Origin: Bradyrhizobium sp. AZCC 1693
GTDB lineage: Bacteria; Pseudomonadota; Alphaproteobacteria; Rhizobiales; Xanthobacteraceae
Assembly: GCF_036924745.1 (NCBI RefSeq)
Contig: NZ_JAZHSD010000001.1
Span: forward strand, 4,278,001 to 4,342,000
Direction: 5' to 3'
DNA: 64,000 nucleotides
The notes below the pieces were generated by a model. The model was not told where the DNA came from and searched no databases. It saw only the letters and a list, made by a program, of their open reading frames with translations. This document shows positions 1 to 64,000 of the stretch, one piece after another. Positions within the stretch are counted from its first letter, which is position 1, and each line of letters opens with the position of its first letter. A program made the position numbers and the translations under genes.

Positions 1-1
1 T

Positions 2-1258
2 GCTGGAAGGTCGGGCGCAATAGTCAGCCCAGTCCTCCATCATCCGCTTGCGCAAGTCGAAGAAAGTCGTGCGCCGATAGGCCGCGACCACTTCGTCGCT
101 GACCTTGTGCGCGAGCGCAGCTTCGGCGATGGGATCGTCATAGCCGTGCTCTGCGGCCCAATCGCGGAACGATGACCGGAAGCCGTGCGGCACGATTTCG
201 CGGTCGAGCTTCGGATCGATCCAGGGCCGCTCCAGCTCATTCATCCTGTCGATCACCGCAGCCATCGAGGCGTCACTCAGAGGCTTGCCCTTGCTGTTGG
301 GGAAGATGTACCCGTTGCCATCCTTCATGGCTTCCATGCGACCGAGCACGGCGAGCGTCGCCTTGCTCAATGGCACTCTGTGTTCGGCATCGCTCTTCAT
401 GAGTGCGGCCGGAATGGTCCAGACTGATGTCTGCTGATCGATCTGGTCCCATTTTGCCGCAACTGCGTTGCCGGGCCTGACGGCCGTCAGGATTTGAAAC
501 TCAAGCGCTGCCGCAGCTACACCGTCTCGCTCGCGGAGCTTGCGCATGAAGTCGGGCAACTGCCGATAAGGCAGCGCCGGATGATTGCGGACCTTGCGAA
601 CCTTCGACGTGGCCGGGAGCAGGTTATCCAGATGTCCCTTCCAGCGTGCCGGGTTTTCCCCTTTAAACTCGCCCTTCGCCTTGGCCGCATCGATCACCTG
701 CTCGATGCGACTGCGAATGCGGCTGGCCGTTTCGGTCTTGCTCGCCCAGATCGGCTCGATGATCCGCAGGACAAGCGTGGTATCAATCGCTCCGATGGGA
801 AGATCACGGATCGTCTTGCAGTAGTCGTTCTTGGTCGGTTTCCCTTTCTGGTCGATGCCGAGCAACGTCATCAGCCATTGGTCGGCGTGCTTGGCATTTT
901 TCCAGCCCGCCCGATTGGCTTTGATGAAGCGCTTGGCCGCCGCGCCGAACGTGATCGCCTTGGCCGATTCGATGCGGGCGGCGGCTTCCGCCTCGCGCTT
1001 GGCCTGGATCGGGTCAGCGCCCTTGCGGCGGACCTTGCGCGCATCAGTTGCTTTTTCGCGCGCTTCCCCGAGACTCACGTCGCGCAGTGACCCGAGGCCA
1101 TGCCAGCGCGTGCGTCCATGAAGTTTGTAGCGAAACAGCCAGCTCTTGGAGCCGCCCTTCGCCACCTGGAGATACAGGCCGCCGCCATCAGCGTGCATCC
1201 CCCGCCGAGATAGTTGCTCGACCTTCTTGGCCGTGAGTTTTCCGAATCCCCGCGCCAT
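2..1258 (-). CDS. Tyrosine integrase of the P4 family, 3' end cut by the window
   Basis: Site-specific recombinase that inserts or excises an integrative element, usually at a tRNA gene. About 419 residues are visible with no stop before the window edge. The first 80 residues resemble the DUF4102 arm-binding domain (FGKLTAKKVEQL near the start). The catalytic domain shows the box-I arginine in TAVRPGN, the HGFRSSFRD box with its His and Arg, and a tyrosine in VAAYRR about 23 residues before the visible end, so nearly the whole protein is present. The start ATG at 1258 begins MARGFGK, as usual for the family. Three direct repeats lie just upstream and a tRNA-Ser 3' fragment lies 175 bases away, which fits an element edge. 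The element body should extend to the left, outside the window. Confidence 0.93.
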   Translation of the reverse strand, partial: MARGFGKLTAKKVEQLSRRGMHADGGGLYLQVAKGGSKSWLFRYKLHGRTRWHGLGSLRDVSLGEAREKATDARKVRRKGADPIQAKREAEAAARIESAKAITFGAAAKRFIKANRAGWKNAKHADQWLMTLLGIDQKGKPTKNDYCKTIRDLPIGAIDTTLVLRIIEPIWASKTETASRIRSRIEQVIDAAKAKGEFKGENPARWKGHLDNLLPATSKVRKVRNHPALPYRQLPDFMRKLRERDGVAAAALEFQILTAVRPGNAVAAKWDQIDQQTSVWTIPAALMKSDAEHRVPLSKATLAVLGRMEAMKDGNGYIFPNSKGKPLSDASMAAVIDRMNELERPWIDPKLDREIVPHGFRSSFRDWAAEHGYDDPIAEAALAHKVSDEVVAAYRRTTFFDLRKRMMEDWADYCARPSS

Positions 1259-1272
1259 AAACCGGCACCCGG

Positions 1273-1308
1273 CTACATACACTTCTACATACACTTCTAC
1301 ATACACTT
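1273..1308. repeat. Three perfect 12-bp tandem repeats upstream of the integrase
   Basis: The unit CTACATACACTT occurs three times head to tail at 1273-1284, 1285-1296 and 1297-1308, starting 15 bases before the integrase start codon. Direct repeats in this position are typical arm-type binding sites for an integrase or excisionase, or operators of its regulator. That role is inferred from position only. Confidence 0.8.
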
Positions 1309-1431
1309 AGGCGTGAGATTTGGCGAGACAGGATGGAATTGAATGGAACGCCAAATACAGCGCAAGCAACTGTTATTGCAAGCGTTTGCGTCAGAAATTG
1401 GGACTGGATGAAATTATCTGAAAGGAGTTTC

Positions 1432-1466
1432 TGGCGGAGAGAGTGGGATTCGAACCCAGGGTACGG
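1432..1466 (-). other. tRNA-Ser 3' fragment, candidate att site
   Basis: On the minus strand this stretch reads as the T arm (GGGTTCGAATCCCAC), the acceptor 3' strand and an encoded CCA of a tRNA-Ser. The sequence to its right does not supply an anticodon or D arm, so the gene is not intact. An isolated tRNA 3' end beside an integrase gene is the usual mark of an attachment site. Because no 5' half adjoins it, this may be the displaced end of one element, or a junction between two tandem elements. Confidence 0.6.
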
Positions 1467-1756
1467 ACTACACTCCAAGATGGGCTTTTCTGCTTGCATC
1501 CGACTTCCCAATCTGGGACGGGCTGGATGGGACAGCGGGATCGAACATCCAATAGGCGATCCTTCTTACCGGCGCTGCGAAAGATGGTCTGAGCTCTCAG
1601 GCGACAAGCTGTGCGGGTTCATTCGCGACTTAAATTGCGACATCGGCCGCTCGCGCAATCTTCCCGCTAAGCCGGTCAAGGAAAATTCCGCCGTTTGAAA
1701 AACCGTTTTAATCTTTCGCACTCAAACGGCGATCTTTTCTAAGTATTTGATTTGAA

Positions 1757-1833
1757 TGGCGCGCCCGAAGAGATTCGAACTCCTGACCCCCAGATTCGTA
1801 GTCTGGTGCTCTATCCAGCTGAGCTACGGGCGC
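1757..1833 (-). tRNA. tRNA-Arg (ACG)
   Basis: Complete cloverleaf on the minus strand. The acceptor stem GCGCCCG pairs with CGGGCGC, the D arm has the usual GCTCAGCTGGATAGAGC form, the anticodon stem CAGA/TCTG closes the loop CTACGAA with anticodon ACG, and the T loop is TTCGAAT. The CCA end is encoded (1757-1759). Anticodon ACG is read after A34 deamination to inosine in bacteria, so this tRNA serves CGU, CGC and CGA. Confidence 0.97.
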
Positions 1834-2205
1834 GTTTTCGCTTGTGCATTGGGCTTAAGGGGCCCGGATGCGTCCGAATAAGGTCCGGACGGTCGCGAAA
1901 GAGCGCTTTAGCTACCCGCTCCGGCCCCGCTTTGCAAGGTCCGCTTCGTGCGATTTGCCGGCCGAATCGGAGGCCGTCAATTTGACGTCAGTTCCGGAGG
2001 CCCGTTGGCGGGCACCCGAAATTTCCTTGCAATTACAGGCAATTCCGGGCACGGCGCGTCGCAATACTCCCGCCAGGGCGCACCGCCCGCCACGCGGGAT
2101 TTCCAGCCGATCGCGGGGCGTGAATGTGCCGGCGACGTGGCCCCACCCGGATTGCTATCGACGCAGCCGGGTAGCGAGCGGGGCCCATGGACCGCCACCG
2201 GCGCC
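1834..2205. other. Intergenic stretch without a supported gene
   Basis: About 370 bases between tRNA-Arg and the 3' end of the enoyl-CoA hydratase gene. Open frames exist on both strands, but their translations are rich in Arg, Pro and Ala and match nothing I recognise. No clear hairpin, promoter or repeat stands out. Confidence 0.5.
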
Positions 2206-2991
2206 TCACCGCCCCTTGAACACCGGCTTGCGCTTCTCGCGGAACGCGGCGAGTGCCTCCTTCGTGTCCTCGGTTTCGGCCAGCGCCGCGGTCTGGCTCT
2301 GCTCGTAGCGATATCCGTCGCGCAGCGGCAGTTCCTCGGTCAATCCGAACGAACGCTTGGCCGCGACGACTGCGAGCGGCACCTTCTCCGCGATGGTCTT
2401 GCCGATCGCCTGTGCCTCGGCAACGACACGCTCACGCGGCACGCAGACGGACGCGACGTTCATGCGGTAGAGGTCGGCGCCCGACATGCGCTTGGCTGTA
2501 TAAATCATCAGGCGCGCATCGGACGGACTGAACGAGCGCAAGACGTGGCGGACGCCGCCCGCAAGCCCGTAATCGACCTCGGTCATGGACATGTAGGCTT
2601 CCTCGGCGATGACGAGGATGTCGGAGACGAGGGCGAGCACGCAACCGGCGCCGATCGCAGCACCATTGACGGCCGCGATGACCGGCTTCGGGCATTCCAT
2701 CACGCAATCGAACGAGGCGCGCACGAGACGGTTGTGACGCGAATAGCCGCCCGGCTCCTGTAGCAGCGCCGGGCGCTCCGACAGATCCGCACCCGCCGAG
2801 AAAATCTTGCCGTCGCCCGTCAGCACGATGGCGCGCACGTCGGTCTCGGCGCCGAGCACGTCGAAAATCCGGATGATCTCTTCGCGAAACTTGCGATCCT
2901 GCGAGTTCACCGGCGGCGCTGTAATCGTCAGCGTAGCGACGTGATCGGTGACGTCGATGCGGAAGCGTTCGAGCGTTTCGAGACCTTTCAT
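2206..2991 (-). CDS. Enoyl-CoA hydratase/isomerase family protein
   Basis: Crotonase-fold enzyme of 261 residues, the usual length, expected to hydrate or isomerise an acyl-CoA in the cytoplasm. The oxyanion-hole segment SAGADLS lies at about 65-71 and NGAAIGAG at about 109-116. The Glu in TEVDYG (137-142) sits where crotonases carry an active-site acid. The C-terminal helix ends in the common EALAAFREKRKPVFKGR form. The ATG at 2991 overlaps the stop of the upstream hydrolase gene (ATGA). It is the last gene of a five-gene minus-strand operon that also encodes a CoA-transferase, which suggests it acts on the CoA thioester made there. The substrate cannot be read from the sequence. Confidence 0.9.
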   Translation of the reverse strand: MKGLETLERFRIDVTDHVATLTITAPPVNSQDRKFREEIIRIFDVLGAETDVRAIVLTGDGKIFSAGADLSERPALLQEPGGYSRHNRLVRASFDCVMECPKPVIAAVNGAAIGAGCVLALVSDILVIAEEAYMSMTEVDYGLAGGVRHVLRSFSPSDARLMIYTAKRMSGADLYRMNVASVCVPRERVVAEAQAIGKTIAEKVPLAVVAAKRSFGLTEELPLRDGYRYEQSQTAALAETEDTKEALAAFREKRKPVFKGR

Positions 2992-3882
2992 GGGGTAGTC
3001 CTTTCGAAGCCGTAGAGGCGAGCTGGATTGTCGACGAGGATGCGGGCGCGCTGCGCCGGATCAGGCACCCAGCAGCGCAGGAGATCGAGCATTTGACCGG
3101 CATCCGGCGCCGGATTCATCCGCACATAGGGCCAGTCAGATCCCCACACGACACGTTCCGGCGCGGCGGCGATCAGAGCATCGTGGAAGGCGCGCGCATC
3201 GTCATGTCCGGGTTGTTGCGACACACGGCAAACCGTCAGCTTGGCCCAGACGTCGCTGTCGGCGAGGCGCGCGCGAATGGATTTGAAGGCCCCGGCATTG
3301 GGCCCATGCAGCGGATCAGGACATGCCATGTGGTCCAGCACGAGCGGCACCTTCGAGCGCAGCAAATGCGGCAGCCATTCCACGAGATCATACGCCCTGG
3401 CCCATAGCTGAGCGTGAAGGCCGACCGCCCGCATGCGCGGCGCCAATACCCCGATGGCATCGAAGCCGACGCTGCCGGGATAGCGGCTGCCATCCGGTGC
3501 GCGCATCTCGACGAAGCGGAGCCCGACGATGCCAGCGGCGCGCCAGGCCGCGAGTGTGCCGGTGTCGACGCCGGGATATGCGACCGCAATGCCGCGGAGC
3601 GCGTCGGGCCGCGTCGGCGATGGCGCTCAGCATGGCATCGGGATTGCTGCCATAGGGCGCCGGCTGAACGAGCACGCCGCGCTGCAGACGAAGCGTCTGG
3701 CGCAGGGCGGCCGCGACCTGCGGCGTCGCCTCGGGAAGCGCGTAAACCGGCCTGGCCGCCGGAGGAAAGCGATCGTGCGGGCCGAACACGTGAAAATGCG
3801 CATCGCACGCGCCGGCCGGCAGCGTCCAGCCCGGCACGCCTGCGCCCGGCGCCCGAACGGTCTCGTAATCGGGCGCCGTCAC
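2988..3882 (-). pseudogene. Amidohydrolase (COG3618, PDC-hydrolase-like TIM barrel), frameshifted
   Basis: Metal-dependent hydrolase of the family that includes 2-pyrone-4,6-dicarboxylate lactonase. The N-terminal part, from a GTG at 3882, carries the metal-binding DAHFHVFG motif and is open to IADAARRA. The reading frame then switches near 3597-3606. The C-terminal part in the other frame (LRGIAVAYPG, LDHMACPDP, VWGSDWPYV) is intact to the stop at 2988. Together they would give a normal protein of about 295 residues, so the gene carries one small indel. The GTG start overlaps the stop of the preceding gene and its own stop overlaps the next start, so it is embedded in a coupled operon. It is either a recent mutation or a sequence error. 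Confidence 0.85.
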
Positions 3883-4496
3883 GACGCGCTCCCGTGACGA
3901 CCCGGCGGCAGCGTGACCAGGATCGTCTCGGGCGCCAGACCCGTCGCGCCCTCGGGCAGCGGCAACTGGTGCGCATTCAACGTCTGCGCCACCATCGTGT
4001 AATAGCCGATCACGGCCGTCAGCTCGACCACGCCGCGCGCGCCCCAGCGGCTCAGTACGGCGTGGTACGTGTCCGCCGGCACGCGACCGGTCTGCTGCAA
4101 TACGCGCGTGAACTCGTAGACCTCCAACTCCGCCGCGTCGTCGAACACCGGGCTTTCGAGGGCCGCGATGGCATCGACGATCTCCTGCCTCACACCCGCC
4201 GCTATCGCGGCGCGCGCATGCACCCACCACTCGACCTGCGCCGTCCAACGCCGTCCCGTCACGATGATCGCGAGTTCGTTGAGGTGTGGCGGCAAGCAGG
4301 TGCGGTAGCGCAGAAACTCGCCGAGCGCCGACCATGCCGACGCCAGCTCCGGGCTGTGGATCGCCGCGCGCAACGGACCGATCATCTGCCCGCGCGGACC
4401 CGACACGACGGAGTCGTGGAGACGGCGTTGCTCGGCGTTCATGTCTCCGACATCGAGCAGTGGAATGCGCGGGCGTTGGTCCTCGACGCCGGTCAC
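3879..4496 (-). CDS. Carboxymuconolactone-decarboxylase-family protein
   Basis: Protein of about 205 residues with the CMD fold. The segment ELAIIVTGRRWTAQ followed by VEWWVHARAAIAAGV matches the helix pair of CMD proteins that have W and H but no AhpD-type CxxC. A redox role is therefore less likely than a decarboxylase or lyase role on a ring-cleavage product, but that is inference. The GTG at 4496 is preferred because it overlaps the CoA-transferase stop (GTGA), and the downstream gene uses the same GTGA overlap. An internal ATG at 4443 would shorten the N terminus by about 18 residues. Confidence 0.85.
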   Translation of the reverse strand: MTGVEDQRPRIPLLDVGDMNAEQRRLHDSVVSGPRGQMIGPLRAAIHSPELASAWSALGEFLRYRTCLPPHLNELAIIVTGRRWTAQVEWWVHARAAIAAGVRQEIVDAIAALESPVFDDAAELEVYEFTRVLQQTGRVPADTYHAVLSRWGARGVVELTAVIGYYTMVAQTLNAHQLPLPEGATGLAPETILVTLPPGRHGSAS

Positions 4497-5710
4497 GATA
4501 CGCCTTCCGCAAGCAATCCGAGTTCGCGCAGCACCTCCTGCGTATGCTGGCCGAGCAGAGGCGGCGCTCGATCGAAGCGCAACGGCGCGTCGGCGAGCCT
4601 GATCGGGCTTACGACCTGCGGGACGCTGCCGGCGAGCGGATGCGGCAGGTGCCGCAACATCTCGCGATGCTGCAGCTGGGGATCGGCAAAAACTTGAGGG
4701 ATCGTGTTGATCGGCGCGGCCGGCACGCCGGCGGCGTCGAGCGCCGCAACGAGCGCGTCCCGCTTCCACGCGGCGAAGGCGGCGGACAACAGCGCCGTCA
4801 GGTCGGCATTGGCACGGACGCGGGCAGCGTTGGTCGCAAAGCGCGGGGCGCGCGCCAGACCGGCATCGCCGATCACCTCGCACAGCCTTGCGAACTGGCC
4901 GTCATTGCCGACCGCGAGCACGAACTGTCCATCGGACGCCGCAAACACGTCCTGCGGCTGGATGTTGGGATGACGGTTGCCGCCGCGCTGCGGCGTTTTG
5001 CCGGAAACGAGATGATTCATCGCCTGGTTGGCAAGGAACGCCGCTGCGACATCGAGCATGGCGAGGTCGATGGTCTCGCCGTGCCCCGTCTCGGCGCGTC
5101 GTGCGAGCGCGGCGAGAATGGCGACCGCCGCGTACATGCCCGTCATCAGATCGACAACGGGAACGCCGACCTTCTGCGGGCCGCCGCCGGGTTCGCCGTC
5201 GCGCTCGCCGGTCACGCTCATCAGGCCGCCCATGGCCTGGATGGCGAAGTCGTATGCGGCGTTCTGGCTCCTCGGACCCTCCTGGCCGAAACCGGTGACC
5301 GAGCAATAGACGAGCGACGGCTTCAGCCCGCGCAGCGACACCGCATCGAGGCCGTACTTTGCCAGCGTGCCGACCTTGAAATTCTCGATCACGACATCGC
5401 ATTGCTGCGCCATGGCGCGGATCAGTTGCTGGCCCTCGGCGGTCGCGATGTCGACGGCAACCGATCGCTTGCCGCGATTGACCGAGAGGAAATAGCCGCT
5501 CTCCCCAGAGACGTTGCCCTCCCGATCCCGGAGAAACGGCGGCCCCCACGCGCGCGTATCGTCACCTGCGCCAGGCCGCTCGATCTTGATGACGTCGGCG
5601 CCGAGGTCGGCGAGAATCTGCGTCGCCCACGGCGCCGCCATGATGCGCCCGAGGTCGAGCACGCGGATGTGCGTCAATGGACCTGAGCGTGAATGCGCCG
5701 GCTCAGCCAT
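4493..5710 (-). CDS. CaiB/BaiF (class III) CoA-transferase
   Basis: Transfers CoA between carboxylic acids in the cytoplasm through an aspartyl-CoA intermediate. The protein has 405 residues, the normal family length. Visible motifs are the N-terminal RVLDLGRIMAAPWAT and the ADVIKIERPGAGDDTR nucleotide-binding stretch, NRGKRSVAVD near residue 78, and Asp187 in VGVPVVDLMTG, which aligns with the catalytic Asp of formyl-CoA transferase by family knowledge. The ATG at 5710 lies inside the 3' end of the GST gene (8-base overlap). It probably activates the substrate of this operon as a CoA ester for the downstream crotonase. Confidence 0.94.
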   Translation of the reverse strand: MAEPAHSRSGPLTHIRVLDLGRIMAAPWATQILADLGADVIKIERPGAGDDTRAWGPPFLRDREGNVSGESGYFLSVNRGKRSVAVDIATAEGQQLIRAMAQQCDVVIENFKVGTLAKYGLDAVSLRGLKPSLVYCSVTGFGQEGPRSQNAAYDFAIQAMGGLMSVTGERDGEPGGGPQKVGVPVVDLMTGMYAAVAILAALARRAETGHGETIDLAMLDVAAAFLANQAMNHLVSGKTPQRGGNRHPNIQPQDVFAASDGQFVLAVGNDGQFARLCEVIGDAGLARAPRFATNAARVRANADLTALLSAAFAAWKRDALVAALDAAGVPAAPINTIPQVFADPQLQHREMLRHLPHPLAGSVPQVVSPIRLADAPLRFDRAPPLLGQHTQEVLRELGLLAEGVS

Positions 5711-6317
5711 CGAGGATCTCCGTCGCCCTGGCCGACGGGCGCGCTGCAAACGTGGCCTGCCACGCGGCCAGCCGGGGCCGGCCCTCGCGCCACGCGAGAT
5801 CGGCAAAGCGGAAGTCCAGATAGGAGAGCGCACAGCCGACCGCGATGTGCCCGATCCCGAAGGGTTCGCTTTCCAATGCGCCCGCCTCCGCCTCCATACG
5901 GTCGAGCGTGGCGGCGGCCTTGATGGCGAAGGCGTCGAGCCATTCGTGCGTCTGCCGGCCGGCGGGCTTTTCGCGTTCGTTGCGCCAGAGCACGAGCAGG
6001 TCGAGCAGGCCGTCGGCGAGGGCCTGACGGCTCAGCACCAGCCAGCGCAGCCGACCCGCCGGCGCGAGCAGCCGGCCGCCTCCGGCGAGGCTGTCGAGAT
6101 ATTCGACGATGACGGCCGAATCGACCAGCACCGTGCCATCCCCGAGAACCAGCGCCGGGATCTTGCTTAACGGATTGTCCAGCATGATCGCTGGGTTAGG
6201 CTTGCTCATCGCCGCGATACTGCGCACGCATTCGATTTTTCCGGACAGGCCGAGTTCGTGCACAGCGACCATCACCTTTCGCACGAATGGCGACCGTGGA
6301 GACCAATGCAGTTTCAT
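5703..6317 (-). CDS. Glutathione S-transferase family protein, first gene of the catabolic operon
   Basis: Cytosolic GST-fold protein of 204 residues. The thioredoxin-like domain begins MKLHWSPRSPFVRK, with serines in the active-site loop, a cis-Pro in LSKIPALVL and the glutathione gamma-Glu contact DS in VDSAVIVEYLD. The helical domain follows. The start ATG at 6317 is chosen because the fold begins there; an in-frame ATG at 6377 would add 20 residues unlike any GST. It overlaps the CoA-transferase start and is divergent from a GntR regulator. It may be a maleylacetoacetate-isomerase-like or detoxifying enzyme; the sequence does not decide. Confidence 0.88.
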   Translation of the reverse strand: MKLHWSPRSPFVRKVMVAVHELGLSGKIECVRSIAAMSKPNPAIMLDNPLSKIPALVLGDGTVLVDSAVIVEYLDSLAGGGRLLAPAGRLRWLVLSRQALADGLLDLLVLWRNEREKPAGRQTHEWLDAFAIKAAATLDRMEAEAGALESEPFGIGHIAVGCALSYLDFRFADLAWREGRPRLAAWQATFAARPSARATEILDG

Positions 6318-6373
6318 GCTTTCGCCCGTCGACAATGCAGGCCGCTTCAAGGGCCTTTCCTTCGCGGTAAAGG

Positions 6374-6391
6374 TCATATATACGGACTTTT
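6374..6391. promoter_or_regulatory. Candidate GntR operator 1, in the divergent promoter region
   Basis: TCATATATACGGACTTTT lies between the divergent GST operon and the GntR gene. It matches 15 of 18 bases of a second copy at 7186-7203 in front of the alpha/beta hydrolase gene. Sharing between the two intergenic regions next to one regulator gene suggests an operator; binding is inferred. Confidence 0.5.
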
Positions 6392-6422
6392 GTCAATTCG
6401 AACCGCCAGCCGAGGGAAAATC

Positions 6423-7166
6423 GTGGCGAGCCTGACCGACGCCGGAGTACCTTTGAGCCGTAGCGCCGTGGCGCGCTACATCCAGCTCGCGACCTTGTTC
6501 CGCAGCCGCATCATGTCCGGCCAGTGGCCGGCCGGCGCACAGATCCCGACCATCGAACAGCTGATGGCCGAATGCGGCGTCGCGCGTGCGACGATCCGCC
6601 AGGCGCTCGGCCTGCTCGAGGACGAGGGCCTCGTCTCGCGCTATCGCGCCAAGGGCACGTTCGTCACGGAAAAGGCGCGGGCGCATGTCTGGCTCGATGT
6701 GACAACCGACCTCCGCGGCATGTTGAACACGCGCGACGGCGCGACGATCGAGGTGCTTGAGGACACGCTGGTTCCTGCACCCGAGCGCTGGCCGCACGAT
6801 ATCGGCACGATATCGCGAAGCTACCGGCGGCTGCGGCGCCGTCACTCCCGTGACGGCCGTCCGTTCCTTGTCGCCGAGGTCTATATCGACGCCGGTCTGG
6901 CGAGCCGCCTGCCGAAGCGCGCCATCACAACGCTGACCGCGATGCGCCTCGCCGCGAGCATTCCCGGCGTGCACATCGAAAGCGCACGTCAAACCATGAC
7001 GATCGGCAGTTCGGATCTGGAAGTCTCGGAACTGCTCGGATTGCCGCTGAATGCGCCGATCTGTTTCGTCGATCGTTCGGCGGTGGATCAGCGGGGGCGG
7101 CTGGTGCTGGTGTCGAAGGGCATATACCGCGGCGACGTCGTGCGCGTCGACATGGACGTCAAATGA
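6423..7166 (+). CDS. GntR family transcriptional regulator, HutC/UTRA type
   Basis: DNA-binding regulator of 247 residues. The winged helix spans about residues 15-85, with MAECGVARATIRQALGLLEDEGL and the wing RYRAKGTFVTE. The remainder fits a UTRA ligand-binding domain (RSYRRLRRRH, SRDGRPFLVAEVYID, then LLGLPLNAPICFVDRSAVDQRGRLV split across the domain). The GTG at 6423 is preferred because GAGGG lies six bases upstream, while the longer ORF from 6258 overlaps the divergent GST gene. It likely controls the neighbouring catabolic operon and hydrolase/TctC genes in response to a pathway metabolite. The effector is unknown. Confidence 0.92.
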   Translation: MASLTDAGVPLSRSAVARYIQLATLFRSRIMSGQWPAGAQIPTIEQLMAECGVARATIRQALGLLEDEGLVSRYRAKGTFVTEKARAHVWLDVTTDLRGMLNTRDGATIEVLEDTLVPAPERWPHDIGTISRSYRRLRRRHSRDGRPFLVAEVYIDAGLASRLPKRAITTLTAMRLAASIPGVHIESARQTMTIGSSDLEVSELLGLPLNAPICFVDRSAVDQRGRLVLVSKGIYRGDVVRVDMDVK

Positions 7167-7185
7167 CCGGCGCGGGTCGAATAGA

Positions 7186-7203
7186 TCATAAATATGGACT
7201 TTA
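7186..7203. promoter_or_regulatory. Candidate GntR operator 2, before the alpha/beta hydrolase gene
   Basis: TCATAAATATGGACTTTA is the second copy of the motif at 6374-6391. It covers the first possible ATG (7194) of the hydrolase ORF, so either the real start is further downstream or the operator overlaps the start codon. Confidence 0.5.
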
Positions 7204-8096
7204 TGGGCAGGCGGATGCTGCGTGACGTCATATGCCGCAGCTTGCGGACCTCCCGGACCATCGTCGCCCTGGCCGCGATGTGGCCGGTGATGCAACCGCC
7301 TGGCCCGGCAGCGTCTGCCGAGGTGGCGCGCAGCCGCGAAATCGTACGCTATGACAATGTCGAAATCGATCTCATCACCGAAGGGCGCGGACCGCTGATC
7401 GTCATGCTGCCATCGCGCGGCCGTGACTCCGAGGATTTCGACGATGTCGCGTCCCGGCTTGCAGAGGCCGGCTATCGCGTCCTCCGTCCGCAGCCGCGTG
7501 GCGCCGGCAGGAGCACGGGCCCGCTCGAAGGCATCCGCATGCAGGATCTCGCCCGCGACGTCGCGCATGTCATTGCCCGCGAGAACGCGGGCCCGGCCGT
7601 GATCGCCGGTCATGCCTACGGCAACTGGGTTGCGCGCATGACCGCCACCGACCATCCCGCGCTTGTGCGCGGCATCGTTCTCATGGCGGCCGCCGCCAAG
7701 GCCTACCCGGATGAACTGCGCGCCGTAGTGCAGCAATCCGGCGATGCGAGCCTGCCGGACGAACAGCGCCTCGCGGCCTTGCGCAAGGGCTTCTTCCTTC
7801 CACCCCATGATGCCTCCGTGTGGCTCCGCGGCTGGGCACCCGCCGCGAACAAGGCGCAAAGCGTGGCGGCATCCGCGACGAAACAGGCTGAATACTGGCA
7901 GGCCGGCACGGTTCCGATGCTCGACCTGGTGCCTGACGGGGACCCGTTCAAGCCGAAAGAGAAGTGGAACGAAAGCCGCGAGGAGTTCGGCGAGCGCGTG
8001 TCCGTCGTCGTCATTCCGAACGCCAGCCACGCGCTGATCCCGGAGCAACCCGACGCCGTCGTCGACGCCATCCTGGCATGGATCGCGAAGCTGTAA
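7194..8096 (+). CDS. Alpha/beta hydrolase with Ala in place of the nucleophile Ser, probably exported
   Basis: Alpha/beta-hydrolase fold of 300 residues from the first ATG. Later ATGs at 7203 and 7215 are also possible, and the one at 7215 has a weak AGG upstream. The N terminus has Arg residues, a hydrophobic stretch (TIVALAAMWPVM) and PAASA, resembling a cleavable signal, so a periplasmic location is likely. The nucleophile elbow reads IAGHAYGNW, so the usual GxSxG serine is Ala (codon GCC at 7614). The catalytic His context NASHALIPEQP is present. Loss of the nucleophile argues against ordinary esterase action; the protein may bind a ligand or use other chemistry. It lies between the GntR gene and a TctC-type binding protein and is probably in the same regulon. 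Confidence 0.85.
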   Translation: MDFMGRRMLRDVICRSLRTSRTIVALAAMWPVMQPPGPAASAEVARSREIVRYDNVEIDLITEGRGPLIVMLPSRGRDSEDFDDVASRLAEAGYRVLRPQPRGAGRSTGPLEGIRMQDLARDVAHVIARENAGPAVIAGHAYGNWVARMTATDHPALVRGIVLMAAAAKAYPDELRAVVQQSGDASLPDEQRLAALRKGFFLPPHDASVWLRGWAPAANKAQSVAASATKQAEYWQAGTVPMLDLVPDGDPFKPKEKWNESREEFGERVSVVVIPNASHALIPEQPDAVVDAILAWIAKL

Positions 8097-8149
8097 CGCA
8101 CCAATGAAGAACGAGGTGCAGCAAGCGCCTCACACATGGGAGGAGAGTA

Positions 8150-9121
8150 ATGATGCGAAGTCTTGTTCGCGGGATGATGGTGGCCGCGCTTCTTGTCTTG
8201 CCGCAATTGGCGCAAGCGCAGTCCTATCCCAGCAAACCGATCAAGCTGATCGTGCCGTTTCCGGCGGGCGGCCCGGCCGACACTATCGCCCGTGTGCTGA
8301 CGGAGAAGATGGCGCCTCTGCTGGGCCAGCCGATCATCCTCGAGAACCGCGGCGGCGCGGGCGGCGTGACGGGAATTGGCGCGGTCGCGAAAGCAGAGCC
8401 CGACGGCTACACCATCGGCATTTCGAGCGCCGGTCCGCTCGCGATCACGCCGGTGCTTTCCGAGACGATGCCGTACGACGTGCACAAGGACCTCAAGCTC
8501 CTGACGCAGGTCGTCGAGGTTCCCGAATTGCTTGTCGTCGCCGACAACGTCCCGGCCAAGACGTTCGGCGAACTCATCGCGCTCGCCAAGTCCAAACCTG
8601 GCAAGCTCAATTTCGCCTCGACCGGCATCGGCGGCGTGCCGCACATGGCGGGGGAATTGCTCAAGGTGTCGGCAGGCGTCGACATCGAGCACGTGCCATA
8701 TCGCGGCGCCGCCCCCGCCGTGAATGACCTGCTCGGCGGTCACGTCAACATGATGTTCGCCGACATTCCCGTACTGCTCGGCAACGTGACGGCGGGTAAA
8801 CTCCGTGCGCTCGCCATTGGCAGCGCCAAACGTGCCCCGAGCGCGCCCGACGTGCCGACGACGGCCGAGCTCGGCATGCCGCAGGTGCTCGCCAACAACT
8901 GGTATGGGCTGGTGGCGCCGAGCGGCATTCCAGCCGACGTCGCCGCCAAAATCTATTCAGCGGCTGTCGAGGCGCTGACCTCGGCCGAGGTCAAGGACAA
9001 GCTCACCCTTCAGGGCGCAACCACGGTCGGCAGCACCGGTGAACAGTTTTCGGCACATCTGAAGGCCGAGATGGAGAAGTGGGCGCAGGTCGGCAAGGCG
9101 GGGGGCGTCAAGCTGCAGTGA
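8150..9121 (+). CDS. TctC/Bug-family tripartite tricarboxylate transporter substrate-binding protein
   Basis: Periplasmic solute-binding protein of 323 residues for organic acids or aromatic acids. A signal peptide runs to AQA before QSYPSKPIKLIVPFPAGG, the classic Bug N terminus. PGGPADTIAR and LENRGGAGGVTG are family signatures, and HVPYRGAAPAVNDLLGGHV is the conserved central segment. The strong GGAGGAGAG just before ATG 8150 decides the start. No TctA or TctB membrane genes are adjacent, which is common for this family. It probably supplies the substrate of the neighbouring catabolic operon. Confidence 0.95.
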   Translation: MMRSLVRGMMVAALLVLPQLAQAQSYPSKPIKLIVPFPAGGPADTIARVLTEKMAPLLGQPIILENRGGAGGVTGIGAVAKAEPDGYTIGISSAGPLAITPVLSETMPYDVHKDLKLLTQVVEVPELLVVADNVPAKTFGELIALAKSKPGKLNFASTGIGGVPHMAGELLKVSAGVDIEHVPYRGAAPAVNDLLGGHVNMMFADIPVLLGNVTAGKLRALAIGSAKRAPSAPDVPTTAELGMPQVLANNWYGLVAPSGIPADVAAKIYSAAVEALTSAEVKDKLTLQGATTVGSTGEQFSAHLKAEMEKWAQVGKAGGVKLQ

Positions 9122-9171
9122 TCTGCACGAAGCCAGGCAATTGCACATCGGGGAATGACGTGGCGACCGAG

Positions 9172-10647
9172 TTACGCCCGCGCCCGCTCGTTGCGGACGC
9201 TCTGCAGTTCCACCGGGCGGTCGGGAATCGAGACCCGGAAGGTGGCGCCGATGGTGCCTTCGACCAAATGGATGTCACCGCCATGGGCGCGGACCAGTTC
9301 GGCGGCGATCGCCAGCCCCAGCCCGCTGCCGCCCTGCCGGCCCGAGGTCTGGAACGCCTCGAACAGGTGCTCGCGCGCCTTCGCCGGCACGCCGGGGCCG
9401 GTGTCGGAGACCTCGATGATGGCCACCGAGCCTTCGCGGCGGCCGGTGATGCGGATCTGCAGGGTCGCGGCATCGCCCTTGGCGCTTTCCAGCGCCTGGG
9501 CAGCATTGCGCACCAGGTTGAGCAGCACGCGAAACAGCTGGTCGGGATCGGCGTCGATCGACAGCGAGCGCTCGATCGCGCTGATCCAGGTGATCGAGGC
9601 ATCGACCGCGAGGCCCGCGGATTCGCGCACCTCTGCTACCACGGGTTCGACCAGGATCATTCGACGATCGGGCTCGGCTTCCTGGGCGCGGCCGTAGGAT
9701 AGCGTCGACTGGCAGAAATCGATGGCGCGCTCCAGCGAGCGCATCAGTTTCGGCGCAAAGCGCTGCACCCGCGGATCCGGCACGCTGGCCAATTGATCCG
9801 ACAGCAATTGCGAGGACGCGAGAAGATTGCGCAGATCGTGGTTGATCTTCGACACCGCAAGCCCGAGCGCGGCGAGCCTGCTCTTCTGCGAGAGCATCGA
9901 GACCAGATCGCGCTGCATGTCGGACAATTCGCGTTCCGCCACGCCGATCTCGTCGCCGCGCTGGCTCGGCACGATGATGCGCGCCGCGCTTTCCGGATTT
10001 TCGTGGAAGCCGACCAGATTTGCCGTCAGCCGCCGCATCGGGCGGACGAACAGATAATGCAGCGCCAGATAGACCAGCCCCGCAGCGAGCATCGCGATCC
10101 CCAGCGAGACCAGCAGCAGATTGCGGGAAAAGCGGTACATCGCCAGCCGCAACGGCTTTTCATCGACCACCACCTCGATGAATTGCGCCCCGCCGGGCGC
10201 GGGCCCCACCACGCGGATGGTCTGGTTGCCGGTCTCCAGCATGGTCTCGAACGATTCGACGATGGCAGACCACACCGTCAGCGTCCGCAGGTCGATATCA
10301 CGGTCAATCGCCGCCGGCAGGTCGGCGCTTGCGAGCAGCCGGCGCTGCTGTCCCATCTTGATGGCGACCGCGCGTGCCCCGACGCTGGTCAGGATCTGCC
10401 GCGCCAGCGAATCCGGCACCATCCCCAAGGGGGCCGCATCCAGCACCAGTGCGGCCGTGTTGGCCGCCGCGAGGCGGTCGTTCAGCCGGTTGGTCCAGAA
10501 ATTCGCGATCGAGGGCACGTAGATCATCAGGAGGGCGATCATCACCAGCGGGATGGTCAGCAGCAAAAGCTTGCCGGACAGGCCGAGCCGACGCGGGCCC
10601 GTGCACCGCGGGGCTTGAGGGGTCGGCTGTTCGTCAGTCGCTGACAC
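9172..10647 (-). CDS. Membrane sensor histidine kinase
   Basis: Two-component sensor of about 491 residues. A first membrane helix (about 27-47) and a second (LLLVSLGIAMLAAGLVYLALHY) flank a periplasmic sensing region. A HAMP-like linker with VRPMRRL follows. The phospho-acceptor His is in KINHDLRNLLASS. The ATPase domain has the N box LLNLVRNAAQAL, the DTGPGVP box and GGSGLGLAIA. The GTG at 10647 is chosen because AAGGCGG lies about five bases upstream and the protein begins with a normal cytoplasmic tail; the longer ORF from 10971 would run into the rpmH promoter region. No response regulator gene is adjacent, so the partner is elsewhere. Confidence 0.9.
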   Translation of the reverse strand: MSATDEQPTPQAPRCTGPRRLGLSGKLLLLTIPLVMIALLMIYVPSIANFWTNRLNDRLAAANTAALVLDAAPLGMVPDSLARQILTSVGARAVAIKMGQQRRLLASADLPAAIDRDIDLRTLTVWSAIVESFETMLETGNQTIRVVGPAPGGAQFIEVVVDEKPLRLAMYRFSRNLLLVSLGIAMLAAGLVYLALHYLFVRPMRRLTANLVGFHENPESAARIIVPSQRGDEIGVAERELSDMQRDLVSMLSQKSRLAALGLAVSKINHDLRNLLASSQLLSDQLASVPDPRVQRFAPKLMRSLERAIDFCQSTLSYGRAQEAEPDRRMILVEPVVAEVRESAGLAVDASITWISAIERSLSIDADPDQLFRVLLNLVRNAAQALESAKGDAATLQIRITGRREGSVAIIEVSDTGPGVPAKAREHLFEAFQTSGRQGGSGLGLAIAAELVRAHGGDIHLVEGTIGATFRVSIPDRPVELQSVRNERARA

Positions 10648-10909
10648 GAATATCCGCCTTGATATCTCTGTGTTTGGAGCCCCATGTTTGGAGCCCTGCC
10701 GGACACCAGACCGGCTCTGGTCTTGACCCGTACACTGATTCCGAGGATGCGTTCTGCGCCCCTGACCGGTCAAATTACCGATCGCTAATGTCCGCTGGTT
10801 CCGATGGTCGGGGCGCGCCGCCTTCTCGCCCACAAAAACCCCGCGAAAACAGATATATTCGCCCCAATTGCGACGTTTCAAAGAACGCCCGGTGCGGCAA
10901 CCCCTGACA

Positions 10910-10938
10910 TTGACGAAAACAGGTCGCTCCCGTATAAG
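10910..10938 (+). promoter_or_regulatory. Sigma-70-type promoter of the rpmH operon
   Basis: TTGACG at 10910-10915 and TATAAG at 10933-10938 are separated by 17 bases, an excellent housekeeping promoter. It points toward rpmH, whose start is 140 bases downstream. The rest of the 430-base gap from 10648 to 11078 shows no gene. Confidence 0.75.
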
Positions 10939-11078
10939 CCGCGCCAACTGTCCGCGATGGCCCGGTTCCACCGGGGGCGGCTCGTTTGGGCCGTAAATGG
11001 CCCTTTTTCGGGTCGGCCCGCATCATCGGACGAATCTCAATCCAACAGGCAAATTGCCCGGTCAGCGGAGAACTACCC

Positions 11079-11213
11079 GTGAAGCGGACTTATCAACCCA
11101 GCAAACTGGTGCGCAAGCGCCGTCACGGCTTCCGCGCCCGTCTTGCCACCGCCGGCGGCCGCAAGGTTCTCGCCGCCCGCCGTGCGCGTGGCCGCAAGCG
11201 TCTGAGCGCCTGA
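11079..11213 (+). CDS. rpmH: 50S ribosomal protein L34
   Basis: Very basic 44-residue ribosomal protein with the invariant [20 protein letters not shown] start and the [18 protein letters not shown] end. It starts with GTG at 11079, preceded by a GGAG at 11066; the longer frame upstream is only leader. It belongs to the large ribosomal subunit. rnpA follows 25 bases later, as is usual in bacteria. Confidence 0.99.
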
Positions 11214-11238
11214 GCCGGATCTTCCGGAGATTTCATTC

Positions 11239-11583
11239 ATGGATCGGCTGAGGCAGCGGGCGGACTTTCTCGCCGTTGCCAATGGCACGCGGGCGAACAG
11301 CGCTGCCTTCGTGGTGCAGGGCCGCCTCCGCGACGATGATGGCCCGATCCGGATCGGTTTCACCGTTACCAAAAAGAACGGTACCGCCACCGAGCGCAAT
11401 CGCATCCGGCGCCGGCTTCGCGAACTCGTGAAGCGGCTGGACGTCATATCCATGCGACCACACCATGATTATGTGCTGGTAGGCCGCCGGGCCGCGCTCA
11501 CCCGCGATTTCGCAACCATGCTCGACGATCTCCGCTCGGCGCTGCATCGCCTCGACCGGCAGCCGACCAAACTTCCGAATTGA
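11239..11583 (+). CDS. rnpA: Ribonuclease P protein component
   Basis: Protein subunit of RNase P, 114 residues, which helps the catalytic RNA trim tRNA 5' leaders. The central signature is RNRIRRRLRE, preceded by GFTVTKKNGTATE. It begins MDRLRQRADFLAV, like other alphaproteobacterial RnpA. It sits between rpmH and yidC, with the yidC start only about 20 bases after its stop. Confidence 0.98.
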   Translation: MDRLRQRADFLAVANGTRANSAAFVVQGRLRDDDGPIRIGFTVTKKNGTATERNRIRRRLRELVKRLDVISMRPHHDYVLVGRRAALTRDFATMLDDLRSALHRLDRQPTKLPN

Positions 11584-11603
11584 ATGGCGAGACCTCAAAA
11601 ACG

Positions 11604-13496
11604 ATGACCGACAATCGCAACACCATCCTCGCCGTCATTCTGTCCGGCCTCGTGCTGATCGCGTGGCAGTATTTCTACAACATGCCGCAGATGGAGCGGC
11701 AGCGCGCGCAGAGCCAGACCCAGGCCGAGTTCAACAAGCCGTCGCCGCAGACGGCCCCGGGATCGACCACGCCGGGATCGACCACGCCACAACCGGGCTC
11801 GGCGCCATCCGCCACCACGCCGGCCGGCCAGCCGGGCGCGGCCCAGCCCATCGTCAGCCGCGACGCCGCGATATCAGCCTCGCCCCGCATCAAGATCGAG
11901 ACGCCGCGGGTTTCGGGCAGCATCGCGCTGAAGGGCGCGCGCATCGACGACCTGTCGCTGGAGAAATTCCGCGACACCGTCGATCCGAAGTCGCCCGCGA
12001 TCGTGCTGTTCTCGCCCTCGAACACGGCGCATCCCTATTATGCCGAGTTCGGCTGGGTCGCGGCCTCGGGCTCGACGGCGCGGCTTCCCGACCGCGAGAC
12101 GGTGTGGCAGCAGGAGGGCTCGGGCGCGCTGTCGCCGAGCAACCCGGTGACGCTGAAATGGGACAATGGCGAAGGTCTCACTTTCCGCCGCACCATTGCG
12201 ATCGACGACCGCTATCTCTTCACCGTCAAGGACGACGTCACCAATGTCGGCAGTGCGCCGGTCACGCTCTATCCGTTCGCCCTCATCTCGCGCCACGGCA
12301 CGCCGGAGGTCTCGGGCTACTATATCCTGCATGAAGGCCTGATCGGTTATCTCGGCGAAAAGGGCCTGCAGGAGCACGGCTACAAGGCCGTCGCCGAGGC
12401 GCCCGTTCTGGGCAGCGGCGGGCGGGGTTTTGAGTTCAACGTGACGAACGGCTGGCTCGGCATCACCGACAAATATTGGGCCGCGGCGCTGTTGCCCGAC
12501 ACGTCGGCACGCCTCAAGGCCCGCTTCCTCGCCGAACCGGGCGCCAAGGTTCGTTATCAGACCGACTACCTGCAGGATGCGCAGACCATCGCGATCGGCG
12601 GCACCGGCAGCGCCAATGCGCGGCTGTTTGCGGGAGCCAAGGAAGCCGGCGTCGTCGGCATCAACTTCCCCTTGGCCGGCCATGGCGGCTACAACAAGCA
12701 GCTCGATCTGAACCATTTCGATCTCTTGATCGACTGGGGCTGGTTCTACTTCATCACCAAGCCGATGTTCCTGGCGCTCGACTACTTCTTCCACCTGGTC
12801 GGCAATTTCGGCATCTCGATCCTGCTGGTGACGGTGCTGGTGAAGCTGCTGTTCTTCCCGCTCGCCAACAAGTCCTACGCCTCGATGGCGAAGATGAAGT
12901 CGGTGCAGCCGCAACTGGCGGCGCTGAAGGAGCGCTATCCGGATGACCGCCAGAAGCAGCAGCAGGAGATGATGGAGATCTACCGCAAGGAGAAGATCAA
13001 CCCGATCGCCGGTTGTCTTCCCGTCGCGCTGCAGATCCCGGTGTTCTTCTCGCTCTACAAGGTGCTGTTCGTCACCATCGAAATGCGCCACGCGCCGTTC
13101 TACGGCTGGATCAAGGACCTCTCGGCGCCGGACCCGACCAATTTGTTCAACCTGTTCGGCCTGCTGTCTTTCGACCCGACGCAACTGCCGCTGTTCGGAC
13201 ATTACCTCGCACTCGGCGTCTGGCCGATCATCATGGGCATCACGATGTGGTTCCAGATGAAGCTGAACCCGACGCCGCCGGATCCGACCCAGAAGATGAT
13301 CTTCGACTGGATGCCGCTGATCTTCACCTTCATGCTGGCGGGCTTCCCGGCGGGCCTGGTGATCTACTGGGCCTGGAACAACCTGCTGTCGGTGCTGCAG
13401 CAGAGCTTCATCATGCGCAAGAACGGCGTGAAGGTGGAGCTGTTCGACAATCTCAAGGCGACGTTTGTCTCGAAGAAGGCCGCCGAGAAGACGTGA
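11604..13496 (+). CDS. yidC: Membrane protein insertase YidC
   Basis: Inner-membrane insertase of 630 residues. It has an N-terminal membrane helix (about 6-24), a Pro/Thr/Gly-rich linker, the large periplasmic beta domain, and the conserved C-terminal five-helix insertase core from about residue 395. In the core, LVTVLVKLLFFPLANKSY has Lys where the E. coli hydrophilic groove has Arg366, a conservative change that I believe is common in alphaproteobacteria. The ATG at 11604 (MTDNRNT) is chosen; the frame is open upstream to a TTG overlapping the rnpA stop. It acts with or without SecYEG and is followed by engB. Confidence 0.98.
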   Translation: MTDNRNTILAVILSGLVLIAWQYFYNMPQMERQRAQSQTQAEFNKPSPQTAPGSTTPGSTTPQPGSAPSATTPAGQPGAAQPIVSRDAAISASPRIKIETPRVSGSIALKGARIDDLSLEKFRDTVDPKSPAIVLFSPSNTAHPYYAEFGWVAASGSTARLPDRETVWQQEGSGALSPSNPVTLKWDNGEGLTFRRTIAIDDRYLFTVKDDVTNVGSAPVTLYPFALISRHGTPEVSGYYILHEGLIGYLGEKGLQEHGYKAVAEAPVLGSGGRGFEFNVTNGWLGITDKYWAAALLPDTSARLKARFLAEPGAKVRYQTDYLQDAQTIAIGGTGSANARLFAGAKEAGVVGINFPLAGHGGYNKQLDLNHFDLLIDWGWFYFITKPMFLALDYFFHLVGNFGISILLVTVLVKLLFFPLANKSYASMAKMKSVQPQLAALKERYPDDRQKQQQEMMEIYRKEKINPIAGCLPVALQIPVFFSLYKVLFVTIEMRHAPFYGWIKDLSAPDPTNLFNLFGLLSFDPTQLPLFGHYLALGVWPIIMGITMWFQMKLNPTPPDPTQKMIFDWMPLIFTFMLAGFPAGLVIYWAWNNLLSVLQQSFIMRKNGVKVELFDNLKATFVSKKAAEKT

Positions 13497-13540
13497 CGAC
13501 GGCTAACGTTGTCGGCAGCTGTCCCGATACCTCTCCAATC

Positions 13541-13633
13541 CGTCATGCCCGGCCTTGTGCCGGGCATCCACGTCTTTACGGTGCTGGTGACGGAAACAAA
13601 ACGTGGATGGCCGGGACAAGCCCGGCCATGACG
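13541..13633. repeat. Family A palindromic repeat, copy 1
   Basis: Two hairpins in inverted orientation. The left arm is ATGCCCGGC-CTTGT-GCCGGGCAT, the right arm is ATGGCCGGG-ACAAG-CCCGGCCAT, each bounded by CGTC and by ACGTGGAT or its complement. It fills the yidC-engB gap. Confidence 0.95.
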
Positions 13634-13650
13634 CAGAACGGGATCTTCGC

Positions 13651-14301
13651 ATGACCACCGACATCGATGCGAAGCTGATCGAAGAGGGGCGAAAACTCTT
13701 CGCCGGCGACTGGAAGTTCGTCTGGGCCTCGCCCTCGATCGAGACGCTGCCGCCGATGGCGGGCGTGGAAGTGGCGTTCGCCGGCCGCTCCAATGTCGGC
13801 AAATCGAGCCTGATCAATGCGCTCACCGGCCGCAACGCGCTCGCGCGCACCTCGCACACGCCGGGCCGCACCCAGGAACTGATCTTCTTCGACGGCCCCG
13901 AGAGCGCGGGGCTGCGGCTGGTCGACATGCCCGGCTACGGCTACGCCTCGGCGCCGAAGACCCAGGTCGCGTCCTGGACCAAGCTGATCCATCAATTCCT
14001 GCAGGGCCGCGCCACGCTGGCGCGGGTCTATGTGCTGATCGACGCGCGCCACGGCATCAAGGACGTCGATCAGGACGTGCTGAAGACGCTGGATAAATCC
14101 GCCGTGAGCTATCAGGTGGTGCTGACCAAGGCGGACCAGGTGAAGACGGCTGAGCTGGAAAAGAACATCGAGCAAACCACGGCCGCGCTCGCCAAACATC
14201 CCGCTGCGTTTCCAGAAGTCCTGGTGACATCCTCGCGCTCCGGCGCCGGCATGCCGGAACTGCGCGCGGCGATGGTGCGCCTGTTGCACGAGCGCGCCTG
14301 A
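13651..14301 (+). CDS. engB: Ribosome biogenesis GTPase EngB (YsxC/YihA)
   Basis: Essential small GTPase of 216 residues that helps assemble the large ribosomal subunit. G1 is GRSNVGKSS, G2 lies in TSHTPGRTQ, G3 is DMPGYGYA and G4 is TKAD. The ATG at 13651 (MTTDIDAK) is preferred; upstream in-frame codons come from a palindromic repeat. Its stop overlaps the start of the following DUF423 gene by one base, so the two are coupled. Confidence 0.98.
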   Translation: MTTDIDAKLIEEGRKLFAGDWKFVWASPSIETLPPMAGVEVAFAGRSNVGKSSLINALTGRNALARTSHTPGRTQELIFFDGPESAGLRLVDMPGYGYASAPKTQVASWTKLIHQFLQGRATLARVYVLIDARHGIKDVDQDVLKTLDKSAVSYQVVLTKADQVKTAELEKNIEQTTAALAKHPAAFPEVLVTSSRSGAGMPELRAAMVRLLHERA

Positions 14302-14672
14302 TGAGCCGCACAGGCCGCATCCTGATCGTGCTGGCCGCCATCATGGGCGCCGACGGCGTCATGCTGGCGGCGGCCTCCGCCCATGGCGCGGATGCGTCGC
14401 GGCTGGTGTCGGCCTCGTCGATGCTGCTGTTTCATGCCAGCGCGGTATTAGGTGCCGTCGCACTGGCCGAGCGCGGGATCGTGCATGGCCGTATCGGCAT
14501 CGCGGCCGCCTTCGGATTCGTGATTGCGGCAAGCCTGTTCGCCGGCGATCTGACGCTGCGGCACTATGCCGGGCACGGCCTCTTCCCGATGGCGGCGCCG
14601 ACGGGCGGCACGCTTCTGATTGCGAGCTGGCTGGCGCTGGCCGTCGCGGCGGCCTGGCCGAAGCGGGGATGA
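14301..14672 (+). CDS. DUF423 family small membrane protein
   Basis: Integral membrane protein of 123 residues with four hydrophobic segments: [19 protein letters not shown], the [16 protein letters not shown] region, [19 protein letters not shown] and the C-terminal [15 protein letters not shown]. The [10 protein letters not shown] stretch before the last helix matches the family pattern. The function is not known. It is translationally coupled to engB. Confidence 0.88.
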
Positions 14673-14680
14673 CCGCTTTT

Positions 14681-14820
14681 CTTCCCCTCTCCCCTTGTGG
14701 GAGAGGGTGGATCGCCGCCGCAAAGCGGCGGCGAGACGGGTGAGGGGTCTGTCTCCGCGGAAAGAACCCCTCATCCGCCCTCGCTTTCGCGAGGGCACCT
14801 TCTCCCACAAGGGGAGAAGG
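14681..14820. repeat. Family D repeat with variable hairpins, copy 1
   Basis: Outer arms CCTCTCCCCTTGTGGGAGAGG and its complement near the far end flank two internal hairpins. The first is a 10-bp stem at 14712-14734 (TCGCCGCCGC with loop AAA). The second is an 8-bp stem at 14777-14796 (GCCCTCGC). The conserved spacer GAGACGGGTGAGGGG lies between. Compare copies at 39276 and 46864. Confidence 0.92.
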
Positions 14821-14895
14821 AAGAAAGCAACTTTGCGCCCTGCCCGCCAATCGGATAGAACCCGGCCCGACATTCGGAATGGCGAGACCCGCTTC

Positions 14896-15792
14896 ATGAC
14901 ATCAGCGCAGAATATCAGCCCGCTCGATCAAGCCCGCATCCTGTCGGAAGCGCTGCCGCATATGCAGCAATATGACGAGGAAACCATCGTCATCAAATAT
15001 GGCGGCCATGCCATGGGCGCGGAGGAAACCGCAAAAGCCTTTGCGCGCGACATCGTGCTTTTGGAGCAGACCGCGATCAATCCTGTCGTGGTGCATGGCG
15101 GCGGGCCGCAGATCGCGACCATGCTCAAGCGGCTCGGCATCCAGTCCGAATTCGCCGCAGGCCTGCGCATCACCGACGCCGCCACCATCGAGATCGTCGA
15201 GATGGTGCTGGCCGGCTCGGTCAACAAGCAGCTGGTCGGCTACATCAACGAAGCCGGCGGCAAGGCGGTAGGTTTGAGCGGTAAGGACGGCAACATGGTG
15301 AAGGCGTCGAAGACGACGCGAACCATGGTCGATCCGGATTCGAATATAGAGAAGGCGATCGACCTCGGCTTCGTTGGCGACCCCGACAAGGTTGATCTGA
15401 CGCTGTTGAACCAGTTGATCGGCTATGAGCTGATCCCGGTGCTGGCGCCGCTTGCGACCTCGCATGACGGCCACACGCTCAACGTCAACGCCGACACCTT
15501 TGCGGGTGCGGTCGCCGGTGCACTGAAGGCCAAGCGGCTGCTGCTGTTGACCGACGTGCCCGGCGTGCTCGACAAGTCGAAGAAGCTGATTCCGGAACTG
15601 TCGGTGAAGGATGCGCGAAAGTTGATCGCCGACGGCACCATTTCCGGCGGCATGATCCCGAAGGTCGAAACCTGCATCTACGCGCTGGAGCAGGGCGTGC
15701 AGGGCGTCGTCATCATCGACGGCAAGATGCGGCACGCGGTGCTGCTTGAATTGTTCACTAACCAGGGCACCGGCACGCTGATCCACAAGTGA
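14896..15792 (+). CDS. argB: Acetylglutamate kinase
   Basis: Phosphorylates N-acetylglutamate in arginine synthesis; 298 residues, normal length. The amino-acid-kinase signatures are [11 protein letters not shown] at the N terminus, [10 protein letters not shown], and the [12 protein letters not shown] and [10 protein letters not shown] segments. The ATG at 14896 (MTSAQNIS) matches the usual start; the open frame upstream is the family D repeat. The arginine-sensitive type is likely, since an N-terminal extension helix (about residues 1-25) is present. Confidence 0.98.
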
Positions 15793-15814
15793 TGCACGAG
15801 CGGCAAAAGAAAGT

Positions 15815-15903
15815 CGTCATGGCCGGGCTTGACCCGGCCATCCACGACTTGTTTGCCGTCCGCAAGAAAGACGTGGATGCCCGGGTCAAGCCCGGGCATG
15901 ACG
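15815..15903. repeat. Family A palindromic repeat, copy 2
   Basis: The left arm is ATGGCCGGG-CTTGA-CCCGGCCAT, the right arm ATGCCCGGG-TCAAG-CCCGGGCAT. It follows argB by about 20 bases and is read through by the open frame in front of the DUF1036 gene. Confidence 0.95.
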
Positions 15904-15950
15904 AGCTGAGAACGAGGCGTCCACATCGGTCAGCATTGACACGCTTCCTG

Positions 15951-16937
15951 ATGTCACTGCCGGCCGCGGCGATCTCGCTGTTCGTTTCCTCCCTGCCCGC
16001 CTTCGCCGACTTGAAACTCTGCAACCGCATGAGCTATGTGGTCGAGGCCGCGATCGGCATCGACGAAAAATCCGCGACCGCGACGCGGGGCTGGTTCCGG
16101 ATCGATCCCGCCGCCTGCCGCGTCGTGCTGCAGGGCGCGCTGACCGCCGACCGCATCCTGCTGAACGCGCGCGCGCTCGGCGTCTACGGCGCCTCGCCGA
16201 TTCCGCAGAACGGCAGCGACACGCTGTGCGTTGCGCCGGACAATTTCGTCATCGCCGCCGCCCGCCAGTGCCGCGGCGGACAGACGCCCGCGCCCTTCAC
16301 CCAGATCACGCCGACGCGGACCGACGACGGCAACCTTGTCGCCTATCTCGCCGAGGACTCCGAATATGACGACGAGCAGGCGCGGCTGGCCGGCATCCAG
16401 CGTCTGCTGGTCATCGCCGGCTATGACGCCGCCCCGATCGACGGCGTCGACGGGCCGAAGACGCAAGGCGCATTGAGCGCGTTCCTGAAGAGCCGCGGAC
16501 TTGCCGCCGACATCGTGCAGTCGCAAAATTTCTTCACCACCATGATCGAGGCCGTGCAGAAGCCATCGTCCAGCGGATTGACCTGGTGCAACGACACGCC
16601 GCACAAGATCATGGCCGCGGTCGCCACCGACGACGGCAAGGCGGTGACCAGCCGCGGCTGGTACCGCATCGATCCCGGCAAGTGCCTGCATCCTGATGTG
16701 ACCGGCCAGCCCAAACAGGTCTATAGTTTTGCCGAGGCCGTCGACGGCGAAAACCGCGCCGTCAAATACCGGGACAGGGCGTTGAACTGGGGCGGGCCGA
16801 AAGCGCTATGCACGCGCGAGAGCAAGTTCGAGATATCGGAACAGGGCGATTGCGGCACCCGTGGGCTTGCCGCGATCGGCTTTGCGCCGGTCGACATGTC
16901 GAGCGGCGGCAAGACGCTGCGATTTGCGATGCCGTGA
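15951..16937 (+). CDS. Secreted protein with two DUF1036 domains
   Basis: Exported protein of about 328 residues. After a hydrophobic signal (AISLFVSSLPAFA) comes DLKLCNRMSYVVEAAIG with RGWFRIDPAACR, and a second copy reads LTWCNDTPHKIMAAVA with SRGWYRIDPGKC. The two DUF1036 domains flank a segment that resembles a peptidoglycan-binding helix bundle (LLVIAGYDAAPIDGVDGPKTQGAL). Cysteine pairs in each copy suggest disulfides in the periplasm. A TTG at 15936 would add an Arg before the signal and may be the true start. The function is unknown. Confidence 0.85.
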   Translation: MSLPAAAISLFVSSLPAFADLKLCNRMSYVVEAAIGIDEKSATATRGWFRIDPAACRVVLQGALTADRILLNARALGVYGASPIPQNGSDTLCVAPDNFVIAAARQCRGGQTPAPFTQITPTRTDDGNLVAYLAEDSEYDDEQARLAGIQRLLVIAGYDAAPIDGVDGPKTQGALSAFLKSRGLAADIVQSQNFFTTMIEAVQKPSSSGLTWCNDTPHKIMAAVATDDGKAVTSRGWYRIDPGKCLHPDVTGQPKQVYSFAEAVDGENRAVKYRDRALNWGGPKALCTRESKFEISEQGDCGTRGLAAIGFAPVDMSSGGKTLRFAMP

Positions 16938-16959
16938 TGGAACGTCGCCCTCGCTCCAT

Positions 16960-17100
16960 CGTCGTCCCTGCGAACGCAGGGACCCATAACCACAGGGCTG
17001 AACTGTGGCCACAGGTGTCAACCACGATGGAAGGCAACACACACCGTGCTTACCAACAACCTATACGGCGTATGGGTCCCCGCGTTCGCGGGGACGACCT
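16960..17100. repeat. Family B palindromic repeat, copy 1
   Basis: The left arm CGTCGTCCCTGCGAACGCAGGGACCC and the right arm GGGTCCCCGCGTTCGCGGGGACGAC enclose about 85 bases. Each arm is a hairpin and the two are inverted with respect to each other. Confidence 0.93.
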
Positions 17101-17112
17101 AGTGAGAGAGTC

Positions 17113-17805
17113 ATGACATCCCCCCGCTCCTTCAGCCATATCGACACCTGGGTGTTCGACCTCGACAACACGCTGTACCCGCATCACGTCAATCTGTGGC
17201 AGCAGGTCGATGCCAGGATCGGCGAGTTCATCAGCGCATTCTTGAAAATCTCCGCGGAAGAAGCCCGCGTGATCCAGAAGGACTATTACCGCCGCTACGG
17301 CACCAGCATGCGCGGCATGATGACCGAGCACGGCGTGCACGCCGACGATTATCTGGCCTATGTGCACAGGATCGATCATTCGCCGCTCGAGCCGAACCCG
17401 GCGATGGGCGCTGCGATCGCAAGACTTCCCGGGCGCAAGCTGATCCTGACCAACGGCTCGACCGACCATGCCGGCGCGGTGCTGGAACGGCTCGGCATAA
17501 CAGAACATTTCGAGGCGGTGTTCGACATCATCGCCGCCGAGCTGGAGCCGAAACCGGCGCCGCAGACCTACGATAAATTCCTGCGCGTCCACGGCGTGGA
17601 TCCGGCGAAGTCGGCGATGTTCGAGGATCTCGCCCGCAACCTCGTGGTGCCACACCAGCTCGGAATGACCACGGTGCTTGTCGTGCCCGACGGCGCCAAG
17701 GAAGTGGTGCGCGAGGATTGGGAGCTGGAAGGCCGGGATGCGGCTTATGTTGATCACGTGACGGATGATCTGACGGGGTTTCTGGAGAGGTTGAGCGGCG
17801 AATAG
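17113..17805 (+). CDS. HAD-superfamily pyrimidine 5'-nucleotidase-like phosphatase
   Basis: Cytoplasmic phosphatase of 230 residues. Motif I is VFDLDNTLYP with the nucleophile and general-acid Asp pair, motif II is the T in LTNGSTDHA, Lys of motif III is near ELEPKPAPQTYD, and motif IV is in AMFEDLARNL. The sequence is of the SDT1/YjjG-like type that removes phosphate from pyrimidine nucleotides. The ATG at 17113 (MTSPRSF) follows GAGAGAG; frames upstream come from a repeat. Confidence 0.9.
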   Translation: MTSPRSFSHIDTWVFDLDNTLYPHHVNLWQQVDARIGEFISAFLKISAEEARVIQKDYYRRYGTSMRGMMTEHGVHADDYLAYVHRIDHSPLEPNPAMGAAIARLPGRKLILTNGSTDHAGAVLERLGITEHFEAVFDIIAAELEPKPAPQTYDKFLRVHGVDPAKSAMFEDLARNLVVPHQLGMTTVLVVPDGAKEVVREDWELEGRDAAYVDHVTDDLTGFLERLSGE

Positions 17806-17813
17806 CTCTCTTC

Positions 17814-17925
17814 TCGTCGTCCCTGCGAACGCAGGGACCCATACGCCGCGGCGGTGGAAAAGGGCACCGTGGCCGACATCCCATTTAATCAATTCACGCC
17901 TGTGGTTATGGGTCCCTGCGTTCGC
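17814..17925. repeat. Family B palindromic repeat, copy 2, split by the IS4 insertion
   Basis: The left hairpin is intact and the right hairpin is cut in its loop at 17925. The missing half (AGGGACGACGG) resumes at 19420 after the insertion. Removing the insertion and one target copy restores a perfect family B arm. Confidence 0.93.
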
Positions 17926-19411
17926 ACTAGTTGATTCGCACATCTTTGAGGGTTGCCCACGCCGCCGCCACGCCTAAGAAGTGTTGGAGGCCATGCCGCA
18001 TGGTGATGGGTCCCGGTTTGGTGCGTGGGTATCCGTCCCATCCGCCGAGGCGAGCGATGATCCATGAGGCCCAAGCCAGGCTTTGCGGCGGATGTGGATT
18101 GCTTTGGAGTGCGGTCCTGCCCTCGTATTTGGTGGCAAGCGCGGCGAGGAGTTTGATCTGCTCTTCATTGAACGCGTTGCTGGCGGGCTCGGCGCTGCGT
18201 CCGTCGCGAGCCTGAACGAGTTGCAGGATCATAACGGCAGCTTTGGCGGCAATCGCGGTGAGCTTGAGCAGCCGATCGGCCGTTTCGATCCGGCTGTCTT
18301 CGAGCTGGAGACCCTGAGTTTTGATCAGGCGAAACAGTTGCTCGATAATCCAGCGCTTTTTGTACCAATTAACGATCTGCCAGGCGGACGCGACATCGCT
18401 CACGTCATGGGTCGTCAGCAGGTACCAATGCAGCGGCTCGACGCCTGCTGGCGGATCGACTTCAGCGACCTCGACCAGAGTAAGCTCGACCGTCTTGGGT
18501 AAATCGGACGATGCCTTCTGCGGCCGTTTGAGGGTGACCCGACCGAAACGCAGCATGAGTTTGGCTTGCCGGGCGGGTCGATCGGCACGCGCCACAACAT
18601 CAATGGTCGCGGTGTCGACGATGGGCCAGCTGGCGGCGGTGGCATACATGCTTGCCCCGTCCGCCAGCACGCGATCATGCATGCTCCGCGTCAGCAGATG
18701 AAAGTTTGAGTCCGATACGCTCGCCCATTTGGCATAGATGTCGCCCTCGCGATCATCGATCACCGTGACCATCGCGGCCGCAGACAATACCTGCTTGGCT
18801 CGATTGGCCGTGCTGATCCAACGCTCCGATTCCTTCTGCTCCAGCGGCCGCTTGTCATGCGGAACCGTCACCCGGCCTTGGCGCGTCCAAATCTTCCCGG
18901 CAACCAGACCCAGACATGCGTCGCTGTCGGCATCTACGGTGGCCATTGCATGCAACAGCAAACCGTGGCCGGTCCCTTTGCCGATCTCACCCAGCCCGCG
19001 CCGGCGCTCGGGCTTGGTTCTAAAATTGATCTCGCTTGTATCCTGGATCGCCAGCACGTGCCGGCCAGCCACTGCAACGGCCGTTTGTTCACCCCAGCCT
19101 GCGAGCAGCGCTTCCAGGGTCACATTCTCATTGGCGAGAAATCGGCCGAATTGGACGATCTTGGCCCGATCACCCGCCGCCGCTCGCCGCAAGCACGAAC
19201 TGGCGCGCGTGACCATTCCTTCGAGCAGGGCCGCCCCCCTTTATCGAGACGACCGTCCCCGAACCGACCAAGCCTGAATTGTTCGTTCAACATCTGGCAC
19301 CTCAACAGAATCGAAGTGCCACACACAGAATCACGCCGCCCCGGCGCCGGGGAAGGCTAAATCAAAAGGCCGAGTCATTCCGTCGCAGTCAAGATCTGTG
19401 CATCTACTAGT
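17926..19411. mobile_element. IS4-family insertion sequence, 1,486 bp
   Basis: Terminal inverted repeats begin ACTAGTTGATTCGCACATCTT at the left and, read on the minus strand, ACTAGTAGATGCACAGATCTT at the right, sharing ACTAGT and most following bases. It is flanked by an 8-bp direct duplication GCGTTCGC (17918-17925 and 19412-19419). The duplication is the symmetric centre of a family B hairpin. The single transposase gene fills the element and its stop codon lies inside the left repeat. Confidence 0.93.
17927..19293 (-). pseudogene. IS4-family transposase with a -1 frameshift near its N terminus
   Basis: DDE transposase. From the ATG at 19293 the first segment reads MLNEQFRLGRFGDGRLDK, then the frame is lost at AAAGGGGGG (19234-19242). 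A step of -1 there gives DKRGAALLEGMV, which runs into a long open frame ending at 17927. In that part DTSEINF and VIDDREGDIYAKW supply the two Asp and the YREK signature is YKKRWIIEQLFRLIK. The whole would be about 454 residues. Loss of one A in the A-run, or slippage at this run to make the full enzyme, are both possible. The longest intact frame starts at 19216. Confidence 0.85.
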
Positions 19412-19503
19412 GCGTTCGCAGGGACGACGGGGAAGCCTTGACTCTCCCCTCCCAAATCCCGAAAAAGCCGGTCAACTTCGCCCGAAAGCCTAAGGAAATC
19501 CCG

Positions 19504-20349
19504 ATGTCCCTGTCCGCGCTCGAATCCACCGTCAACGCCGCCTTCGATGCCCGCGACGGCATTTCGACTTCGACCAAGGGCGAGGTTCGCGAGGCCGTCG
19601 ATAGCGCGCTCGAACTGCTCGACAAGGGCGAGGCGCGCGTCGCCGAGCGCGAGGCTAGCGGCAAGTGGAAGGTCAATCAGTGGCTGAAGAAGGCGGTGCT
19701 GCTGTCGTTCCGCCTCAACGACATGAGCGCTATACCCGGCGGGCCGGGCAAGGCGTCGTGGTGGGACAAGGTGCCTTCGAAGTTCGAGGGCTGGGGCGAG
19801 AACCGTTTTCGCGATGCAGGATTCCGCGCCGTCCCCGGCTCGATCGTGCGCCGCTCCGCCTTCATCGCCCGCAACGTCGTGCTGATGCCGTCGTTCGTCA
19901 ATCTCGGCGCCTATGTCGATGAAGCGACCATGATCGACACCTGGTCCACCGTCGGAAGCTGCGCGCAGATCGGCAAGCGCGTGCATATTTCCGGCGGCGT
20001 CGGCATCGGCGGGGTGCTGGAGCCGCTGCAGGCCGAGCCCGTGATCGTCGAGGATGACTGCTTCATCGGCGCGCGCAGCGAGGTGGCGGAAGGCGTGATC
20101 GTGCGCAAGGGCGCCGTGCTGGCGATGGGCGTATTCCTCGGCGCCTCCACCAAGATCGTCGACCGCGAGACCGGCGAAATTTTCATCGGCGAAGTTCCGG
20201 AATATGCGGTCGTGGTTCCCGGCGCGCTGCCCGGCAAGCCGCTGAAGAACGGCCAGCCCGGCCCGTCGACGGCCTGCGCCGTGATCGTCAAGCGCGTCGA
20301 CGAGCGCACCCGCGCCAAGACCAGCATCAACGAACTGCTGCGGGACTGA
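19504..20349 (+). CDS. dapD: 2,3,4,5-tetrahydropyridine-2,6-dicarboxylate N-succinyltransferase
   Basis: Lysine and diaminopimelate synthesis enzyme of 281 residues that transfers succinyl from succinyl-CoA. The N-terminal helical domain is followed by a left-handed beta helix of hexapeptide repeats ([20 protein letters not shown], then [12 protein letters not shown]). AAGGA lies seven bases before ATG 19504 and decides the start; the open frame upstream is leader. dapE follows 146 bases later, so two successive steps of the succinylase branch are side by side. Confidence 0.98.
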
Positions 20350-20495
20350 GGCGTTCGCCGGCGGGCCCTCTCGGTTCTCCCGACGACGCGAAGCATCGTC
20401 CGGACGCGCGGCGTTGCCGCGCTCCTCGCCGATCTCCCTCGAAATGACGCCGCACAAGGCTGGCCCGCCGCCGGTTTGGCGTGTTAAGCCGGGGT

Positions 20496-21650
20496 ATGAA
20501 TGACGCCGTTTCCATTACCCGCGACCTCGTCCGCTGCCCCTCTGTCACCCCTGCCGATGCCGGCGCGCTCGGCGTCCTCGAACGTCTCCTGAAAGACGCC
20601 GGCTTCGAGGTGCACCGCGTCACCTTCGGTGAACCCGGCACATCAGACATCGACAACCTCTACGCCCGCATCGGCACCGAGGCGCCGCACATCACCTTTG
20701 CCGGCCATACCGACGTGGTGCCGCCCGGCGACGAGACGGCGTGGACGCTCGGCGCGTTCTCGGGCGAGGTCAAGGACGGTCTCCTCTATGGCCGCGGCGC
20801 GGTCGACATGAAGGGCGGCATCGCCTGCAGCGTCGCAGCGGTGCTGCAATATCTGAGCGACAACGGCGGCAAGCCAAAGGGCTCGATTTCGTTCCTGATC
20901 ACCGGCGACGAAGAGGACATTTCGGTCAACGGCACCATCAAGCTTCTGAAGTGGTGCGCCGAACGCGGCGAAAAGTTCGACCATTGCGTGCTCGGCGAGC
21001 CGTCGAATGTCGAGGTGCTCGGCGATTGCATCAAGATCGGCCGCCGCGGCTCGCAATCCGGCACGCTCCATGTCGACGGCGTGCAGGGCCACGTCGCCTA
21101 TCCGCATCGCGCGGCCAATCCGGTGCCGGATATTTCGCGACTGATCGTGGCGCTCTCCGACGAGCCGCTCGACCACGGCAGCGCGCAGTTCCAGGCCTCC
21201 AACCTCGAATTCACCTCCGTCGACGTCGGCAACACCGCTGGCAACGTGATCCCCGGGCAGGCGCGGGCAAAGTTCAACATCCGCTTCAACGACAACCACA
21301 CGCAGGAAACGCTGCGCGCGCTGGTCGAGGCGCGGCTGGCGAAAGCCTGCGGCAACCGCATCCGCGCCCGCATCGTCTGGGAATATTCCAACTCCAACGT
21401 GTTCGTGACAAAACCCGGCGCCTTCACCGATCTCGCGGTCGCCGCGATCGAGGAGGTGACGGGACGCAAGCCTGAGCTTTCGACGAGCGGCGGGACCTCG
21501 GATGCGCGGTTCATCTCGAGCTATTGCCCGGTAATCGAATTCGGCCTGGTCGGCCAGACCATGCACCAGATCGACGAACGCACGCCGGTGTCGGATCTGG
21601 AAAAGCTGACGCGGATTTATCGCGGGGTGTTGGACAGGTATTTCGGGTAG
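20496..21650 (+). CDS. dapE: Succinyl-diaminopimelate desuccinylase
   Basis: Zinc hydrolase of 384 residues (M20 family) that releases LL-diaminopimelate. Metal-binding motifs are [21 protein letters not shown] and [11 protein letters not shown]; the usual GDEEG is GDEED here, while both Glu residues remain. The C-terminal His is in [13 protein letters not shown]. The ATG at 20496 ([19 protein letters not shown]) is the family start. It serves lysine and peptidoglycan synthesis. Confidence 0.98.
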
Positions 21651-21667
21651 CAGCTTTTCACTATCGC

Positions 21668-21817
21668 CGTCATGGCCGGGCTGACCCGGCCATCCACGTC
21701 TTTGGCTTCTCGAACCGAGAAGCCGCCATCATGCCCGGCCTTGTGCCGGGCATCCACGTCCTTACTCGACGCAAGAAGAAAAGAACGTGGATGGCCGGGA
21801 CAAGCCCGGCCATGACG
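21668..21817. repeat. Family A palindromic repeat, copy 3, with three arms
   Basis: Three hairpins follow one another: ATGGCCGGG type, then ATGCCCGGC type, then ATGGCCGGG type inverted. The two kinds alternate. It separates the convergent genes dapE and truA. Confidence 0.95.
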
Positions 21818-21828
21818 GTGAGAGGCGC

Positions 21829-22566
21829 CTAATACTCCACCCGCACCAGATACAGTCCCTCCGGCGGCGCGACGGGGCCGCAGGCGGCGCGGTTGCGGGC
21901 GGCTAAAGCGGCGGCGAGATCGTCGGCGCTCCAGCGGCCTTCGCCGACCCAGACCAGCGAGCCCACCATCGAGCGCACCTGGCTGTGCAGGAACGAGCGC
22001 GCCGAGGTCAGGATCGAGACCGCATCCCCTTCCCTCACGACGTCGAGCTGGTCGAGCGTCTTCTCCGGCGATTTCGCCTGGCATTCGGTGTCGCGAAAGG
22101 TCGTGAAATCGTGCTTGCCGAGCAGCCTTTTGGCCGCGGCGTCCATCGCATCCGTATCGAGATGGCGCGGCACGCGCCAGCTTCGCTTGATATCGAGCGC
22201 GAGATTGGCTCTGGAGTTGGTGATGCGGTAGCGGTAGTGCCGCCGCTTCGCCGAGAAACGCGCCTCGAAATCATCGGCGACGATTTCCGCACTGAGCACG
22301 CCGATCGGATGCGGACGCAGATGCGCATTCAGCCCATCGCGCAGGCGGCCCGGCGGAAACGGTTTTTGTATATCGCAATGCGCGACCTGCTCCAGCGCGT
22401 GCACGCCGGCATCGGTGCGGCCCGAGCCATGGACGCGAACCTGCTCGCCGCAGATCGCCTTCACCGCAATTTCCAGCGCGCCCTGCACCGTCGGCGCGTT
22501 GTCCTGGATCTGCCAGCCGGAAAACGGCGTGCCGTCATATTCGATGATGAGTTTGTAGCGGGGCAT
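21829..22566 (-). CDS. truA: tRNA pseudouridine(38-40) synthase
   Basis: Modifies uridines 38-40 in the anticodon arm of tRNAs; 245 residues. The catalytic Asp is in [12 protein letters not shown], and FSGWQ at the N terminus and [12 protein letters not shown] near the C terminus are conserved. Its start codon overlaps the stop of fmt (TGATG), so the two are cotranslated with fmt upstream. Confidence 0.98.
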
Positions 22567-23498
22567 CAGCCTAGCCGCGCCGGAGGTTTCAGCGGCGTAC
22601 CGCGCAAGAAGTCCGCAGCCTTCATTCGCGCTTTGCCTTCGCGCTGCAGTTCCAGAATCCGGATGGCGCCGTCGCCGCAGGCGATGGTCAGGTGATCGTC
22701 AAGCACCTCGCCGGGCGCACCCGCGCCCCTGGCCGGTTCACAACGCAATATCTTGATCCGCGCCGGCTCGCCATCACTTGCGATCTCGCACCAGGCGCCG
22801 GGAAACGGCGACAGCCCGTGAATATGCCGCAGCACCTCGCGCGCCGGCCGCTGCCAGTCGATCCGCGCCTCGGCCTTCTCGATCTTGGCGGCGTAGGTCA
22901 CGCCTTGCTCGCTTTGCTTGGTGAGTTGCAATCCGCCGCGCGCGAGCGCGCCCATCGCACGCACCATCAGGTCGGCGCCGAGCGGAGCCAGCGCATCGTG
23001 CAAGTCAGCGGCGGTCATGGCATCCGTAATCGCGAGCCGCTCGGCCATCGCGACGTCGCCGGTGTCGAGGCCTACATCCATCTTCATCACCATCACGCCG
23101 CTCTCGGCATCGCCTGCCATGATCGCGCGATTAATGGGCGCGGCGCCGCGCCAGCGCGGCAGCAGCGAGGCGTGCAGGTTGAAGCAGCCGAGCTTTGGTG
23201 CATCGAGAATCGCCTGCGGCAGGATCATGCCGTAGGCGACGACCACGGCCGCGTCTGCATTATGCGCGCAAAATTCCTCGAGCGCTTCCGGCGTCTTCAG
23301 TGTGGTCGGCGTCAGCACGGGAATACCGAGGCGCCGCGCTTCCTGCTCGACCGGCGTCGGCTGCAGCTTCATGCCGCGCCCGGCCGGTTTCGGCGCGCGC
23401 GTGTAGACGGCCACGACCTCATGGCCATGGGACACGAGTTCGAGCAGCGTCGGCACTGCGAAGTCGGGCGTGCCCATGAAGATCAAGCGGAGTGGCAT
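22566..23498 (-). CDS. fmt: Methionyl-tRNA formyltransferase
   Basis: Adds formyl from 10-formyl-tetrahydrofolate to initiator Met-tRNA; 310 residues. The N terminus [18 protein letters not shown], the active-site N and H in [19 protein letters not shown], and the D in GLDTGDVA are visible, with a C-terminal OB-type domain. It lies between def and truA in the same orientation. A palindromic repeat separates it from def. Confidence 0.98.
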
Positions 23499-23533
23499 GG
23501 CGAGTTAGTGTCCTGCGGACGTTCAATTTACTC

Positions 23534-23623
23534 CGTCATGGCCGGGCTTGTCCCGGCCATCCACGTCTTTGGCACAGTGGGAAAGGAAGACGTGGATGCC
23601 CGGCACAAGGCCGGGCATGACGG
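23534..23623. repeat. Family A palindromic repeat, copy 4
   Basis: The left arm is ATGGCCGGG-CTTGT-CCCGGCCAT, the right arm ATGCCCGGC-ACAAG-GCCGGGCAT. It lies between def and fmt. Confidence 0.95.
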
Positions 23624-23637
23624 TCGATAGAGTGGGG

Positions 23638-24165
23638 CTACTCCGCCGCGCGCTTGGCGGCTTTGGTAAACTTCTTCAACACACGGTCGCGCTTCAGCTT
23701 CGACAGATAGTCCACGAACAGCACGCCGTTGAGGTGGTCGATCTCGTGCTGGATGCAGGTGGCGAACAGGCCGTCGGCGTCTTCCTCGTGCACCTTGCCG
23801 TCGAGATCGGTAAAACGAATGCGCACCTTCGCCGGGCGCTCGACCTCCTCGTAATATTCGGGGATCGAGAGGCAGCCTTCCTCGTAGACCGACAATTCCT
23901 CCGACGAGGAGACGATTTCCGGATTGATGAACACCCGCGGTCTCGGCCTGGTCTCGCCGTTCTCGTCCTTCTTGGCGAGGTCCATGGTGATCAGCCGCAA
24001 GGGCTGCGCGACCTGAATCGCCGCCAGGCCAATGCCGGGCGCGTCGTACATGGTCTCGAACATGTCGTCGGCAAGCTTGCGGATCTCCGCCGTCACCTTC
24101 TCGACGGGTTTGGAGATCAGCCGCAACTGCTTGTCCGGCAGGATGATGATTTCTCTTAAGGCCAT
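23638..24165 (-). CDS. def: Peptide deformylase
   Basis: Metalloenzyme of 175 residues that removes formyl from nascent proteins, the counterpart of fmt. The three motifs are [19 protein letters not shown] and QHEIDHLNG, giving the Cys and two His metal ligands and the catalytic Glu. The ATG at 24165 ([10 protein letters not shown]) is the family start; an in-frame ATG at 24201 is less likely. It diverges from rmuC across an AT-rich spacer. Confidence 0.98.
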
Positions 24166-24265
24166 AGCGCGCGATTTAAGCTGCTGATTTGTCGCGGTCA
24201 ATGCGCCGGGGCGGCCGTTAAGGCGGCCTTAACCATGATTTTTAACGCCGCGTTAACCACAAAAA

Positions 24266-24280
24266 TTAACCCGCCATTTA
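24266..24280 (+). promoter_or_regulatory. CtrA-like box upstream of rmuC
   Basis: TTAA-N7-TTTA followed by CC, within a spacer rich in TTAACC words (24229-24285). CtrA sites in alphaproteobacteria are TTAA-N7-TTAA, so this is one base off. A nearly identical 21-base string occurs at 61787 before the PodJ-like gene. Binding is inferred. Confidence 0.4.
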
Positions 24281-24336
24281 CCATAAATGTTCCCTCTTCG
24301 TTCGCGAAAGCCAGCGAATCGGGCTACAAGTCCCGC

Positions 24337-25545
24337 ATGAACGAAATTCTTTTCATTGTCGGCGACCTGCCGATTCACGTTGGCGAGGCGCTGGCAGGCT
24401 TCGGCGCGCTAGCCTTGGTGCTGCTGCTGGTGATCGCCATCGTCATCGCGCGCTCGGGGCGCCGGGGCGCGGAACTGGCGATGGCGCAGGCGATTCGCGC
24501 CGACGAGCTGGAAGAGCGCTTGAGCGAGATGCTGCGGGCGCAGAGCGAGTCCACCGGCCGGGTCGACGCCATGGCCCAGTCGCTGGCCGGCCGCCAGGCC
24601 GAGATGGCGCGCGCGGTCAACGAGCGGCTGGATTCGGTGACGCACCGGGTCGGCCAGTCGATGGAAGCGACCACGCGCCACACCATGGACAGCCTGCGCG
24701 TGCTGCATGAGCGGCTCGGCATCATCGACAACGCGCACAAGAACCTCACCGACCTGACCTCGCAGGTGACGACCTTGCGCGACGTGCTCGCCAACAAGCA
24801 GTCGCGCGGCGCCTTCGGCCAGGCGCGGATGGAAGCGATCGTGCAGGACGGCATGCCGCAGGGCTCGTACGAGTTCCAGCACACGCTCTCGACCGGCAAG
24901 CGACCGGATTGCGTGGTGTTCCTGCCCGACCAGCGGCCGCTGTGCATCGACGCGAAATTTCCGCTGGAGGCGATGACCGCGCTGCACGATGCGCGCAGCG
25001 ATGAAGAGCGAAAATTCGCGACCCAACGCCTGCGCAACGACGTGATGAAGCACGTCAACGACATCGCCGAAAAGTATCTGATCACCGGCGAGACCCAGGA
25101 CACCGCGCTGATGTTCGTGCCCTCGGAATCGGTCTATGCCGAAATCCATGACGGTTTCGACGACGTGATCCAGAAGGCTTATCGCGCCCGCGTCGTGCTG
25201 GTATCGCCCTCGCTTCTGATGCTGGCGATCCAGGTGATGCAGCAGATCCTGAAAGACGCGCGGATGCGCGATGCCGCCGACCAGATCCGCACCGAAGTGC
25301 TCAATCTCGGCGACGACCTCGGCCGCCTGCGCGAGCGCGTGCTGAAGCTGCAGAAGCATTTTGGTGACGTCAACGAGGACGTCCGGCAGATCCTGATCTC
25401 CGCCGACAAGATCGAAAAGCGCGCCGGGCGGATCGAGGAACTCGATTTCAGCAAGGCGGACGCGCCGGTGGAAGCCCCGCGCGTGGTCAAGGGCGGAACA
25501 CCCGAGTTGTTCCCCGTGCCGCGCAAGCTGCAGGCGGGGGAGTAA
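24337..25545 (+). CDS. rmuC: RmuC family DNA recombination protein
   Basis: Protein of 402 residues with one N-terminal membrane helix (about 20-42), a long coiled coil (about 45-165), then the RmuC nuclease-like domain with GQARMEAIVQDGMPQGSYEF and CIDAKFPLEAM. The DAK motif resembles the PD-(D/E)xK core. E. coli rmuC limits inversion at short inverted repeats, which is notable in a genome region full of such repeats. The ATG at 24337 (MNEILFIVGDLP) is chosen because the membrane helix follows it. Confidence 0.95.
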   Translation: MNEILFIVGDLPIHVGEALAGFGALALVLLLVIAIVIARSGRRGAELAMAQAIRADELEERLSEMLRAQSESTGRVDAMAQSLAGRQAEMARAVNERLDSVTHRVGQSMEATTRHTMDSLRVLHERLGIIDNAHKNLTDLTSQVTTLRDVLANKQSRGAFGQARMEAIVQDGMPQGSYEFQHTLSTGKRPDCVVFLPDQRPLCIDAKFPLEAMTALHDARSDEERKFATQRLRNDVMKHVNDIAEKYLITGETQDTALMFVPSESVYAEIHDGFDDVIQKAYRARVVLVSPSLLMLAIQVMQQILKDARMRDAADQIRTEVLNLGDDLGRLRERVLKLQKHFGDVNEDVRQILISADKIEKRAGRIEELDFSKADAPVEAPRVVKGGTPELFPVPRKLQAGE

Positions 25546-25577
25546 GCGTTCATTGCTCAGCTATAGCGACATATCAA

Positions 25578-25977
25578 ACTGTCATCGCCCGGCTTGACCG
25601 GGCGACCCAGTATCCCAGAGGCGGCAGATGGGAGCACGCAGCTACTACGTCTACATTCTCGCCAGCCGCTTCGGTGGCACGCTCTATATCGGCGTGACCA
25701 ATGATATTATCCGTCGCGTCGCCGAGCATAAGTTGAAAATTGCCGAGGGCTTCACCAAGCGTCACGACGTGAGCCGGCTCGTGTACTTTGAGATCTTCGA
25801 CCAGATCGAATATGCGATCCAGCGAGAAAAGCGGCTCAAGAATGGCCCCGCGCCTGGAAGATATCGCTGATCGAGAAACAAAATCCGGACTGGATTGATC
25901 TTTACCCTGAGATTGCCGGGGGCGGCGGATAGGTCTCTGGAATACTGGGTCGCCCGGTCAAGCCGGGCGATGACAGT
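25578..25977. mobile_element. Family C palindromic element carrying a GIY-YIG ORF
   Basis: Arms at 25578-25620 and 25935-25977 are inverted copies of 43 bp that differ at one base. Each arm also folds on itself (CGCCCGG-CTTGA-CCGGGCG). The space between them is filled by one small nuclease ORF, beginning seven bases after the left arm and ending two bases before the right arm. Other copies of the same arms in this window lack the ORF. Confidence 0.75.
25628..25932 (+). pseudogene. GIY-YIG single-domain endonuclease, frameshifted near its C terminus
   Basis: Small nuclease of the UPF0213/YhbQ-like type. The first 72 residues show YYVYILASR and TLYIGVTNDIIRRVAEHK, the GIY-YIG core with the conserved Arg, then YAIQREKRLK. 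At 25841-25843 the frame changes: the ORF stops at 25870, whereas the next frame reads WPRAWKISLIEKQNPDWIDL to a stop at 25932, which is the family C terminus. One missing base explains it. The intact protein would have about 100 residues. It sits exactly between inverted palindromic arms. Confidence 0.85.
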
Positions 25978-26009
25978 CTTTTTGTGGCCGAATCTGCTAA
26001 CACCCTCCC

Positions 26010-27380
26010 ATGACCGCACCTGAAGCCGCTGCCAAAATGACCGACAAGACCGAAACTACACGCACCTCCTGGCGCGAGGGCTGGGCCGTCTATCTCCAGC
26101 CGCGCGTGCTGATCGTGCTGCTGCTCGGGTTCTCCTCCGGGCTGCCGCTGGCGCTATCGGGATCGACGCTTCTGGTGTGGATGCGCGAATCCGGGGTAGA
26201 TCTCGGCACCATCGGGCTGTTTGCGCTGGTCGGCACGCCCTACACGCTAAAATTCCTGTGGGCGCCGCTGGTCGATGCGCTGCATGTGCCGTTCTTCACC
26301 CGGGCGTTCGGCCGGCGGCGCGGCTGGCTGGTGTTTTCGCAACTCCTGCTGATCGGCGCGATCCTGTTGCTGGCGCTGACGGACCCGGCGCGCTCGCCGC
26401 TGTTCGTGGCGCTCGGCGCGCTGCTGGTAGCGACCATGTCATCCACCCAGGACATCGTGGTCGATGCGTTTCGCGTCGAGAGCCTGCCCGAGAGCGAACA
26501 GGCCGCCGGCATGGCATCCTATGTCGCGGCCTACCGGATCGGCATGCTGATCTCTACCGCGGGCGCGCTGTTCATCGTCAGCGGCTTCGAGAGCACCGGC
26601 ATCACGCGCGGCGCGGCGTGGATGTGGGGCTATGTGGTGATGGCCGCGCTGGTGCTGATCGGCACGATCACAGCCCTCGTCGCAACCGAGCCCGAACAAT
26701 CCGCGCGCGCCGAAGCCGCGACACATGCGGAGAGCGCGTTTACGCGGGTGCTTCATGCCGCGGTCGGGGCGTTTTCGGAATTTCTCGTCCGCAAGGATGC
26801 TCTCGCTGCGCTCGCCTTCGTGGTGCTGTTCAAGTTCACCGACGCGTTTTCCGGCACCATGACCGCGCCGTTCGTGATCGACCTCGGCTTCACCCGCAAC
26901 GACTACGCCGCGATCGTCAAGGGCGTCGGGCTCGCCGCCACCTTAATCGGCGGCTTCGCCGGCGGGTTCGTGGCGCGGCGCTATTCGCTGGCCGCGAGCC
27001 TGTGGATCGGCGGCGTGCTGCAGGCGGTCGCCAACCTGTCGTTCTCATGGCTCGCCCTTGTCGGCGTCAACCAATGGGCGCTGGCGTTCGCGATCACGGC
27101 GGAAAATTTCACCAGCGCCATCGGCACCGTGATCTTCGTCGCCTATCTGTCGGCGCTATGCCGCAATCCGCTGCACACCGCGACCCAATATGCGCTGCTG
27201 ACGGCGCTGGCCGCCGTGGGACGGACATATTTGTCCTCCGGCGCAGGCTATGTGGCGAAGGCAACGGGCTGGCCGATGTTTTTTGCGATCTGCGTCCTGG
27301 TCGCAATCCCAAGCCTGATCCTGCTCGCCTGGCTGCAGCGCCGCGGGCATTTCGAGAAGCTGGGAACGGTGAAGGTTTAG
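26010..27380 (+). CDS. ampG: AmpG-family MFS permease
   Basis: Inner-membrane transporter of 456 residues with about 12 to 14 hydrophobic segments. The N terminus YLQPRVLIVLLLGFSSGLPL and STQDIVVDAFRVE are typical of AmpG, which imports anhydromuropeptides for cell-wall recycling and links to beta-lactamase induction. A second ATG at 26037 (MTDKTET) is possible. It follows the family C element and is not in an evident operon. Confidence 0.93.
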   Translation: MTAPEAAAKMTDKTETTRTSWREGWAVYLQPRVLIVLLLGFSSGLPLALSGSTLLVWMRESGVDLGTIGLFALVGTPYTLKFLWAPLVDALHVPFFTRAFGRRRGWLVFSQLLLIGAILLLALTDPARSPLFVALGALLVATMSSTQDIVVDAFRVESLPESEQAAGMASYVAAYRIGMLISTAGALFIVSGFESTGITRGAAWMWGYVVMAALVLIGTITALVATEPEQSARAEAATHAESAFTRVLHAAVGAFSEFLVRKDALAALAFVVLFKFTDAFSGTMTAPFVIDLGFTRNDYAAIVKGVGLAATLIGGFAGGFVARRYSLAASLWIGGVLQAVANLSFSWLALVGVNQWALAFAITAENFTSAIGTVIFVAYLSALCRNPLHTATQYALLTALAAVGRTYLSSGAGYVAKATGWPMFFAICVLVAIPSLILLAWLQRRGHFEKLGTVKV

Positions 27381-27409
27381 CAGCGAAAGCTGCGCCCGAG
27401 AAATCAAGT

Positions 27410-27513
27410 CGTCATCACCCGCGAAAGCGGGTGATCCAGTATTCCAGAGCAGTTGCGATAGGACTGAGAGAGCGCGGCGTACTGGATCGTTCGGTCAAGC
27501 CGGACGATGACGG
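27410..27513. repeat. Family C palindromic repeat, copy 2, without ORF
   Basis: The left arm TCATCACCCGC-GAAA-GCGGGTGATCC and the right arm GATCGTTCGG-TCAAG-CCGGACGATGA share the outer words with the GIY-YIG-bearing element (CCAGTATTCCAGAG, TACTGGATC). Only about 30 bases separate them. Confidence 0.85.
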
Positions 27514-27536
27514 TAGTGTGTAAATCGCGGCATCTC

Positions 27537-27962
27537 TCAGTGCTTGGTCACCACGCTCCACTTCGTCACCACCGCCTCGCTCATCTGGCCGGCATCCTGC
27601 GCGCAGGCGACTTCGTCGACCTTGACGGAGATTTCCTTGCCGACGAAATTCTTCAGTTGCGCGGCCTGGGCGTCGCTGCTGGTGACGAGTTGGAACGTCT
27701 CAGGTCCCGTTTCGAGATTGCACAGCCCGTTCGGCGCCGGCAGCCGGCGCGGTTCGCTGGTGATCTGGTAGGTCGCGGCGCGCTTGCTCTTCTTGCCGCC
27801 CTTCATGGCATTGAGTTCACCGGACAGGACATCGCCGGCATTGATCGGCTTGCCCGGCTTCGGCGCCGGCTCGGCCTGCTGCGCCCACGCGGGAGGCGCG
27901 GCCAAGGCCACCGCCATCATGAAAGCAAAACAGGAGCGCTTGCCGAATCGTGGTTTCGTCAT
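27537..27962 (-). CDS. Small exported protein of unknown function
   Basis: Protein of 141 residues with a signal peptide (SCFAFMMAVALAAPPAWA before QQAEPAP). The mature part has NAGDVLSGELNAMKGGKK, two Cys and a C-terminal KWSVVTKH. I do not recognise a family. The predicted export and the two cysteines suggest a small periplasmic domain, perhaps OB-like because of its beta-rich pattern. It is downstream of recR on the same strand, 23 bases after its stop. Confidence 0.75.
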   Translation of the reverse strand: MTKPRFGKRSCFAFMMAVALAAPPAWAQQAEPAPKPGKPINAGDVLSGELNAMKGGKKSKRAATYQITSEPRRLPAPNGLCNLETGPETFQLVTSSDAQAAQLKNFVGKEISVKVDEVACAQDAGQMSEAVVTKWSVVTKH

Positions 27963-27985
27963 GTCGATCAGTTCCGTTGTGTTGG

Positions 27986-28591
27986 CTAGAACAGCGTTCG
28001 CTGCCGCATGGCAGCCGATAGTGTACCTTCGTCGAGATAATCAAGCTCGCCGCCGACAGGCACGCCGTGCGCGAGCCGGGTCACCTTGACGTTGGCGTCC
28101 TGCAGAAGATCGGTGATGTAATGGGCGGTGGTCTGGCCATCAACCGTTGCATTCAGGGCCAGAACGATTTCGCTGACTTGTGATTCGTGCGCGCGGGCCA
28201 CCAGCGCATCGATGGTCAGATCCTGCGGGCCGACGCCGTCGAGCGGCGACAATGTGGCGCCGAGCACGTGATAGCGGCCGTTGGTCGCATTCGCCCGTTC
28301 CAGCGCCCAGAGATCGGCGACGTCGGCGACCACGACGATGGTCGAGGGATCGCGCCGCGGGTCGGTGCACACCGTGCAGGGATTTTGCGTGTCGATGTTG
28401 CCGCAGGTCTTGCAGACCTGAATTTTGTCTATTGCCACCTGCAGCGCGCCGGCGAGCGGCGTCATCAGCGCCTCGCGCTTCTTGATCAGGTGCAGCGCGG
28501 CGCGCCGCGCCGAGCGCGGGCCGAGCCCTGGCAGGCGCGCCAGGAGTTGGATCAGGCGTTCGATTTCAGGGCCGGCAACGCTGGCTGCCAT
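27986..28591 (-). CDS. recR: Recombination protein RecR
   Basis: Toprim-type DNA-binding protein of 201 residues acting with RecF and RecO in gap repair. It has the helix-hairpin-helix [19 protein letters not shown], a four-Cys zinc finger ([16 protein letters not shown]) and a Toprim domain with [12 protein letters not shown]. The ATG at 28591 is preferred because it lies one base after the ybaB stop. The order dnaX-ybaB-recR is the classic bacterial cluster. Confidence 0.98.
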
Positions 28592-28592
28592 T

Positions 28593-28916
28593 TCAGCCGA
28601 GACCAAGCAGTCCGGGCGGCAGGCCGAGCCCGCCGGTCAGCGCCTGCATTTTTTCCATCGCCGCGGTTTCCGCCTTGCGCCGTGCGTCGTTATGCGCGGT
28701 CACCAGCAGATCCTCGAGCACTTCGCGCTCCTCGGCCTTCATCAGCGACGGATCGATCTTGACGCCCTTCACTTCCATCTTCGCAGTCATGCGCACGGCG
28801 ACCAGTCCGCCGCCGGAGATGCCCTCGACCTCGAGATTGCCGAGCTCTTCCTGCATTTCCTGCATCTTGGATTGAAGCTGCGCTGCCTGCTTCATCATGC
28901 CGAGAAAATCAGCCAT
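28593..28916 (-). CDS. ybaB: YbaB/EbfC nucleoid-associated protein
   Basis: DNA-binding protein of 107 residues that forms a tweezer-like dimer. The start [18 protein letters not shown] and the core [19 protein letters not shown] are typical. It lies between dnaX and recR, 25 bases after dnaX and directly joined to recR. Confidence 0.97.
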
Positions 28917-28940
28917 TCGTTCGTCCTCTTGAGAGTTCGA

Positions 28941-30782
28941 TCAGTCGTCGTCGCCGTCGGAACTCTCGTTCAGGTCATCAGCGTTAATATTGGATTCCGG
29001 CGGCTCGGCGGCAAGCCGACGCACCTCGACCACTTTGGCGCCGGGAAACCGCGCCAGCACCTCCTGCACGCGCGGATCGGCCTCCGCGGCGCGGGCGTGC
29101 TCGTTCCGCGCCTGTTCGTTCTGCGAGCGCAACGTCGGCTGGCCGGCCTCGTTGGAAATGACCACGGTCCAGCGCCGCCCGGTCCACAATTCCAGCTTGC
29201 GGGAGAGATCGTTGACCAGCCCCCGCGCCGCATGGCGTTCCAGCGCCACTTCCAGCCGCCCGTCCTCGAAGCGGACGAGGCGCATATCGGCTTCCAGCGC
29301 CGTCTTGGTCAGGATATCGCGTTTCTCGCCGGCGAGGGCGACGAGTTGCGGAAAAGTGTTGATCCGCAGGACGGGCGCGGACTCGGTTTGGGCCGACGGC
29401 ACCGCCATTTGCGGCCGCGCGGACGCTTCCGCGCCGGAACGGGGCGAAGCCGGTGTCCGCATCGGCGACGCGGCGGACATTGAAGATACCGGTGCGGTGG
29501 GCGCAGCCCGCGCCGGCGCCGCGCCGCCGGAGGCCATTTGCGATCCGCCGCCGTTCTGGTCGAGCATCCGGATCGCCTCGTCGGGCGTCGGCAAATCGGC
29601 GACATAGGCGATGCGGACCAGCACCATTTCCGCAGCCGCCGCCGGCCGGGTCGCGGTCTGCACCTCGGTGATGCCCTTGAGCAGCATCTGCCACATCCGC
29701 GACAGCACCCGCATCGACAGTTTTGCGGCGAATTCGCGGGCGCGGACGCGCTCGGTCTCGCCGAACGCGACATTGTCGGCGGTAGCGGGCACGATCTTCA
29801 CGCGGGTGACGAAATTGACGAATTCGGCGAGGTCGGACAGCACGACGACCGGATCGGCGCCGACGTCATATTGCGCCCGGAATTCGCCAAAAGCGCTGGC
29901 GATATCGCCGCGCGCCAGATGCTCGAACAAATCGATCACCCGGGTGCGGTCGGCAAGCCCCAGCATCTGCCGCACGGCGTCGGCGCGCACCAAGCCCGCC
30001 GCATGGGCGATCGCCTGATCGAACAAAGAGAGCGAATCGCGCACCGAGCCTTCCGCGGCGCGCGCGATGATGCCGAGCGCCTCGGGCTCGACCTCGACGC
30101 CTTCCTTTTTCGCGATGTTGGAAAGATGCCCCATCAGCACGTCGGCCTCGACCCGGCGGAGATCAAAACGCTGGCAGCGCGACAGCACCGTGACCGGGAC
30201 TTTGCGGATTTCCGTGGTGGCGAACACGAATTTGGCGTGCTCGGGCGGCTCTTCCAGCGTCTTCAGGAAGGCGTTGAAGGCCGCCGTCGACAGCATGTGG
30301 ACTTCGTCGATGATGTAGACCTTGTAGCGGGCGCTGGCCGGCGCGTAGCGCACGCTGTCATTGATCTGGCGGACGTCGTCGACGCCGGTATGGGAGGCGG
30401 CGTCCATTTCCAGCACGTCCATGTGCCGGCTTTCCATGATCGCCTGGCAGTGCACGCCGAGGTCAGGCATGTGGATGGTTGGCCCCGTCACCGAACCATC
30501 AGGCTTTTCGTAGTTCAGCGCGCGGGCGAGAATCCGCGCCGTGGTGGTTTTGCCGACGCCGCGGACACCGGTCAGGATCCAGGCCTGCGGAATCCGTCCC
30601 GTCTCGAACGCGTTCGAAACGGTGCGGACCATGGCCTCCTGGCCGATCAGGTCTTCGAAACTGGACGGGCGGTATTTGCGTGCCAGCACCCGGTAGGGCT
30701 TGGCCGCCTCGTCTTGGCCGAGAGCAAATCCGGCCTGACCAGCGCCGTCTGACTTGTCGGGGGGAGCGCCAGCACCACTCAT
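28941..30782 (-). CDS. dnaX: DNA polymerase III subunits gamma and tau
   Basis: Clamp-loader ATPase of 613 residues. Walker A is GVRGVGKTTTA (72-82), Walker B is IIDEVHML, the SRC motif is LSRCQRFDLRR and sensor 2 lies in GSVRDSLSL. The region that normally holds four zinc-binding Cys reads ALNYEKPDG to GVHCQAI (88-115) with one Cys only, a variant I associate with Rhizobiales. After about residue 400 comes an Ala/Pro-rich linker and a C-terminal tau domain ending in an acidic tail. I see no slippery run that would give a shorter gamma form. Confidence 0.98.
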   Translation of the reverse strand: MSGAGAPPDKSDGAGQAGFALGQDEAAKPYRVLARKYRPSSFEDLIGQEAMVRTVSNAFETGRIPQAWILTGVRGVGKTTTARILARALNYEKPDGSVTGPTIHMPDLGVHCQAIMESRHMDVLEMDAASHTGVDDVRQINDSVRYAPASARYKVYIIDEVHMLSTAAFNAFLKTLEEPPEHAKFVFATTEIRKVPVTVLSRCQRFDLRRVEADVLMGHLSNIAKKEGVEVEPEALGIIARAAEGSVRDSLSLFDQAIAHAAGLVRADAVRQMLGLADRTRVIDLFEHLARGDIASAFGEFRAQYDVGADPVVVLSDLAEFVNFVTRVKIVPATADNVAFGETERVRAREFAAKLSMRVLSRMWQMLLKGITEVQTATRPAAAAEMVLVRIAYVADLPTPDEAIRMLDQNGGGSQMASGGAAPARAAPTAPVSSMSAASPMRTPASPRSGAEASARPQMAVPSAQTESAPVLRINTFPQLVALAGEKRDILTKTALEADMRLVRFEDGRLEVALERHAARGLVNDLSRKLELWTGRRWTVVISNEAGQPTLRSQNEQARNEHARAAEADPRVQEVLARFPGAKVVEVRRLAAEPPESNINADDLNESSDGDDD

Positions 30783-30892
30783 CGGTCGATCCGCAATTGA
30801 TTGTCTCTCGGGGCCGGCTTGCGGAAAGGAACGAAATCGGGCGCAAAGCGCGGACCTTTCCGCCTTCCTTGCGCGATTCGCTCGAAAAACAG

Positions 30893-30982
30893 GTAGGAGA
30901 CTGACGAGCGACCCGATCCGGACCTCGTTAGGGCTGCTTCCTTCCGGACCTGACCCGGTTGGCGAGTGGCTCGTCCACCGCC
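30893..30982 (-). ncRNA. ffs: Signal recognition particle RNA, small bacterial type
   Basis: On the minus strand the invariant core GGTCAGGTCCGGAAGGAAGC is present with the GGAA tetraloop and its symmetric loops, closed by a long helix whose outer ends are GGACGAGC and GCTCGTC. A run of five T follows at the 3' side. The RNA binds Ffh and targets membrane proteins. Exact ends are estimated. It lies just upstream of dnaX, a common place in alphaproteobacteria. Confidence 0.92.
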
Positions 30983-31066
30983 AATCTCCCGGTCCCTATT
31001 TGGGGCCAAAAGGGCCGGAAAGCAAGCGGGGTTGGTGGGTGCCATGCGCCGGAACACCCCCCGTTT

Positions 31067-31161
31067 CGTCATGGCCGGGCTTGACCCGGCCATCCACGTC
31101 TTGCTTCTTCCAATTCAGTGCAAAAAGACGTGGATGCCCGGGACAAGCCCGGGCATGACGG
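31067..31161. repeat. Family A palindromic repeat, copy 5
   Basis: The left arm is ATGGCCGGG-CTTGA-CCCGGCCAT, the right arm ATGCCCGGG-ACAAG-CCCGGGCAT. It lies between the SRP RNA and the HIT-family gene. Confidence 0.95.
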
Positions 31162-31215
31162 GTGTTGTTTGCAGGGCCGCCCTCTGCAATCCTATTTCGA
31201 GGATTATAGAACCCA

Positions 31216-31641
31216 ATGCCCTCTGACGCCTCCGCCTGGTCGCTGCATTCCCAGCTCAAAAAGGACACGATCGACATCGGCGACCTGCCGTTGTGCAAGG
31301 TGCTGGTCATCAAGGATGCGCATTACCCCTGGCTGCTGCTGGTGCCGCGCCGGGAGGGTGCGGTGGAAATCATCGACCTCGACGAGATCGCGCAGGCCCA
31401 GTTGATGACCGAAATTTCGCGGGTCTCGCGCGCCCTGAAAGACGTCACTAAATGCGACAAACTCAATGTCGCGGCGCTGGGCAATCTGGTGCCGCAGTTG
31501 CATGTCCACGTCATCGCGCGGCGCACCAGCGATGCGGCCTGGCCGCGCCCGGTCTGGGGCGTGATGCCGCCGCTGGCGCATGACGCCGAGGAAGTACAGA
31601 ATTTCATCAACGCGCTTCGCCGCAAGATCTGGTTGGGTTAA
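31216..31641 (+). CDS. HIT family protein
   Basis: Histidine-triad nucleotide hydrolase or transferase of 141 residues. The triad segment reads VPQLHVHVIARR, so the first His of HxHxH is Gln, a variant seen in some HIT proteins. HYPWLLLVPRREGAVEI matches the N-terminal part. The next gene, nudC, starts four bases after its stop, so the two nucleotide-processing enzymes form an operon. The substrate may be a dinucleoside polyphosphate or an AMP conjugate. Confidence 0.92.
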   Translation: MPSDASAWSLHSQLKKDTIDIGDLPLCKVLVIKDAHYPWLLLVPRREGAVEIIDLDEIAQAQLMTEISRVSRALKDVTKCDKLNVAALGNLVPQLHVHVIARRTSDAAWPRPVWGVMPPLAHDAEEVQNFINALRRKIWLG

Positions 31642-31645
31642 ACCG

Positions 31646-32596
31646 ATGTCCGCATTCGACAAGTATCCGCTGGGGAAGCCCGCTTTCGTCACCCATATTC
31701 TGGATCGCGCCGCGCATCTGCGCGCCAATGACGAAAAACTGTTCGCGCTGGAGAGCCAGCGCAACGCCGGCGCCTATGTGATCTACCGCGACTCGCTTCT
31801 GGTGAAGCAGGAGGCCGATGGGCCACGCGTGCTGCTCGGGGTCGAAGAGGCGGTGATGCTAGGCGCCAATCCCGGCACGATCTTTTTGGGGCTGCGCGAC
31901 GGCGCGCCGGTTTTCGGCATGGGCATTTCGGCCGCTTCCGTCGAGAAGCTGATCACGCGCGACGACGTCGCCGTGACCGAGCTGCGCGGCATGGCGATGC
32001 AGGGCACCGTGCCGCCGGAGCAGCTCTCCGCCATTGCGATGGCCAAATCGATGGTGACCTGGCATCAGCGCCACGGTTATTGCGCCAATTGCGGCACCCG
32101 CACCGCGATGAAGGAGGGCGGCTGGAAGCGCGAGTGCCCGAGTTGCAAGGCCGAGCATTTTCCGCGCACCGATCCGGTCGTGATCATGCTGGTCACGTCA
32201 GGCGAGAAATGCCTGCTCGGCCGGCAGAAGCAGTTCTTGCCGGGGATGTGGTCGTGTCTGGCTGGCTTTGTCGAAGCGGCGGAGACCATCGAGGACGCGG
32301 TCCGCCGCGAGATTTTCGAGGAATCCGGCATCCGCTGCACCGACGTCAGCTATTACATGACGCAGCCCTGGCCCTATCCGTCATCGCTGATGATCGGATG
32401 CGCCGCGCGCGCGCTCAACGAGGATATCGTGGTTGATCGCGCCGAGCTCGAGGACGCGCGGTGGTTCGATCGCGCCGAGGTCGCGTTGATGCACCGGCGC
32501 GAACATCCTGATGGCTTATTTGCGGCGCATCCGTTTGCGATTGCGCACCATCTGATCGGACGCTGGGTGCATGGGGGAAACGAAACGGGCGCATAG
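31646..32596 (+). CDS. nudC: NAD-capped RNA/NADH diphosphatase NudC
   Basis: Nudix hydrolase of 316 residues. A zinc ribbon (CANC and CPSC) lies in the middle. The Nudix box is GFVEAAETIEDAVRREIFEE with SG following, and the NADH-specific motif reads TQPWPYPSS. It cleaves NADH and NAD-capped RNA to nicotinamide mononucleotide and AMP. The ATG at 31646 lies just after the HIT gene. Confidence 0.96.
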   Translation: MSAFDKYPLGKPAFVTHILDRAAHLRANDEKLFALESQRNAGAYVIYRDSLLVKQEADGPRVLLGVEEAVMLGANPGTIFLGLRDGAPVFGMGISAASVEKLITRDDVAVTELRGMAMQGTVPPEQLSAIAMAKSMVTWHQRHGYCANCGTRTAMKEGGWKRECPSCKAEHFPRTDPVVIMLVTSGEKCLLGRQKQFLPGMWSCLAGFVEAAETIEDAVRREIFEESGIRCTDVSYYMTQPWPYPSSLMIGCAARALNEDIVVDRAELEDARWFDRAEVALMHRREHPDGLFAAHPFAIAHHLIGRWVHGGNETGA

Positions 32597-32661
32597 CGGG
32601 AACCGTCCATGGACCAGTCGATTAACTCCGGACATTGGTTCCGGTTAAAGGCGAAACCGGC

Positions 32662-33639
32662 ATGACGGATCCCCGAATGAACTTTCAAGACAAAGCGCCC
32701 AAAATTCCGCCGCGGATTCTCTGCATCGGCATGCCGGTGCGCGACCTTACCTTTCATACGCCGGGTGTTCCCGGGCGCGGCTCCAAGGAGAACGCCACCG
32801 CATTCGACCAAATCTGCGGCGGCAACGCGCTCAATGGCGCGATCGGCATCGTTCGGCTCGGTGCCCGCGCCTCGATCTGCGGGCCGATGGGCGATGCCAA
32901 GGAAACATCAAGCCGCTTCATCTTCGAGCAGATGGCGCATGAAGGCATCGAGACGAAACATCTCATCCACATGCCGGGGCTGGTGACGCCGATCTCGGCG
33001 GTGATGATCGATCCTTCCGGCGAGCGCACCATCGTGACCTTCCGCGATCCGGAACTGTGGCACGTGAAGTTGCCCGACTTCGACACGCTGCTGGACGACT
33101 GCGCCGCCATCCTCACCGAGAGCCGCTGCGCGGAATTCTGCACCGAGCTTTGTGCCGAAGCCGTCCGGCGTGGCATTCCCGTGATCGTCGACGTCGATCG
33201 GGCGATGTCGCTGCGCGAGGGCCTGTTGAACGCCTCCACGCACCTGGTGTTCTCCAGCGAGCCGCTGCAGGAAACCGCAGATGTTACCGACGATGCCCAG
33301 GCGCTGCGGAAAATCGCGAAACTGACCCCTTCGTTCCTGGCCGGTACCCGGGGCCCGAGGGGCACGATCTGGCTCGACGAGAACGGCAACATCCAGGAAA
33401 CCCCGGCGTTCCCGGTGCATACGGTGGACACCCTGGGCGCCGGGGACGTGTTCCACGGCGCCTTTGCGCTGGCGATTACCGAGAAGCAGGAATTGCGGCA
33501 GGCGCTGCGATTCGCCTCCGCCGCCGCAGCGCTGAAATGCACCCGGTTCGGCGGCGCCTTCGCTGCCCCGCAACGTGCTGAAGTTGAAGAGCTTTTAAGT
33601 CACGGCCAGGCCGCAGACCGGGCCGCGACCGGCCAATAA
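32662..33639 (+). CDS. PfkB-family carbohydrate kinase
   Basis: Ribokinase-fold sugar kinase of 325 residues. The C-terminal PfkB signature VDTLGAGDVFHGAFALA carries the catalytic Asp and the anion hole. The N-terminal GG pair is in ICGGNALNGAIGIVRLGA. The sugar cannot be read. The ATG at 32662 or the one at 32677 is the start. An Lrp-type regulator gene follows 68 bases downstream with its own operator, so a common operon is unlikely. Confidence 0.92.
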   Translation: MTDPRMNFQDKAPKIPPRILCIGMPVRDLTFHTPGVPGRGSKENATAFDQICGGNALNGAIGIVRLGARASICGPMGDAKETSSRFIFEQMAHEGIETKHLIHMPGLVTPISAVMIDPSGERTIVTFRDPELWHVKLPDFDTLLDDCAAILTESRCAEFCTELCAEAVRRGIPVIVDVDRAMSLREGLLNASTHLVFSSEPLQETADVTDDAQALRKIAKLTPSFLAGTRGPRGTIWLDENGNIQETPAFPVHTVDTLGAGDVFHGAFALAITEKQELRQALRFASAAAALKCTRFGGAFAAPQRAEVEELLSHGQAADRAATGQ

Positions 33640-33649
33640 GCGGGCTTGC

Positions 33650-33668
33650 TATAGAAGAATTTTCTATA
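33650..33668. promoter_or_regulatory. Palindrome upstream of the Lrp-family gene
   Basis: TATAGAA-GAATT-TTCTATA is a perfect 7-bp inverted repeat, 40 bases before the start of the Lrp/AsnC gene. AT-rich dyads of this kind are usual Lrp-family operators, so autoregulation is likely. Confidence 0.65.
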
Positions 33669-33707
33669 TATGAGGGGATCAGACCTTTCATATGGAACAT
33701 TCTTCTC

Positions 33708-34208
33708 ATGACCGACGTAGCCATTCAGCTCCACGAAGGCAGCCGCCGCCTCGACGCTATCGACCGCAAGATCCTGACCGTGCTGCAGGACGACGCCTCC
33801 CTTTCCGTCGCCGAGATCGGGGACCGGGTCGGATTGTCATCGACGCCGTGCTGGAAGCGGATCCAGCGGCTGGAAGCCGACGGCGTGATCCTGCGCCGGG
33901 TGGCGCTGGTCGACCAGAACAAGATCGGGCTGGGCATTTCGGTGTTCGTCTCGGTCGAGAGCTCCGACCACTCCGAGGCCTGGCTGAAGACCTTCGCCAG
34001 CGCCGTCAGCGCCATGCCCGAGGTGATGGAATTCTACCGGATGGCCGGCGACGTCGATTACATGCTGCGCGTCGTGGTCGCCGACATGGCGAGCTATGAC
34101 GTGTTCTACAAAAAGCTGATCAGCGCCGTGCCGCTGAAGAACGTCACCTCGCGCTTTGCGATGGAGAAGATCAAGTCGGTGACGGCGCTGCCGGTGCCGG
34201 CGGCGTAG
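33708..34208 (+). CDS. Lrp/AsnC family transcriptional regulator
   Basis: Regulator of 166 residues. The helix-turn-helix lies in LSVAEIGDRVGLSSTPCWKRIQRLE with the family start LDAIDRKILTVLQDD. The C-terminal RAM/ligand domain has FYRMAGDVDYMLRVVVAD. It belongs to the subfamily that senses amino acids. A palindrome in its promoter suggests autoregulation. Confidence 0.95.
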   Translation: MTDVAIQLHEGSRRLDAIDRKILTVLQDDASLSVAEIGDRVGLSSTPCWKRIQRLEADGVILRRVALVDQNKIGLGISVFVSVESSDHSEAWLKTFASAVSAMPEVMEFYRMAGDVDYMLRVVVADMASYDVFYKKLISAVPLKNVTSRFAMEKIKSVTALPVPAA

Positions 34209-34232
34209 TCGGACTCGCATCCCCACATTTGC

Positions 34233-34353
34233 TGTCATCGCCCGCCTTGTGCGCAATTGCGCACTGGGGCGGGCGATCCAGTATTCCAGAGGCGCCAGAG
34301 ATAGAGCCGAGAAGCCGCGGCGTACTGGATCCCCGCTTTCGCGGGGATGACAG
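34233..34353. repeat. Family C palindromic repeat, copy 3, without ORF
   Basis: The left arm carries an extra hairpin in its loop (GTGCGCAATTGCGCAC between CGCCCGCC-type stems). The right arm is GGATCCCCGC-TTTC-GCGGGGATGAC. The words CCAGTATTCCAGAGGC and GCCGCGGCGTACTGGAT mark the family. Confidence 0.88.
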
Positions 34354-34378
34354 TCCAGTATGCGGGGCGACGCGCCCC

Positions 34379-35878
34379 TCAAATCTTCTGATTATACTCG
34401 CCGACCTCCGGATGCGTGCGCAGCACGGAATCCATCGCTTCGAACATGTCGCGCATGCGCTGTTCGGAGACGGGGCTTTCGACCACCACCACCAGCTCCG
34501 GCTTGTTCGATGAGGCCCGCACCAGGCCCCAGCTGCCGTCCTCGACGGTAACACGCACGCCGTTGACGGTGACGAGATCGCGGATCTTCTGGCCCGCAAC
34601 CTTGTCGCCGTTTTTCTGCAGCGCCTCAAAATGCTTCACCACGGCGTCGGCAACGCCGTATTTGACCTCGTCGGCGCAATGCGGCGACATCGTCGGCGAC
34701 GACCAGGTTTTCGGAATCGCGTCTTTCAGATCGGCCATCGACTTGCCGGGCGCGCGGTCGAGCATCTCGCAGATTGCAATCGCCGAGACCAGGCCATCAT
34801 CATAGCCGCGGCCGAACGGCTTGTTGAAGAAGAAGTGGCCGGATTTCTCGAACCCCGCCAGCGCGCCCATCTCGTTGGTGCGGCGCTTCATGTAGGAATG
34901 GCCGGTTTTCCAGTAGGCGGTCCTAGCGCCCTGCTTTTGCAGCACCGGGTCGGTCACGAAGAGCCCGGTCGATTTCACGTCGACCACGAACTGCGCGTCC
35001 TTATGGATCGCCGACATGTCCCGCGCCAGCATCACGCCGACCTTGTCGGCGAAGATTTCCTCGCCGGTATTGTCGACCACGCCGCAGCGGTCGCCGTCGC
35101 CGTCGAAGCCCAGGCCGACATCGGCCTTGTGCTTGAGCACCGCGTCGCGGATCGCGTGCAGCATCTCCATATCTTCGGGATTCGGATTGTATTTCGGGAA
35201 CGTATGATCGAGCTCGGTGTCGAGCGGGATCACCTCACAACCGATCGCTTCCATCACCTGCGGCGCGAACGCGCCGGCGGTGCCGTTGCCGCAGGCGACC
35301 ACGACCTTGAGCTTGCGCTTGAGTTTCGATCGTTTGGTGAGATCGGCGATATAGCGCGCCGGGAAATTCTCGTGGAATTGATAGGAACCGCCAGCCTCGT
35401 TCTTGAAATCGGCGTTGAGCACGATTTCCTTCAGCCGCGTCATCTCGTCGGGACCGAAGGTGAGCGGACGGTTGGCGCCCATCTTGACGCCGGTCCAGCC
35501 ATTGTCGTTATGCGACGCCGTCACCATCGCGACACAGGGCACGTCGAGATCGAATTGCGCGAAATAGGCCATCGGCGTCACCGCCAGCCCGATGTCGTGC
35601 ACCTTGCAGCCCGCCGCCATCAGGCCGGAGATCAGCGCGTACTTGATCGAGGCCGAATAGCCGCGAAAATCATGACCGGTAACGATTTCCTGTTTGACGC
35701 CGAGTTCCGCAATCAGCGCGCCGAGCCCCATGCCCAGCGCCTGAACGCCCATCAGATTGATTTCCTTCTCAAACAGCCAGCGCGCGTCGTATTCGCGAAA
35801 GCCGGTTGCCTTCACCATCGGCCCGGATTCGTAGGCATAGGTATTCGGAACCAGCACGGATTTGGGCTTCGGGAACAT
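34379..35878 (-). CDS. Phosphomannomutase/phosphoglucomutase
   Basis: Alpha-D-phosphohexomutase of 499 residues. The phosphoserine loop is TASHNDNGWTG, the metal loop is GFDGDGDRCG, and the sugar-binding loop lies in GFEKSGHFFF. It interconverts hexose 1- and 6-phosphates for polysaccharide precursors, which fits the UDP-glucose dehydrogenase gene a few kb away. The active-site loop has Asp-Asn after TASHN where many members have Pro, a variant of this larger subgroup. Confidence 0.94.
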   Translation of the reverse strand: MFPKPKSVLVPNTYAYESGPMVKATGFREYDARWLFEKEINLMGVQALGMGLGALIAELGVKQEIVTGHDFRGYSASIKYALISGLMAAGCKVHDIGLAVTPMAYFAQFDLDVPCVAMVTASHNDNGWTGVKMGANRPLTFGPDEMTRLKEIVLNADFKNEAGGSYQFHENFPARYIADLTKRSKLKRKLKVVVACGNGTAGAFAPQVMEAIGCEVIPLDTELDHTFPKYNPNPEDMEMLHAIRDAVLKHKADVGLGFDGDGDRCGVVDNTGEEIFADKVGVMLARDMSAIHKDAQFVVDVKSTGLFVTDPVLQKQGARTAYWKTGHSYMKRRTNEMGALAGFEKSGHFFFNKPFGRGYDDGLVSAIAICEMLDRAPGKSMADLKDAIPKTWSSPTMSPHCADEVKYGVADAVVKHFEALQKNGDKVAGQKIRDLVTVNGVRVTVEDGSWGLVRASSNKPELVVVVESPVSEQRMRDMFEAMDSVLRTHPEVGEYNQKI

Positions 35879-36000
35879 GGGGCAGCCTTGTCAATAAATT
35901 GCGAGGGAACACCGCAGCCATAGCGAATACGCAGGCCCGGCGATAGGCGAGACCGACGCCTTGTGGCGGCTAATTGCGGCGGATTGGTAACCGATAAACC

Positions 36001-36516
36001 TTACTGTTCCAGCACCAGCCTGCCGTTGGCGTATTCGAAACGCTTCAGCTTCGACAGGAACGACAGGCCAAGCAGGTTCTCCGACAGCGCCTCGTCAGGC
36101 AGCACCACGGCGTCGACGTCACGCACCACGAGGCCGCCGAGTTCGATCATGGCAAGCCGCGTGCGCGCGGCCTTGATGGTGCCGTTAGCGGTGGTGACGG
36201 TGGCGTTGTAATCGTTGCGCGAGGGACGCAGGCCAAACCGCGCCGCGGATTTTTCATTCAGCGCCACCAGCGAGGCGCCGGTGTCGATCATGAAATTGAC
36301 GCGCTGACCGTCGATGCGGCCGTCGGTCTGGAAATGGCCACGGGCGTCGCGGGGAATGTCGAGGCTGCGGCCTGAGGCTTGTGCGACCGTTTGCGCGGGC
36401 GCTTTTTTCGGCGATGTGCTGGCGGATGCAGGCGTCGGCGACATCTTGTCCGCCACCTGCGCCATGTAAGTGCCGAGGCCGACGAGAACAGCGGCAAGGA
36501 TCATCAGGTTACGCAT
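36001..36516 (-). CDS. TIGR02281-type retropepsin-like aspartic protease
   Basis: Single-domain clan AA protease of 171 residues. After an N-terminal membrane anchor (LMILAAVLVGLGTYMAQVA) comes the domain with the catalytic FMIDTGASLVALN and the ENLLGLSFLSKLKRFEY C-terminal half. One Asp per chain means that it works as a dimer. It is widespread in alphaproteobacteria with unknown substrates. The ATG at 36516 is favoured since the anchor follows. Confidence 0.9.
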   Translation of the reverse strand: MRNLMILAAVLVGLGTYMAQVADKMSPTPASASTSPKKAPAQTVAQASGRSLDIPRDARGHFQTDGRIDGQRVNFMIDTGASLVALNEKSAARFGLRPSRNDYNATVTTANGTIKAARTRLAMIELGGLVVRDVDAVVLPDEALSENLLGLSFLSKLKRFEYANGRLVLEQ

Positions 36517-36642
36517 TACGCCACACTCGATTGCCAGACCGCCGATAACACCACGCCAGGGGCCAAGCCGCGACTTAACAGCGGCGGCCGAGGCTGCCAT
36601 TTTGACGAAAAGGATGAGTGAAGCGTTAACGGCCGTTCTTCA

Positions 36643-36772
36643 CCTCTCCCCGTTCTTTACGGGGAGAGGCCGGGTGAGGGGCTCTCTCCGCGGACTCGTC
36701 TCTCACCGCGTTCGCGGAGAGAGCCCCTCACCCCTACCCTCTCCCCGCGAAGAGCGGGGAGAGGGTAGGATC
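36643..36772. repeat. Family D-like repeat, divergent copy 4
   Basis: It begins CCTCTCCCCGT-TCTT-ACGGGGAGAGG and ends with a similar stem (CCTCTCCCCGC with GCGGGGAGAGGG), enclosing GGGTGAGGGGCTCTCTCC and an inverted copy of it. The conserved words match family D, but the outer arms are themselves hairpins. Confidence 0.8.
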
Positions 36773-36774
36773 GG

Positions 36775-39252
36775 TTACGTCCCGCGCGGCTTGACGCGGC
36801 GGGTCGGCAGCGCGGTAGCCGGGTCTTCCGGCCAGGGGTGGCGGGGATAGCGGCCGCGCAGGTCGGAGCGCACGGCCGCATAGCTGCCGCGCCAGAAGCC
36901 CGGAAGGTCGCGCGTCACCTGCACCGGGCGTTGCGCCGGCGACAACAATTCCAGCACCAGCGGCACCGCACCTTTGGCGATCGAGGGATGGGTGTTGAGC
37001 CCGAACAATTCCTGCAGGCGCACGGCAATGGTCGGGCCCTGCTCGGCTTCGTAGTCGATCGCCAGCATGGTGCCGGTCGGCGCTTCGAAATGCGTTGGCG
37101 CTTCGCGCTCCAGCCTTGCGCGCAACTCCCACGGCAGCAGCGTCATCAGGGCTTCCGAGAGATCGCCGGGGGAAAGGTCCTTCAGCGAGGTCTTGTCGTA
37201 GAGCGCGGGCACCAGCCAGTTTTCGCAGTCGGCGGCGAGCGCCACGTCCGACAGATCGGGCCAGCTTTCGCCTTCCACCTTGCGCAGGAAGGTGACCCGG
37301 TCGCGCCATTGCTTCAGAGATTTCGACCACGGCAGCTTGTCGAGCCCGGCGGCAATCAAGCCCGCGGCGAAGATGCGCGCGGTCTCCGCCGAGGGCGACA
37401 GCGCGATCGGCGTTTCGGACAACGTGATCGCGTGCAGCGTCCGCTTGCGGCGCGCACGCAACGCCATCGCGCCGCGATCGAACGAAATCTCTTCCGTGTT
37501 TTCGATCTGATCGGCGAAGCGCGTCTCGATATCCTCTTGCGCGATCGGTGCCGCCAGCAGAATGCGCCCCTGGGCTGCGGTGCCGGTCAGTTCGGCAACG
37601 GCGATATAGGGCGCGCGCGCCAGCGACGAGGTCTGCTCGACGGCGGCGCCGCGGCCATTGGCGAGCACGAAACTCCCATTGCCGCGGTTGCGCGCGACGC
37701 GGTCGGGGAAGGCCAGCGCCAGCATGATGCCGGTGGAGGGCGAGGCGTCCTCGCCGGGTGGCCCTTCCGTCGTCGCCACCTGCTGCGCCCAGCGCTGCGC
37801 GAGGCTGCGGGCACTGGAAGCGCGCGGCGAGCGGTCGCGGCGGAACTGGTCGAGCCTGTGATCGAGATCGACGCTGTCGCCGCCGAGGCCGCGCTCGGTC
37901 AGGATCGCCGCGATGTCGGCCGCCTCCTCGCCGGCCCCCAGCCGATGCGAGTCCACGATCATGCGCGCCAGCCGCGGCGGCAGCGCCAGTGCGCGGAGAC
38001 TCCGGCCCTCGGCGGTGATGCGGTCGTCGGTATCAAGCGCGCCGAGCTCATGCAGCAGGCCGTTGGCTTCCTTCAGCGCCGGCGCCGGTGGCGAATCGAG
38101 AAACGCCAGCGTGGCGGGATCGCGGACGCCCCATTGTGCGAGATCGAGCACCATCGAGGAGAGATCGGCTGAAAGAATTTCGGGCTGGGTGTAGGCGGCG
38201 AGCGAAGCGGTCTGCGGCTCGTCCCACAGCCGGTAGCACACGCCGGGCTCGGTGCGGCCGGCGCGGCCGCGGCGCTGATCGACTGCGGCGCGCGAGGCGC
38301 GCACGGTCTCCAGCCGGGTCAGACCGATATCGGGCTCGTAGCGCGGCACCCGCGCCAGACCGGAATCGACGACGATACGGACGCCCTCGATAGTCAGCGA
38401 GGTCTCGGCGATCGAGGTCGCCAGCACCACCTTGCGGCTTCCCTTCGGCGCCGGCGCGATGGCGCGATCCTGTACGCTCGCGTCGAGCGCGCCGAACAGC
38501 GGCACGATCTCGACACTCGCATCATGCACCCGTTCACTGAGAAAATTCTCGGTGCGGCGAATTTCGGCGGCGCCCGGCAGAAACGCCAGCACCGAGCCGG
38601 GATCGGCGCGCAGCGCGGTGGCGATCGCATCCGCCATCTGCCGCTCGATCTGCGCATCTGCCTTGCGACCGAGATAGCGCGTCTCCACCGGAAAGGCGCG
38701 GCCTTCGCTGGCAACCACCGGCGCGTCGCCGAGCAATTTGCCGACCCGCGCGCCGTCGAGCGTCGCCGACATCACCAGGATGCGCAGATCCTCGCGCAGG
38801 CCGGTCTGCGCATCGCGCGCCAGCGCCAAGCCCAGATCGGCATCGAGCGAGCGTTCGTGAAATTCGTCGAACAGCACGGCGGCGACGCCTGACAGTTCGG
38901 GATCGTCGAGAATCTGCCGCGAGAAGATGCCCTCGGTGACCACCTCGATCCGCGTCGCGCGCGATATTTTTGAGCCGAAACGGACGCGATAGCCGACGGT
39001 CTCGCCTGCGCGCTCGCCCAACGTCCGCGCCATGCGCTCGGCGCTAGCCCGGGCTGCGATGCGCCGCGGCTCCAGCATGATGATCTTTTTGCCGTTCAGC
39101 CAGGGCGCGTCGAGCAGCGCCAGCGGCACCCGCGTGGTCTTGCCGGCGCCCGGAGGGGCCACCAGCACCGCGGCATTGTTGGCCGCGAGGGTGCTCGCGA
39201 GTTCATCGAGCACCGCGTCGATCGGCAGAGGCGTGTCGAAGCTGCGGGGCAA
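36775..39252 (-). CDS. hrpB: ATP-dependent helicase HrpB
   Basis: DEAH-box helicase of 825 residues. Walker A is APPGAGKTT (32-40), the DEFH box is in VLFDEFHERSLD, SAT is in VMSATLDG and the last motif is QRRGRAGR. The C-terminal HrpB-specific region includes LPWSKSLKQWRDRV and WLVPALYD. The cellular role of HrpB is poorly defined; it resembles RNA helicases. It is flanked by family D repeats on both sides. Confidence 0.96.
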   Translation of the reverse strand: MPRSFDTPLPIDAVLDELASTLAANNAAVLVAPPGAGKTTRVPLALLDAPWLNGKKIIMLEPRRIAARASAERMARTLGERAGETVGYRVRFGSKISRATRIEVVTEGIFSRQILDDPELSGVAAVLFDEFHERSLDADLGLALARDAQTGLREDLRILVMSATLDGARVGKLLGDAPVVASEGRAFPVETRYLGRKADAQIERQMADAIATALRADPGSVLAFLPGAAEIRRTENFLSERVHDASVEIVPLFGALDASVQDRAIAPAPKGSRKVVLATSIAETSLTIEGVRIVVDSGLARVPRYEPDIGLTRLETVRASRAAVDQRRGRAGRTEPGVCYRLWDEPQTASLAAYTQPEILSADLSSMVLDLAQWGVRDPATLAFLDSPPAPALKEANGLLHELGALDTDDRITAEGRSLRALALPPRLARMIVDSHRLGAGEEAADIAAILTERGLGGDSVDLDHRLDQFRRDRSPRASSARSLAQRWAQQVATTEGPPGEDASPSTGIMLALAFPDRVARNRGNGSFVLANGRGAAVEQTSSLARAPYIAVAELTGTAAQGRILLAAPIAQEDIETRFADQIENTEEISFDRGAMALRARRKRTLHAITLSETPIALSPSAETARIFAAGLIAAGLDKLPWSKSLKQWRDRVTFLRKVEGESWPDLSDVALAADCENWLVPALYDKTSLKDLSPGDLSEALMTLLPWELRARLEREAPTHFEAPTGTMLAIDYEAEQGPTIAVRLQELFGLNTHPSIAKGAVPLVLELLSPAQRPVQVTRDLPGFWRGSYAAVRSDLRGRYPRHPWPEDPATALPTRRVKPRGT

Positions 39253-39275
39253 TTATGGCTCGCATCATTGGCGCT

Positions 39276-39417
39276 CTTCCCCTCTCCCCTTGTGGGAGAG
39301 GGTGGATCAATCGCGCGGAAGCGCGATTGAGACGGGTGAGGGGTCTGTCTCCGCGGATAGAGACCCCTCATCCGCCTTGCCTTCGGCAAGGCACCTTCTC
39401 CCACAAGGGGAGAAGGG
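39276..39417. repeat. Family D repeat with variable hairpins, copy 2
   Basis: Same frame as copy 1, but hairpin 1 has the stem TCAATCGCGC with loop GGAA (39307-39330) and hairpin 2 the stem GCCTTGCC with loop TTC (39374-39392). Stem sequences differ from copy 1 while pairing is complete. Confidence 0.93.
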
Positions 39418-39425
39418 AAGGAAGA

Positions 39426-40736
39426 TCAACTCGTCGCCCGCCCGACGCTTTCATACGTGAAGCCATGGGCCGCCATGTCTTCGGAACGATAGATGTTGCG
39501 CAAATCTACCACGACGGGCTGCGCCATCTCGCTCTTGATTCGCTCCCAATCGAGCGCGCGGTATTGCACCCACTCGGTGACGATCACCATGGCGTCCGCT
39601 CCTTTCACGCACGCATAGGGGTCGTCACAATATTCGATCTCGGGCAGCTCCTTCTTCGCCTGCTCCATACCGACCGGATCATGCGCGCGCACTTTCGCGC
39701 CCATGTCGAGCAGGCCCGTCACCAGCGGGATCGACGGCGCCTCGCGCATGTCGTCGGTATCGGGCTTGAAGGTGAGGCCGAGCACGGCCACGATCTTGCC
39801 ACGCAGGTTGCCGCCGGCGGCATTGGAAACCTTGCGCGCCATCGCCCGCTTTCTGATGTCGTTGACGCCGAGCACCGCCTCGACGATACGCAACTGCACA
39901 TCATGGTCCTGCGCGATCTTGACCAGCGCGCGGGTATCCTTCGGAAAACAGGAGCCGCCAAAGCCCGGGCCTGCGTGCAGGAATTTCGAGCCGATGCGGT
40001 TGTCGAGCCCGATGCCGCGCGCGACCTGCTGGACGTCGGCGCCGACCTTCTCCGACAGGTCGGCGATTTCGTTGATGAAGGTGATCTTGGTGGCGAGGAA
40101 TGCGTTCGCCGCGTATTTGATCAATTCCGCGGTACGCCGCGCGGTGAACATTAGAGGTGCCTGGTTGAGCGACAGCGGTCGGTAGACGTCACTGAGCACC
40201 TTGCGCCCGCGCTCGTCATCGGTACCGACCACGATGCGGTCGGGGAATTTGAAGTCGCGGATCGCAGCGCCCTCGCGCAAAAATTCCGGATTAGACGCGA
40301 CCACCACGTCAGCCGACGGATTGGCCTCAACGATCAGCCGTTCGACCTCGTCGCCGGTGCCGACCGGCACGGTCGATTTTGTCACCACCACCGTGAAGCC
40401 GGACAGCGCAGCCGCGATCTCGCGGGCGGCGCTGTAGACGTAAGTCAGGTCGGCATGGCCATCGCCGCGCCGCGACGGCGTGCCGACCGCGATGAACACG
40501 GCGTCGGCTTCCGCGACCGGCGCGGTCAGGTCGGTGGTGAAATCCAGCCGCTTGGCCTTGACGTTGGACGCCACCAGCGCATCGAGCCCGGGCTCGAAGA
40601 TCGGGATCTCGCCCCTGCGCAGGGCTTCGATCTTGCCGGCATCCTTGTCCACGCAGGTGACATGGTGACCGAAATCGGCAAAGCAGGCGCCGGATACCAG
40701 CCCCACATAGCCCGTGCCAATCATGGCGATTCGCAT
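39426..40736 (-). CDS. ugd: UDP-glucose 6-dehydrogenase
   Basis: Oxidises UDP-glucose to UDP-glucuronate for polysaccharides; 436 residues. The NAD-binding motif GTGYVG is at 7-12, the catalytic Cys263 is in GSCFPKDTRAL, and TKSTVPVGT and ASNPEFLREG are conserved. It diverges from an acyltransferase gene. With the hexose-phosphate mutase nearby it suggests exopolysaccharide precursor supply. Confidence 0.97.
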   Translation of the reverse strand: MRIAMIGTGYVGLVSGACFADFGHHVTCVDKDAGKIEALRRGEIPIFEPGLDALVASNVKAKRLDFTTDLTAPVAEADAVFIAVGTPSRRGDGHADLTYVYSAAREIAAALSGFTVVVTKSTVPVGTGDEVERLIVEANPSADVVVASNPEFLREGAAIRDFKFPDRIVVGTDDERGRKVLSDVYRPLSLNQAPLMFTARRTAELIKYAANAFLATKITFINEIADLSEKVGADVQQVARGIGLDNRIGSKFLHAGPGFGGSCFPKDTRALVKIAQDHDVQLRIVEAVLGVNDIRKRAMARKVSNAAGGNLRGKIVAVLGLTFKPDTDDMREAPSIPLVTGLLDMGAKVRAHDPVGMEQAKKELPEIEYCDDPYACVKGADAMVIVTEWVQYRALDWERIKSEMAQPVVVDLRNIYRSEDMAAHGFTYESVGRATS

Positions 40737-40916
40737 GAAAACAGTCCGTATTTGATGGTTAACGCCAATCCCGAATTCGCGGGCGTCTTAGAGCATTTTT
40801 CAGCAAAGGGGAAACCGGAAAAAGCGCAGAAAGCCGGCATGTCATTTGTATGAATAAAGGAGAAAGCAACGGATCGGGCCGAAGATGCGGCTCCATCGCG
40901 CCGAAAAGGGACACCG

Positions 40917-41969
40917 ATGACTGTAAACGGTACATCCGCCGGACCTGAGCGTTCCATCCGCATCGACTGGGTGGATTACGCCAAGGGCATCTGCATCGTC
41001 ATGGTGGTGATGATGCATTCGGTGCTGGGGGTGGAAAAGGCGGCTGGCGACACCGGTTTCATGCATGCGTTCGTCATGTTCGCGCAGCCGTTCCGGATGC
41101 CGGATTTCTTCCTGATTTCGGGCCTTTTTCTCGCCGTCGTGATCGACCGTGACTGGCGCACCTATCTCGACCGCAAGGTCCTGCACTTCGCTTACTTTTA
41201 CGTGCTGTGGATGACGATTCAGTTCGGCTTCAAGGCGCCGGGCTTCGCCGCCGAACAGGGCTGGCGCCATGTCGGCTACCTGTATCTGGAATCCTTCGTC
41301 GAGCCGTTCGGCACCTTGTGGTTCATTTATCTGTTGCCGATGTTCTTCGTTGTCACAAAACTGTCACGCGGCATCCCCGCCATGGCGATCTGGCTGGTCG
41401 CCGCGGCGCTCGAGTCGGCGCATGTCGTGACCGGCTGGACGGTGATCGACGAATTCTGTGCGCGCTTCGTCTATTTCTATTCCGGCTATCTGTTTGCTTC
41501 CTATGTGTTCGCGCTGTCGGATCGTTCGCGAGAGAAACCCGCGCTGGCGCTCGTGGGCGTCGCGCTGTGGGCGCTCGTTAACGGCGGCCTCGTGATGTCG
41601 GACTTCAGCCATTGGCCGCTGGTCTCGCTGGCGCTTGGGTTTGCGGGAGCGTGCGCCATCATCGTCATGGGCACGCTGCTGGCGCGCATGCAGTGGCTGA
41701 ACTTCCTGCGCTATTGCGGCGAACACTCCATCGTCATCTACCTCGCATTCTTCCTGCCGATGGCGGTGACCCGAACGCTGCTGCTGAAGACCGGCGTGAT
41801 CACCAATATCGGGACGATTTCCCTGATCGTCACCGTTGCGGGCGTCGTCGGTGCGGTTCTGATCTGGCGGCTGGCGCTGGCACTTCGTGCCGACTTCCTG
41901 TTCGAGCGCCCCGCCGCCTTCTGGATCGCGCCGAAAAAGGCAGCTCCGGCGCTACAGCCGGCGGAGTAG
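40917..41969 (+). CDS. Acyltransferase family membrane protein
   Basis: Integral membrane protein of 350 residues with about ten hydrophobic helices, of the acyltransferase-3/OpgC-like group. RIDWVDYAKGICIVMVVMMHS contains the conserved His of the first helix and the FRMPDFFLISGLF segment follows. Such proteins add acetyl or succinyl groups to surface polysaccharides. The proximity to UDP-glucose dehydrogenase fits that role. Confidence 0.88.
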   Translation: MTVNGTSAGPERSIRIDWVDYAKGICIVMVVMMHSVLGVEKAAGDTGFMHAFVMFAQPFRMPDFFLISGLFLAVVIDRDWRTYLDRKVLHFAYFYVLWMTIQFGFKAPGFAAEQGWRHVGYLYLESFVEPFGTLWFIYLLPMFFVVTKLSRGIPAMAIWLVAAALESAHVVTGWTVIDEFCARFVYFYSGYLFASYVFALSDRSREKPALALVGVALWALVNGGLVMSDFSHWPLVSLALGFAGACAIIVMGTLLARMQWLNFLRYCGEHSIVIYLAFFLPMAVTRTLLLKTGVITNIGTISLIVTVAGVVGAVLIWRLALALRADFLFERPAAFWIAPKKAAPALQPAE

Positions 41970-41990
41970 GTTCTGTATCCGCATCTCAGC

Positions 41991-42079
41991 TGTCATCGCC
42001 CGGCTTGACCGGGCGACCCAGGGCGCCGGGCTCCCTCAGTTGAACACGGCCGCCTCGGCGTACTGGATCACCCGCTTTC
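41991..42079. repeat. Family C palindromic repeat, copy 4, split by the IS481-type insertion
   Basis: The left arm is CGCCCGG-CTTGA-CCGGGCG as in the nuclease-bearing element. The right arm CACCCGCTTTC ends at 42079 and resumes as GAAGGCGGGTGATGACGG at 43347, so the insertion cuts it at its dyad centre. Confidence 0.88.
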
Positions 42080-43346
42080 TGTTTAGTCCGGAGACATGGC
42101 TGACACCTGTTCGGACACATCACTGACAGGTTGGTCATTGGTCAAGTCGATCGATGCGACCTGCCAACTGGCAAAGAAGATACCGTAGTGGCCGTCGCGA
42201 TCGAGCGGGCGGATGGCAAGGCGCTCGCCGACGAAGGCTTTCGGAACTTTCCAGAACTGTCCCTTGAAAGAGATGTAGCTTCGGGTCGGCGAGACGGTCC
42301 GAACCGTCTCGCCGAGGTCGTATTGCACCTCCGGAATACGGGCCGGCATCGCACGTGAACTCGGCCGAAAGCGGTCGGCGGGGACGCTCATATCGAGGCC
42401 TTGGTGAGGCCGCTCCAGATTGTAGACCATGCGCCAGGCGTCGAGGGCGCGCTGGACCTCCGGCAGGGTGCGGAAGGGGCGCATGGCAAACACTTCGGCG
42501 TTGAGGGTGCGATGGAAGCGCTCGTTCTTGCCGCGGCCCTGCGGGTGGCACGGTCTGGCATGCACCACCCTGATGCCGAGCTTGAGCAGCCACACCTTCA
42601 GCCCGGTCCAGCGACCGCCGGACGTATCACCCCAAGGTGAGCCGTTATCGATATAGAAGGCCTCCGGCAGGCCATAGCGGCGGAACGTGGCCGTCAGATG
42701 CTCCTGCACCGTGGGACGCTGCTCGTTCTCACACGCCTTCAGGCACGGGACATAGCGCGAATGATCGTCGATCACCGTCAGCGGATGGCATCGCGTCCCG
42801 TTGGCGAGTGGCATGTGGCCCTTGAAGTCCATCTGCCACAACTGATTGGGAGCTTCCTTCTCGAAGCGATGGCCTGGATTGGGCGGCGCATTCTCGCTCG
42901 GCTTGATCCGGTCGTTCCGACACAGGATCCGATGCACGGTGGACGGCACTGGCACAGCCTGCCCATTGCGCTTCAGGCAATGGGCGATCTTGCGTGCTCC
43001 CCAAGCAGGATGCTTGTCGCGCACAGTTACGACCCGCGCCTCCACGGCAGCGGCGCTGCGCTTGGGCATCCGCTTCGGACGACGGGACTGATCCGAAAGC
43101 TCCCGATCGCCGGCCTGCCATCGCCTCAGCCATTTGTAGCCCACATCAGGACTGATCCCGAACCGCCGGCAGAGCTCCCGGCGGTTCGCTCCTTCCTGCA
43201 AGGCAAGTCGCACGAACTCGCGTCGCTGATCCATTACTGACACCTCGCTCCACGGCATGGACGGCTCCCGAATCGACCAATCCAGCCAATTTTGATGTGT
43301 CAGCTATGTCTCCGAACACCCGTCAGTGATCTGTCCGGGCTAAACA
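42080..43346. mobile_element. IS481-family insertion sequence, about 1,267 bp
   Basis: The ends are TGTTTAGTCCGGA at the left and, on the minus strand, TGTTTAGCCCGGA at the right. Further in, TGTTCGGA and CACTGAC words repeat near both ends. No obvious target duplication is seen: joining the flanks gives CACCCGCTTTC plus GAAGGCGGGTG, a near-perfect palindrome. One transposase gene spans the element. Confidence 0.9.
42083..43258 (-). CDS. IS481-family transposase
   Basis: DDE transposase of 391 residues. It begins MPWSEVSVMDQRREFVRLA with a helix-turn-helix (NRRELCRRFGISPDVGYKWLRRW) and the integrase core has WQMDFKG, the second Asp in FYIDNGSPWG and the Glu in PQGRGKNERFHRTL. The C terminus has the usual extra beta domain. 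The frame is intact, so the element may be active. The stop lies inside the left terminal repeat. Confidence 0.95.
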   Translation of the reverse strand: MPWSEVSVMDQRREFVRLALQEGANRRELCRRFGISPDVGYKWLRRWQAGDRELSDQSRRPKRMPKRSAAAVEARVVTVRDKHPAWGARKIAHCLKRNGQAVPVPSTVHRILCRNDRIKPSENAPPNPGHRFEKEAPNQLWQMDFKGHMPLANGTRCHPLTVIDDHSRYVPCLKACENEQRPTVQEHLTATFRRYGLPEAFYIDNGSPWGDTSGGRWTGLKVWLLKLGIRVVHARPCHPQGRGKNERFHRTLNAEVFAMRPFRTLPEVQRALDAWRMVYNLERPHQGLDMSVPADRFRPSSRAMPARIPEVQYDLGETVRTVSPTRSYISFKGQFWKVPKAFVGERLAIRPLDRDGHYGIFFASWQVASIDLTNDQPVSDVSEQVSAMSPD

Positions 43347-43442
43347 GAAGGCGGGTGATGACGGGTGATGACGGGTGTGTATTGGGCTCAAAATCCACCT
43401 CCCAAGGCTGTCAATCCGCGCAAAAATCCCTAAATTTCGGCC

Positions 43443-46400
43443 ATGCCGAAATCAGCCCCCAAAGCCGCCACGAAACCCGCTCCCGCCGCCAAAACCCCTG
43501 CCAAGGCGCCAGCCAAAAATCCCGGCAAGGGCGACCATGTGTTCCTGGTCGACGGTTCCTCCTACATTTTCCGCGCCTATCACGCGCTGCCGCCGCTAAA
43601 CCGCAAGTCCGACGGGCTGCAGGTGAATGCCGTGCTCGGCTTCTGCAACATGCTGTGGAAGCTGCTCCGCGAGATGCCCGAGGATAACCGGCCGACGCAT
43701 CTGGCGATCGTGTTCGACAAGTCCGAGATCACGTTCCGCAACAAGCTCTATCCCGATTACAAGGCGCACCGGCCGCCGGCGCCGGACGATCTGATTCCGC
43801 AATTCGCGCTGATCCGCGAGGCGGTGCGCGCGTTCGACCTGCCCTGCCTGGAACAGGTCGGCTTCGAGGCCGACGATTTGATCGCGACCTATGTCCGCAT
43901 TGCCTGCGAGCGCGGCGCCACCGCCACCATCGTGTCCTCGGACAAGGACCTGATGCAGCTCGTGACCGATTGCGTCACCATGTACGACACCATGAAGGAC
44001 CGCCGGATCGGCATTGCCGAGGTGATCGAGAAATTCGGCGTGCCGCCGGAGAAGGTGGTCGAGGTGCAGGCGCTGGCCGGCGATTCCACCGACAACGTGC
44101 CCGGCGTACCGGGCATTGGCGTCAAGACCGCGGCGCAATTGATCATCGAGTATGGCGATCTGGAACAACTGTTGTTCCGCGCCGGCGAGATCAAGCAGCC
44201 GAAGCGGCGCGAGGCGCTGATCGAGAATGCCGAGAAGGCGCGGATTTCACGGCAGCTCGTGCTGCTCGACGACAAGGTCGATCTCGAAGTGCCGCTCGAT
44301 GACCTCGCGGTGCACGAGCCTGATGCGCGCAAGCTGATCGCGTTCCTGAAAGCGATGGAGTTCTCCACCCTCACCCGCCGTGTCGCCGAATATTCGCAGG
44401 TTGATCCCGCCGATATCGAGCCGGATGCCGGAAACAAGAGCGGCGCCAGCGTTTTCGCAGTTCCGCCTTCCGGCAAGAAACCGGAAGGATATGCCGAGGG
44501 CGCGACGCTATTTGATAGTCCGCCTGCAGGCAAAGCCGGCACTGCGCCCGGCGCCGACAAGCAGGACAAGGCCGCGAGCCACAAGGGCACGCCGATCTCG
44601 CTCGCCGCCGCCCGCGCCGAAGCCGCGCGAAAACTGCCGGTCGACCGCAGCAAATACCAGACTATCCGCAGCCTCGACGAACTCAAGGCCTGGATCGCGC
44701 GCGCCTACGACGCAGGCATCTTCGCGATCGACGCCAAATCGAACTCCGACGATCCGATGCAGGCCGACATCTGCGGCATCGCGCTAGCGCTGGCGCCGAA
44801 CGACGCCTGCTATGTGCCGCTCGCCCACAAGCAGTCCGGCGGCGGCGCAGGCCTGTTCGATGCCGGCCTCGCACCGGACCAGATCACGGCCGCTGAGGCG
44901 TTGGCGGCGCTGCAGCCGCTCCTGGAATCATCAGGCATTCTCAAGATCGGCTTCGACATCAAGTTCAACGCCGTGATGCTGGCGCAGCATGGCATCACCC
45001 TGTGCAACGTCGACGACGCGCAATTGATGTCGTACGCGCTCGACGCCGGACGCAACTCACATGCGCTGGGGTCGCTGGCCGAGCGATGGTTTGGTCATGC
45101 CGTGATCGGCGAAAGCGAGCTAATTGGCAACGGCAAGAGCAAGCTCACGTTCGACCAGGTCGCAATCGACAGGGCGACCGCCTATTCGGCCGAAAGCGCC
45201 GACGTGATCTTGAGGCTGCACCGCGTGCTGAAGCCGCGGCTCGCCGCCGAGCACATGACAACGGTCTATGAGACCCTGGAGCGGCCGCTGGTCAGCGTGC
45301 TGGCGCGGATGGAACGTCGCGGCATCTCGATCGATCGGCAGGTGCTGTCGCGGCTGTCGGGCGATTTCGCCCAGACCGCGGCGCGCGTCGAGGCCGAACT
45401 TCAACAGATCGCGGGCGAGCCGATCAATGTCGGCAGCCCCAAGCAGATCGGCGACATCATCTTCGGCAAGATGGGGATACCCGGCGGCACCAAGACCAAG
45501 ACCGGCGCGTGGTCGACCTCGGCGCAGATCCTCGACGAGCTCGCCGAACAGGGCCATGAGTTCCCGAAGAAGATCCTGGAATGGCGGCAGGTGTCGAAAC
45601 TGAAATCGACCTATACCGACGCGCTGCCGAATTACGTGCATCCGCAGACCCATCGCGTGCACACCACCTACGCGCTGGCTGCGACCACCACGGGGCGGCT
45701 GTCGTCGAACGAGCCCAATTTGCAGAACATCCCTGTACGTACCGAGGACGGCCGCAAGATCCGCCGCGCCTTTATCGCGACGCCCGGCCACAAGCTGGTG
45801 TCGGCGGACTATTCGCAGATCGAATTGCGGCTATTGGCCGAGATCGCCGACATCCCCGTGCTGAAGCAGGCGTTCCGCGACGGGCTCGATATTCACGCCA
45901 TGACGGCATCCGAAATGTTCGGCGTACCGATCAAGGACATGCCGGGCGAGGTGCGCCGCCGCGCCAAAGCGATCAATTTCGGCATCATCTACGGCATCTC
46001 GGCGTTCGGCCTCGCCAACCAGCTCGGCATCGCCCGCGAGGAAGCCTCCGCCTACATCAAGAAATATTTTGAACGATTCCCCGGCATCCGCGCCTATATG
46101 GATGAGACGCGGGATTTCTGCCGCAGCAACGGCTATGTCACGACGCTGTTTGGGCGGAAGATGTACTACCCCGACATCAAGGCCTCCAACGCGTCGGTCC
46201 GCTCCTTCAACGAGCGCGCGTCGATCAATGCGCGCCTGCAAGGCACCGCCGCCGACATCATCCGCCGCGCCATGATCCGGATGGAAGACGCGCTGGCGGA
46301 GAAGAAACTATCGGCGCAGATGCTGCTGCAGGTGCATGACGAACTGATCTTCGAGGTGCCCGACAACGAGGTGGCGGCGACGCTGCCGGTGGTGCAGCAC

Positions 46401-46493
46401 GTGATGCAGGACGCACCGTTCCCCGCGGTGGTGCTGTCGCTGCCGCTGCAGGTGGATGCGCGGGCCGCGAACAACTGGGACGAGGCGCATTGA
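43443..46493 (+). CDS. polA: DNA polymerase I, with a degenerate proofreading domain
   Basis: Protein of 1,016 residues. After a basic Ala/Pro/Lys tail (1-30) comes the 5' nuclease domain (HVFLVDGSSYIFRAY, DKDLMQLV). The 3'-5' domain (about 415-600) has lost its metal ligands: motif I is Asp430-Ala-Lys432, motif II ends in Asn509 and motif III is Tyr581 with Ser585. The polymerase domain is intact: DYSQIELRLLAEI, RRRAKAINFGIIYG and LLQVHDELIFEV. It should fill gaps and process Okazaki fragments without proofreading. The Gly/Ala/Pro-rich linker at about 335-395 is long. Confidence 0.97.
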   Translation: MPKSAPKAATKPAPAAKTPAKAPAKNPGKGDHVFLVDGSSYIFRAYHALPPLNRKSDGLQVNAVLGFCNMLWKLLREMPEDNRPTHLAIVFDKSEITFRNKLYPDYKAHRPPAPDDLIPQFALIREAVRAFDLPCLEQVGFEADDLIATYVRIACERGATATIVSSDKDLMQLVTDCVTMYDTMKDRRIGIAEVIEKFGVPPEKVVEVQALAGDSTDNVPGVPGIGVKTAAQLIIEYGDLEQLLFRAGEIKQPKRREALIENAEKARISRQLVLLDDKVDLEVPLDDLAVHEPDARKLIAFLKAMEFSTLTRRVAEYSQVDPADIEPDAGNKSGASVFAVPPSGKKPEGYAEGATLFDSPPAGKAGTAPGADKQDKAASHKGTPISLAAARAEAARKLPVDRSKYQTIRSLDELKAWIARAYDAGIFAIDAKSNSDDPMQADICGIALALAPNDACYVPLAHKQSGGGAGLFDAGLAPDQITAAEALAALQPLLESSGILKIGFDIKFNAVMLAQHGITLCNVDDAQLMSYALDAGRNSHALGSLAERWFGHAVIGESELIGNGKSKLTFDQVAIDRATAYSAESADVILRLHRVLKPRLAAEHMTTVYETLERPLVSVLARMERRGISIDRQVLSRLSGDFAQTAARVEAELQQIAGEPINVGSPKQIGDIIFGKMGIPGGTKTKTGAWSTSAQILDELAEQGHEFPKKILEWRQVSKLKSTYTDALPNYVHPQTHRVHTTYALAATTTGRLSSNEPNLQNIPVRTEDGRKIRRAFIATPGHKLVSADYSQIELRLLAEIADIPVLKQAFRDGLDIHAMTASEMFGVPIKDMPGEVRRRAKAINFGIIYGISAFGLANQLGIAREEASAYIKKYFERFPGIRAYMDETRDFCRSNGYVTTLFGRKMYYPDIKASNASVRSFNERASINARLQGTAADIIRRAMIRMEDALAEKKLSAQMLLQVHDELIFEVPDNEVAATLPVVQHVMQDAPFPAVVLSLPLQVDARAANNWDEAH

Positions 46494-46500
46494 GTTGCTC

Positions 46501-46627
46501 TGTCATCAACCGCGACCGGGCGATCCAGTATTCCAGAGCACGAAGTGTGAGGGGCAGCTCGTGCCGCATTGACTACGCTTCATCGGCTGGGCCGCGGCGT
46601 ACTGGGCGGATTCAACCGGTCGTCGCA
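46501..46627. repeat. Family C palindromic repeat, copy 5, degenerate
   Basis: The left arm TCATCAACCGCGACCGGGCGATCC followed by AGTATTCCAGAGC, and the right part GCCGCGGCGTACTGG, mark the family. Stems are imperfect. It abuts the LysE remnant and may have replaced the missing part of that gene. Confidence 0.75.
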
Positions 46628-46629
46628 AC

Positions 46630-46860
46630 ACTTCAGCCAAGGAGGTCGGCAGCGTGCTGACGCAGTCGCTGGCGCTGGCGCTGGGCGCGATCCAGATCGT
46701 CATCAGCGTCAGCGTCAACGCCATGATCGCGCTCGCCGCCGGATCGATCGCGCGCTTTCTCGGCACGCGGCCAAGCTGGCTCTTGGTGCAGCGCGGGCTG
46801 ATGGGCACCGTGCTGGCCGGGCTTGCGGTGAGGATGGCGTTCGAGGCGAAGCGGGCGTGA
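46630..46860 (+). pseudogene. C-terminal remnant of a LysE/RhtB amino-acid exporter
   Basis: The reading frame SVLTQSLALALGAIQIVISVSVNAMIA (shown in part), then AAGSIARFLGTRP and the C-terminal LMGTVLAGLAVRMAFEAKRA, match the last third of LysE/RhtB permeases. No N-terminal two-thirds precede it; a family C repeat lies there instead. A start at GTG 46651 or ATG-less translation is unlikely to give a working exporter. Confidence 0.7.
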
Positions 46861-46863
46861 ACT

Positions 46864-47007
46864 TCTTCCCCTCTCCCCTTGTGGGAGAGGGATCGAATGA
46901 GCGAAGCTCATTCGAGACGGGTGAGGGGTCTGTCACCGCGAGTCCTGCTCGTTGAGAGAACCCCTCATCCGGCGCTTCGCGCCACCTTCTCCCACAAGGG
47001 GAGAAGG
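46864..47007. repeat. Family D repeat with variable hairpins, copy 3
   Basis: Hairpin 1 has the stem TCGAATGAGC with loop GAA (46893-46915), hairpin 2 the stem GGCGC with loop TTC (46971-46983). The frame words CCTCTCCCCTTGTGGGAGAGG, GAGACGGGTGAGGGG and CACCTTCTCCCACAAGG are the same as in copies 1 and 2. Confidence 0.93.
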
Positions 47008-47016
47008 GAAGAAAAA

Positions 47017-47643
47017 TCAATCCAGCTTCGCTTCCATGCCGCGCTTGGTGGCGGGGCGGGCCATCAGCGCGTTGTACCAGCGCTCGACGTTCGGAAAATC
47101 CTTCAGCTCCACCTTGTGGCGCGGGTGGCGCCAGGCCCAGCCGAGGATGGCGAAATCGGCAACCGACAGGGCGTCGGCGACGAATTCACGGCCTTCCAGC
47201 CGCCGGTCCAGCACACCATAGAGCCGACGCGTCTCAGCCATGTAGCGCTTGAGGCCATAGGCGCGGTCGGTTTCGTTCTCCAGCGCGATGAAATGGTGCA
47301 CCTGGCCCGGCATCGGGCCAAAGCCGCCCATCTGCCACATCAGCCATTCATAGACCGGGATACGCTCGGCCAGCGGTTTTGGCAGGAACTTGCCGGTTTT
47401 CTCGCCGAGATAGAGCAGGATCGCGCCGGACTCGAAGATGCCGACCGGCTTGCCGCCGGGGCCGTCGGGATCGACGATCGCGGGAATCTTGTTGTTCGGG
47501 CTGATCTTGAGGAAACCGGGCGCCATCTGCTCGCCCTTGGTGATGTTCACCGGGATCACCTTGTAGGGCAGCCCCATTTCCTCCAGCGCGACCGAGATCT
47601 TGCGGCCGTTCGGCGTGTTCCAGGTGTGCAGTTCGATCGTCAT
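47017..47643 (-). CDS. Nu-class glutathione S-transferase (YfcG/YghU-like)
   Basis: GST-fold protein of 208 residues. TWNTPNGRKISVALEEMGLPY is typical of disulfide-bond oxidoreductases YfcG and YghU, where TPN replaces the catalytic Ser or Cys. NNKIPAIVDPDGPGG holds the cis-Pro and FESGAILLYLGEK the gamma-Glu contact. It likely reduces disulfides or peroxides with glutathione. Confidence 0.92.
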   Translation of the reverse strand: MTIELHTWNTPNGRKISVALEEMGLPYKVIPVNITKGEQMAPGFLKISPNNKIPAIVDPDGPGGKPVGIFESGAILLYLGEKTGKFLPKPLAERIPVYEWLMWQMGGFGPMPGQVHHFIALENETDRAYGLKRYMAETRRLYGVLDRRLEGREFVADALSVADFAILGWAWRHPRHKVELKDFPNVERWYNALMARPATKRGMEAKLD

Positions 47644-47832
47644 TCGGTTTTCCCCACAAAGGCTTGGGTCTCCGTACCCCGGAACCTCCGGGCCTTACAA
47701 CCCGCGCTTTCCACGGGGGGCCCCTGCGAAAGCAGGACGCATGCGCCACTGTTGACGGCACGAGATCGGCGCTGGAATGTCCGGGGAAGCGTCGATAGAT
47801 TGCGCCCGCCTGAAACGCCTTAGGAAACCGCC

Positions 47833-48396
47833 TTGTCCAAATCCGCCTCCCGCGCCCGTCTCGCCGAGATCATCCGCAAGCGTTCGTTCGGGCGCGGCGA
47901 GATCACGCTGGCCTCGGGCCGCAAGAGCGACTTCTACTTCAACCTCAAGCCGACCATGCTCGACCCCGAGGGCGCCGCGCTGCTGGCCGAACTGACCTAT
48001 GAGGCGCTGAAGGACGACAATCTCGATTTCGTCGGCGGGCTGGAGATGGGCGCAGTGCCACTGGCGGGCGCGATCGCGCAGCTCTCCTGGATCAAGGGGC
48101 ACCCGATCGCCGCCTTCTTCGTGCGCAAGAAGCCGAAGGAGCACGGCGCCCGCCTCGCGGTGGAGGGTCTCGCCAAGGGCGAGACCTTGCAGGGCAAGCG
48201 CATCGTCATCGTCGAGGACGTCACCACGACCGGCGGCTCGGCGCTGAAAGCCGTTGAAGCCGTGCGCGACGCCGGCGGCGAGATCGTGCTGGTCCTCACC
48301 ATGGTGGACCGCGAGGAAGGCGCGACCGAAACGTTCGCGGAAGCCGGCCTGGAGTTTCGTTCACTCTACAAGGCCGGTGAATTCTTGAAGGGGTGA
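47833..48396 (+). CDS. pyrE: Orotate phosphoribosyltransferase
   Basis: Forms orotidine 5'-phosphate from orotate and PRPP; 187 residues. The PRPP-binding motif is [16 protein letters not shown], and [11 protein letters not shown] holds the catalytic Lys loop. The start is TTG at 47833, with AGGA upstream; no ATG is available before the conserved [15 protein letters not shown]. It is in the pyrimidine de novo pathway. Confidence 0.97.
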
Positions 48397-48421
48397 TCTC
48401 CAGCTCTTTCGCACATATCAC

Positions 48422-48511
48422 CGTCATGCCCGGGCTTGTCCCGGGCATCCACGTCTTAGCGGTGCTGCGGCAGGAAGACGTGGATGGCCGGGTCAAGCCC
48501 GGCCATGACGG
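48422..48511. repeat. Family A palindromic repeat, copy 6
   Basis: The left arm is ATGCCCGGG-CTTGT-CCCGGGCAT, the right arm ATGGCCGGG-TCAAG-CCCGGCCAT. It lies between pyrE and the DUF2865 gene. Confidence 0.95.
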
Positions 48512-48635
48512 AGAGAGCATTTCTTTTCCGCGTTCCCGCCCCCGGGTAAAAGCTCATTTACCATCCCCCGTTAAGGTTACCCGAACTGAAGCCGATAGCG
48601 CTTCAGCGCGTTTGTTGCGTTGGGTGGAGTTGGCG

Positions 48636-49442
48636 TTGCGTACAGAGTTGGCTTTTTCGCGCGTGCGGCGCCGCGCGGCATTTGTGACCGCCGCCACCCT
48701 TGCGGGCTCGCTTGCGCTGGCACCCGGCAGCGTCTCCGCCGAAGGTCTGTTCGATTTCCTGTTCGGCGGCGTCCAGAAACAGGCGCGGCAGGCCCCCGCG
48801 CAGGCGAACTTCTTCGCCGATCCGTTCGGCACCAATCAACCGGCGCATCCGGCGCCCGCAGCGCGCGTCGCGGGCTCCGGACCTGCCTTCTGCGTGCGAA
48901 GCTGCGACGGCAAATATTTTCCGCTGACCATGCGCGGCAACGCCACGCCGGTTCAGACCTGCCAGGCCTTCTGCCCGGCGAGCGTCACCAAGGTGTTTTA
49001 CGGCAGCAACATCGACAGCGCTGCCGCTGCTAATGGCGAGCGCTATGCCGACAGCGAAAACGCCTATGCCTATCGCAAGGCGCTACGCGCCGACTGCACC
49101 TGCAACGGCAGGAGCCCGTCGGGGCTGGCGCCGGTCGATCTCACGCTCGATACCTCGCTGCGCTCCGGCGACGTCGTCGCCACCACCGACGGCCTGGTGG
49201 CCTATACCGGCGTTCGCTTAGGGGCCGACCAGACGGCGGAATTCACCCCCGTCGCTGCCTATCCCGGCCTCACGGCGGACGTCCGCGCGCGGCTCGGCGA
49301 AATGAAGGTGGCGCCGGTCAGTGCCGAGATGGTCGCGGCCAACGCGCCGCTTCCCGAAACAAGACGCGACGTCGAACTGCCGACCGCCTCCATACCGAAG
49401 ACGGTTGCGCCGAAGCCGGCGACGCGGGCAGAAGTGCGATAA
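48636..49442 (+). CDS. Secreted DUF2865 domain protein
   Basis: Exported protein of about 268 residues. A basic N terminus and hydrophobic run (RRAAFVTAATLAGSLALAPGSVSA) form the signal. The domain has FCVRSCDGKYFPL, then CQAFCPASVTKVFYG, then ADCTCNGR: six cysteines that probably form disulfides. TTG at 48636 is preferred since GGTGGAG lies six bases upstream; no ATG precedes the signal. The domain is found in Rhizobiales and its role is unknown. Confidence 0.85.
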   Translation: MRTELAFSRVRRRAAFVTAATLAGSLALAPGSVSAEGLFDFLFGGVQKQARQAPAQANFFADPFGTNQPAHPAPAARVAGSGPAFCVRSCDGKYFPLTMRGNATPVQTCQAFCPASVTKVFYGSNIDSAAAANGERYADSENAYAYRKALRADCTCNGRSPSGLAPVDLTLDTSLRSGDVVATTDGLVAYTGVRLGADQTAEFTPVAAYPGLTADVRARLGEMKVAPVSAEMVAANAPLPETRRDVELPTASIPKTVAPKPATRAEVR

Positions 49443-49452
49443 GGACAACACT

Positions 49453-49533
49453 GTAGCCCGGACGAGCGAAATCCGGGAAAACTGTATCCGTTGCGACACT
49501 GTCCCCGGATGTCGCTTCGCTCGTCCGGGCTAC
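49453..49533. repeat. Family E inverted repeat
   Basis: GTAGCCCGGACGAGCGAA at the left and its complement TTCGCTCGTCCGGGCTAC at the right form a perfect 18-bp inverted repeat around about 45 bases. It lies between two convergent genes and may act as a terminator. Confidence 0.88.
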
Positions 49534-49549
49534 GATTTTGTGCAAGCCC

Positions 49550-50107
49550 CTACCGCACCACGCCCGAGGTAAACCCCGCCTTGCGCCGCGGCGGCTTGAT
49601 GTCCTTCTTCAGGAAGCAGTGCGCCTCCTTGCCGGCGTAGCCTGGTCGCGCATAGGTCCAGGCGCGGCATTTGTTGTCGGCGGCACAGGCGGCCTTGCAG
49701 GCGTCGTCGCCGCCGTTGCTGCTCTTGAGATCAAAACTCTTGTAGTCGCCGCCGAAGCGGTCGATCGAGGTTTCGATTGTCTCGTTGCGCCGCTCGACCA
49801 CGCCGGCGCCGCGCACGCCGGTGACACAGCAATCGCTCTGCACCCGCGGCGGCACGTTGCTCTTGAGCCAGCACACCGCGCCTTTGACCAGGTCGGTCGG
49901 ATAGCTGAAGGTCCAGGCCCGGCAGCGGCGGTCGCGCTCGCACACCAGCGCGCATTCCGCCGGATCGCCCGAGATCACGGGCGCACTGAGATAATCGCCG
50001 CCGGGACGGTCGAAATTGGCCTGCGCCAGCGCCGGGCGCGCGCCTACGGCCGCCGCCAAAAAGGCGAGCGTCACCATACATGCCCTGAACAGGCGAACAG
50101 TCCCCAT
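49550..50107 (-). CDS. Exported protein with two PAN/apple domains
   Basis: Protein of about 185 residues. The signal peptide (MVTLAFLAAAVGARPALA before QANFDRPGGDYL) is followed by two PAN_4-like modules, each with a CRAWTF or CRAWTY core: CALVCERDRRCRAWTFSYP and CKAACAADNKCRAWTYARP. The modules share the FDRPGGDY/DRFGGDYKSF opening. PAN domains bind proteins or sugars. The ATG at 50107 fits the signal; longer starts at 50167 and 50194 are open. Confidence 0.83.
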   Translation of the reverse strand: MGTVRLFRACMVTLAFLAAAVGARPALAQANFDRPGGDYLSAPVISGDPAECALVCERDRRCRAWTFSYPTDLVKGAVCWLKSNVPPRVQSDCCVTGVRGAGVVERRNETIETSIDRFGGDYKSFDLKSSNGGDDACKAACAADNKCRAWTYARPGYAGKEAHCFLKKDIKPPRRKAGFTSGVVR

Positions 50108-50187
50108 TTGCGGGTTGCTTTCGAGCACGCGTTTCCAGCGCGGGACGGCTTTCCTTCGAAAAGCCATCCCGCCCCAGCCCCTTGATT

Positions 50188-50272
50188 CGAGCATGATTTC
50201 CGCGAGGGAAAACCGGCACCGGCCTTCCCTCGCGACAAACGCGAAAACGCGTTTGCGCGGAGATCATGCTGC
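50188..50272. repeat. GAGCATGAT-type palindromic repeat
   Basis: GAGCATGAT opens and ATCATGCT closes the element, around a 10-bp inverted repeat CGCGAGGGAA/TTCCCTCGCG and a further AACGCG dyad. I associate such GAGCATGAT elements with Bradyrhizobium intergenic regions. It precedes the PAN-domain gene. Confidence 0.65.
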
Positions 50273-50344
50273 ATCCGGCCGTCATTTGAGCGCCATCAAC
50301 CTGTACGGTGGATGAACGGCCCAAAGGTTAAGCAACCCGTTAAG

Positions 50345-51715
50345 TTAAAACGCGTATTCCTGATAGACGGGCTCCACGGAACCGCCCCACTCACCGTTGA
50401 ATTTGTCCAGCATTTCTTCCGCCGGCGTGCGGCCCGCTTCGAGGATGCGCTCCAGCGGTTCGAGGTGGCGGCTCTCATCGCGGCCGAGTTGATCGATGCG
50501 GCCACGCCGCCGCAAGCCGGCATGCGACAGCTTCAGGCAGTCCCGGGCGATTTCGAACAGATAGCGATCCCGGATCCTGGCCTTGAAGCCGAAGCGCGGC
50601 ACGTCGTCGCGCAATGCCTGACGCTCGGCCGCGGTCCAGTGGCGGACCAGATCCCAGGCCGCGTTCAGGCTTTCGTCGTCATACAGCAGTCCGACCCAGA
50701 ACGCCGGCAGCGCCGGCAGCCGGCCCCACGGCACACCGTCGGCGCCACGCATTTCCAGATACCGCTTGAGGCGTACTTCCGGGAAGATCGTCGACAGATG
50801 GTTGGCCCAGTCCGACAACGTCGGACGCTCGCCGGGAAGCGAATTGTTGCGGCCCTCGAAGAAGGCGCGGAACGACGAGCCGGCGACATCGATATAGCTC
50901 TCGCCGCGCTTGACGAAGTACATGGGTACGTCGAGCGCGTAGTCGACCCAGCGCTCGAACCCCATGCCGTCCTCGAACACCCACGGCAACATGCCGGAGC
51001 GCGCATTATCCGTGTCGCGCCAGATCTCGGAGCGGAACGACAGGAAGCCATTGGGCTTGCCTTCGGTGAAGGGCGAATTGGCAAACAGGGCGGTCGCCAC
51101 CGGCTGCAGCGCGATCGACACGCGCAGCTTCTTGACCATGTCGGCTTCCGAGGAGAAGTCGAGATTGGTCTGCACCGTGCAGGTCCGGTACATCATGTCG
51201 ATGCCGTATTGCCCTACCTTCGGCATGTAGTTGGTCATGATCTTGTAGCGGCCCTTGGGCATCACGGGAATCTGCTCCCGCGACCAGGACGGCGTCATGC
51301 CGAGCCCGAGAAAGCCGATGCCCAAGGGCGTCGCGATCTCGCGCACCTGCGCCAGATGCGCCATCAGTTCGGCTTGGGTCTGGTGCACAGTTTCGACCGG
51401 CGCGCCGGACAGCTCAAATTGGCCGCCGGGCTCAAGCGAAATCGCGCCGCCCCCGGTGACGTCGTAAAGCCCGATGATGTTGCCGCGCTCCATGATCGGC
51501 TCCCAGCCGAGCAGGAGTTGCATACCTTCGAGCAGCGCGCCGATGCCGCGCGCTCCCTCATATGGCACGGGCTGACGGCCCTCCAGCGTGAACGGGGTTT
51601 TCTCGTGCTCGGTGCCGATGCGGAACTCGGACGGCGGCTTGATGCCGGCTTCGAGCCACGCGACGAGTTCGTCACGCGATTGCAGCGGAGTCATATCGAT
51701 CTGGTCACGCGCCAT
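50345..51715 (-). CDS. gshA: Glutamate-cysteine ligase, plant/alphaproteobacterial type
   Basis: First enzyme of glutathione synthesis; 456 residues, class 3. FRIGTEHEKTPF holds the catalytic Glu, then GGGAISLEPGGQFELSGAP and the TCTVQTNLDFSS segment that carries the Cys, all typical of the plant-like group. The ATG at 51715 (MARDQIDMTPLQSRDEL) is the usual start. Three GST genes in the window can use its product. Confidence 0.96.
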   Translation of the reverse strand: MARDQIDMTPLQSRDELVAWLEAGIKPPSEFRIGTEHEKTPFTLEGRQPVPYEGARGIGALLEGMQLLLGWEPIMERGNIIGLYDVTGGGAISLEPGGQFELSGAPVETVHQTQAELMAHLAQVREIATPLGIGFLGLGMTPSWSREQIPVMPKGRYKIMTNYMPKVGQYGIDMMYRTCTVQTNLDFSSEADMVKKLRVSIALQPVATALFANSPFTEGKPNGFLSFRSEIWRDTDNARSGMLPWVFEDGMGFERWVDYALDVPMYFVKRGESYIDVAGSSFRAFFEGRNNSLPGERPTLSDWANHLSTIFPEVRLKRYLEMRGADGVPWGRLPALPAFWVGLLYDDESLNAAWDLVRHWTAAERQALRDDVPRFGFKARIRDRYLFEIARDCLKLSHAGLRRRGRIDQLGRDESRHLEPLERILEAGRTPAEEMLDKFNGEWGGSVEPVYQEYAF

Positions 51716-51811
51716 GAAAAAATCCGGATATCTGGCGATTCGACCGAACGCGCCGTGTGGCCAAGGGAATGCGGACGGCGTCGTCCGCATCAACGAAACG
51801 TGTCAGGATTA

Positions 51812-52303
51812 TCATCGCGCCGGCACGCCGTCGCGGGCAGCAGCCGCCTTGACGTCGGAGCAGGAGCAGCCCAGCCGGTCGAGCAGACCGCAAAGCTTCA
51901 TGGCGTCGGCATCGGACAGTTTGGAGCCTACGTGCTTTTCGATCGCCGCCGAATAGGCGCTCCACATTTTCTTCTGCAGCTCGCGCCCGGCTTCCGTGAT
52001 CTCGACGAACTGGCCGCGTTTGTCGATCTTGCACTCGCGCCGCGCCGCCAGGCCCTCGTCGACCAGGCGGTCGATCAGCCGGGAGGTGGAATATTGCGGG
52101 ATCAGCATCTGCTTTTCCAGTTCCACCGGGCGCATCTCGCCGGACGGCGCGCGCGACAGTTCCAGCAGCGCGTCATACCAGGCCAGCGGCGGAAAGCCCG
52201 CTTTCTTCAAATCCTGCTCGACGGCATCGAGTACCCGGCTCTGCACCCGCATCAGGCGGATCCAGGCGGCTGTCGCCTCGGTCGATGGTTTGCGTTTCAT
52301 CAT
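51812..52303 (-). CDS. MarR family transcriptional regulator
   Basis: Regulator of about 163 residues. The winged helix includes PVELEKQMLIPQYSTSRLIDRLVDEGLAARR (given in part) with the wing DKRGQFVEITEAGR. A C-terminal CSCSD lies at the end and could sense oxidants or thiol reagents. It diverges from a GST gene across a large palindrome. Starts at GTG 52321 and ATG 52300 are also open. Confidence 0.92.
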   Translation of the reverse strand: MMKRKPSTEATAAWIRLMRVQSRVLDAVEQDLKKAGFPPLAWYDALLELSRAPSGEMRPVELEKQMLIPQYSTSRLIDRLVDEGLAARRECKIDKRGQFVEITEAGRELQKKMWSAYSAAIEKHVGSKLSDADAMKLCGLLDRLGCSCSDVKAAAARDGVPAR

Positions 52304-52336
52304 CCAGTCCGTGTCTGTCACAGATCAGTGTACCGC

Positions 52337-52386
52337 ACTAAATGCAGGTGCATCAATCTTGACTATTCCATGCAGATGCATTTAGT
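52337..52386. promoter_or_regulatory. Paired inverted sites between marR and gst
   Basis: ACTAAATGCAGGTGCAT at 52337-52353 and ATGCAGATGCATTTAGT at 52370-52386 are inverted copies, and each contains a TGCA-N2-TGCA dyad. A TTGACT lies between them. The arrangement in a divergent promoter suggests a MarR operator that controls both genes. Confidence 0.7.
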
Positions 52387-52420
52387 CAGTCTGCCAATAA
52401 ATGCGAGAGAAGGAAATCCG

Positions 52421-53035
52421 ATGAAATTGTATTATACGCCAGGCGCCTGCTCGCTATCCCCCCATATCGCGCTTCTCGAGGCCGGTCTGCCCCATGACCT
52501 GGTCAAAGTCGACCTGCGCGCCAAGAAGCTGGAGAACGGTGACGACTTTTTGAAGGTCAATCCGAAGGGCCAGGTGCCGGTGCTAGCGCTGGAATCCGGC
52601 GAACTGGTCACCGAGGGCCCGATCATCGTCCAGATGATCGCCGACAAGGCAGGCAAGAATCTGGCGCCGGCCCGCGATTCGGACGAGCGCTACAGGCTGC
52701 TCGAATGGCTGAACTACATCACGACCGAGTTGCACAAGAACCTCGGACCGATGTTCTCTCCGCTGCTCGCCGAGGAGGCCAAGGGCTTCTTCAAGGATCG
52801 CGCGATGAGCAAGTTCAAGTATCTGGAAACGGCGCTTGCCGGACGCGACTACCTGATGGGTAAGCAGTTCACCGTCGCCGACGGCTATCTGTTCACCATG
52901 CTGATGTGGGCGACCGATCGGCTCAAGTTCGATCTCTCCGACCTGCCGACCCTCCTGGCCTACAAGGCCCGCATCGCTGCGCGGCCGATGGTGCAGGAAG
53001 CGATGACCAAGGAAGGGCTGCTGAAGGCGGCGTAA
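52421..53035 (+). CDS. Beta-class glutathione S-transferase
   Basis: Protein of 204 residues beginning MKLYYTPGACSLSPHIALLEAG, with the beta-class Cys10. KGQVPVLALESGELVTEGPIIVQMIADK includes the cis-Pro and the EGP gamma-Glu contact (given in part). The C-terminal helix bundle has FTVADGYLFTML. GAAGGAAA lies before the ATG. It is probably repressed by the divergent MarR protein and induced by electrophiles. Confidence 0.95.
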   Translation: MKLYYTPGACSLSPHIALLEAGLPHDLVKVDLRAKKLENGDDFLKVNPKGQVPVLALESGELVTEGPIIVQMIADKAGKNLAPARDSDERYRLLEWLNYITTELHKNLGPMFSPLLAEEAKGFFKDRAMSKFKYLETALAGRDYLMGKQFTVADGYLFTMLMWATDRLKFDLSDLPTLLAYKARIAARPMVQEAMTKEGLLKAA

Positions 53036-53059
53036 GCTTTCATCCACGGGAATGCGAAA

Positions 53060-53087
53060 GGGCCGGATCGACGATCCGGCCCTTTTT
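53060..53087 (+). terminator. Rho-independent terminator after gst
   Basis: The stem GGGCCGGATC with loop GAC and GATCCGGCCC is followed by five T. It ends the GST transcript 25 bases after the stop codon. Confidence 0.92.
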
Positions 53088-53106
53088 GTTCGTGTCACTC
53101 TCTCCA

Positions 53107-53230
53107 GTGGTCGTCCCTGCGAACGCAGGGACCCATAACCACAGGGAGTTGTTGTTTGCCGAAGGCGTCGACCAACACGCCTTATCGACAGATCACGCGG
53201 TATGGGTCCCTGCGTTCGCAGGGACGACGA
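53107..53230. repeat. Family B palindromic repeat, copy 3
   Basis: The left arm GTCGTCCCTGCGAACGCAGGGACCC and the right arm GGGTCCCTGCGTTCGCAGGGACGAC flank about 65 bases. It separates the convergent gst and fadJ-like genes. Confidence 0.93.
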
Positions 53231-53241
53231 TAGACCGCGAC

Positions 53242-55455
53242 TTACGCCGCCTGCTTCTTCGGCGGGAAGCGGCCGTAGAAGGTCTCGCCGCTCGCCGCCA
53301 TGTCTTCCAGGAGTTTCGGCGGGGTGAAGCGCGAGCCGTATTTGGCTTCCAGCCTGTGGCAGAGTTCGACGAACTTCCGCGTGCCCATGAAGTCGATATA
53401 GGACAGCGTGCCGCCGGTGAACGGCGCAAAGCCGAAGCCAAGGATCGAGCCGACATCGGCCTCGCGCGGATCGGTGATGACGTGATCCTCGACCGTGCGC
53501 GCGGCTTCCACCGCCTGCACCACCAGAAAACGCTGCTTCAGCTCCTCGATGTCGAGCGTATCCGGATCGAGTTGCTTGGGCTGCAGCGCTGATAGCCCCG
53601 CCCACAGGCTCTTCTGGCCCTTGCCCTTCTCGGGATAGTCGTAAAAACCCTTGCTGTTCTTGCGCCCCAAGCGGCCCTGCTTCTCGACCAGTTCCACCAT
53701 CAGCTTCTTCTGATCCGGGTTGATGGAATTGGGACCGAGATCGGCCTCCGTCGCCTTGATGACCTTGAGGCCGAGGTCGAGGGCGACTTCATCCGACAGC
53801 GACAGCGGGCCGACCGGCATGCCGGCCATCTTGGCGCAGTTCTCGATCATCGCCGGCGGCACGCCTTCCAGGAACATTTCGTTGCCTTCGGCGATGTAAC
53901 GGCCGACGCAGCGGTTGGCGTAGAAGCCGCGGGAGTCATTGACGACGATCGGCGTCTTGCCGATCACCCGCACATAGTCGAGCGCGGCGGCGAGGGCTAC
54001 GTCGCCGGTGTTCTTGCCAAGGATGATTTCCACCAGCATCATCTTCTCGACCGGCGAGAAGAAGTGGATGCCGACGAACTTGCCCTGCTCCTTGAAGCTT
54101 TCGGCCAGCGACGTGATCGGCAGCGTCGAGGTGTTGGAGGCGAAGATCGCGTCCGACTTGAGGTACTGCTGCGCCTTGGCAAAGGTCTCGGCCTTGACCT
54201 TGCGATCCTCGAACACGGCCTCGATGACGAGGTCGCAATCCCCGAGCGTGGCGTAGTCAGCGGTCGGCGTGATGCGCGCCAGCAGCGCGTCGCGGTCACC
54301 GGCCTTGGCGCGGCCCTTGGCGACCTGCTCGTCGATCACCTTCTGCGCATGCGCCTTGCCCTTGTCGGCGCTTTCCTGGTCGCGGTCGATCAGCACCACG
54401 TCGAGGCCGGCGCGGGCCGAGACATAGCCGACGCTGGCGCCCATGAAGCCGGCGCCGATCACGGCGACCTTCTTGATCCTGGTCGGCGGCACGTTTTGCG
54501 GACGCCGGGCGCCCTTGTTCAGTTCCTGCATCGACAGGAACAGGCTGCGGATCATCGCCGCGGCTTCCTTGGAGCGCAGCACTTTTGTGAAGTAACGCGA
54601 CTCGACGCGCAGCGCGGCGTCGATCGGCAACTGCAGGCCCTCGTAGACGCAGCTCATGATGGCGCGCGCCGCCGGGTAGTTGTCGTAGGTCTCGCGGCGA
54701 TAGATGGCGTTGCCGGCCGGGAACATCATCATGCCATTCTTGGAGAACACCGGTCCGCCCGGTAGCTTGAAACCCTTCTCGTCCCAGGGCGCCACGGCCT
54801 TGCCGCCGCCCTTGATCCAGTCCTTGGCCGCCTTGACCAGATCGGCCGCCGGCACGATGGCGTGGATCAGATTGAGCGCCTTGGCCTTGTCGACCGTGAC
54901 CGGATCGCCCTTGAGCAGGATCGTCATCGCATCCTGCGGCGGCACGAGGCGCGGCACGCGCTGGGTGCCGCCGGCGCCGGGGAACAGGCCGACCTTCACC
55001 TCGGGCAGGCCGAGGCGCGTCTTGGGATTTTCAGCCGCGACGCGGTAGTGGCAGCACAGCGTCACCTCGAAACCGCCGCCGAGCGCCAGCCCGTTGATCG
55101 CGGCCGCCCACGGCTTGCCGCAGGTTTCGATGCCGCGCAGCACCAGCGAAAAGCGGCGGCTCTGCTCGAACAGCATCTGGTTTGCGGCGACCTCGCCCTT
55201 TTGCTTGAAGACTTTTGCGTATTCCTTGTTCATGCCTTCCAGCATGGAAAGGTCGGCGCCGGCGCAGAACGCTTCCTTGCTCGAAGTGATGACGACGCCC
55301 TTTACCGCGGCGTCGGCCGTGGTCTGCTTCAATATCTCCTCGAGCTCGGTGGTCGAGGTCTCGTCCAGCACGTTCATCGAACGTCCGGGAATGTCCCAAG
55401 TGACGAGCGCAATGCCGTCGGCGTCGGTCTCTAGCTTGAAATTCTTGAAGGCCAT
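53242..55455 (-). CDS. fadJ: Bifunctional enoyl-CoA hydratase/3-hydroxyacyl-CoA dehydrogenase
   Basis: Beta-oxidation alpha subunit of 737 residues. The N-terminal crotonase domain has [20 protein letters not shown] and [16 protein letters not shown]. The NAD-binding domain starts at [15 protein letters not shown], with [11 protein letters not shown] and [14 protein letters not shown], and two C-terminal 3HCDH domains follow. The ATG at 55455 ([11 protein letters not shown]) is the normal start. It lies downstream of thiolase and acyl-CoA dehydrogenase genes on the same strand, completing the cycle. Confidence 0.96.
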
Positions 55456-55516
55456 GTTGGTTGCTCCCTCGATGCCGGCAGCCGATGTCAGGCGCGGGCG
55501 GTTGAATTGTGATCCC

Positions 55517-55604
55517 GTAGGGCGGGCAAAGCGCAGCGTGCCCACCAATCCTTGCGGAGTTCGTGATGGTGGGCACGGCGCAAGAGCGCCTTTGCCCACC
55601 CTAC
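55517..55604. repeat. Family F inverted repeat
   Basis: GTAGGGCGGGCAAAGCG at the left and TTTGCCCACCCTAC at the right form an inverted repeat, with an inner pair GTGCCCACCA/TGGTGGGCAC. It lies between the thiolase and fadJ-like genes. Confidence 0.85.
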
Positions 55605-55608
55605 GTTC

Positions 55609-56817
55609 TCAGACTCTTTCGATGATCGTGGCCGTCCCCATGCCGCCGCCGATGCACAAGGTCACCAGCGCGGTGGACTTGTTGGTGCGCTCGAGTTCAT
55701 CGAGCACGGTGCCGAGGATCATCGCCCCCGTCGCGCCGAGCGGATGGCCGAGCGCAATCGCGCCGCCATTGACGTTGATCTTCGAAGGATCGATGTCGAA
55801 GGCCTGCATGTAGCGCAGCACCACCGAAGCGAAGGCCTCGTTCAGTTCGAACAGATCGATGTCCGACTTCTTCATGCCGGAACGCTCGAACAGCTTTTCG
55901 GTGACGTCGACCGGACCGGTCAGCATCATCGCGGGCTCCGAGCCGATATTGGCAAAGGCGCGGATTTTTGCGCGTGGCTTCAGGCCGTACTTGGCGGCGG
56001 CCTCCTTGCTGCCGAGCAGCACCGCGCCCGCGCCGTCGACGATCCCCGAGGAATTGCCGGCGTGGTGCACATAGTTGATCTTCTCGACTTCGGGATGCGA
56101 CTGGATCGCCACCGCGTCGAAGCCGCCCATCTGGCCCATGACGACGAATGACGGCTGCAACTGGCCGAGCGACTGCATCGTCGTGGTCGGACGCATGTGC
56201 TCGTCCTTGGCCAGGATGGTGAGGCCGTTGATGTCCTTGACCGGCACCACCGACTTGTTGAAGCGGCCCTCGTCCCAGGCCTTGGCGGCGCGCTGCTGGC
56301 TTTGCACCGCATAGGCGTCGACGTCGTCGCGCGAAAAACCGTATTTGGTGGCGATCAGGTCGGCCGAGACGCCCTGCGGCATGAAATAGGACGGTACAGC
56401 CATAGAGGGATCCATCGGCCAGGCGCCGCCGGAAGCGCCGATGCCGACGCGGCTCATCGATTCGGCGCCGCCGCCGATCACGAGCTCATGCTGGCCGGCC
56501 ATGATCTGGGCGGCGGCGAAATTCACCGCATCGAGGCCGGAGGCGCAGAAGCGGCTGATCTGCACGCCGGGAACGGATTCGCCGAGGCCCGCCTTCAGCG
56601 CCGCAAAGCGCGCGATATCGCTTCCGGCCTCGCCGACCGGATCGACCACGCCAAGGATGACGTCGTCGACCACGTCCTCGGCCAGGTTGTTGCGTTCCTT
56701 CAGCGCCTGCAGCGGCACGGTGGCCAACGCCAGCGCGGTGACCTCGTGGAGTGCGCCATCGGACTTGCCGCGGCCGCGCGGGGTACGAACGTGATCGTAG
56801 ATATATGCCTCAGGCAT
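55609..56817 (-). CDS. Acetyl-CoA acyltransferase (thiolase)
   Basis: Thiolase of 402 residues. The acyl-accepting Cys is in ISRFCASGLDAVN, the His in NVNGGAIALGHPLGATGA and the second Cys in LVTLCIGGGMGTA. It likely releases acetyl-CoA as the beta subunit with the fadJ-like protein. It is the middle gene of the minus-strand beta-oxidation set, 64 bases after the acyl-CoA dehydrogenase. Confidence 0.96.
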   Translation of the reverse strand: MPEAYIYDHVRTPRGRGKSDGALHEVTALALATVPLQALKERNNLAEDVVDDVILGVVDPVGEAGSDIARFAALKAGLGESVPGVQISRFCASGLDAVNFAAAQIMAGQHELVIGGGAESMSRVGIGASGGAWPMDPSMAVPSYFMPQGVSADLIATKYGFSRDDVDAYAVQSQQRAAKAWDEGRFNKSVVPVKDINGLTILAKDEHMRPTTTMQSLGQLQPSFVVMGQMGGFDAVAIQSHPEVEKINYVHHAGNSSGIVDGAGAVLLGSKEAAAKYGLKPRAKIRAFANIGSEPAMMLTGPVDVTEKLFERSGMKKSDIDLFELNEAFASVVLRYMQAFDIDPSKINVNGGAIALGHPLGATGAMILGTVLDELERTNKSTALVTLCIGGGMGTATIIERV

Positions 56818-56881
56818 GACGCCCTCCTGGTATGAGGATCATAATATTATAGGCGAAAGGACAGGGAGGTGGCGGAAAATC

Positions 56882-58672
56882 TCAGAACGCTTCCGCCGCC
56901 AATTCCATGGTGGTGGCGCAGCCGGTCTGGATGCGCGCAAGATGGACGTGGGTTTCCGGCAACATCCGCTCCATGAAGAAGCGGCCGGTCACCAGCTTGG
57001 TGGAGAGATAGGGTGTGGCGCCACTGCTCGCAATCTTGTCCTGCGCTACCTTGGCCATCCGCGCCCACATATAGGCGAAGGTGACAAGGCCGAACAATTG
57101 CATGTAGTCGGTAGCGGCGGCACCCGCATTGTCGGGCTTGGTCAGCGCGTTCTGCATCAGCCAGCCGGTGGCCTGCTGCAGATGGCCGAGCGCCGCCGAC
57201 AGCGGGGTGACGAACGGCTTCATCGCCTCATCGCCGCCGTGCTCCTTGGCGAAAGCGCCGACCTCGGCGAAGAACGCCATCACGGCGCGGCCGCCGTCGC
57301 GCGGCAATTTGCGGCCGACCAGGTCGAGCGCCTGAATACCGTTGGCGCCCTCATAGAGCATGGCAATGCGCGCATCGCGCACGAACTGCTCCATGCCGTG
57401 CTCGGCGATATAGCCATGACCGCCATACATCTGCTGCGCCAGCACCGCGTTGGAGAATCCAACGTCGGTCATCACGCCCTTCATGACCGGCGTCATCAGG
57501 CCCATATGGTCGTCGGCCTCCTGACGATCCTTCGGGTCGGAGGATCGGTGGGCGACGTCGCTCTTCAACGCGGTCCACACCACCATGGCGCGGGCCGCCT
57601 CGTTGAAGGCGCGGATGGTGAGCAGCACGCGGCGCACGTCGGGATGCACGATGATCGGGTCGGCCGCCTTGTCCGGTTCCTTTGCGCCGGTCAGCGAGCG
57701 GCCCTGCAGGCGTTCGCGCGCATACTGGACGGCGTTCTGATAGGCGACCTCGGACTGCGCGAGGCCCTGCACGGCGACGCCGAGGCGGGCCTCATTCATC
57801 ATCACGAACATGCCCTGCATGCCCTTGTTCTCTTCGCCGATCAGCCAGCCGGTGGCGTTGTCGTAGTTCATCACGCAGGTGGAGTTGCCGTGGATGCCCA
57901 TCTTGTGCTCGATCGATCCGCAGGACACGCCGTTGCGCGCGCCCAGCGAGCCGTCGGCATTGACGAGGACCTTCGGCACGACGAACAGCGACACGCCCTT
58001 GATGCCTGATGGAGCGCCTTCGATGCGCGCCAGCACCAGATGGATGATGTTCTCGGCGATATCGTGCTCGCCGGCCGAGATGAAGATCTTGGTGCCTGAA
58101 ATCTTGTAGCTGCCGTCGGCCTGCTTCACCGCCTTGGTGCGTAACAGGCCGAGATCGGTGCCGCATTGCGGCTCGGTGAGGTTCATGGTGCCGGTCCACT
58201 CGCCCGCCACCATCTTCGGCACGAACATCTTCTTCTGCTCGGGCTTGCCATGCACCAGCAGCGCCGCGGTCGCGCCCATGGTCAGGCCGCCATACATCGA
58301 GAACGCCATGTTGGCCGCGCTCTGGAATTCGGTGACGACCTGGCTCAGCGTCACCGGCAGCCCCTGCCCGCCATATTCCGCCGGCGCCGACAGTCCGAGC
58401 CAGCCGCCCTCGGCGACCTGCTTGAAGGCTTCCTTAAAACCCTTCGGCGTGGTCACCGAACCGTCGTCATGCCGCTTGCAGCCTTCGAGGTCGCCTGTGC
58501 GGTTGAGGGGCTGCAAGACCTCTTCGGAGAGTTTTGCAGCCTCGCCCAAGATCGCTTCGCGCACATCGGCGGAAGCGTCGGTGAACCCGGGCAGATTGTC
58601 GTAGCGATCGATCTGGAACACGTCGTTGAGCAGGAAAGTGACGTCTTCCACAGGGGCTTTGTAGATCGGCAT
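56882..58672 (-). CDS. Acyl-CoA dehydrogenase, long (about 600-residue) type
   Basis: FAD enzyme of 596 residues for the first step of fatty-acid oxidation. MNLTEPQCGTDLGLLRTKA and KISGTKIFISAGEHD mark the central beta domain, YEGANGIQALDLVGRKL the catalytic Glu region, and a C-terminal helical extension follows. The start is MPIYKAPVEDVTFLLNDVF, usual for this type. It is the first gene of the fad set. Confidence 0.96.
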   Translation of the reverse strand: MPIYKAPVEDVTFLLNDVFQIDRYDNLPGFTDASADVREAILGEAAKLSEEVLQPLNRTGDLEGCKRHDDGSVTTPKGFKEAFKQVAEGGWLGLSAPAEYGGQGLPVTLSQVVTEFQSAANMAFSMYGGLTMGATAALLVHGKPEQKKMFVPKMVAGEWTGTMNLTEPQCGTDLGLLRTKAVKQADGSYKISGTKIFISAGEHDIAENIIHLVLARIEGAPSGIKGVSLFVVPKVLVNADGSLGARNGVSCGSIEHKMGIHGNSTCVMNYDNATGWLIGEENKGMQGMFVMMNEARLGVAVQGLAQSEVAYQNAVQYARERLQGRSLTGAKEPDKAADPIIVHPDVRRVLLTIRAFNEAARAMVVWTALKSDVAHRSSDPKDRQEADDHMGLMTPVMKGVMTDVGFSNAVLAQQMYGGHGYIAEHGMEQFVRDARIAMLYEGANGIQALDLVGRKLPRDGGRAVMAFFAEVGAFAKEHGGDEAMKPFVTPLSAALGHLQQATGWLMQNALTKPDNAGAAATDYMQLFGLVTFAYMWARMAKVAQDKIASSGATPYLSTKLVTGRFFMERMLPETHVHLARIQTGCATTMELAAEAF

Positions 58673-58841
58673 GATGTTCTCCCGGCAGGGGCAAAGAGTG
58701 GCGAAGGCGCTTGAAATGAATTCGTCGTGGCGATCCGGAAGCAGACCTTATCCGGTTCCGGAGATTCTAGGGAGTGAGCAGGCCGGCAATATCTCGCCAG
58801 CCATTGCGGCATAAACGGCGCCGGAGATGTCGCGGCCTTCC

Positions 58842-59231
58842 TCACCCTTTGGCGAGCTGCTCCCCCATCAAGCGGTGCAGCAGATTGATTCCCTTCAGCG
58901 GACGCACCATCACCTTGAAGTGCGTGATCTTACCGTCATCGCTGAAGGTGATGATGTCGACGCCGTTGATCCTGATGCCCTCGATCTCGTTTTCGAATTC
59001 AAGGACTGCGCCATCAGCGCGGCGCCATTCGCCGATGTATTTGAAGCCGGGGCCGCCAAGGACCTTCTCGGCGCTCGCCAGATATTTGAAGGTGATGTCG
59101 CGCCCGCGCTGCGGCGTGTGGACGACCGGGCTTTCGAACACCGCATCCGGGTGCAGCAGGTCCCACAACGCCGCCGTGTCATGGGACTTCATGTAACCGT
59201 ACCACTTGTCGAGGCCGCTGATGGTCATCAT
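58842..59231 (-). CDS. NTF2-fold (SnoaL-like) protein
   Basis: Protein of 129 residues with a cone-shaped fold typical of small isomerases and dehydratases. LDKWYGYMKSHDTAALWDLLHPDAVFESPVV (given in part) and ADGAVLEFENEIEGIRINGVDIITFSDDGKI outline the family pattern. The substrate is unknown. It diverges from a PadR regulator with twin operators between them, so it is probably its target. Confidence 0.85.
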   Translation of the reverse strand: MMTISGLDKWYGYMKSHDTAALWDLLHPDAVFESPVVHTPQRGRDITFKYLASAEKVLGGPGFKYIGEWRRADGAVLEFENEIEGIRINGVDIITFSDDGKITHFKVMVRPLKGINLLHRLMGEQLAKG

Positions 59232-59287
59232 GTCTCCTCTGGCGGGCGATGACCGGCTGGCGCCGGGGAATGGGATTCTCCGGAGCT

Positions 59288-59321
59288 TATGCGTGTTGAC
59301 GCATATGCAACTTTATGCATA
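59288..59321. promoter_or_regulatory. Two overlapping PadR-type palindromes
   Basis: TATGCGTGTTGACGCATA (59288-59305) and TATGCAACTTTATGCATA (59304-59321) share the form TATGC-N8-GCATA and overlap by two bases. They lie between the divergent NTF2-fold and PadR genes, which suggests that PadR represses both. Confidence 0.75.
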
Positions 59322-59357
59322 ATGTCAAATCAATCCTGAAAGCCGGAGGCCGGCGTC

Positions 59358-59954
59358 TTGGCGCTTGGTGACGCGATCCTTGCCTGCCTGACCGAACGTC
59401 CCATGACGGGCTATGAGCTCGCCAAGACGTTCGACAACTCCATTGGATTCTTCTGGAAGGCCGACCACCAGCAAATTTATCGCGAGCTCACCAAGCTTCG
59501 CGACCGCGGCCACATCCAGGGCCGCGAGGTGGTGCAGTCCGGCAAGCCGAACAAGCTGGTCTATACGCTCACGCCGGAAGGGCGGGCCGCGCTCAGGCAC
59601 TGGGCCGCCCGGCCAAGCGTTCCGGCCTCGATCAAGGACGACCTGCTGGTGCGGCTGTACGCCCTCGACAGCGTCGACGTCGAACCGTTGCGCACCGACC
59701 TGATGGCGCGGCTGGAACATCACCGCGACCGTTTCGCCCGCTACGAGCGCCTGCTCAACAAACGTTTCCCCCAGGGCATCGCGCCGCCGGCCGATGTCGG
59801 CAAACTGCTCGGACTTCGCATCGGCCTGAGCCACGAGCGGGCGGTGGCGGAATGGTGCGAAGAGGCGATCGAGGCGCTGTCGGCCCTGTCTCCCGGCGCG
59901 GAGCGGACCAACGTCGTGGCCCTCGAAGACGGCCAGCACGAAAATAACGGCTAG
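59358..59954 (+). CDS. PadR family transcriptional regulator
   Basis: Regulator of 198 residues. It has the winged helix MALGDAILACLTERPMTGYELAKTF (given in part) and WKADHQQIYRELTKLRDRG, then a C-terminal helical PadR domain with LLGLRIGLSHERAVAEW. The start is TTG at 59358 with GGAGG about eight bases before. Twin palindromes upstream fit autoregulation and control of the divergent gene. Confidence 0.93.
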   Translation: MALGDAILACLTERPMTGYELAKTFDNSIGFFWKADHQQIYRELTKLRDRGHIQGREVVQSGKPNKLVYTLTPEGRAALRHWAARPSVPASIKDDLLVRLYALDSVDVEPLRTDLMARLEHHRDRFARYERLLNKRFPQGIAPPADVGKLLGLRIGLSHERAVAEWCEEAIEALSALSPGAERTNVVALEDGQHENNG

Positions 59955-60041
59955 AGCCTTTTCGGTTCTGGCTGAATGAACCGGACTCAAGGAGACGCGT
60001 CCCAATTAGCGAAAATGACGATCGCGTTCGTTCAGACCGCC

Positions 60042-60518
60042 TTAGTTGGCTGCCTCTTTCACTTGCGGCGGACGCGACTGAATTCCAAGCCCACCCAGTC
60101 GGTATCGCTTGCCGGCCTTAACAGCAGATACAACAATCCTTCCCTCTTGCTTGATCTCAAGCGGGTTAAATTCGAAGCTCAATGCCGCGCCCATGAATGG
60201 GTCGTTAATGTCCGTGGGAGGTGGCGGCAGTTTTGCGGCGAGGTCTTCAAGCGAAACGTCTACCCGAGCGGTTGGCTTGTCTTCATCGTCGCCCGGCATG
60301 TGAACTTCAATAGCAAGAGGTTCACGTCCGTCTGTATAGCGCTGGCGGTACGCTACATTTATCGAGAACTTTCCTATTGCAGCCGGCAATACCCCGAACA
60401 CATGCAGGTCGTTGCCGACGATAACGCCGACATAAGTTTGTTTTCCGTTTATTTCCTGCCTTATGTCTTCGCAGAAAATGCAAAATCCATACGGACTCGT
60501 TGTCTTTTCGAAATTCAT
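60042..60518 (-). CDS. Conserved hypothetical protein downstream of the antitoxin-like gene
   Basis: Protein of about 158 residues (MNFEKTTSPYGFCIFCEDIRQE). It has a CxxC pair near the start (FCIFCED), a beta-rich body and a C-terminal positive tail. I do not assign a family. The start at 60518 overlaps the end of the XRE gene, so it is cotranscribed with the toxin-antitoxin pair. Base composition is lower in GC than the neighbours, suggesting transfer. Confidence 0.7.
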   Translation of the reverse strand: MNFEKTTSPYGFCIFCEDIRQEINGKQTYVGVIVGNDLHVFGVLPAAIGKFSINVAYRQRYTDGREPLAIEVHMPGDDEDKPTARVDVSLEDLAAKLPPPPTDINDPFMGAALSFEFNPLEIKQEGRIVVSAVKAGKRYRLGGLGIQSRPPQVKEAAN

Positions 60519-60519
60519 C

Positions 60520-61062
60520 TCAACCAACCGCGACCGTCGCGCTTAAGACATCGTTGAAACTGAGCTTCTGATCTACAGCGGCGGTAGAGACGTAATTCGT
60601 AAATGAGTGAATCTTCGCAGAGCTAGGCAGAGAATCGTCAGGCTTGGTTGATGCAAACTTGCTCAAGAAGTCGGCGTCAAAACTCTTTTTCTCAAAGTTT
60701 TCACGAGACTGATTTTTCATGCGCCGTAGCCAATCGCTCCATTCTGGGAATTGGACGAGCAGCGGCAAATCATAGGCCTCCGCAATTTCGAACAGGGTTT
60801 GGAGTGAGACCTTGCCATACTCAGGGTCTTCAAGTTTTGAAATCCAACTCTGCGGCTTATCGCAACGCTTGCCCAATTCGGCTTGTGACCATTCGCGCCC
60901 TTCCTGCTCGCGCAAAATACGAATGGCGAGAGCAATGTGAGTGCGGACCTGATCGGTCATATAGGCATGGCGAAACTCTCGATCAGAAAGCTGATCGATA
61001 AACTGACTAGTCCAAGATGAAGTCATGGGGACAACTTCGTTTGCCATCAGACTGAACCTCAC
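60520..61062 (-). CDS. XRE-family antitoxin-like DNA-binding protein
   Basis: Protein of about 180 residues, possibly shorter with starts at 61047 or 61026. The helix-turn-helix is WSQAELGKRCDKPQSWISKLED with YGKVSLQTLFEIAEAYDLPLLVQF. Its start overlaps the end of a Gp49/HigB-like toxin, the HigBA gene order, so an antitoxin and autorepressor role is likely. The C-terminal part is Ser/Lys-rich. The frame is intact, unlike the toxin. Confidence 0.85.
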   Translation of the reverse strand: MRFSLMANEVVPMTSSWTSQFIDQLSDREFRHAYMTDQVRTHIALAIRILREQEGREWSQAELGKRCDKPQSWISKLEDPEYGKVSLQTLFEIAEAYDLPLLVQFPEWSDWLRRMKNQSRENFEKKSFDADFLSKFASTKPDDSLPSSAKIHSFTNYVSTAAVDQKLSFNDVLSATVAVG

Positions 61063-61403
61063 TCTTTCGCGCTAACCCAACTGCACACGCACTAGCAGGC
61101 ACAAACTTACCGCCCTTTTCGATGGCGCAAAGAACCATCGTGAACGTAAAGTCGGTGCGAAATCCCAACGGTCTGTGTTGGACATTTCCTACCTCGAATC
61201 GAATTTCTCCCAATCCCCGCGCACTCATGGCGAAGCCAGCGAAAAGGCTTCGGCACCCAGAGCTCCGGATCGAGTTGCCGCAATGTTTGCAAGCGCGAGA
61301 TGAACTTGCCTTGGACCGCCTTTGGCTGGTCGTCGAACCAGGCGCGAATTTCATTCGTGCCAGCCCCATTCACATAACATCGAAAATACCAGACAACAGC
61401 CAT
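61007..61403 (-). pseudogene. Gp49/HigB-like (DUF891) toxin, frameshifted
   Basis: RelE-superfamily toxin. From ATG 61403 it reads MAVVWYFRCYVNGAGTNE to KPFRWLRHECAG, then the frame shifts at about 61214. The next frame continues LGEIRFEVGNVQHRPLGF and CAIEKGGKFVPASAC to a stop at 61007. The joined protein (about 130 residues) has the normal DUF891 order. One extra base explains the shift. If real, the toxin is inactive while its antitoxin is kept. Confidence 0.8.
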
Positions 61404-61490
61404 GATATACTATTTTTCGTATATTACGAGAAGTTTCGTCTTGCCAGAATATATGAAATTTGATATGGATAGAATCAACTTAATAAAAAC

Positions 61491-61514
61491 CCGTCTAATC
61501 AATGGATTAGACGG
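61491..61514. terminator. Hairpin, probable terminator
   Basis: CCGTCTAATC-AATG-GATTAGACGG is a perfect 10-bp stem in the 520-base gap between the toxin and the PodJ-like gene. TCTTTG follows on the plus side; on the minus side TTTTTATTAAG follows, a better T-run, so it may terminate a minus-strand transcript. Confidence 0.6.
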
Positions 61515-61525
61515 TCTTTGAGAGG

Positions 61526-61592
61526 GCGGGTAGCAGGTTGCCGGAGAGCCCTGATGAAGTTCGCCCGGTCGGTTCAATTCCGACTACCTCCA
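61526..61592 (+). other. tRNA-like remnant
   Basis: The 3' part has a full T arm (GTCGG-TTCAATT-CCGAC) and acceptor strand TACCTCC plus A, but CTG follows in place of CCA. GCGGGTA at 61526 pairs with six of seven acceptor bases. Only 66 bases are spanned and I cannot draw an anticodon arm. It may be a decayed tRNA or an att scar of the adjacent AT-rich island. Confidence 0.4.
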
Positions 61593-61786
61593 CTGAATAA
61601 TGGCATCGCTGCGGTTGCAGCCACAACGGCCCTCATCATACACCCCGAGGATGCGCCCGAAGCGAATGACCATCTGGATGACATACGCTTTGCAGAGCGT
61701 GTTTGCCAGTGTCGCGGAAGCCGCGAAAGGACCAGCACCGGCTGATATGCCCGCTTGGTAACTTTTGCGGCCGCCCGTCCCATTCC

Positions 61787-61801
61787 TTAACCCGTTCTTT
61801 A
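61787..61801 (+). promoter_or_regulatory. CtrA-like box upstream of the PodJ-like gene
   Basis: TTAA-CCCGTTC-TTTA, followed by CCGTAA, matches the box at 24266 in 17 of 21 bases. It is one base off the TTAA-N7-TTAA consensus. PodJ is cell-cycle regulated in Caulobacter, which makes this plausible; binding is inferred. Confidence 0.4.
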
Positions 61802-61927
61802 CCGTAACGCGAAAAAGTCAGTTCCGAGGCAGGCGAGCCGCGCAAAAATTCTATTGTCTCTTCAGTGGGACGCGCGGGGAGAGGCTGATGGCGCTGGTGG
61901 AGCGCCGGAGCGGAACCGGACGAGAGC

Positions 61928-64000
61928 ATGAATTCGCGCGTATCGTGGAGTGTTGACGGCATCGATCCATCCGTCCGCGAAAGGGCCGAGGCGGCCGCGC
62001 GGCGCGCCGGCATGTCGTTGAGCGACTGGCTCAATTCCACCATCGGCGAACCGATCCCGCCGAGCTTCAGCGCGCCTTCCAGTCAGCGCCCGGCGATGCC
62101 GAGCCGGGAAAGCCGCGATGTCGCCGACATTCACCAGCGGCTGGATTCGATCACCAAGCAGATCGAGCAGATTTCGCGGCCGGCGCCGCGCGGCGGCGAT
62201 GTTTCGCGTGGCGAAGCAGCCCGTGGCGAGCCGACGGTGGCCCGCCAGCTCAACGAGGCCATTTCGCGCCTCGACGCGCGGCTGTCGCAGATTTCCAACC
62301 CAGCGCCCACCCGGCAGGCCCAGATGCAGGAAAAGCAGCGTCAGACCGAGCAGGTCGAGCGGGCCGCAGCCCAGGTCTACCGCCCCGCGCCGCCGCTCAG
62401 TCCGGCCTCGATGGATTTTGCGATCGCCGAAATCACCGCGCGCCGGAACGAACTCGACGGCCCGCCGCCGCGCCAGATGCCGCCGCGCAATGGCGCACCG
62501 ACGGCCTCTCCCGCGCAGCCTGCACAGCCCAATTCTACACATTCCACGATGCAGGCCGCGCCGGCCGGTCCGGACTTTTCTTCGCTCGAACGGCACCTGC
62601 TCAAGATCACGAGCCAGATCGAGGCGCTGCAGCGTCCCGATCATGTCGAGGAATCGATTGCGGCGTTCCGCAGCGAACTCGCCGAAATCCGTCAGGCCAT
62701 CACCGAGGCGGTGCCGCGCCGGGAGATCGAATCGCTCGAGAACGAAATCCGCTCGCTGTCCCGCCGCATCGATGAAAACAGGCAGCACGGCAGCGACGGC
62801 CAGACGCTGGCCGGCATCGAACGCGCGCTCGGCGAAATCCGCGAGGTGCTGCGCTCGCTGACGCCGGCCGAGCAGCTCACCGGCTACGACGAGGCGATCC
62901 ACAATCTCGGCGCCAAGCTCGATCTGATCCTGCGCTCGAACGACGATCCGTCGACGGTGCAGCAGCTCGAAAGCGCGATCGCGGCGCTGCGCGGCATCGT
63001 CTCCAACGTCGCCTCCAACGACGCGCTGGCCCGGCTCGCCGAGGACGTGCACACGCTGTCGGCCAAGGTCGACCAGCTTTCCCGCTTTGACGGCAACAGC
63101 GATGCCTTCGGCATGCTCGAGCAGCGCCTGGCCGCGCTGACCTCGACGCTGGAAAGCAGGCAAGCGCCGGCAGCGAGCGACAATTCGGAATATCTCGAAA
63201 ACGCGCTGCGCACGCTGTCGGAGCGGCTCGACCGTATCCCGGCCGGCAACGACAATGCGTCGGCGTTCGCCCACCTCGAACAGCGCGTGTCCTATCTGCT
63301 GGAGCGCCTGGAAGCCTCGGGTGATCGTTCCGCCGCCCCTGCCATCGACCTCGGACGGGTCGAGGAGGGGCTGCACGATATTCTGCGTTCGCTCGAACGC
63401 CAGCACGCCAGCCTGGTCGCGCTCGCCGATTCCAACCGCAATTCGACCGACACGGCCCAGCCGATGGACTCCGGCATCGTTGATCTGGTCAAGCGCGAGC
63501 TGTCCGACATCCGCTTCAGCCAGTCGGAAACCGACCGCCGTACGCAGGACTCGCTCGAGACCGTTCACAGCACGCTCGGCCACGTGGTCGATCGCCTGTC
63601 GACGATCGAAGGTGATCTACGCACGGTTCGCACCGCGCCGGCTGCGACCGCCTCTTCTCCTGCAGCCGCCGAAATGCGCGAGGAAGCACCCCGCGTGATG
63701 ACACCGCTGCAGACCTATCCGCAGCAACCGAAACCGGAATTGCCGAATCCCGCCGCACTGCAAGCGACCCCTCAAGAACATTTTGCCGCCGCGCCGCGCG
63801 AATTCCATGCCGTGCAGCCGATAGCGCCGGCCGCCCCGCCAGTGCCGCCGCGCGCGATTAGCGAAATCCTGGAGCCGCATGCCGCAGCCCCGCGCACCGC
63901 GATCGCGCCGGAATTGCCGCCGGATCATCCGCTCGAGCCGGGCACGCGGCCGCCCGTGCGCATGTCTTCGCCGTCGGAACGGATCGCGGCTTCCGAAAAC
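61928..64000 (+). CDS. Large coiled-coil protein, PodJ-like polarity factor (3' end outside window)
   Basis: At least 691 residues, open to the window end. The N terminus MNSRVSWSVDGIDPSVRERA with AARRAGMSLSDWLN is typical of the Rhizobiales PodJ-like/SEL1-repeat proteins. A long region of heptad-type repeats follows, with LSQISNP, LEALQRP-like and LARLAEDVHTLSAKVDQL segments, then from about residue 580 a Pro/Ala-rich linker. The full protein would be expected to have a membrane helix, Sel1 repeats and a peptidoglycan-binding domain further on. It should mark a cell pole. The ATG at 61928 is preferred because the conserved start follows it. Confidence 0.82.
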   Translation, partial: MNSRVSWSVDGIDPSVRERAEAAARRAGMSLSDWLNSTIGEPIPPSFSAPSSQRPAMPSRESRDVADIHQRLDSITKQIEQISRPAPRGGDVSRGEAARGEPTVARQLNEAISRLDARLSQISNPAPTRQAQMQEKQRQTEQVERAAAQVYRPAPPLSPASMDFAIAEITARRNELDGPPPRQMPPRNGAPTASPAQPAQPNSTHSTMQAAPAGPDFSSLERHLLKITSQIEALQRPDHVEESIAAFRSELAEIRQAITEAVPRREIESLENEIRSLSRRIDENRQHGSDGQTLAGIERALGEIREVLRSLTPAEQLTGYDEAIHNLGAKLDLILRSNDDPSTVQQLESAIAALRGIVSNVASNDALARLAEDVHTLSAKVDQLSRFDGNSDAFGMLEQRLAALTSTLESRQAPAASDNSEYLENALRTLSERLDRIPAGNDNASAFAHLEQRVSYLLERLEASGDRSAAPAIDLGRVEEGLHDILRSLERQHASLVALADSNRNSTDTAQPMDSGIVDLVKRELSDIRFSQSETDRRTQDSLETVHSTLGHVVDRLSTIEGDLRTVRTAPAATASSPAAAEMREEAPRVMTPLQTYPQQPKPELPNPAALQATPQEHFAAAPREFHAVQPIAPAAPPVPPRAISEILEPHAAAPRTAIAPELPPDHPLEPGTRPPVRMSSPSERIAASEN

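Follow-up and report, generated by a model that had tools for sequence, protein, structure and literature searches.

The presence of a small gene for a GIY-YIG nuclease between two inverted palindromic repeats raises the question of what the enzyme and the repeats have to do with each other. Such a locus is found in a stretch of 64,000 nucleotides from Bradyrhizobium sp. AZCC 1693 (the window, that is, the whole stretch analysed), whose genome consists of one contig of 7.61 Mb. A sequence-only reading had taken it for a candidate mobile unit reminiscent of the REP/RAYT relation, with a GIY-YIG nuclease in place of the Y1 transposase, and had taken four other repeats in the window for possible derivatives devoid of the nuclease. 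The locus is composed of three features:

25578..25620, plus strand: left arm, a REP of the CGTC superfamily, family A, with tag GTCAT and tail CCAGTAT (repeat search and tag-hairpin-tail scan).
25628..25932, plus strand: GIY-YIG gene of the REP-associated clade, frameshifted (ORF reading, PF01541, tblastn).
25935..25977, minus strand: right arm, the same REP as the left arm but inverted, with 42 of 43 bases matching (repeat search and tag-hairpin-tail scan).

The two arms, of 43 nt each, are inverted and 314 nt apart. The ATG of the nuclease gene (25628) is located 7 bp past the end of the left arm, the first frame covers 25628-25870, and the stop of the other frame (25930-25932, read by eye) falls 2 bp short of the right arm. 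With an intact relative as query, tblastn found the gene split over two frames, while PF01541 was matched at E 2e-14; the description of a frameshifted GIY-YIG ORF tightly enclosed by inverted 43-nt arms is therefore confirmed. As for chance, an inverted repeat with a score of at least 15 occurred in the arm positions of 1 of 400 random window intervals, and the 36-nt arm pattern, with up to 3 mismatches, had 2 matches in the window and none in 100 shuffles.

The arms are REPs of a known superfamily, CGTC, characterized by a GTC tag, a stem-loop and a CCA tail. According to the parts of the 2013 survey considered here (Di Nocera, De Gregorio and Rocco, 2013; PMC3733652), CGTC, which includes the Neisseria dRS3, and GTAG are the two REP superfamilies defined, RAYT being the GTAG enzyme. 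In those same parts, CGTC REPs "apparently lack a dedicated transposase", these REPs were not found around any tyrosine transposase gene and no enzyme is reported with them, and it is suggested either that CGTC REPtrons vanished early or that a wide range of transposases serves these REPs (PMC3733652); an enzyme is proposed here. The window arms agree with the superfamily in the tag, the stem of 8-9 bp, the loop of 4-5, the CCA tail, the head-to-head pairs and the presence in Bradyrhizobium, for which CGTC-1 and CGTC-3 REPs are listed (PMC3733652). In fact, both arms have a TGTC tag, and their 23 nt from GTC to CCA correspond to a 9-bp-type stem with a 5-nt loop. In the tag-hairpin-tail scans the GTC tag is built into the pattern and is thus found by construction.

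The scan of the 64-kb window gave 24 CGTC-type REP units of three families, against 0-2 in 20 first-order Markov sequences. Besides the nuclease arms, the following elements were identified (strand given for single units):

27411..27511: head-to-head REP pair, REPIN-like, family A tail CCAGTA, no ORF; units at 27411 and 27483.
34234..34351: head-to-head REP pair, family A tail, with an extra GTGCGCAATTGCGCAC palindrome in the left hairpin loop; units at 34234 and 34326.
41992..42020, plus strand: left REP of family A, partner region broken by a transposase gene at 42083-43258 (repeat search, scan).
46501..46600: family A REP pair, degenerate, immediately downstream of polA, end approximate (repeat search).
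13542..13632: REP pair, family B, tail CCACGTCTT (repeat search, scan).
15816..15902: REP pair, family B (repeat search, scan).
21669..21816: family B REPs head to head, with one more copy between them (repeat search, scan).
23535..23621: REP pair, family B (repeat search, scan).
31068..31159: REP pair, family B (repeat search, scan).
48423..48509: REP pair, family B (repeat search, scan).
16961..17098: REP pair, family C, GTCGTCCCTGCG..CCCATA (repeat search, scan).
17816..17841, plus strand: single REP, family C (repeat search, scan).
53110..53228: REP pair, family C (repeat search, scan).

The four family A elements are those that had been read as possible nuclease-deleted derivatives, a proposal that was rejected, since their interiors differ: two are REP pairs, one is a REP with a transposase gene and one is degenerate. 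The two intact pairs (27411 and 34234) possess the GTCAT tag and the CCAGTA tail of the nuclease arms on different stems and share only about 15 interior bases with the nuclease unit, which makes them kin of the arms and not deletion derivatives of the window copy. Most of the relatives read also have a REP pair at the site of 27411..27511. The region 41992-43380 is a family A pair interrupted by an apparent insertion element, whose transposase gene is on the minus strand, encodes 391 aa and was judged by eye to be of the rve type. Smaller palindromes (GTGCGCAATTGCGCAC and TAGTAGTCTGC..GCAGACTACGT) are inserted in REP loops at 34234-34280 of the window and in loci L036, L204 and L205, as if these loops were insertion targets.

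The nuclease of the window is not the only one in its genome. Five PF01541 matches correspond to UvrC and four small GIY-YIG genes, and all four small genes found have inverted arms, each of another REP family, with matches of 42/43 (A), 37/37 (B), 28/32 (C) and 17/18 (E). Those with B and C arms are the following (G000 being the window's genome):

G000:C1:6693736-6694065: nuclease with family B arms.
G000:C1:4649307-4649579: nuclease with family C arms.

Pfam recognized GIY-YIG (PF01541) and no Y1 transposase domain (PF01797) in 6 proteins, and no NCBIfam family was over its cut-off for the 7 proteins scanned. Columns of Y, G, R, H and E are invariant in 36 relatives of the nuclease, and certain of these residues are presumably the catalytic ones. 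The predicted model (pLDDT 91.4) matches the I-TevI and UvrC domains; the PF01541 match and the fold with conserved Tyr, Arg, His and Glu place the clade in the GIY-YIG superfamily. Among solved structures, the best sequence match is a UPF0213-type GIY-YIG protein (BH0048, PDB 1zg2; E 9.5e-11), and the predicted fold appears similar to that of Slx1, the structure-specific GIY-YIG nuclease of Slx1-Slx4.

The sequence-only reading had suggested looking in related genomes for GIY-YIG ORFs between inverted arms, and there they were found. In 60 genomes of the genus, 94 loci among the matches listed (four from the window's genome) were sorted by HMM into 61 of this clade, 26 of another GIY-YIG clade of the PF01541 family, 5 of a third clade and 2 unclassified; inverted arms with a score of at least 14 enclose 54 of the 61, none of the 26, 4 of the 5 and neither of the 2. 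In the remaining seven of the 61 the REPs are diverged, unequal or present on one side only, and by one measure or the other REPs accompany each of the 61 clade loci of the genus among the matches listed; as the first arms were already known when the REP pattern was drawn up, the genus figures are not blind. Of 299 Pseudomonadota genomes, 174 have a match to the clade profile with E 1e-3 or better, and 71 of these a clear member (match under 1e-20). After removal of two repeats from 70 fetched loci, 68 loci of the phylum were read, 66 of which are clade members: 47 of these have inverted arms and 8 show neither arm measure.

A wider view comes from a named genome collection searched with a peptide pattern alone, hence without selection by arms, from which the best 80 of at least 587 loci were retained. 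Judging from the record titles, many of which refer to metagenome bins so that single names may be wrong, these 80 belong to Alpha-, Beta-, Gamma- and Deltaproteobacteria, Nitrospirae, Planctomycetota, Chloroflexota, Calditrichota, Omnitrophota, candidate phyla and others. Inverted arms occur in 46 of these best 80 loci, CGTC REPs on both sides in 64 (against 2 of 408 intervals shifted by 700 bases, drawn from loci of all sets) and on at least one side in 77 (against 56 of the 408), and in 25 neither arm is more than 35 bp from the ORF. When the flanks of one of these 80 loci were compared with those of another, a match at score 18 was found in 10 of 80 cases, because the arms of different genomes are alike. 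A Neisseria gonorrhoeae record of 2.17 Mb (NZ_CP119142.1, locus L288), filed as a plasmid and probably a chromosome, contains an unannotated clade member inside dRS3-type repeats. From a plasmid collection nine loci were obtained, 6 of them with inverted arms; the scan detected REPs on both sides of 2. Of 8,000 scored protein candidates among the matches listed, 7,997 match at E 1e-10. A REP/RAYT-like relation with GIY-YIG in place of Y1 is strongly supported and far more general than one locus.

The pairing is also specific. A protein tree was obtained from 54 clade members (53 from the genus and one, L099, from a sister genus) and 4 outgroup rows. On this tree the arm families A, C, C', E, F and B and the outgroup, with family labels set by the analyst from the arm sequences, change 6 times, which is the minimum, while shuffles require 35.6 changes; the correspondence of arm family with protein clade is perfect. 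Certain groups have weakly supported branches (A 33, F 62), the nuclease proteins being short. Since families A, C and F are each present at more than one syntenic site, the agreement is not merely one of shared place; on three contigs (G020, G037 and G041) the two sites of family A are separated by a few kilobases, so local duplication is likely there.

What is conserved in the arms is the hairpin. The distance from GTC to CCA in clade arms peaks at 20 (138), 17 (51) and 23 (41), and families E and F, with longer or odd stems, do not strictly fit the rule of 8-9 bp. Among 52 distinct 26-nt arms of the 20-nt class, stem positions pair in 95% of cells, against 69% with the halves re-dealt, and one stem pair is seen as GC, CG, TA and AT. 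Tags point outward on both sides in 39 of the 61 genus loci (among the matches listed), 30 of the 66 phylum loci, 50 of the 80 named loci (best 80 of at least 587) and 2 of the 9 plasmid loci, and only inward on both sides in 0 of 61, 2 of 66, 2 of 80 and 0 of 9 of the same sets, respectively. At the site of the window nuclease, next to an rmuC-like gene, 14 of 28 loci have both family A arms by a strict pattern; there the arms are 95% and 88% identical, a figure inflated by the pattern, which fixes part of the arm, the ORF 73% and the flanks 28% and 56%. In all 14 (within L178-L197) left and right arms change together, being GTCGT/ACGAC in 5 and GTCAT/ATGAC in 9, a concerted change that points to conversion between the arms or to joint selection.

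Family C REPs range from 0 to 175 per genome in the 60 genomes of the genus. In the 23 genomes with the C nuclease (at least 80% identity over nearly the full length; one copy, in G012, with an internal stop) the median is 31 and never zero, in 4 with only a remnant of it the median is 43, and in the 33 without it the median is 4, with zero in 12 and 10 or more in 11. Kinship being ignored in all these tests, the difference between genomes with and without the C nuclease has p 2e-6, which becomes 6e-5 if remnants and the stop-bearing copy are counted as none and 4e-6 if G012 is left out. G043 has only two family C matches, both immediately downstream of the nuclease gene. With kinship again ignored, C REPs do not differ with Y1 presence (12 vs 13.5, p 0.97) and are no higher with the B nuclease (4 vs 15, p 0.12). 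Family B REPs are present in all 60 genomes and their number is not linked to the B nuclease (median 30 in 15 genomes vs 25 in 45, p 0.22, kinship ignored). Thus, family C follows its nuclease and not the Y1 transposases, and family B has no such link.

Across the phylum, one REP pattern occurs at least 5 times in 27 of the 71 genomes with a clear clade member and in 16 of the 228 without (p 2.5e-9, kinship ignored), and at least 50 times in 3 of 71 and 3 of 228 (p 0.15, kinship ignored). The richest genome, G147, with 657 REPs, has only a fragmentary clade member and four full-length Y1 genes, G095 (154 REPs) and G223 (109 REPs) have no clade member, and G203 and G306, two of the 16 REP-bearing genomes without a clear member, have neither nuclease nor Y1.

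The gene stays in its place. Clade loci of the genus, among the matches listed and with two repeated loci dropped, form both-flank syntenic clusters of 12, 12, 7, 7, 6, 5, 3 and 3, and the window nuclease with its arms occupies one orthologous place in relatives, between the rmuC-like gene and an MFS gene. Of 30 loci fetched for this site, 28 were readable, the window's included; being the best-scoring of 117 genomes they over-represent presence, with the gene in 23 and absent in 5. In G009, G040 and G389 the matches of the flanking genes are 123-170 bp apart, too close for the nuclease unit. Of the 23 genes, 18 have no stop as far as the end of the C-terminal motif and 5, including the window copy, are interrupted (best-scoring loci of 117 genomes). 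Judging from a median dN/dS of 0.11 at this site (47 pairs with dS <1.5, of 136), the protein is under purifying selection.

The idea that the unit itself is mobile is therefore not supported, because gene and arms are found at one orthologous site (23 of 28 loci) and are lost at times. The sequence-only reading had named arms at orthologous sites without movement as evidence against it: this was found in part for the gene and to a lesser degree for the REPs, a single site holding different REP families in different species. As to the empty sites that it had proposed to look for in sister strains, the gene is absent from the 5 rmuC loci already mentioned, none of which is a clean pre-insertion site. 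Most sites lacking the unit (5 of 28 rmuC loci and 4 of 8 Sphingobium plasmids read, in which it is absent at syntenic sites) hold remnants or other repeats, and what remains after its loss is a fused palindrome, a half arm or another repeat. Neither a cut nor an excision or insertion was seen in the sequence comparisons, and no clean empty site or target duplication was found at the rmuC site (28 readable loci), at two neighbouring REP sites or in Sphingobium, Rhizobium and Shinella plasmids. Near the gene, one REP pair distinguishes the Rhizobium plasmids K1/93 and L51/94, and its ends fit recombination between two copies.

Fused palindromes (tag-stem-loop-stem-tag) were observed where relatives have a nuclease unit or a REP pair, in L204, L185 (a B pair), L297 and L298; they are perfect in L204 and L298 and less clean in L297, the last two being Sphingobium plasmids. 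Internal deletions thus seem to exist outside the window in the form of fused palindromes, and slippage between half-stems would explain them. Unrelated repeat families were also observed in different species at the rmuC site (L199, L201, L203) and at the site before def (L187, L188, L195, L196), and these two intergenic sites look like turnover hot spots.

A gene and arms kept at one site in the relatives read could also be understood without any movement, the arms being conserved hairpins for the control of transcript ends or of the translation of the nuclease gene, and the other REPs being RNA-stability elements; transcription of REPs is plausible, and they may have a function as RNA (Di Nocera et al., 2013; PMC3733652). 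However, the same sequence family has dozens of dispersed copies, from 0 to 175 depending on the species, unrelated families occupy one site in different species, and a terminator has no need of outward tags on both sides, so that we regard this regulatory role as improbable. An equally small chance is given to a host nuclease that would cleave REP hairpins or cruciforms against replication stalling, with the arms as its substrate or switch and not as the ends of a mobile unit. The Slx1-like predicted fold, the purifying selection and the fused palindromes left where a unit or pair was lost would suit such a function, but many genomes have REPs and no clear nuclease, and the C nuclease goes with more REPs, not fewer.

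The last alternative is that the REPs are moved by a RAYT or another Y1 transposase, as RAYTs move the GTAG REPs (PMC3733652, PMC8049555, PMC8266576), and that the GIY-YIG gene is merely carried between two of them. A Y1 match is present in 27 of the 36 REP-bearing phylum genomes searched, including the above-mentioned G147, and two CGTC REPs are present in the stretch of L167, one of 13 Y1 loci read in the genus and devoid of a clear ORF. On the other hand, 9 of the 36 have no Y1, with the nuclease present among them in G086 (182 REPs), G338 (31) and G185 (26), no Y1 match was found in 26 of the 60 genus genomes, and no CGTC REP occurs within 350 bp of any of the 11 Y1 loci whose ORF is clear. 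Five of these 11, that of the window's own genome included, are flanked by another inverted repeat of 17 to 25 bp; the repeats around genus Y1 genes (L306, L172-L175) are of the type ATTACGGTGACAGTGCACTTAA, unlike either REP superfamily, which would make them a TIRtron in Di Nocera's terms. Considering that Y1 presence, the Y1 loci and the family C number all speak against it in this genus, and that a passenger gene would not track the arm family clade by clade, this is the least probable of the three.

The GIY-YIG clade, then, looks like the missing enzyme partner of the CGTC REPs and is the best candidate for it. The comparison is with the REPtron, in which RAYT (TnpA-REP), a Y1 HUH transposase, accompanies GTAG REPs and REPINs. 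TnpA-REP is described to cut single-stranded REP hairpins with the assistance of the tag (PMC8266576), and RAYTs are described as vertically inherited genes in single copy, more REPINs being found in those E. coli genomes that have a RAYT (Park et al., 2021; PMC8049555). Both systems have a gene for a small, in our case putatively DNA-cutting, enzyme flanked by inverted cognate REPs, dispersed head-to-head pairs without ORF, and a constant unpaired tag beside a variable stem; in both the enzyme is at a fixed place and vertically inherited, as the syntenic clusters indicate here. In our case, more repeats in genomes with the enzyme are seen for family C and not for family B. They differ in the enzyme, HUH/Y1 vs GIY-YIG, and in the tag, GTAG vs GTC (CGTC) with the tail CCA. 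From GIY-YIG chemistry no covalent phosphotyrosine intermediate is expected, unlike that of HUH/Y1.

The account that we favour, and hold as a whole to be probable, is thus a REP/RAYT-like pair with an unrelated enzyme. It builds on the observed pairing, its breadth, the sub-clade specificity, the conserved hairpin, the purifying selection and the lack of a Y1 link in this genus; by analogy with RAYTs, the nuclease would bind and cut the REPs and this cutting would drive their spread. Each nuclease sub-clade would have its own REP family, kept around its gene with tags outward as a rule, and would share the genome with dispersed ORF-less pairs of the matching family. The REP would be recognized as a folded hairpin, either on the single strand behind the fork or as an extruded cruciform, through its unpaired GTC tag and CCA tail, the nuclease would cut beside it, and host repair would then copy REP pairs to new places, while the nuclease gene itself would stay put, vertically inherited and lost now and then. 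Within the same joint judgement, the window locus would be a decayed copy of this two-part system of a nuclease of about 95 aa and hairpin repeats. A point against it is that a hydrolytic nuclease alone does not account for the joining. The more general proposal, that CGTC REPs, Neisseria dRS3 included, are replicating repeats driven across many phyla by GIY-YIG nucleases of about 95 residues, hydrolytic hairpin cutting and host repair replacing the covalent transposase and each sub-clade reading its own REP family, has in our opinion roughly even chances. The question of the CGTC enzyme, left open by the describers as a transposase missing or lost, becomes testable on one named tiny nuclease. 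If true, it would account for the high frequency and scattered occurrence of small "GIY-YIG nuclease family protein" genes, and domesticated REP replicators would have arisen twice, with unrelated enzymes.

In the open-access literature (without preprints and with few subscription journals), no paper joining a GIY-YIG nuclease with REPs was found by title and abstract among those listed, and only Di Nocera et al. (2013; PMC3733652) was found for dRS3 together with RAYT. In the part of PMC12306157 considered, "CGTC-tagged" occurs in the references only. The core of Br-REP1, CCGGAATCTCGAGATTCCGG, described with Br-REP2 in Bradyrhizobium japonicum (PMC5082802), is contained in the family F arms of the genus, and the main text of that paper brings in no nuclease, having neither "endonuclease" nor "giy".

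Two minor observations concern the coding regions and their surroundings. At L002:1438-1778 the ORF of a family B nuclease can start within its own REP arm, which would then encode the N-terminus MAGLVPAIHV. The third GIY-YIG clade (MTEGAWLYILRCADG; L046, L061, L065 and L076) is surrounded by another palindrome family, CCTCATCCTGAGGAG..CTCGAAGGATGAGG, and may have a pairing of its own.
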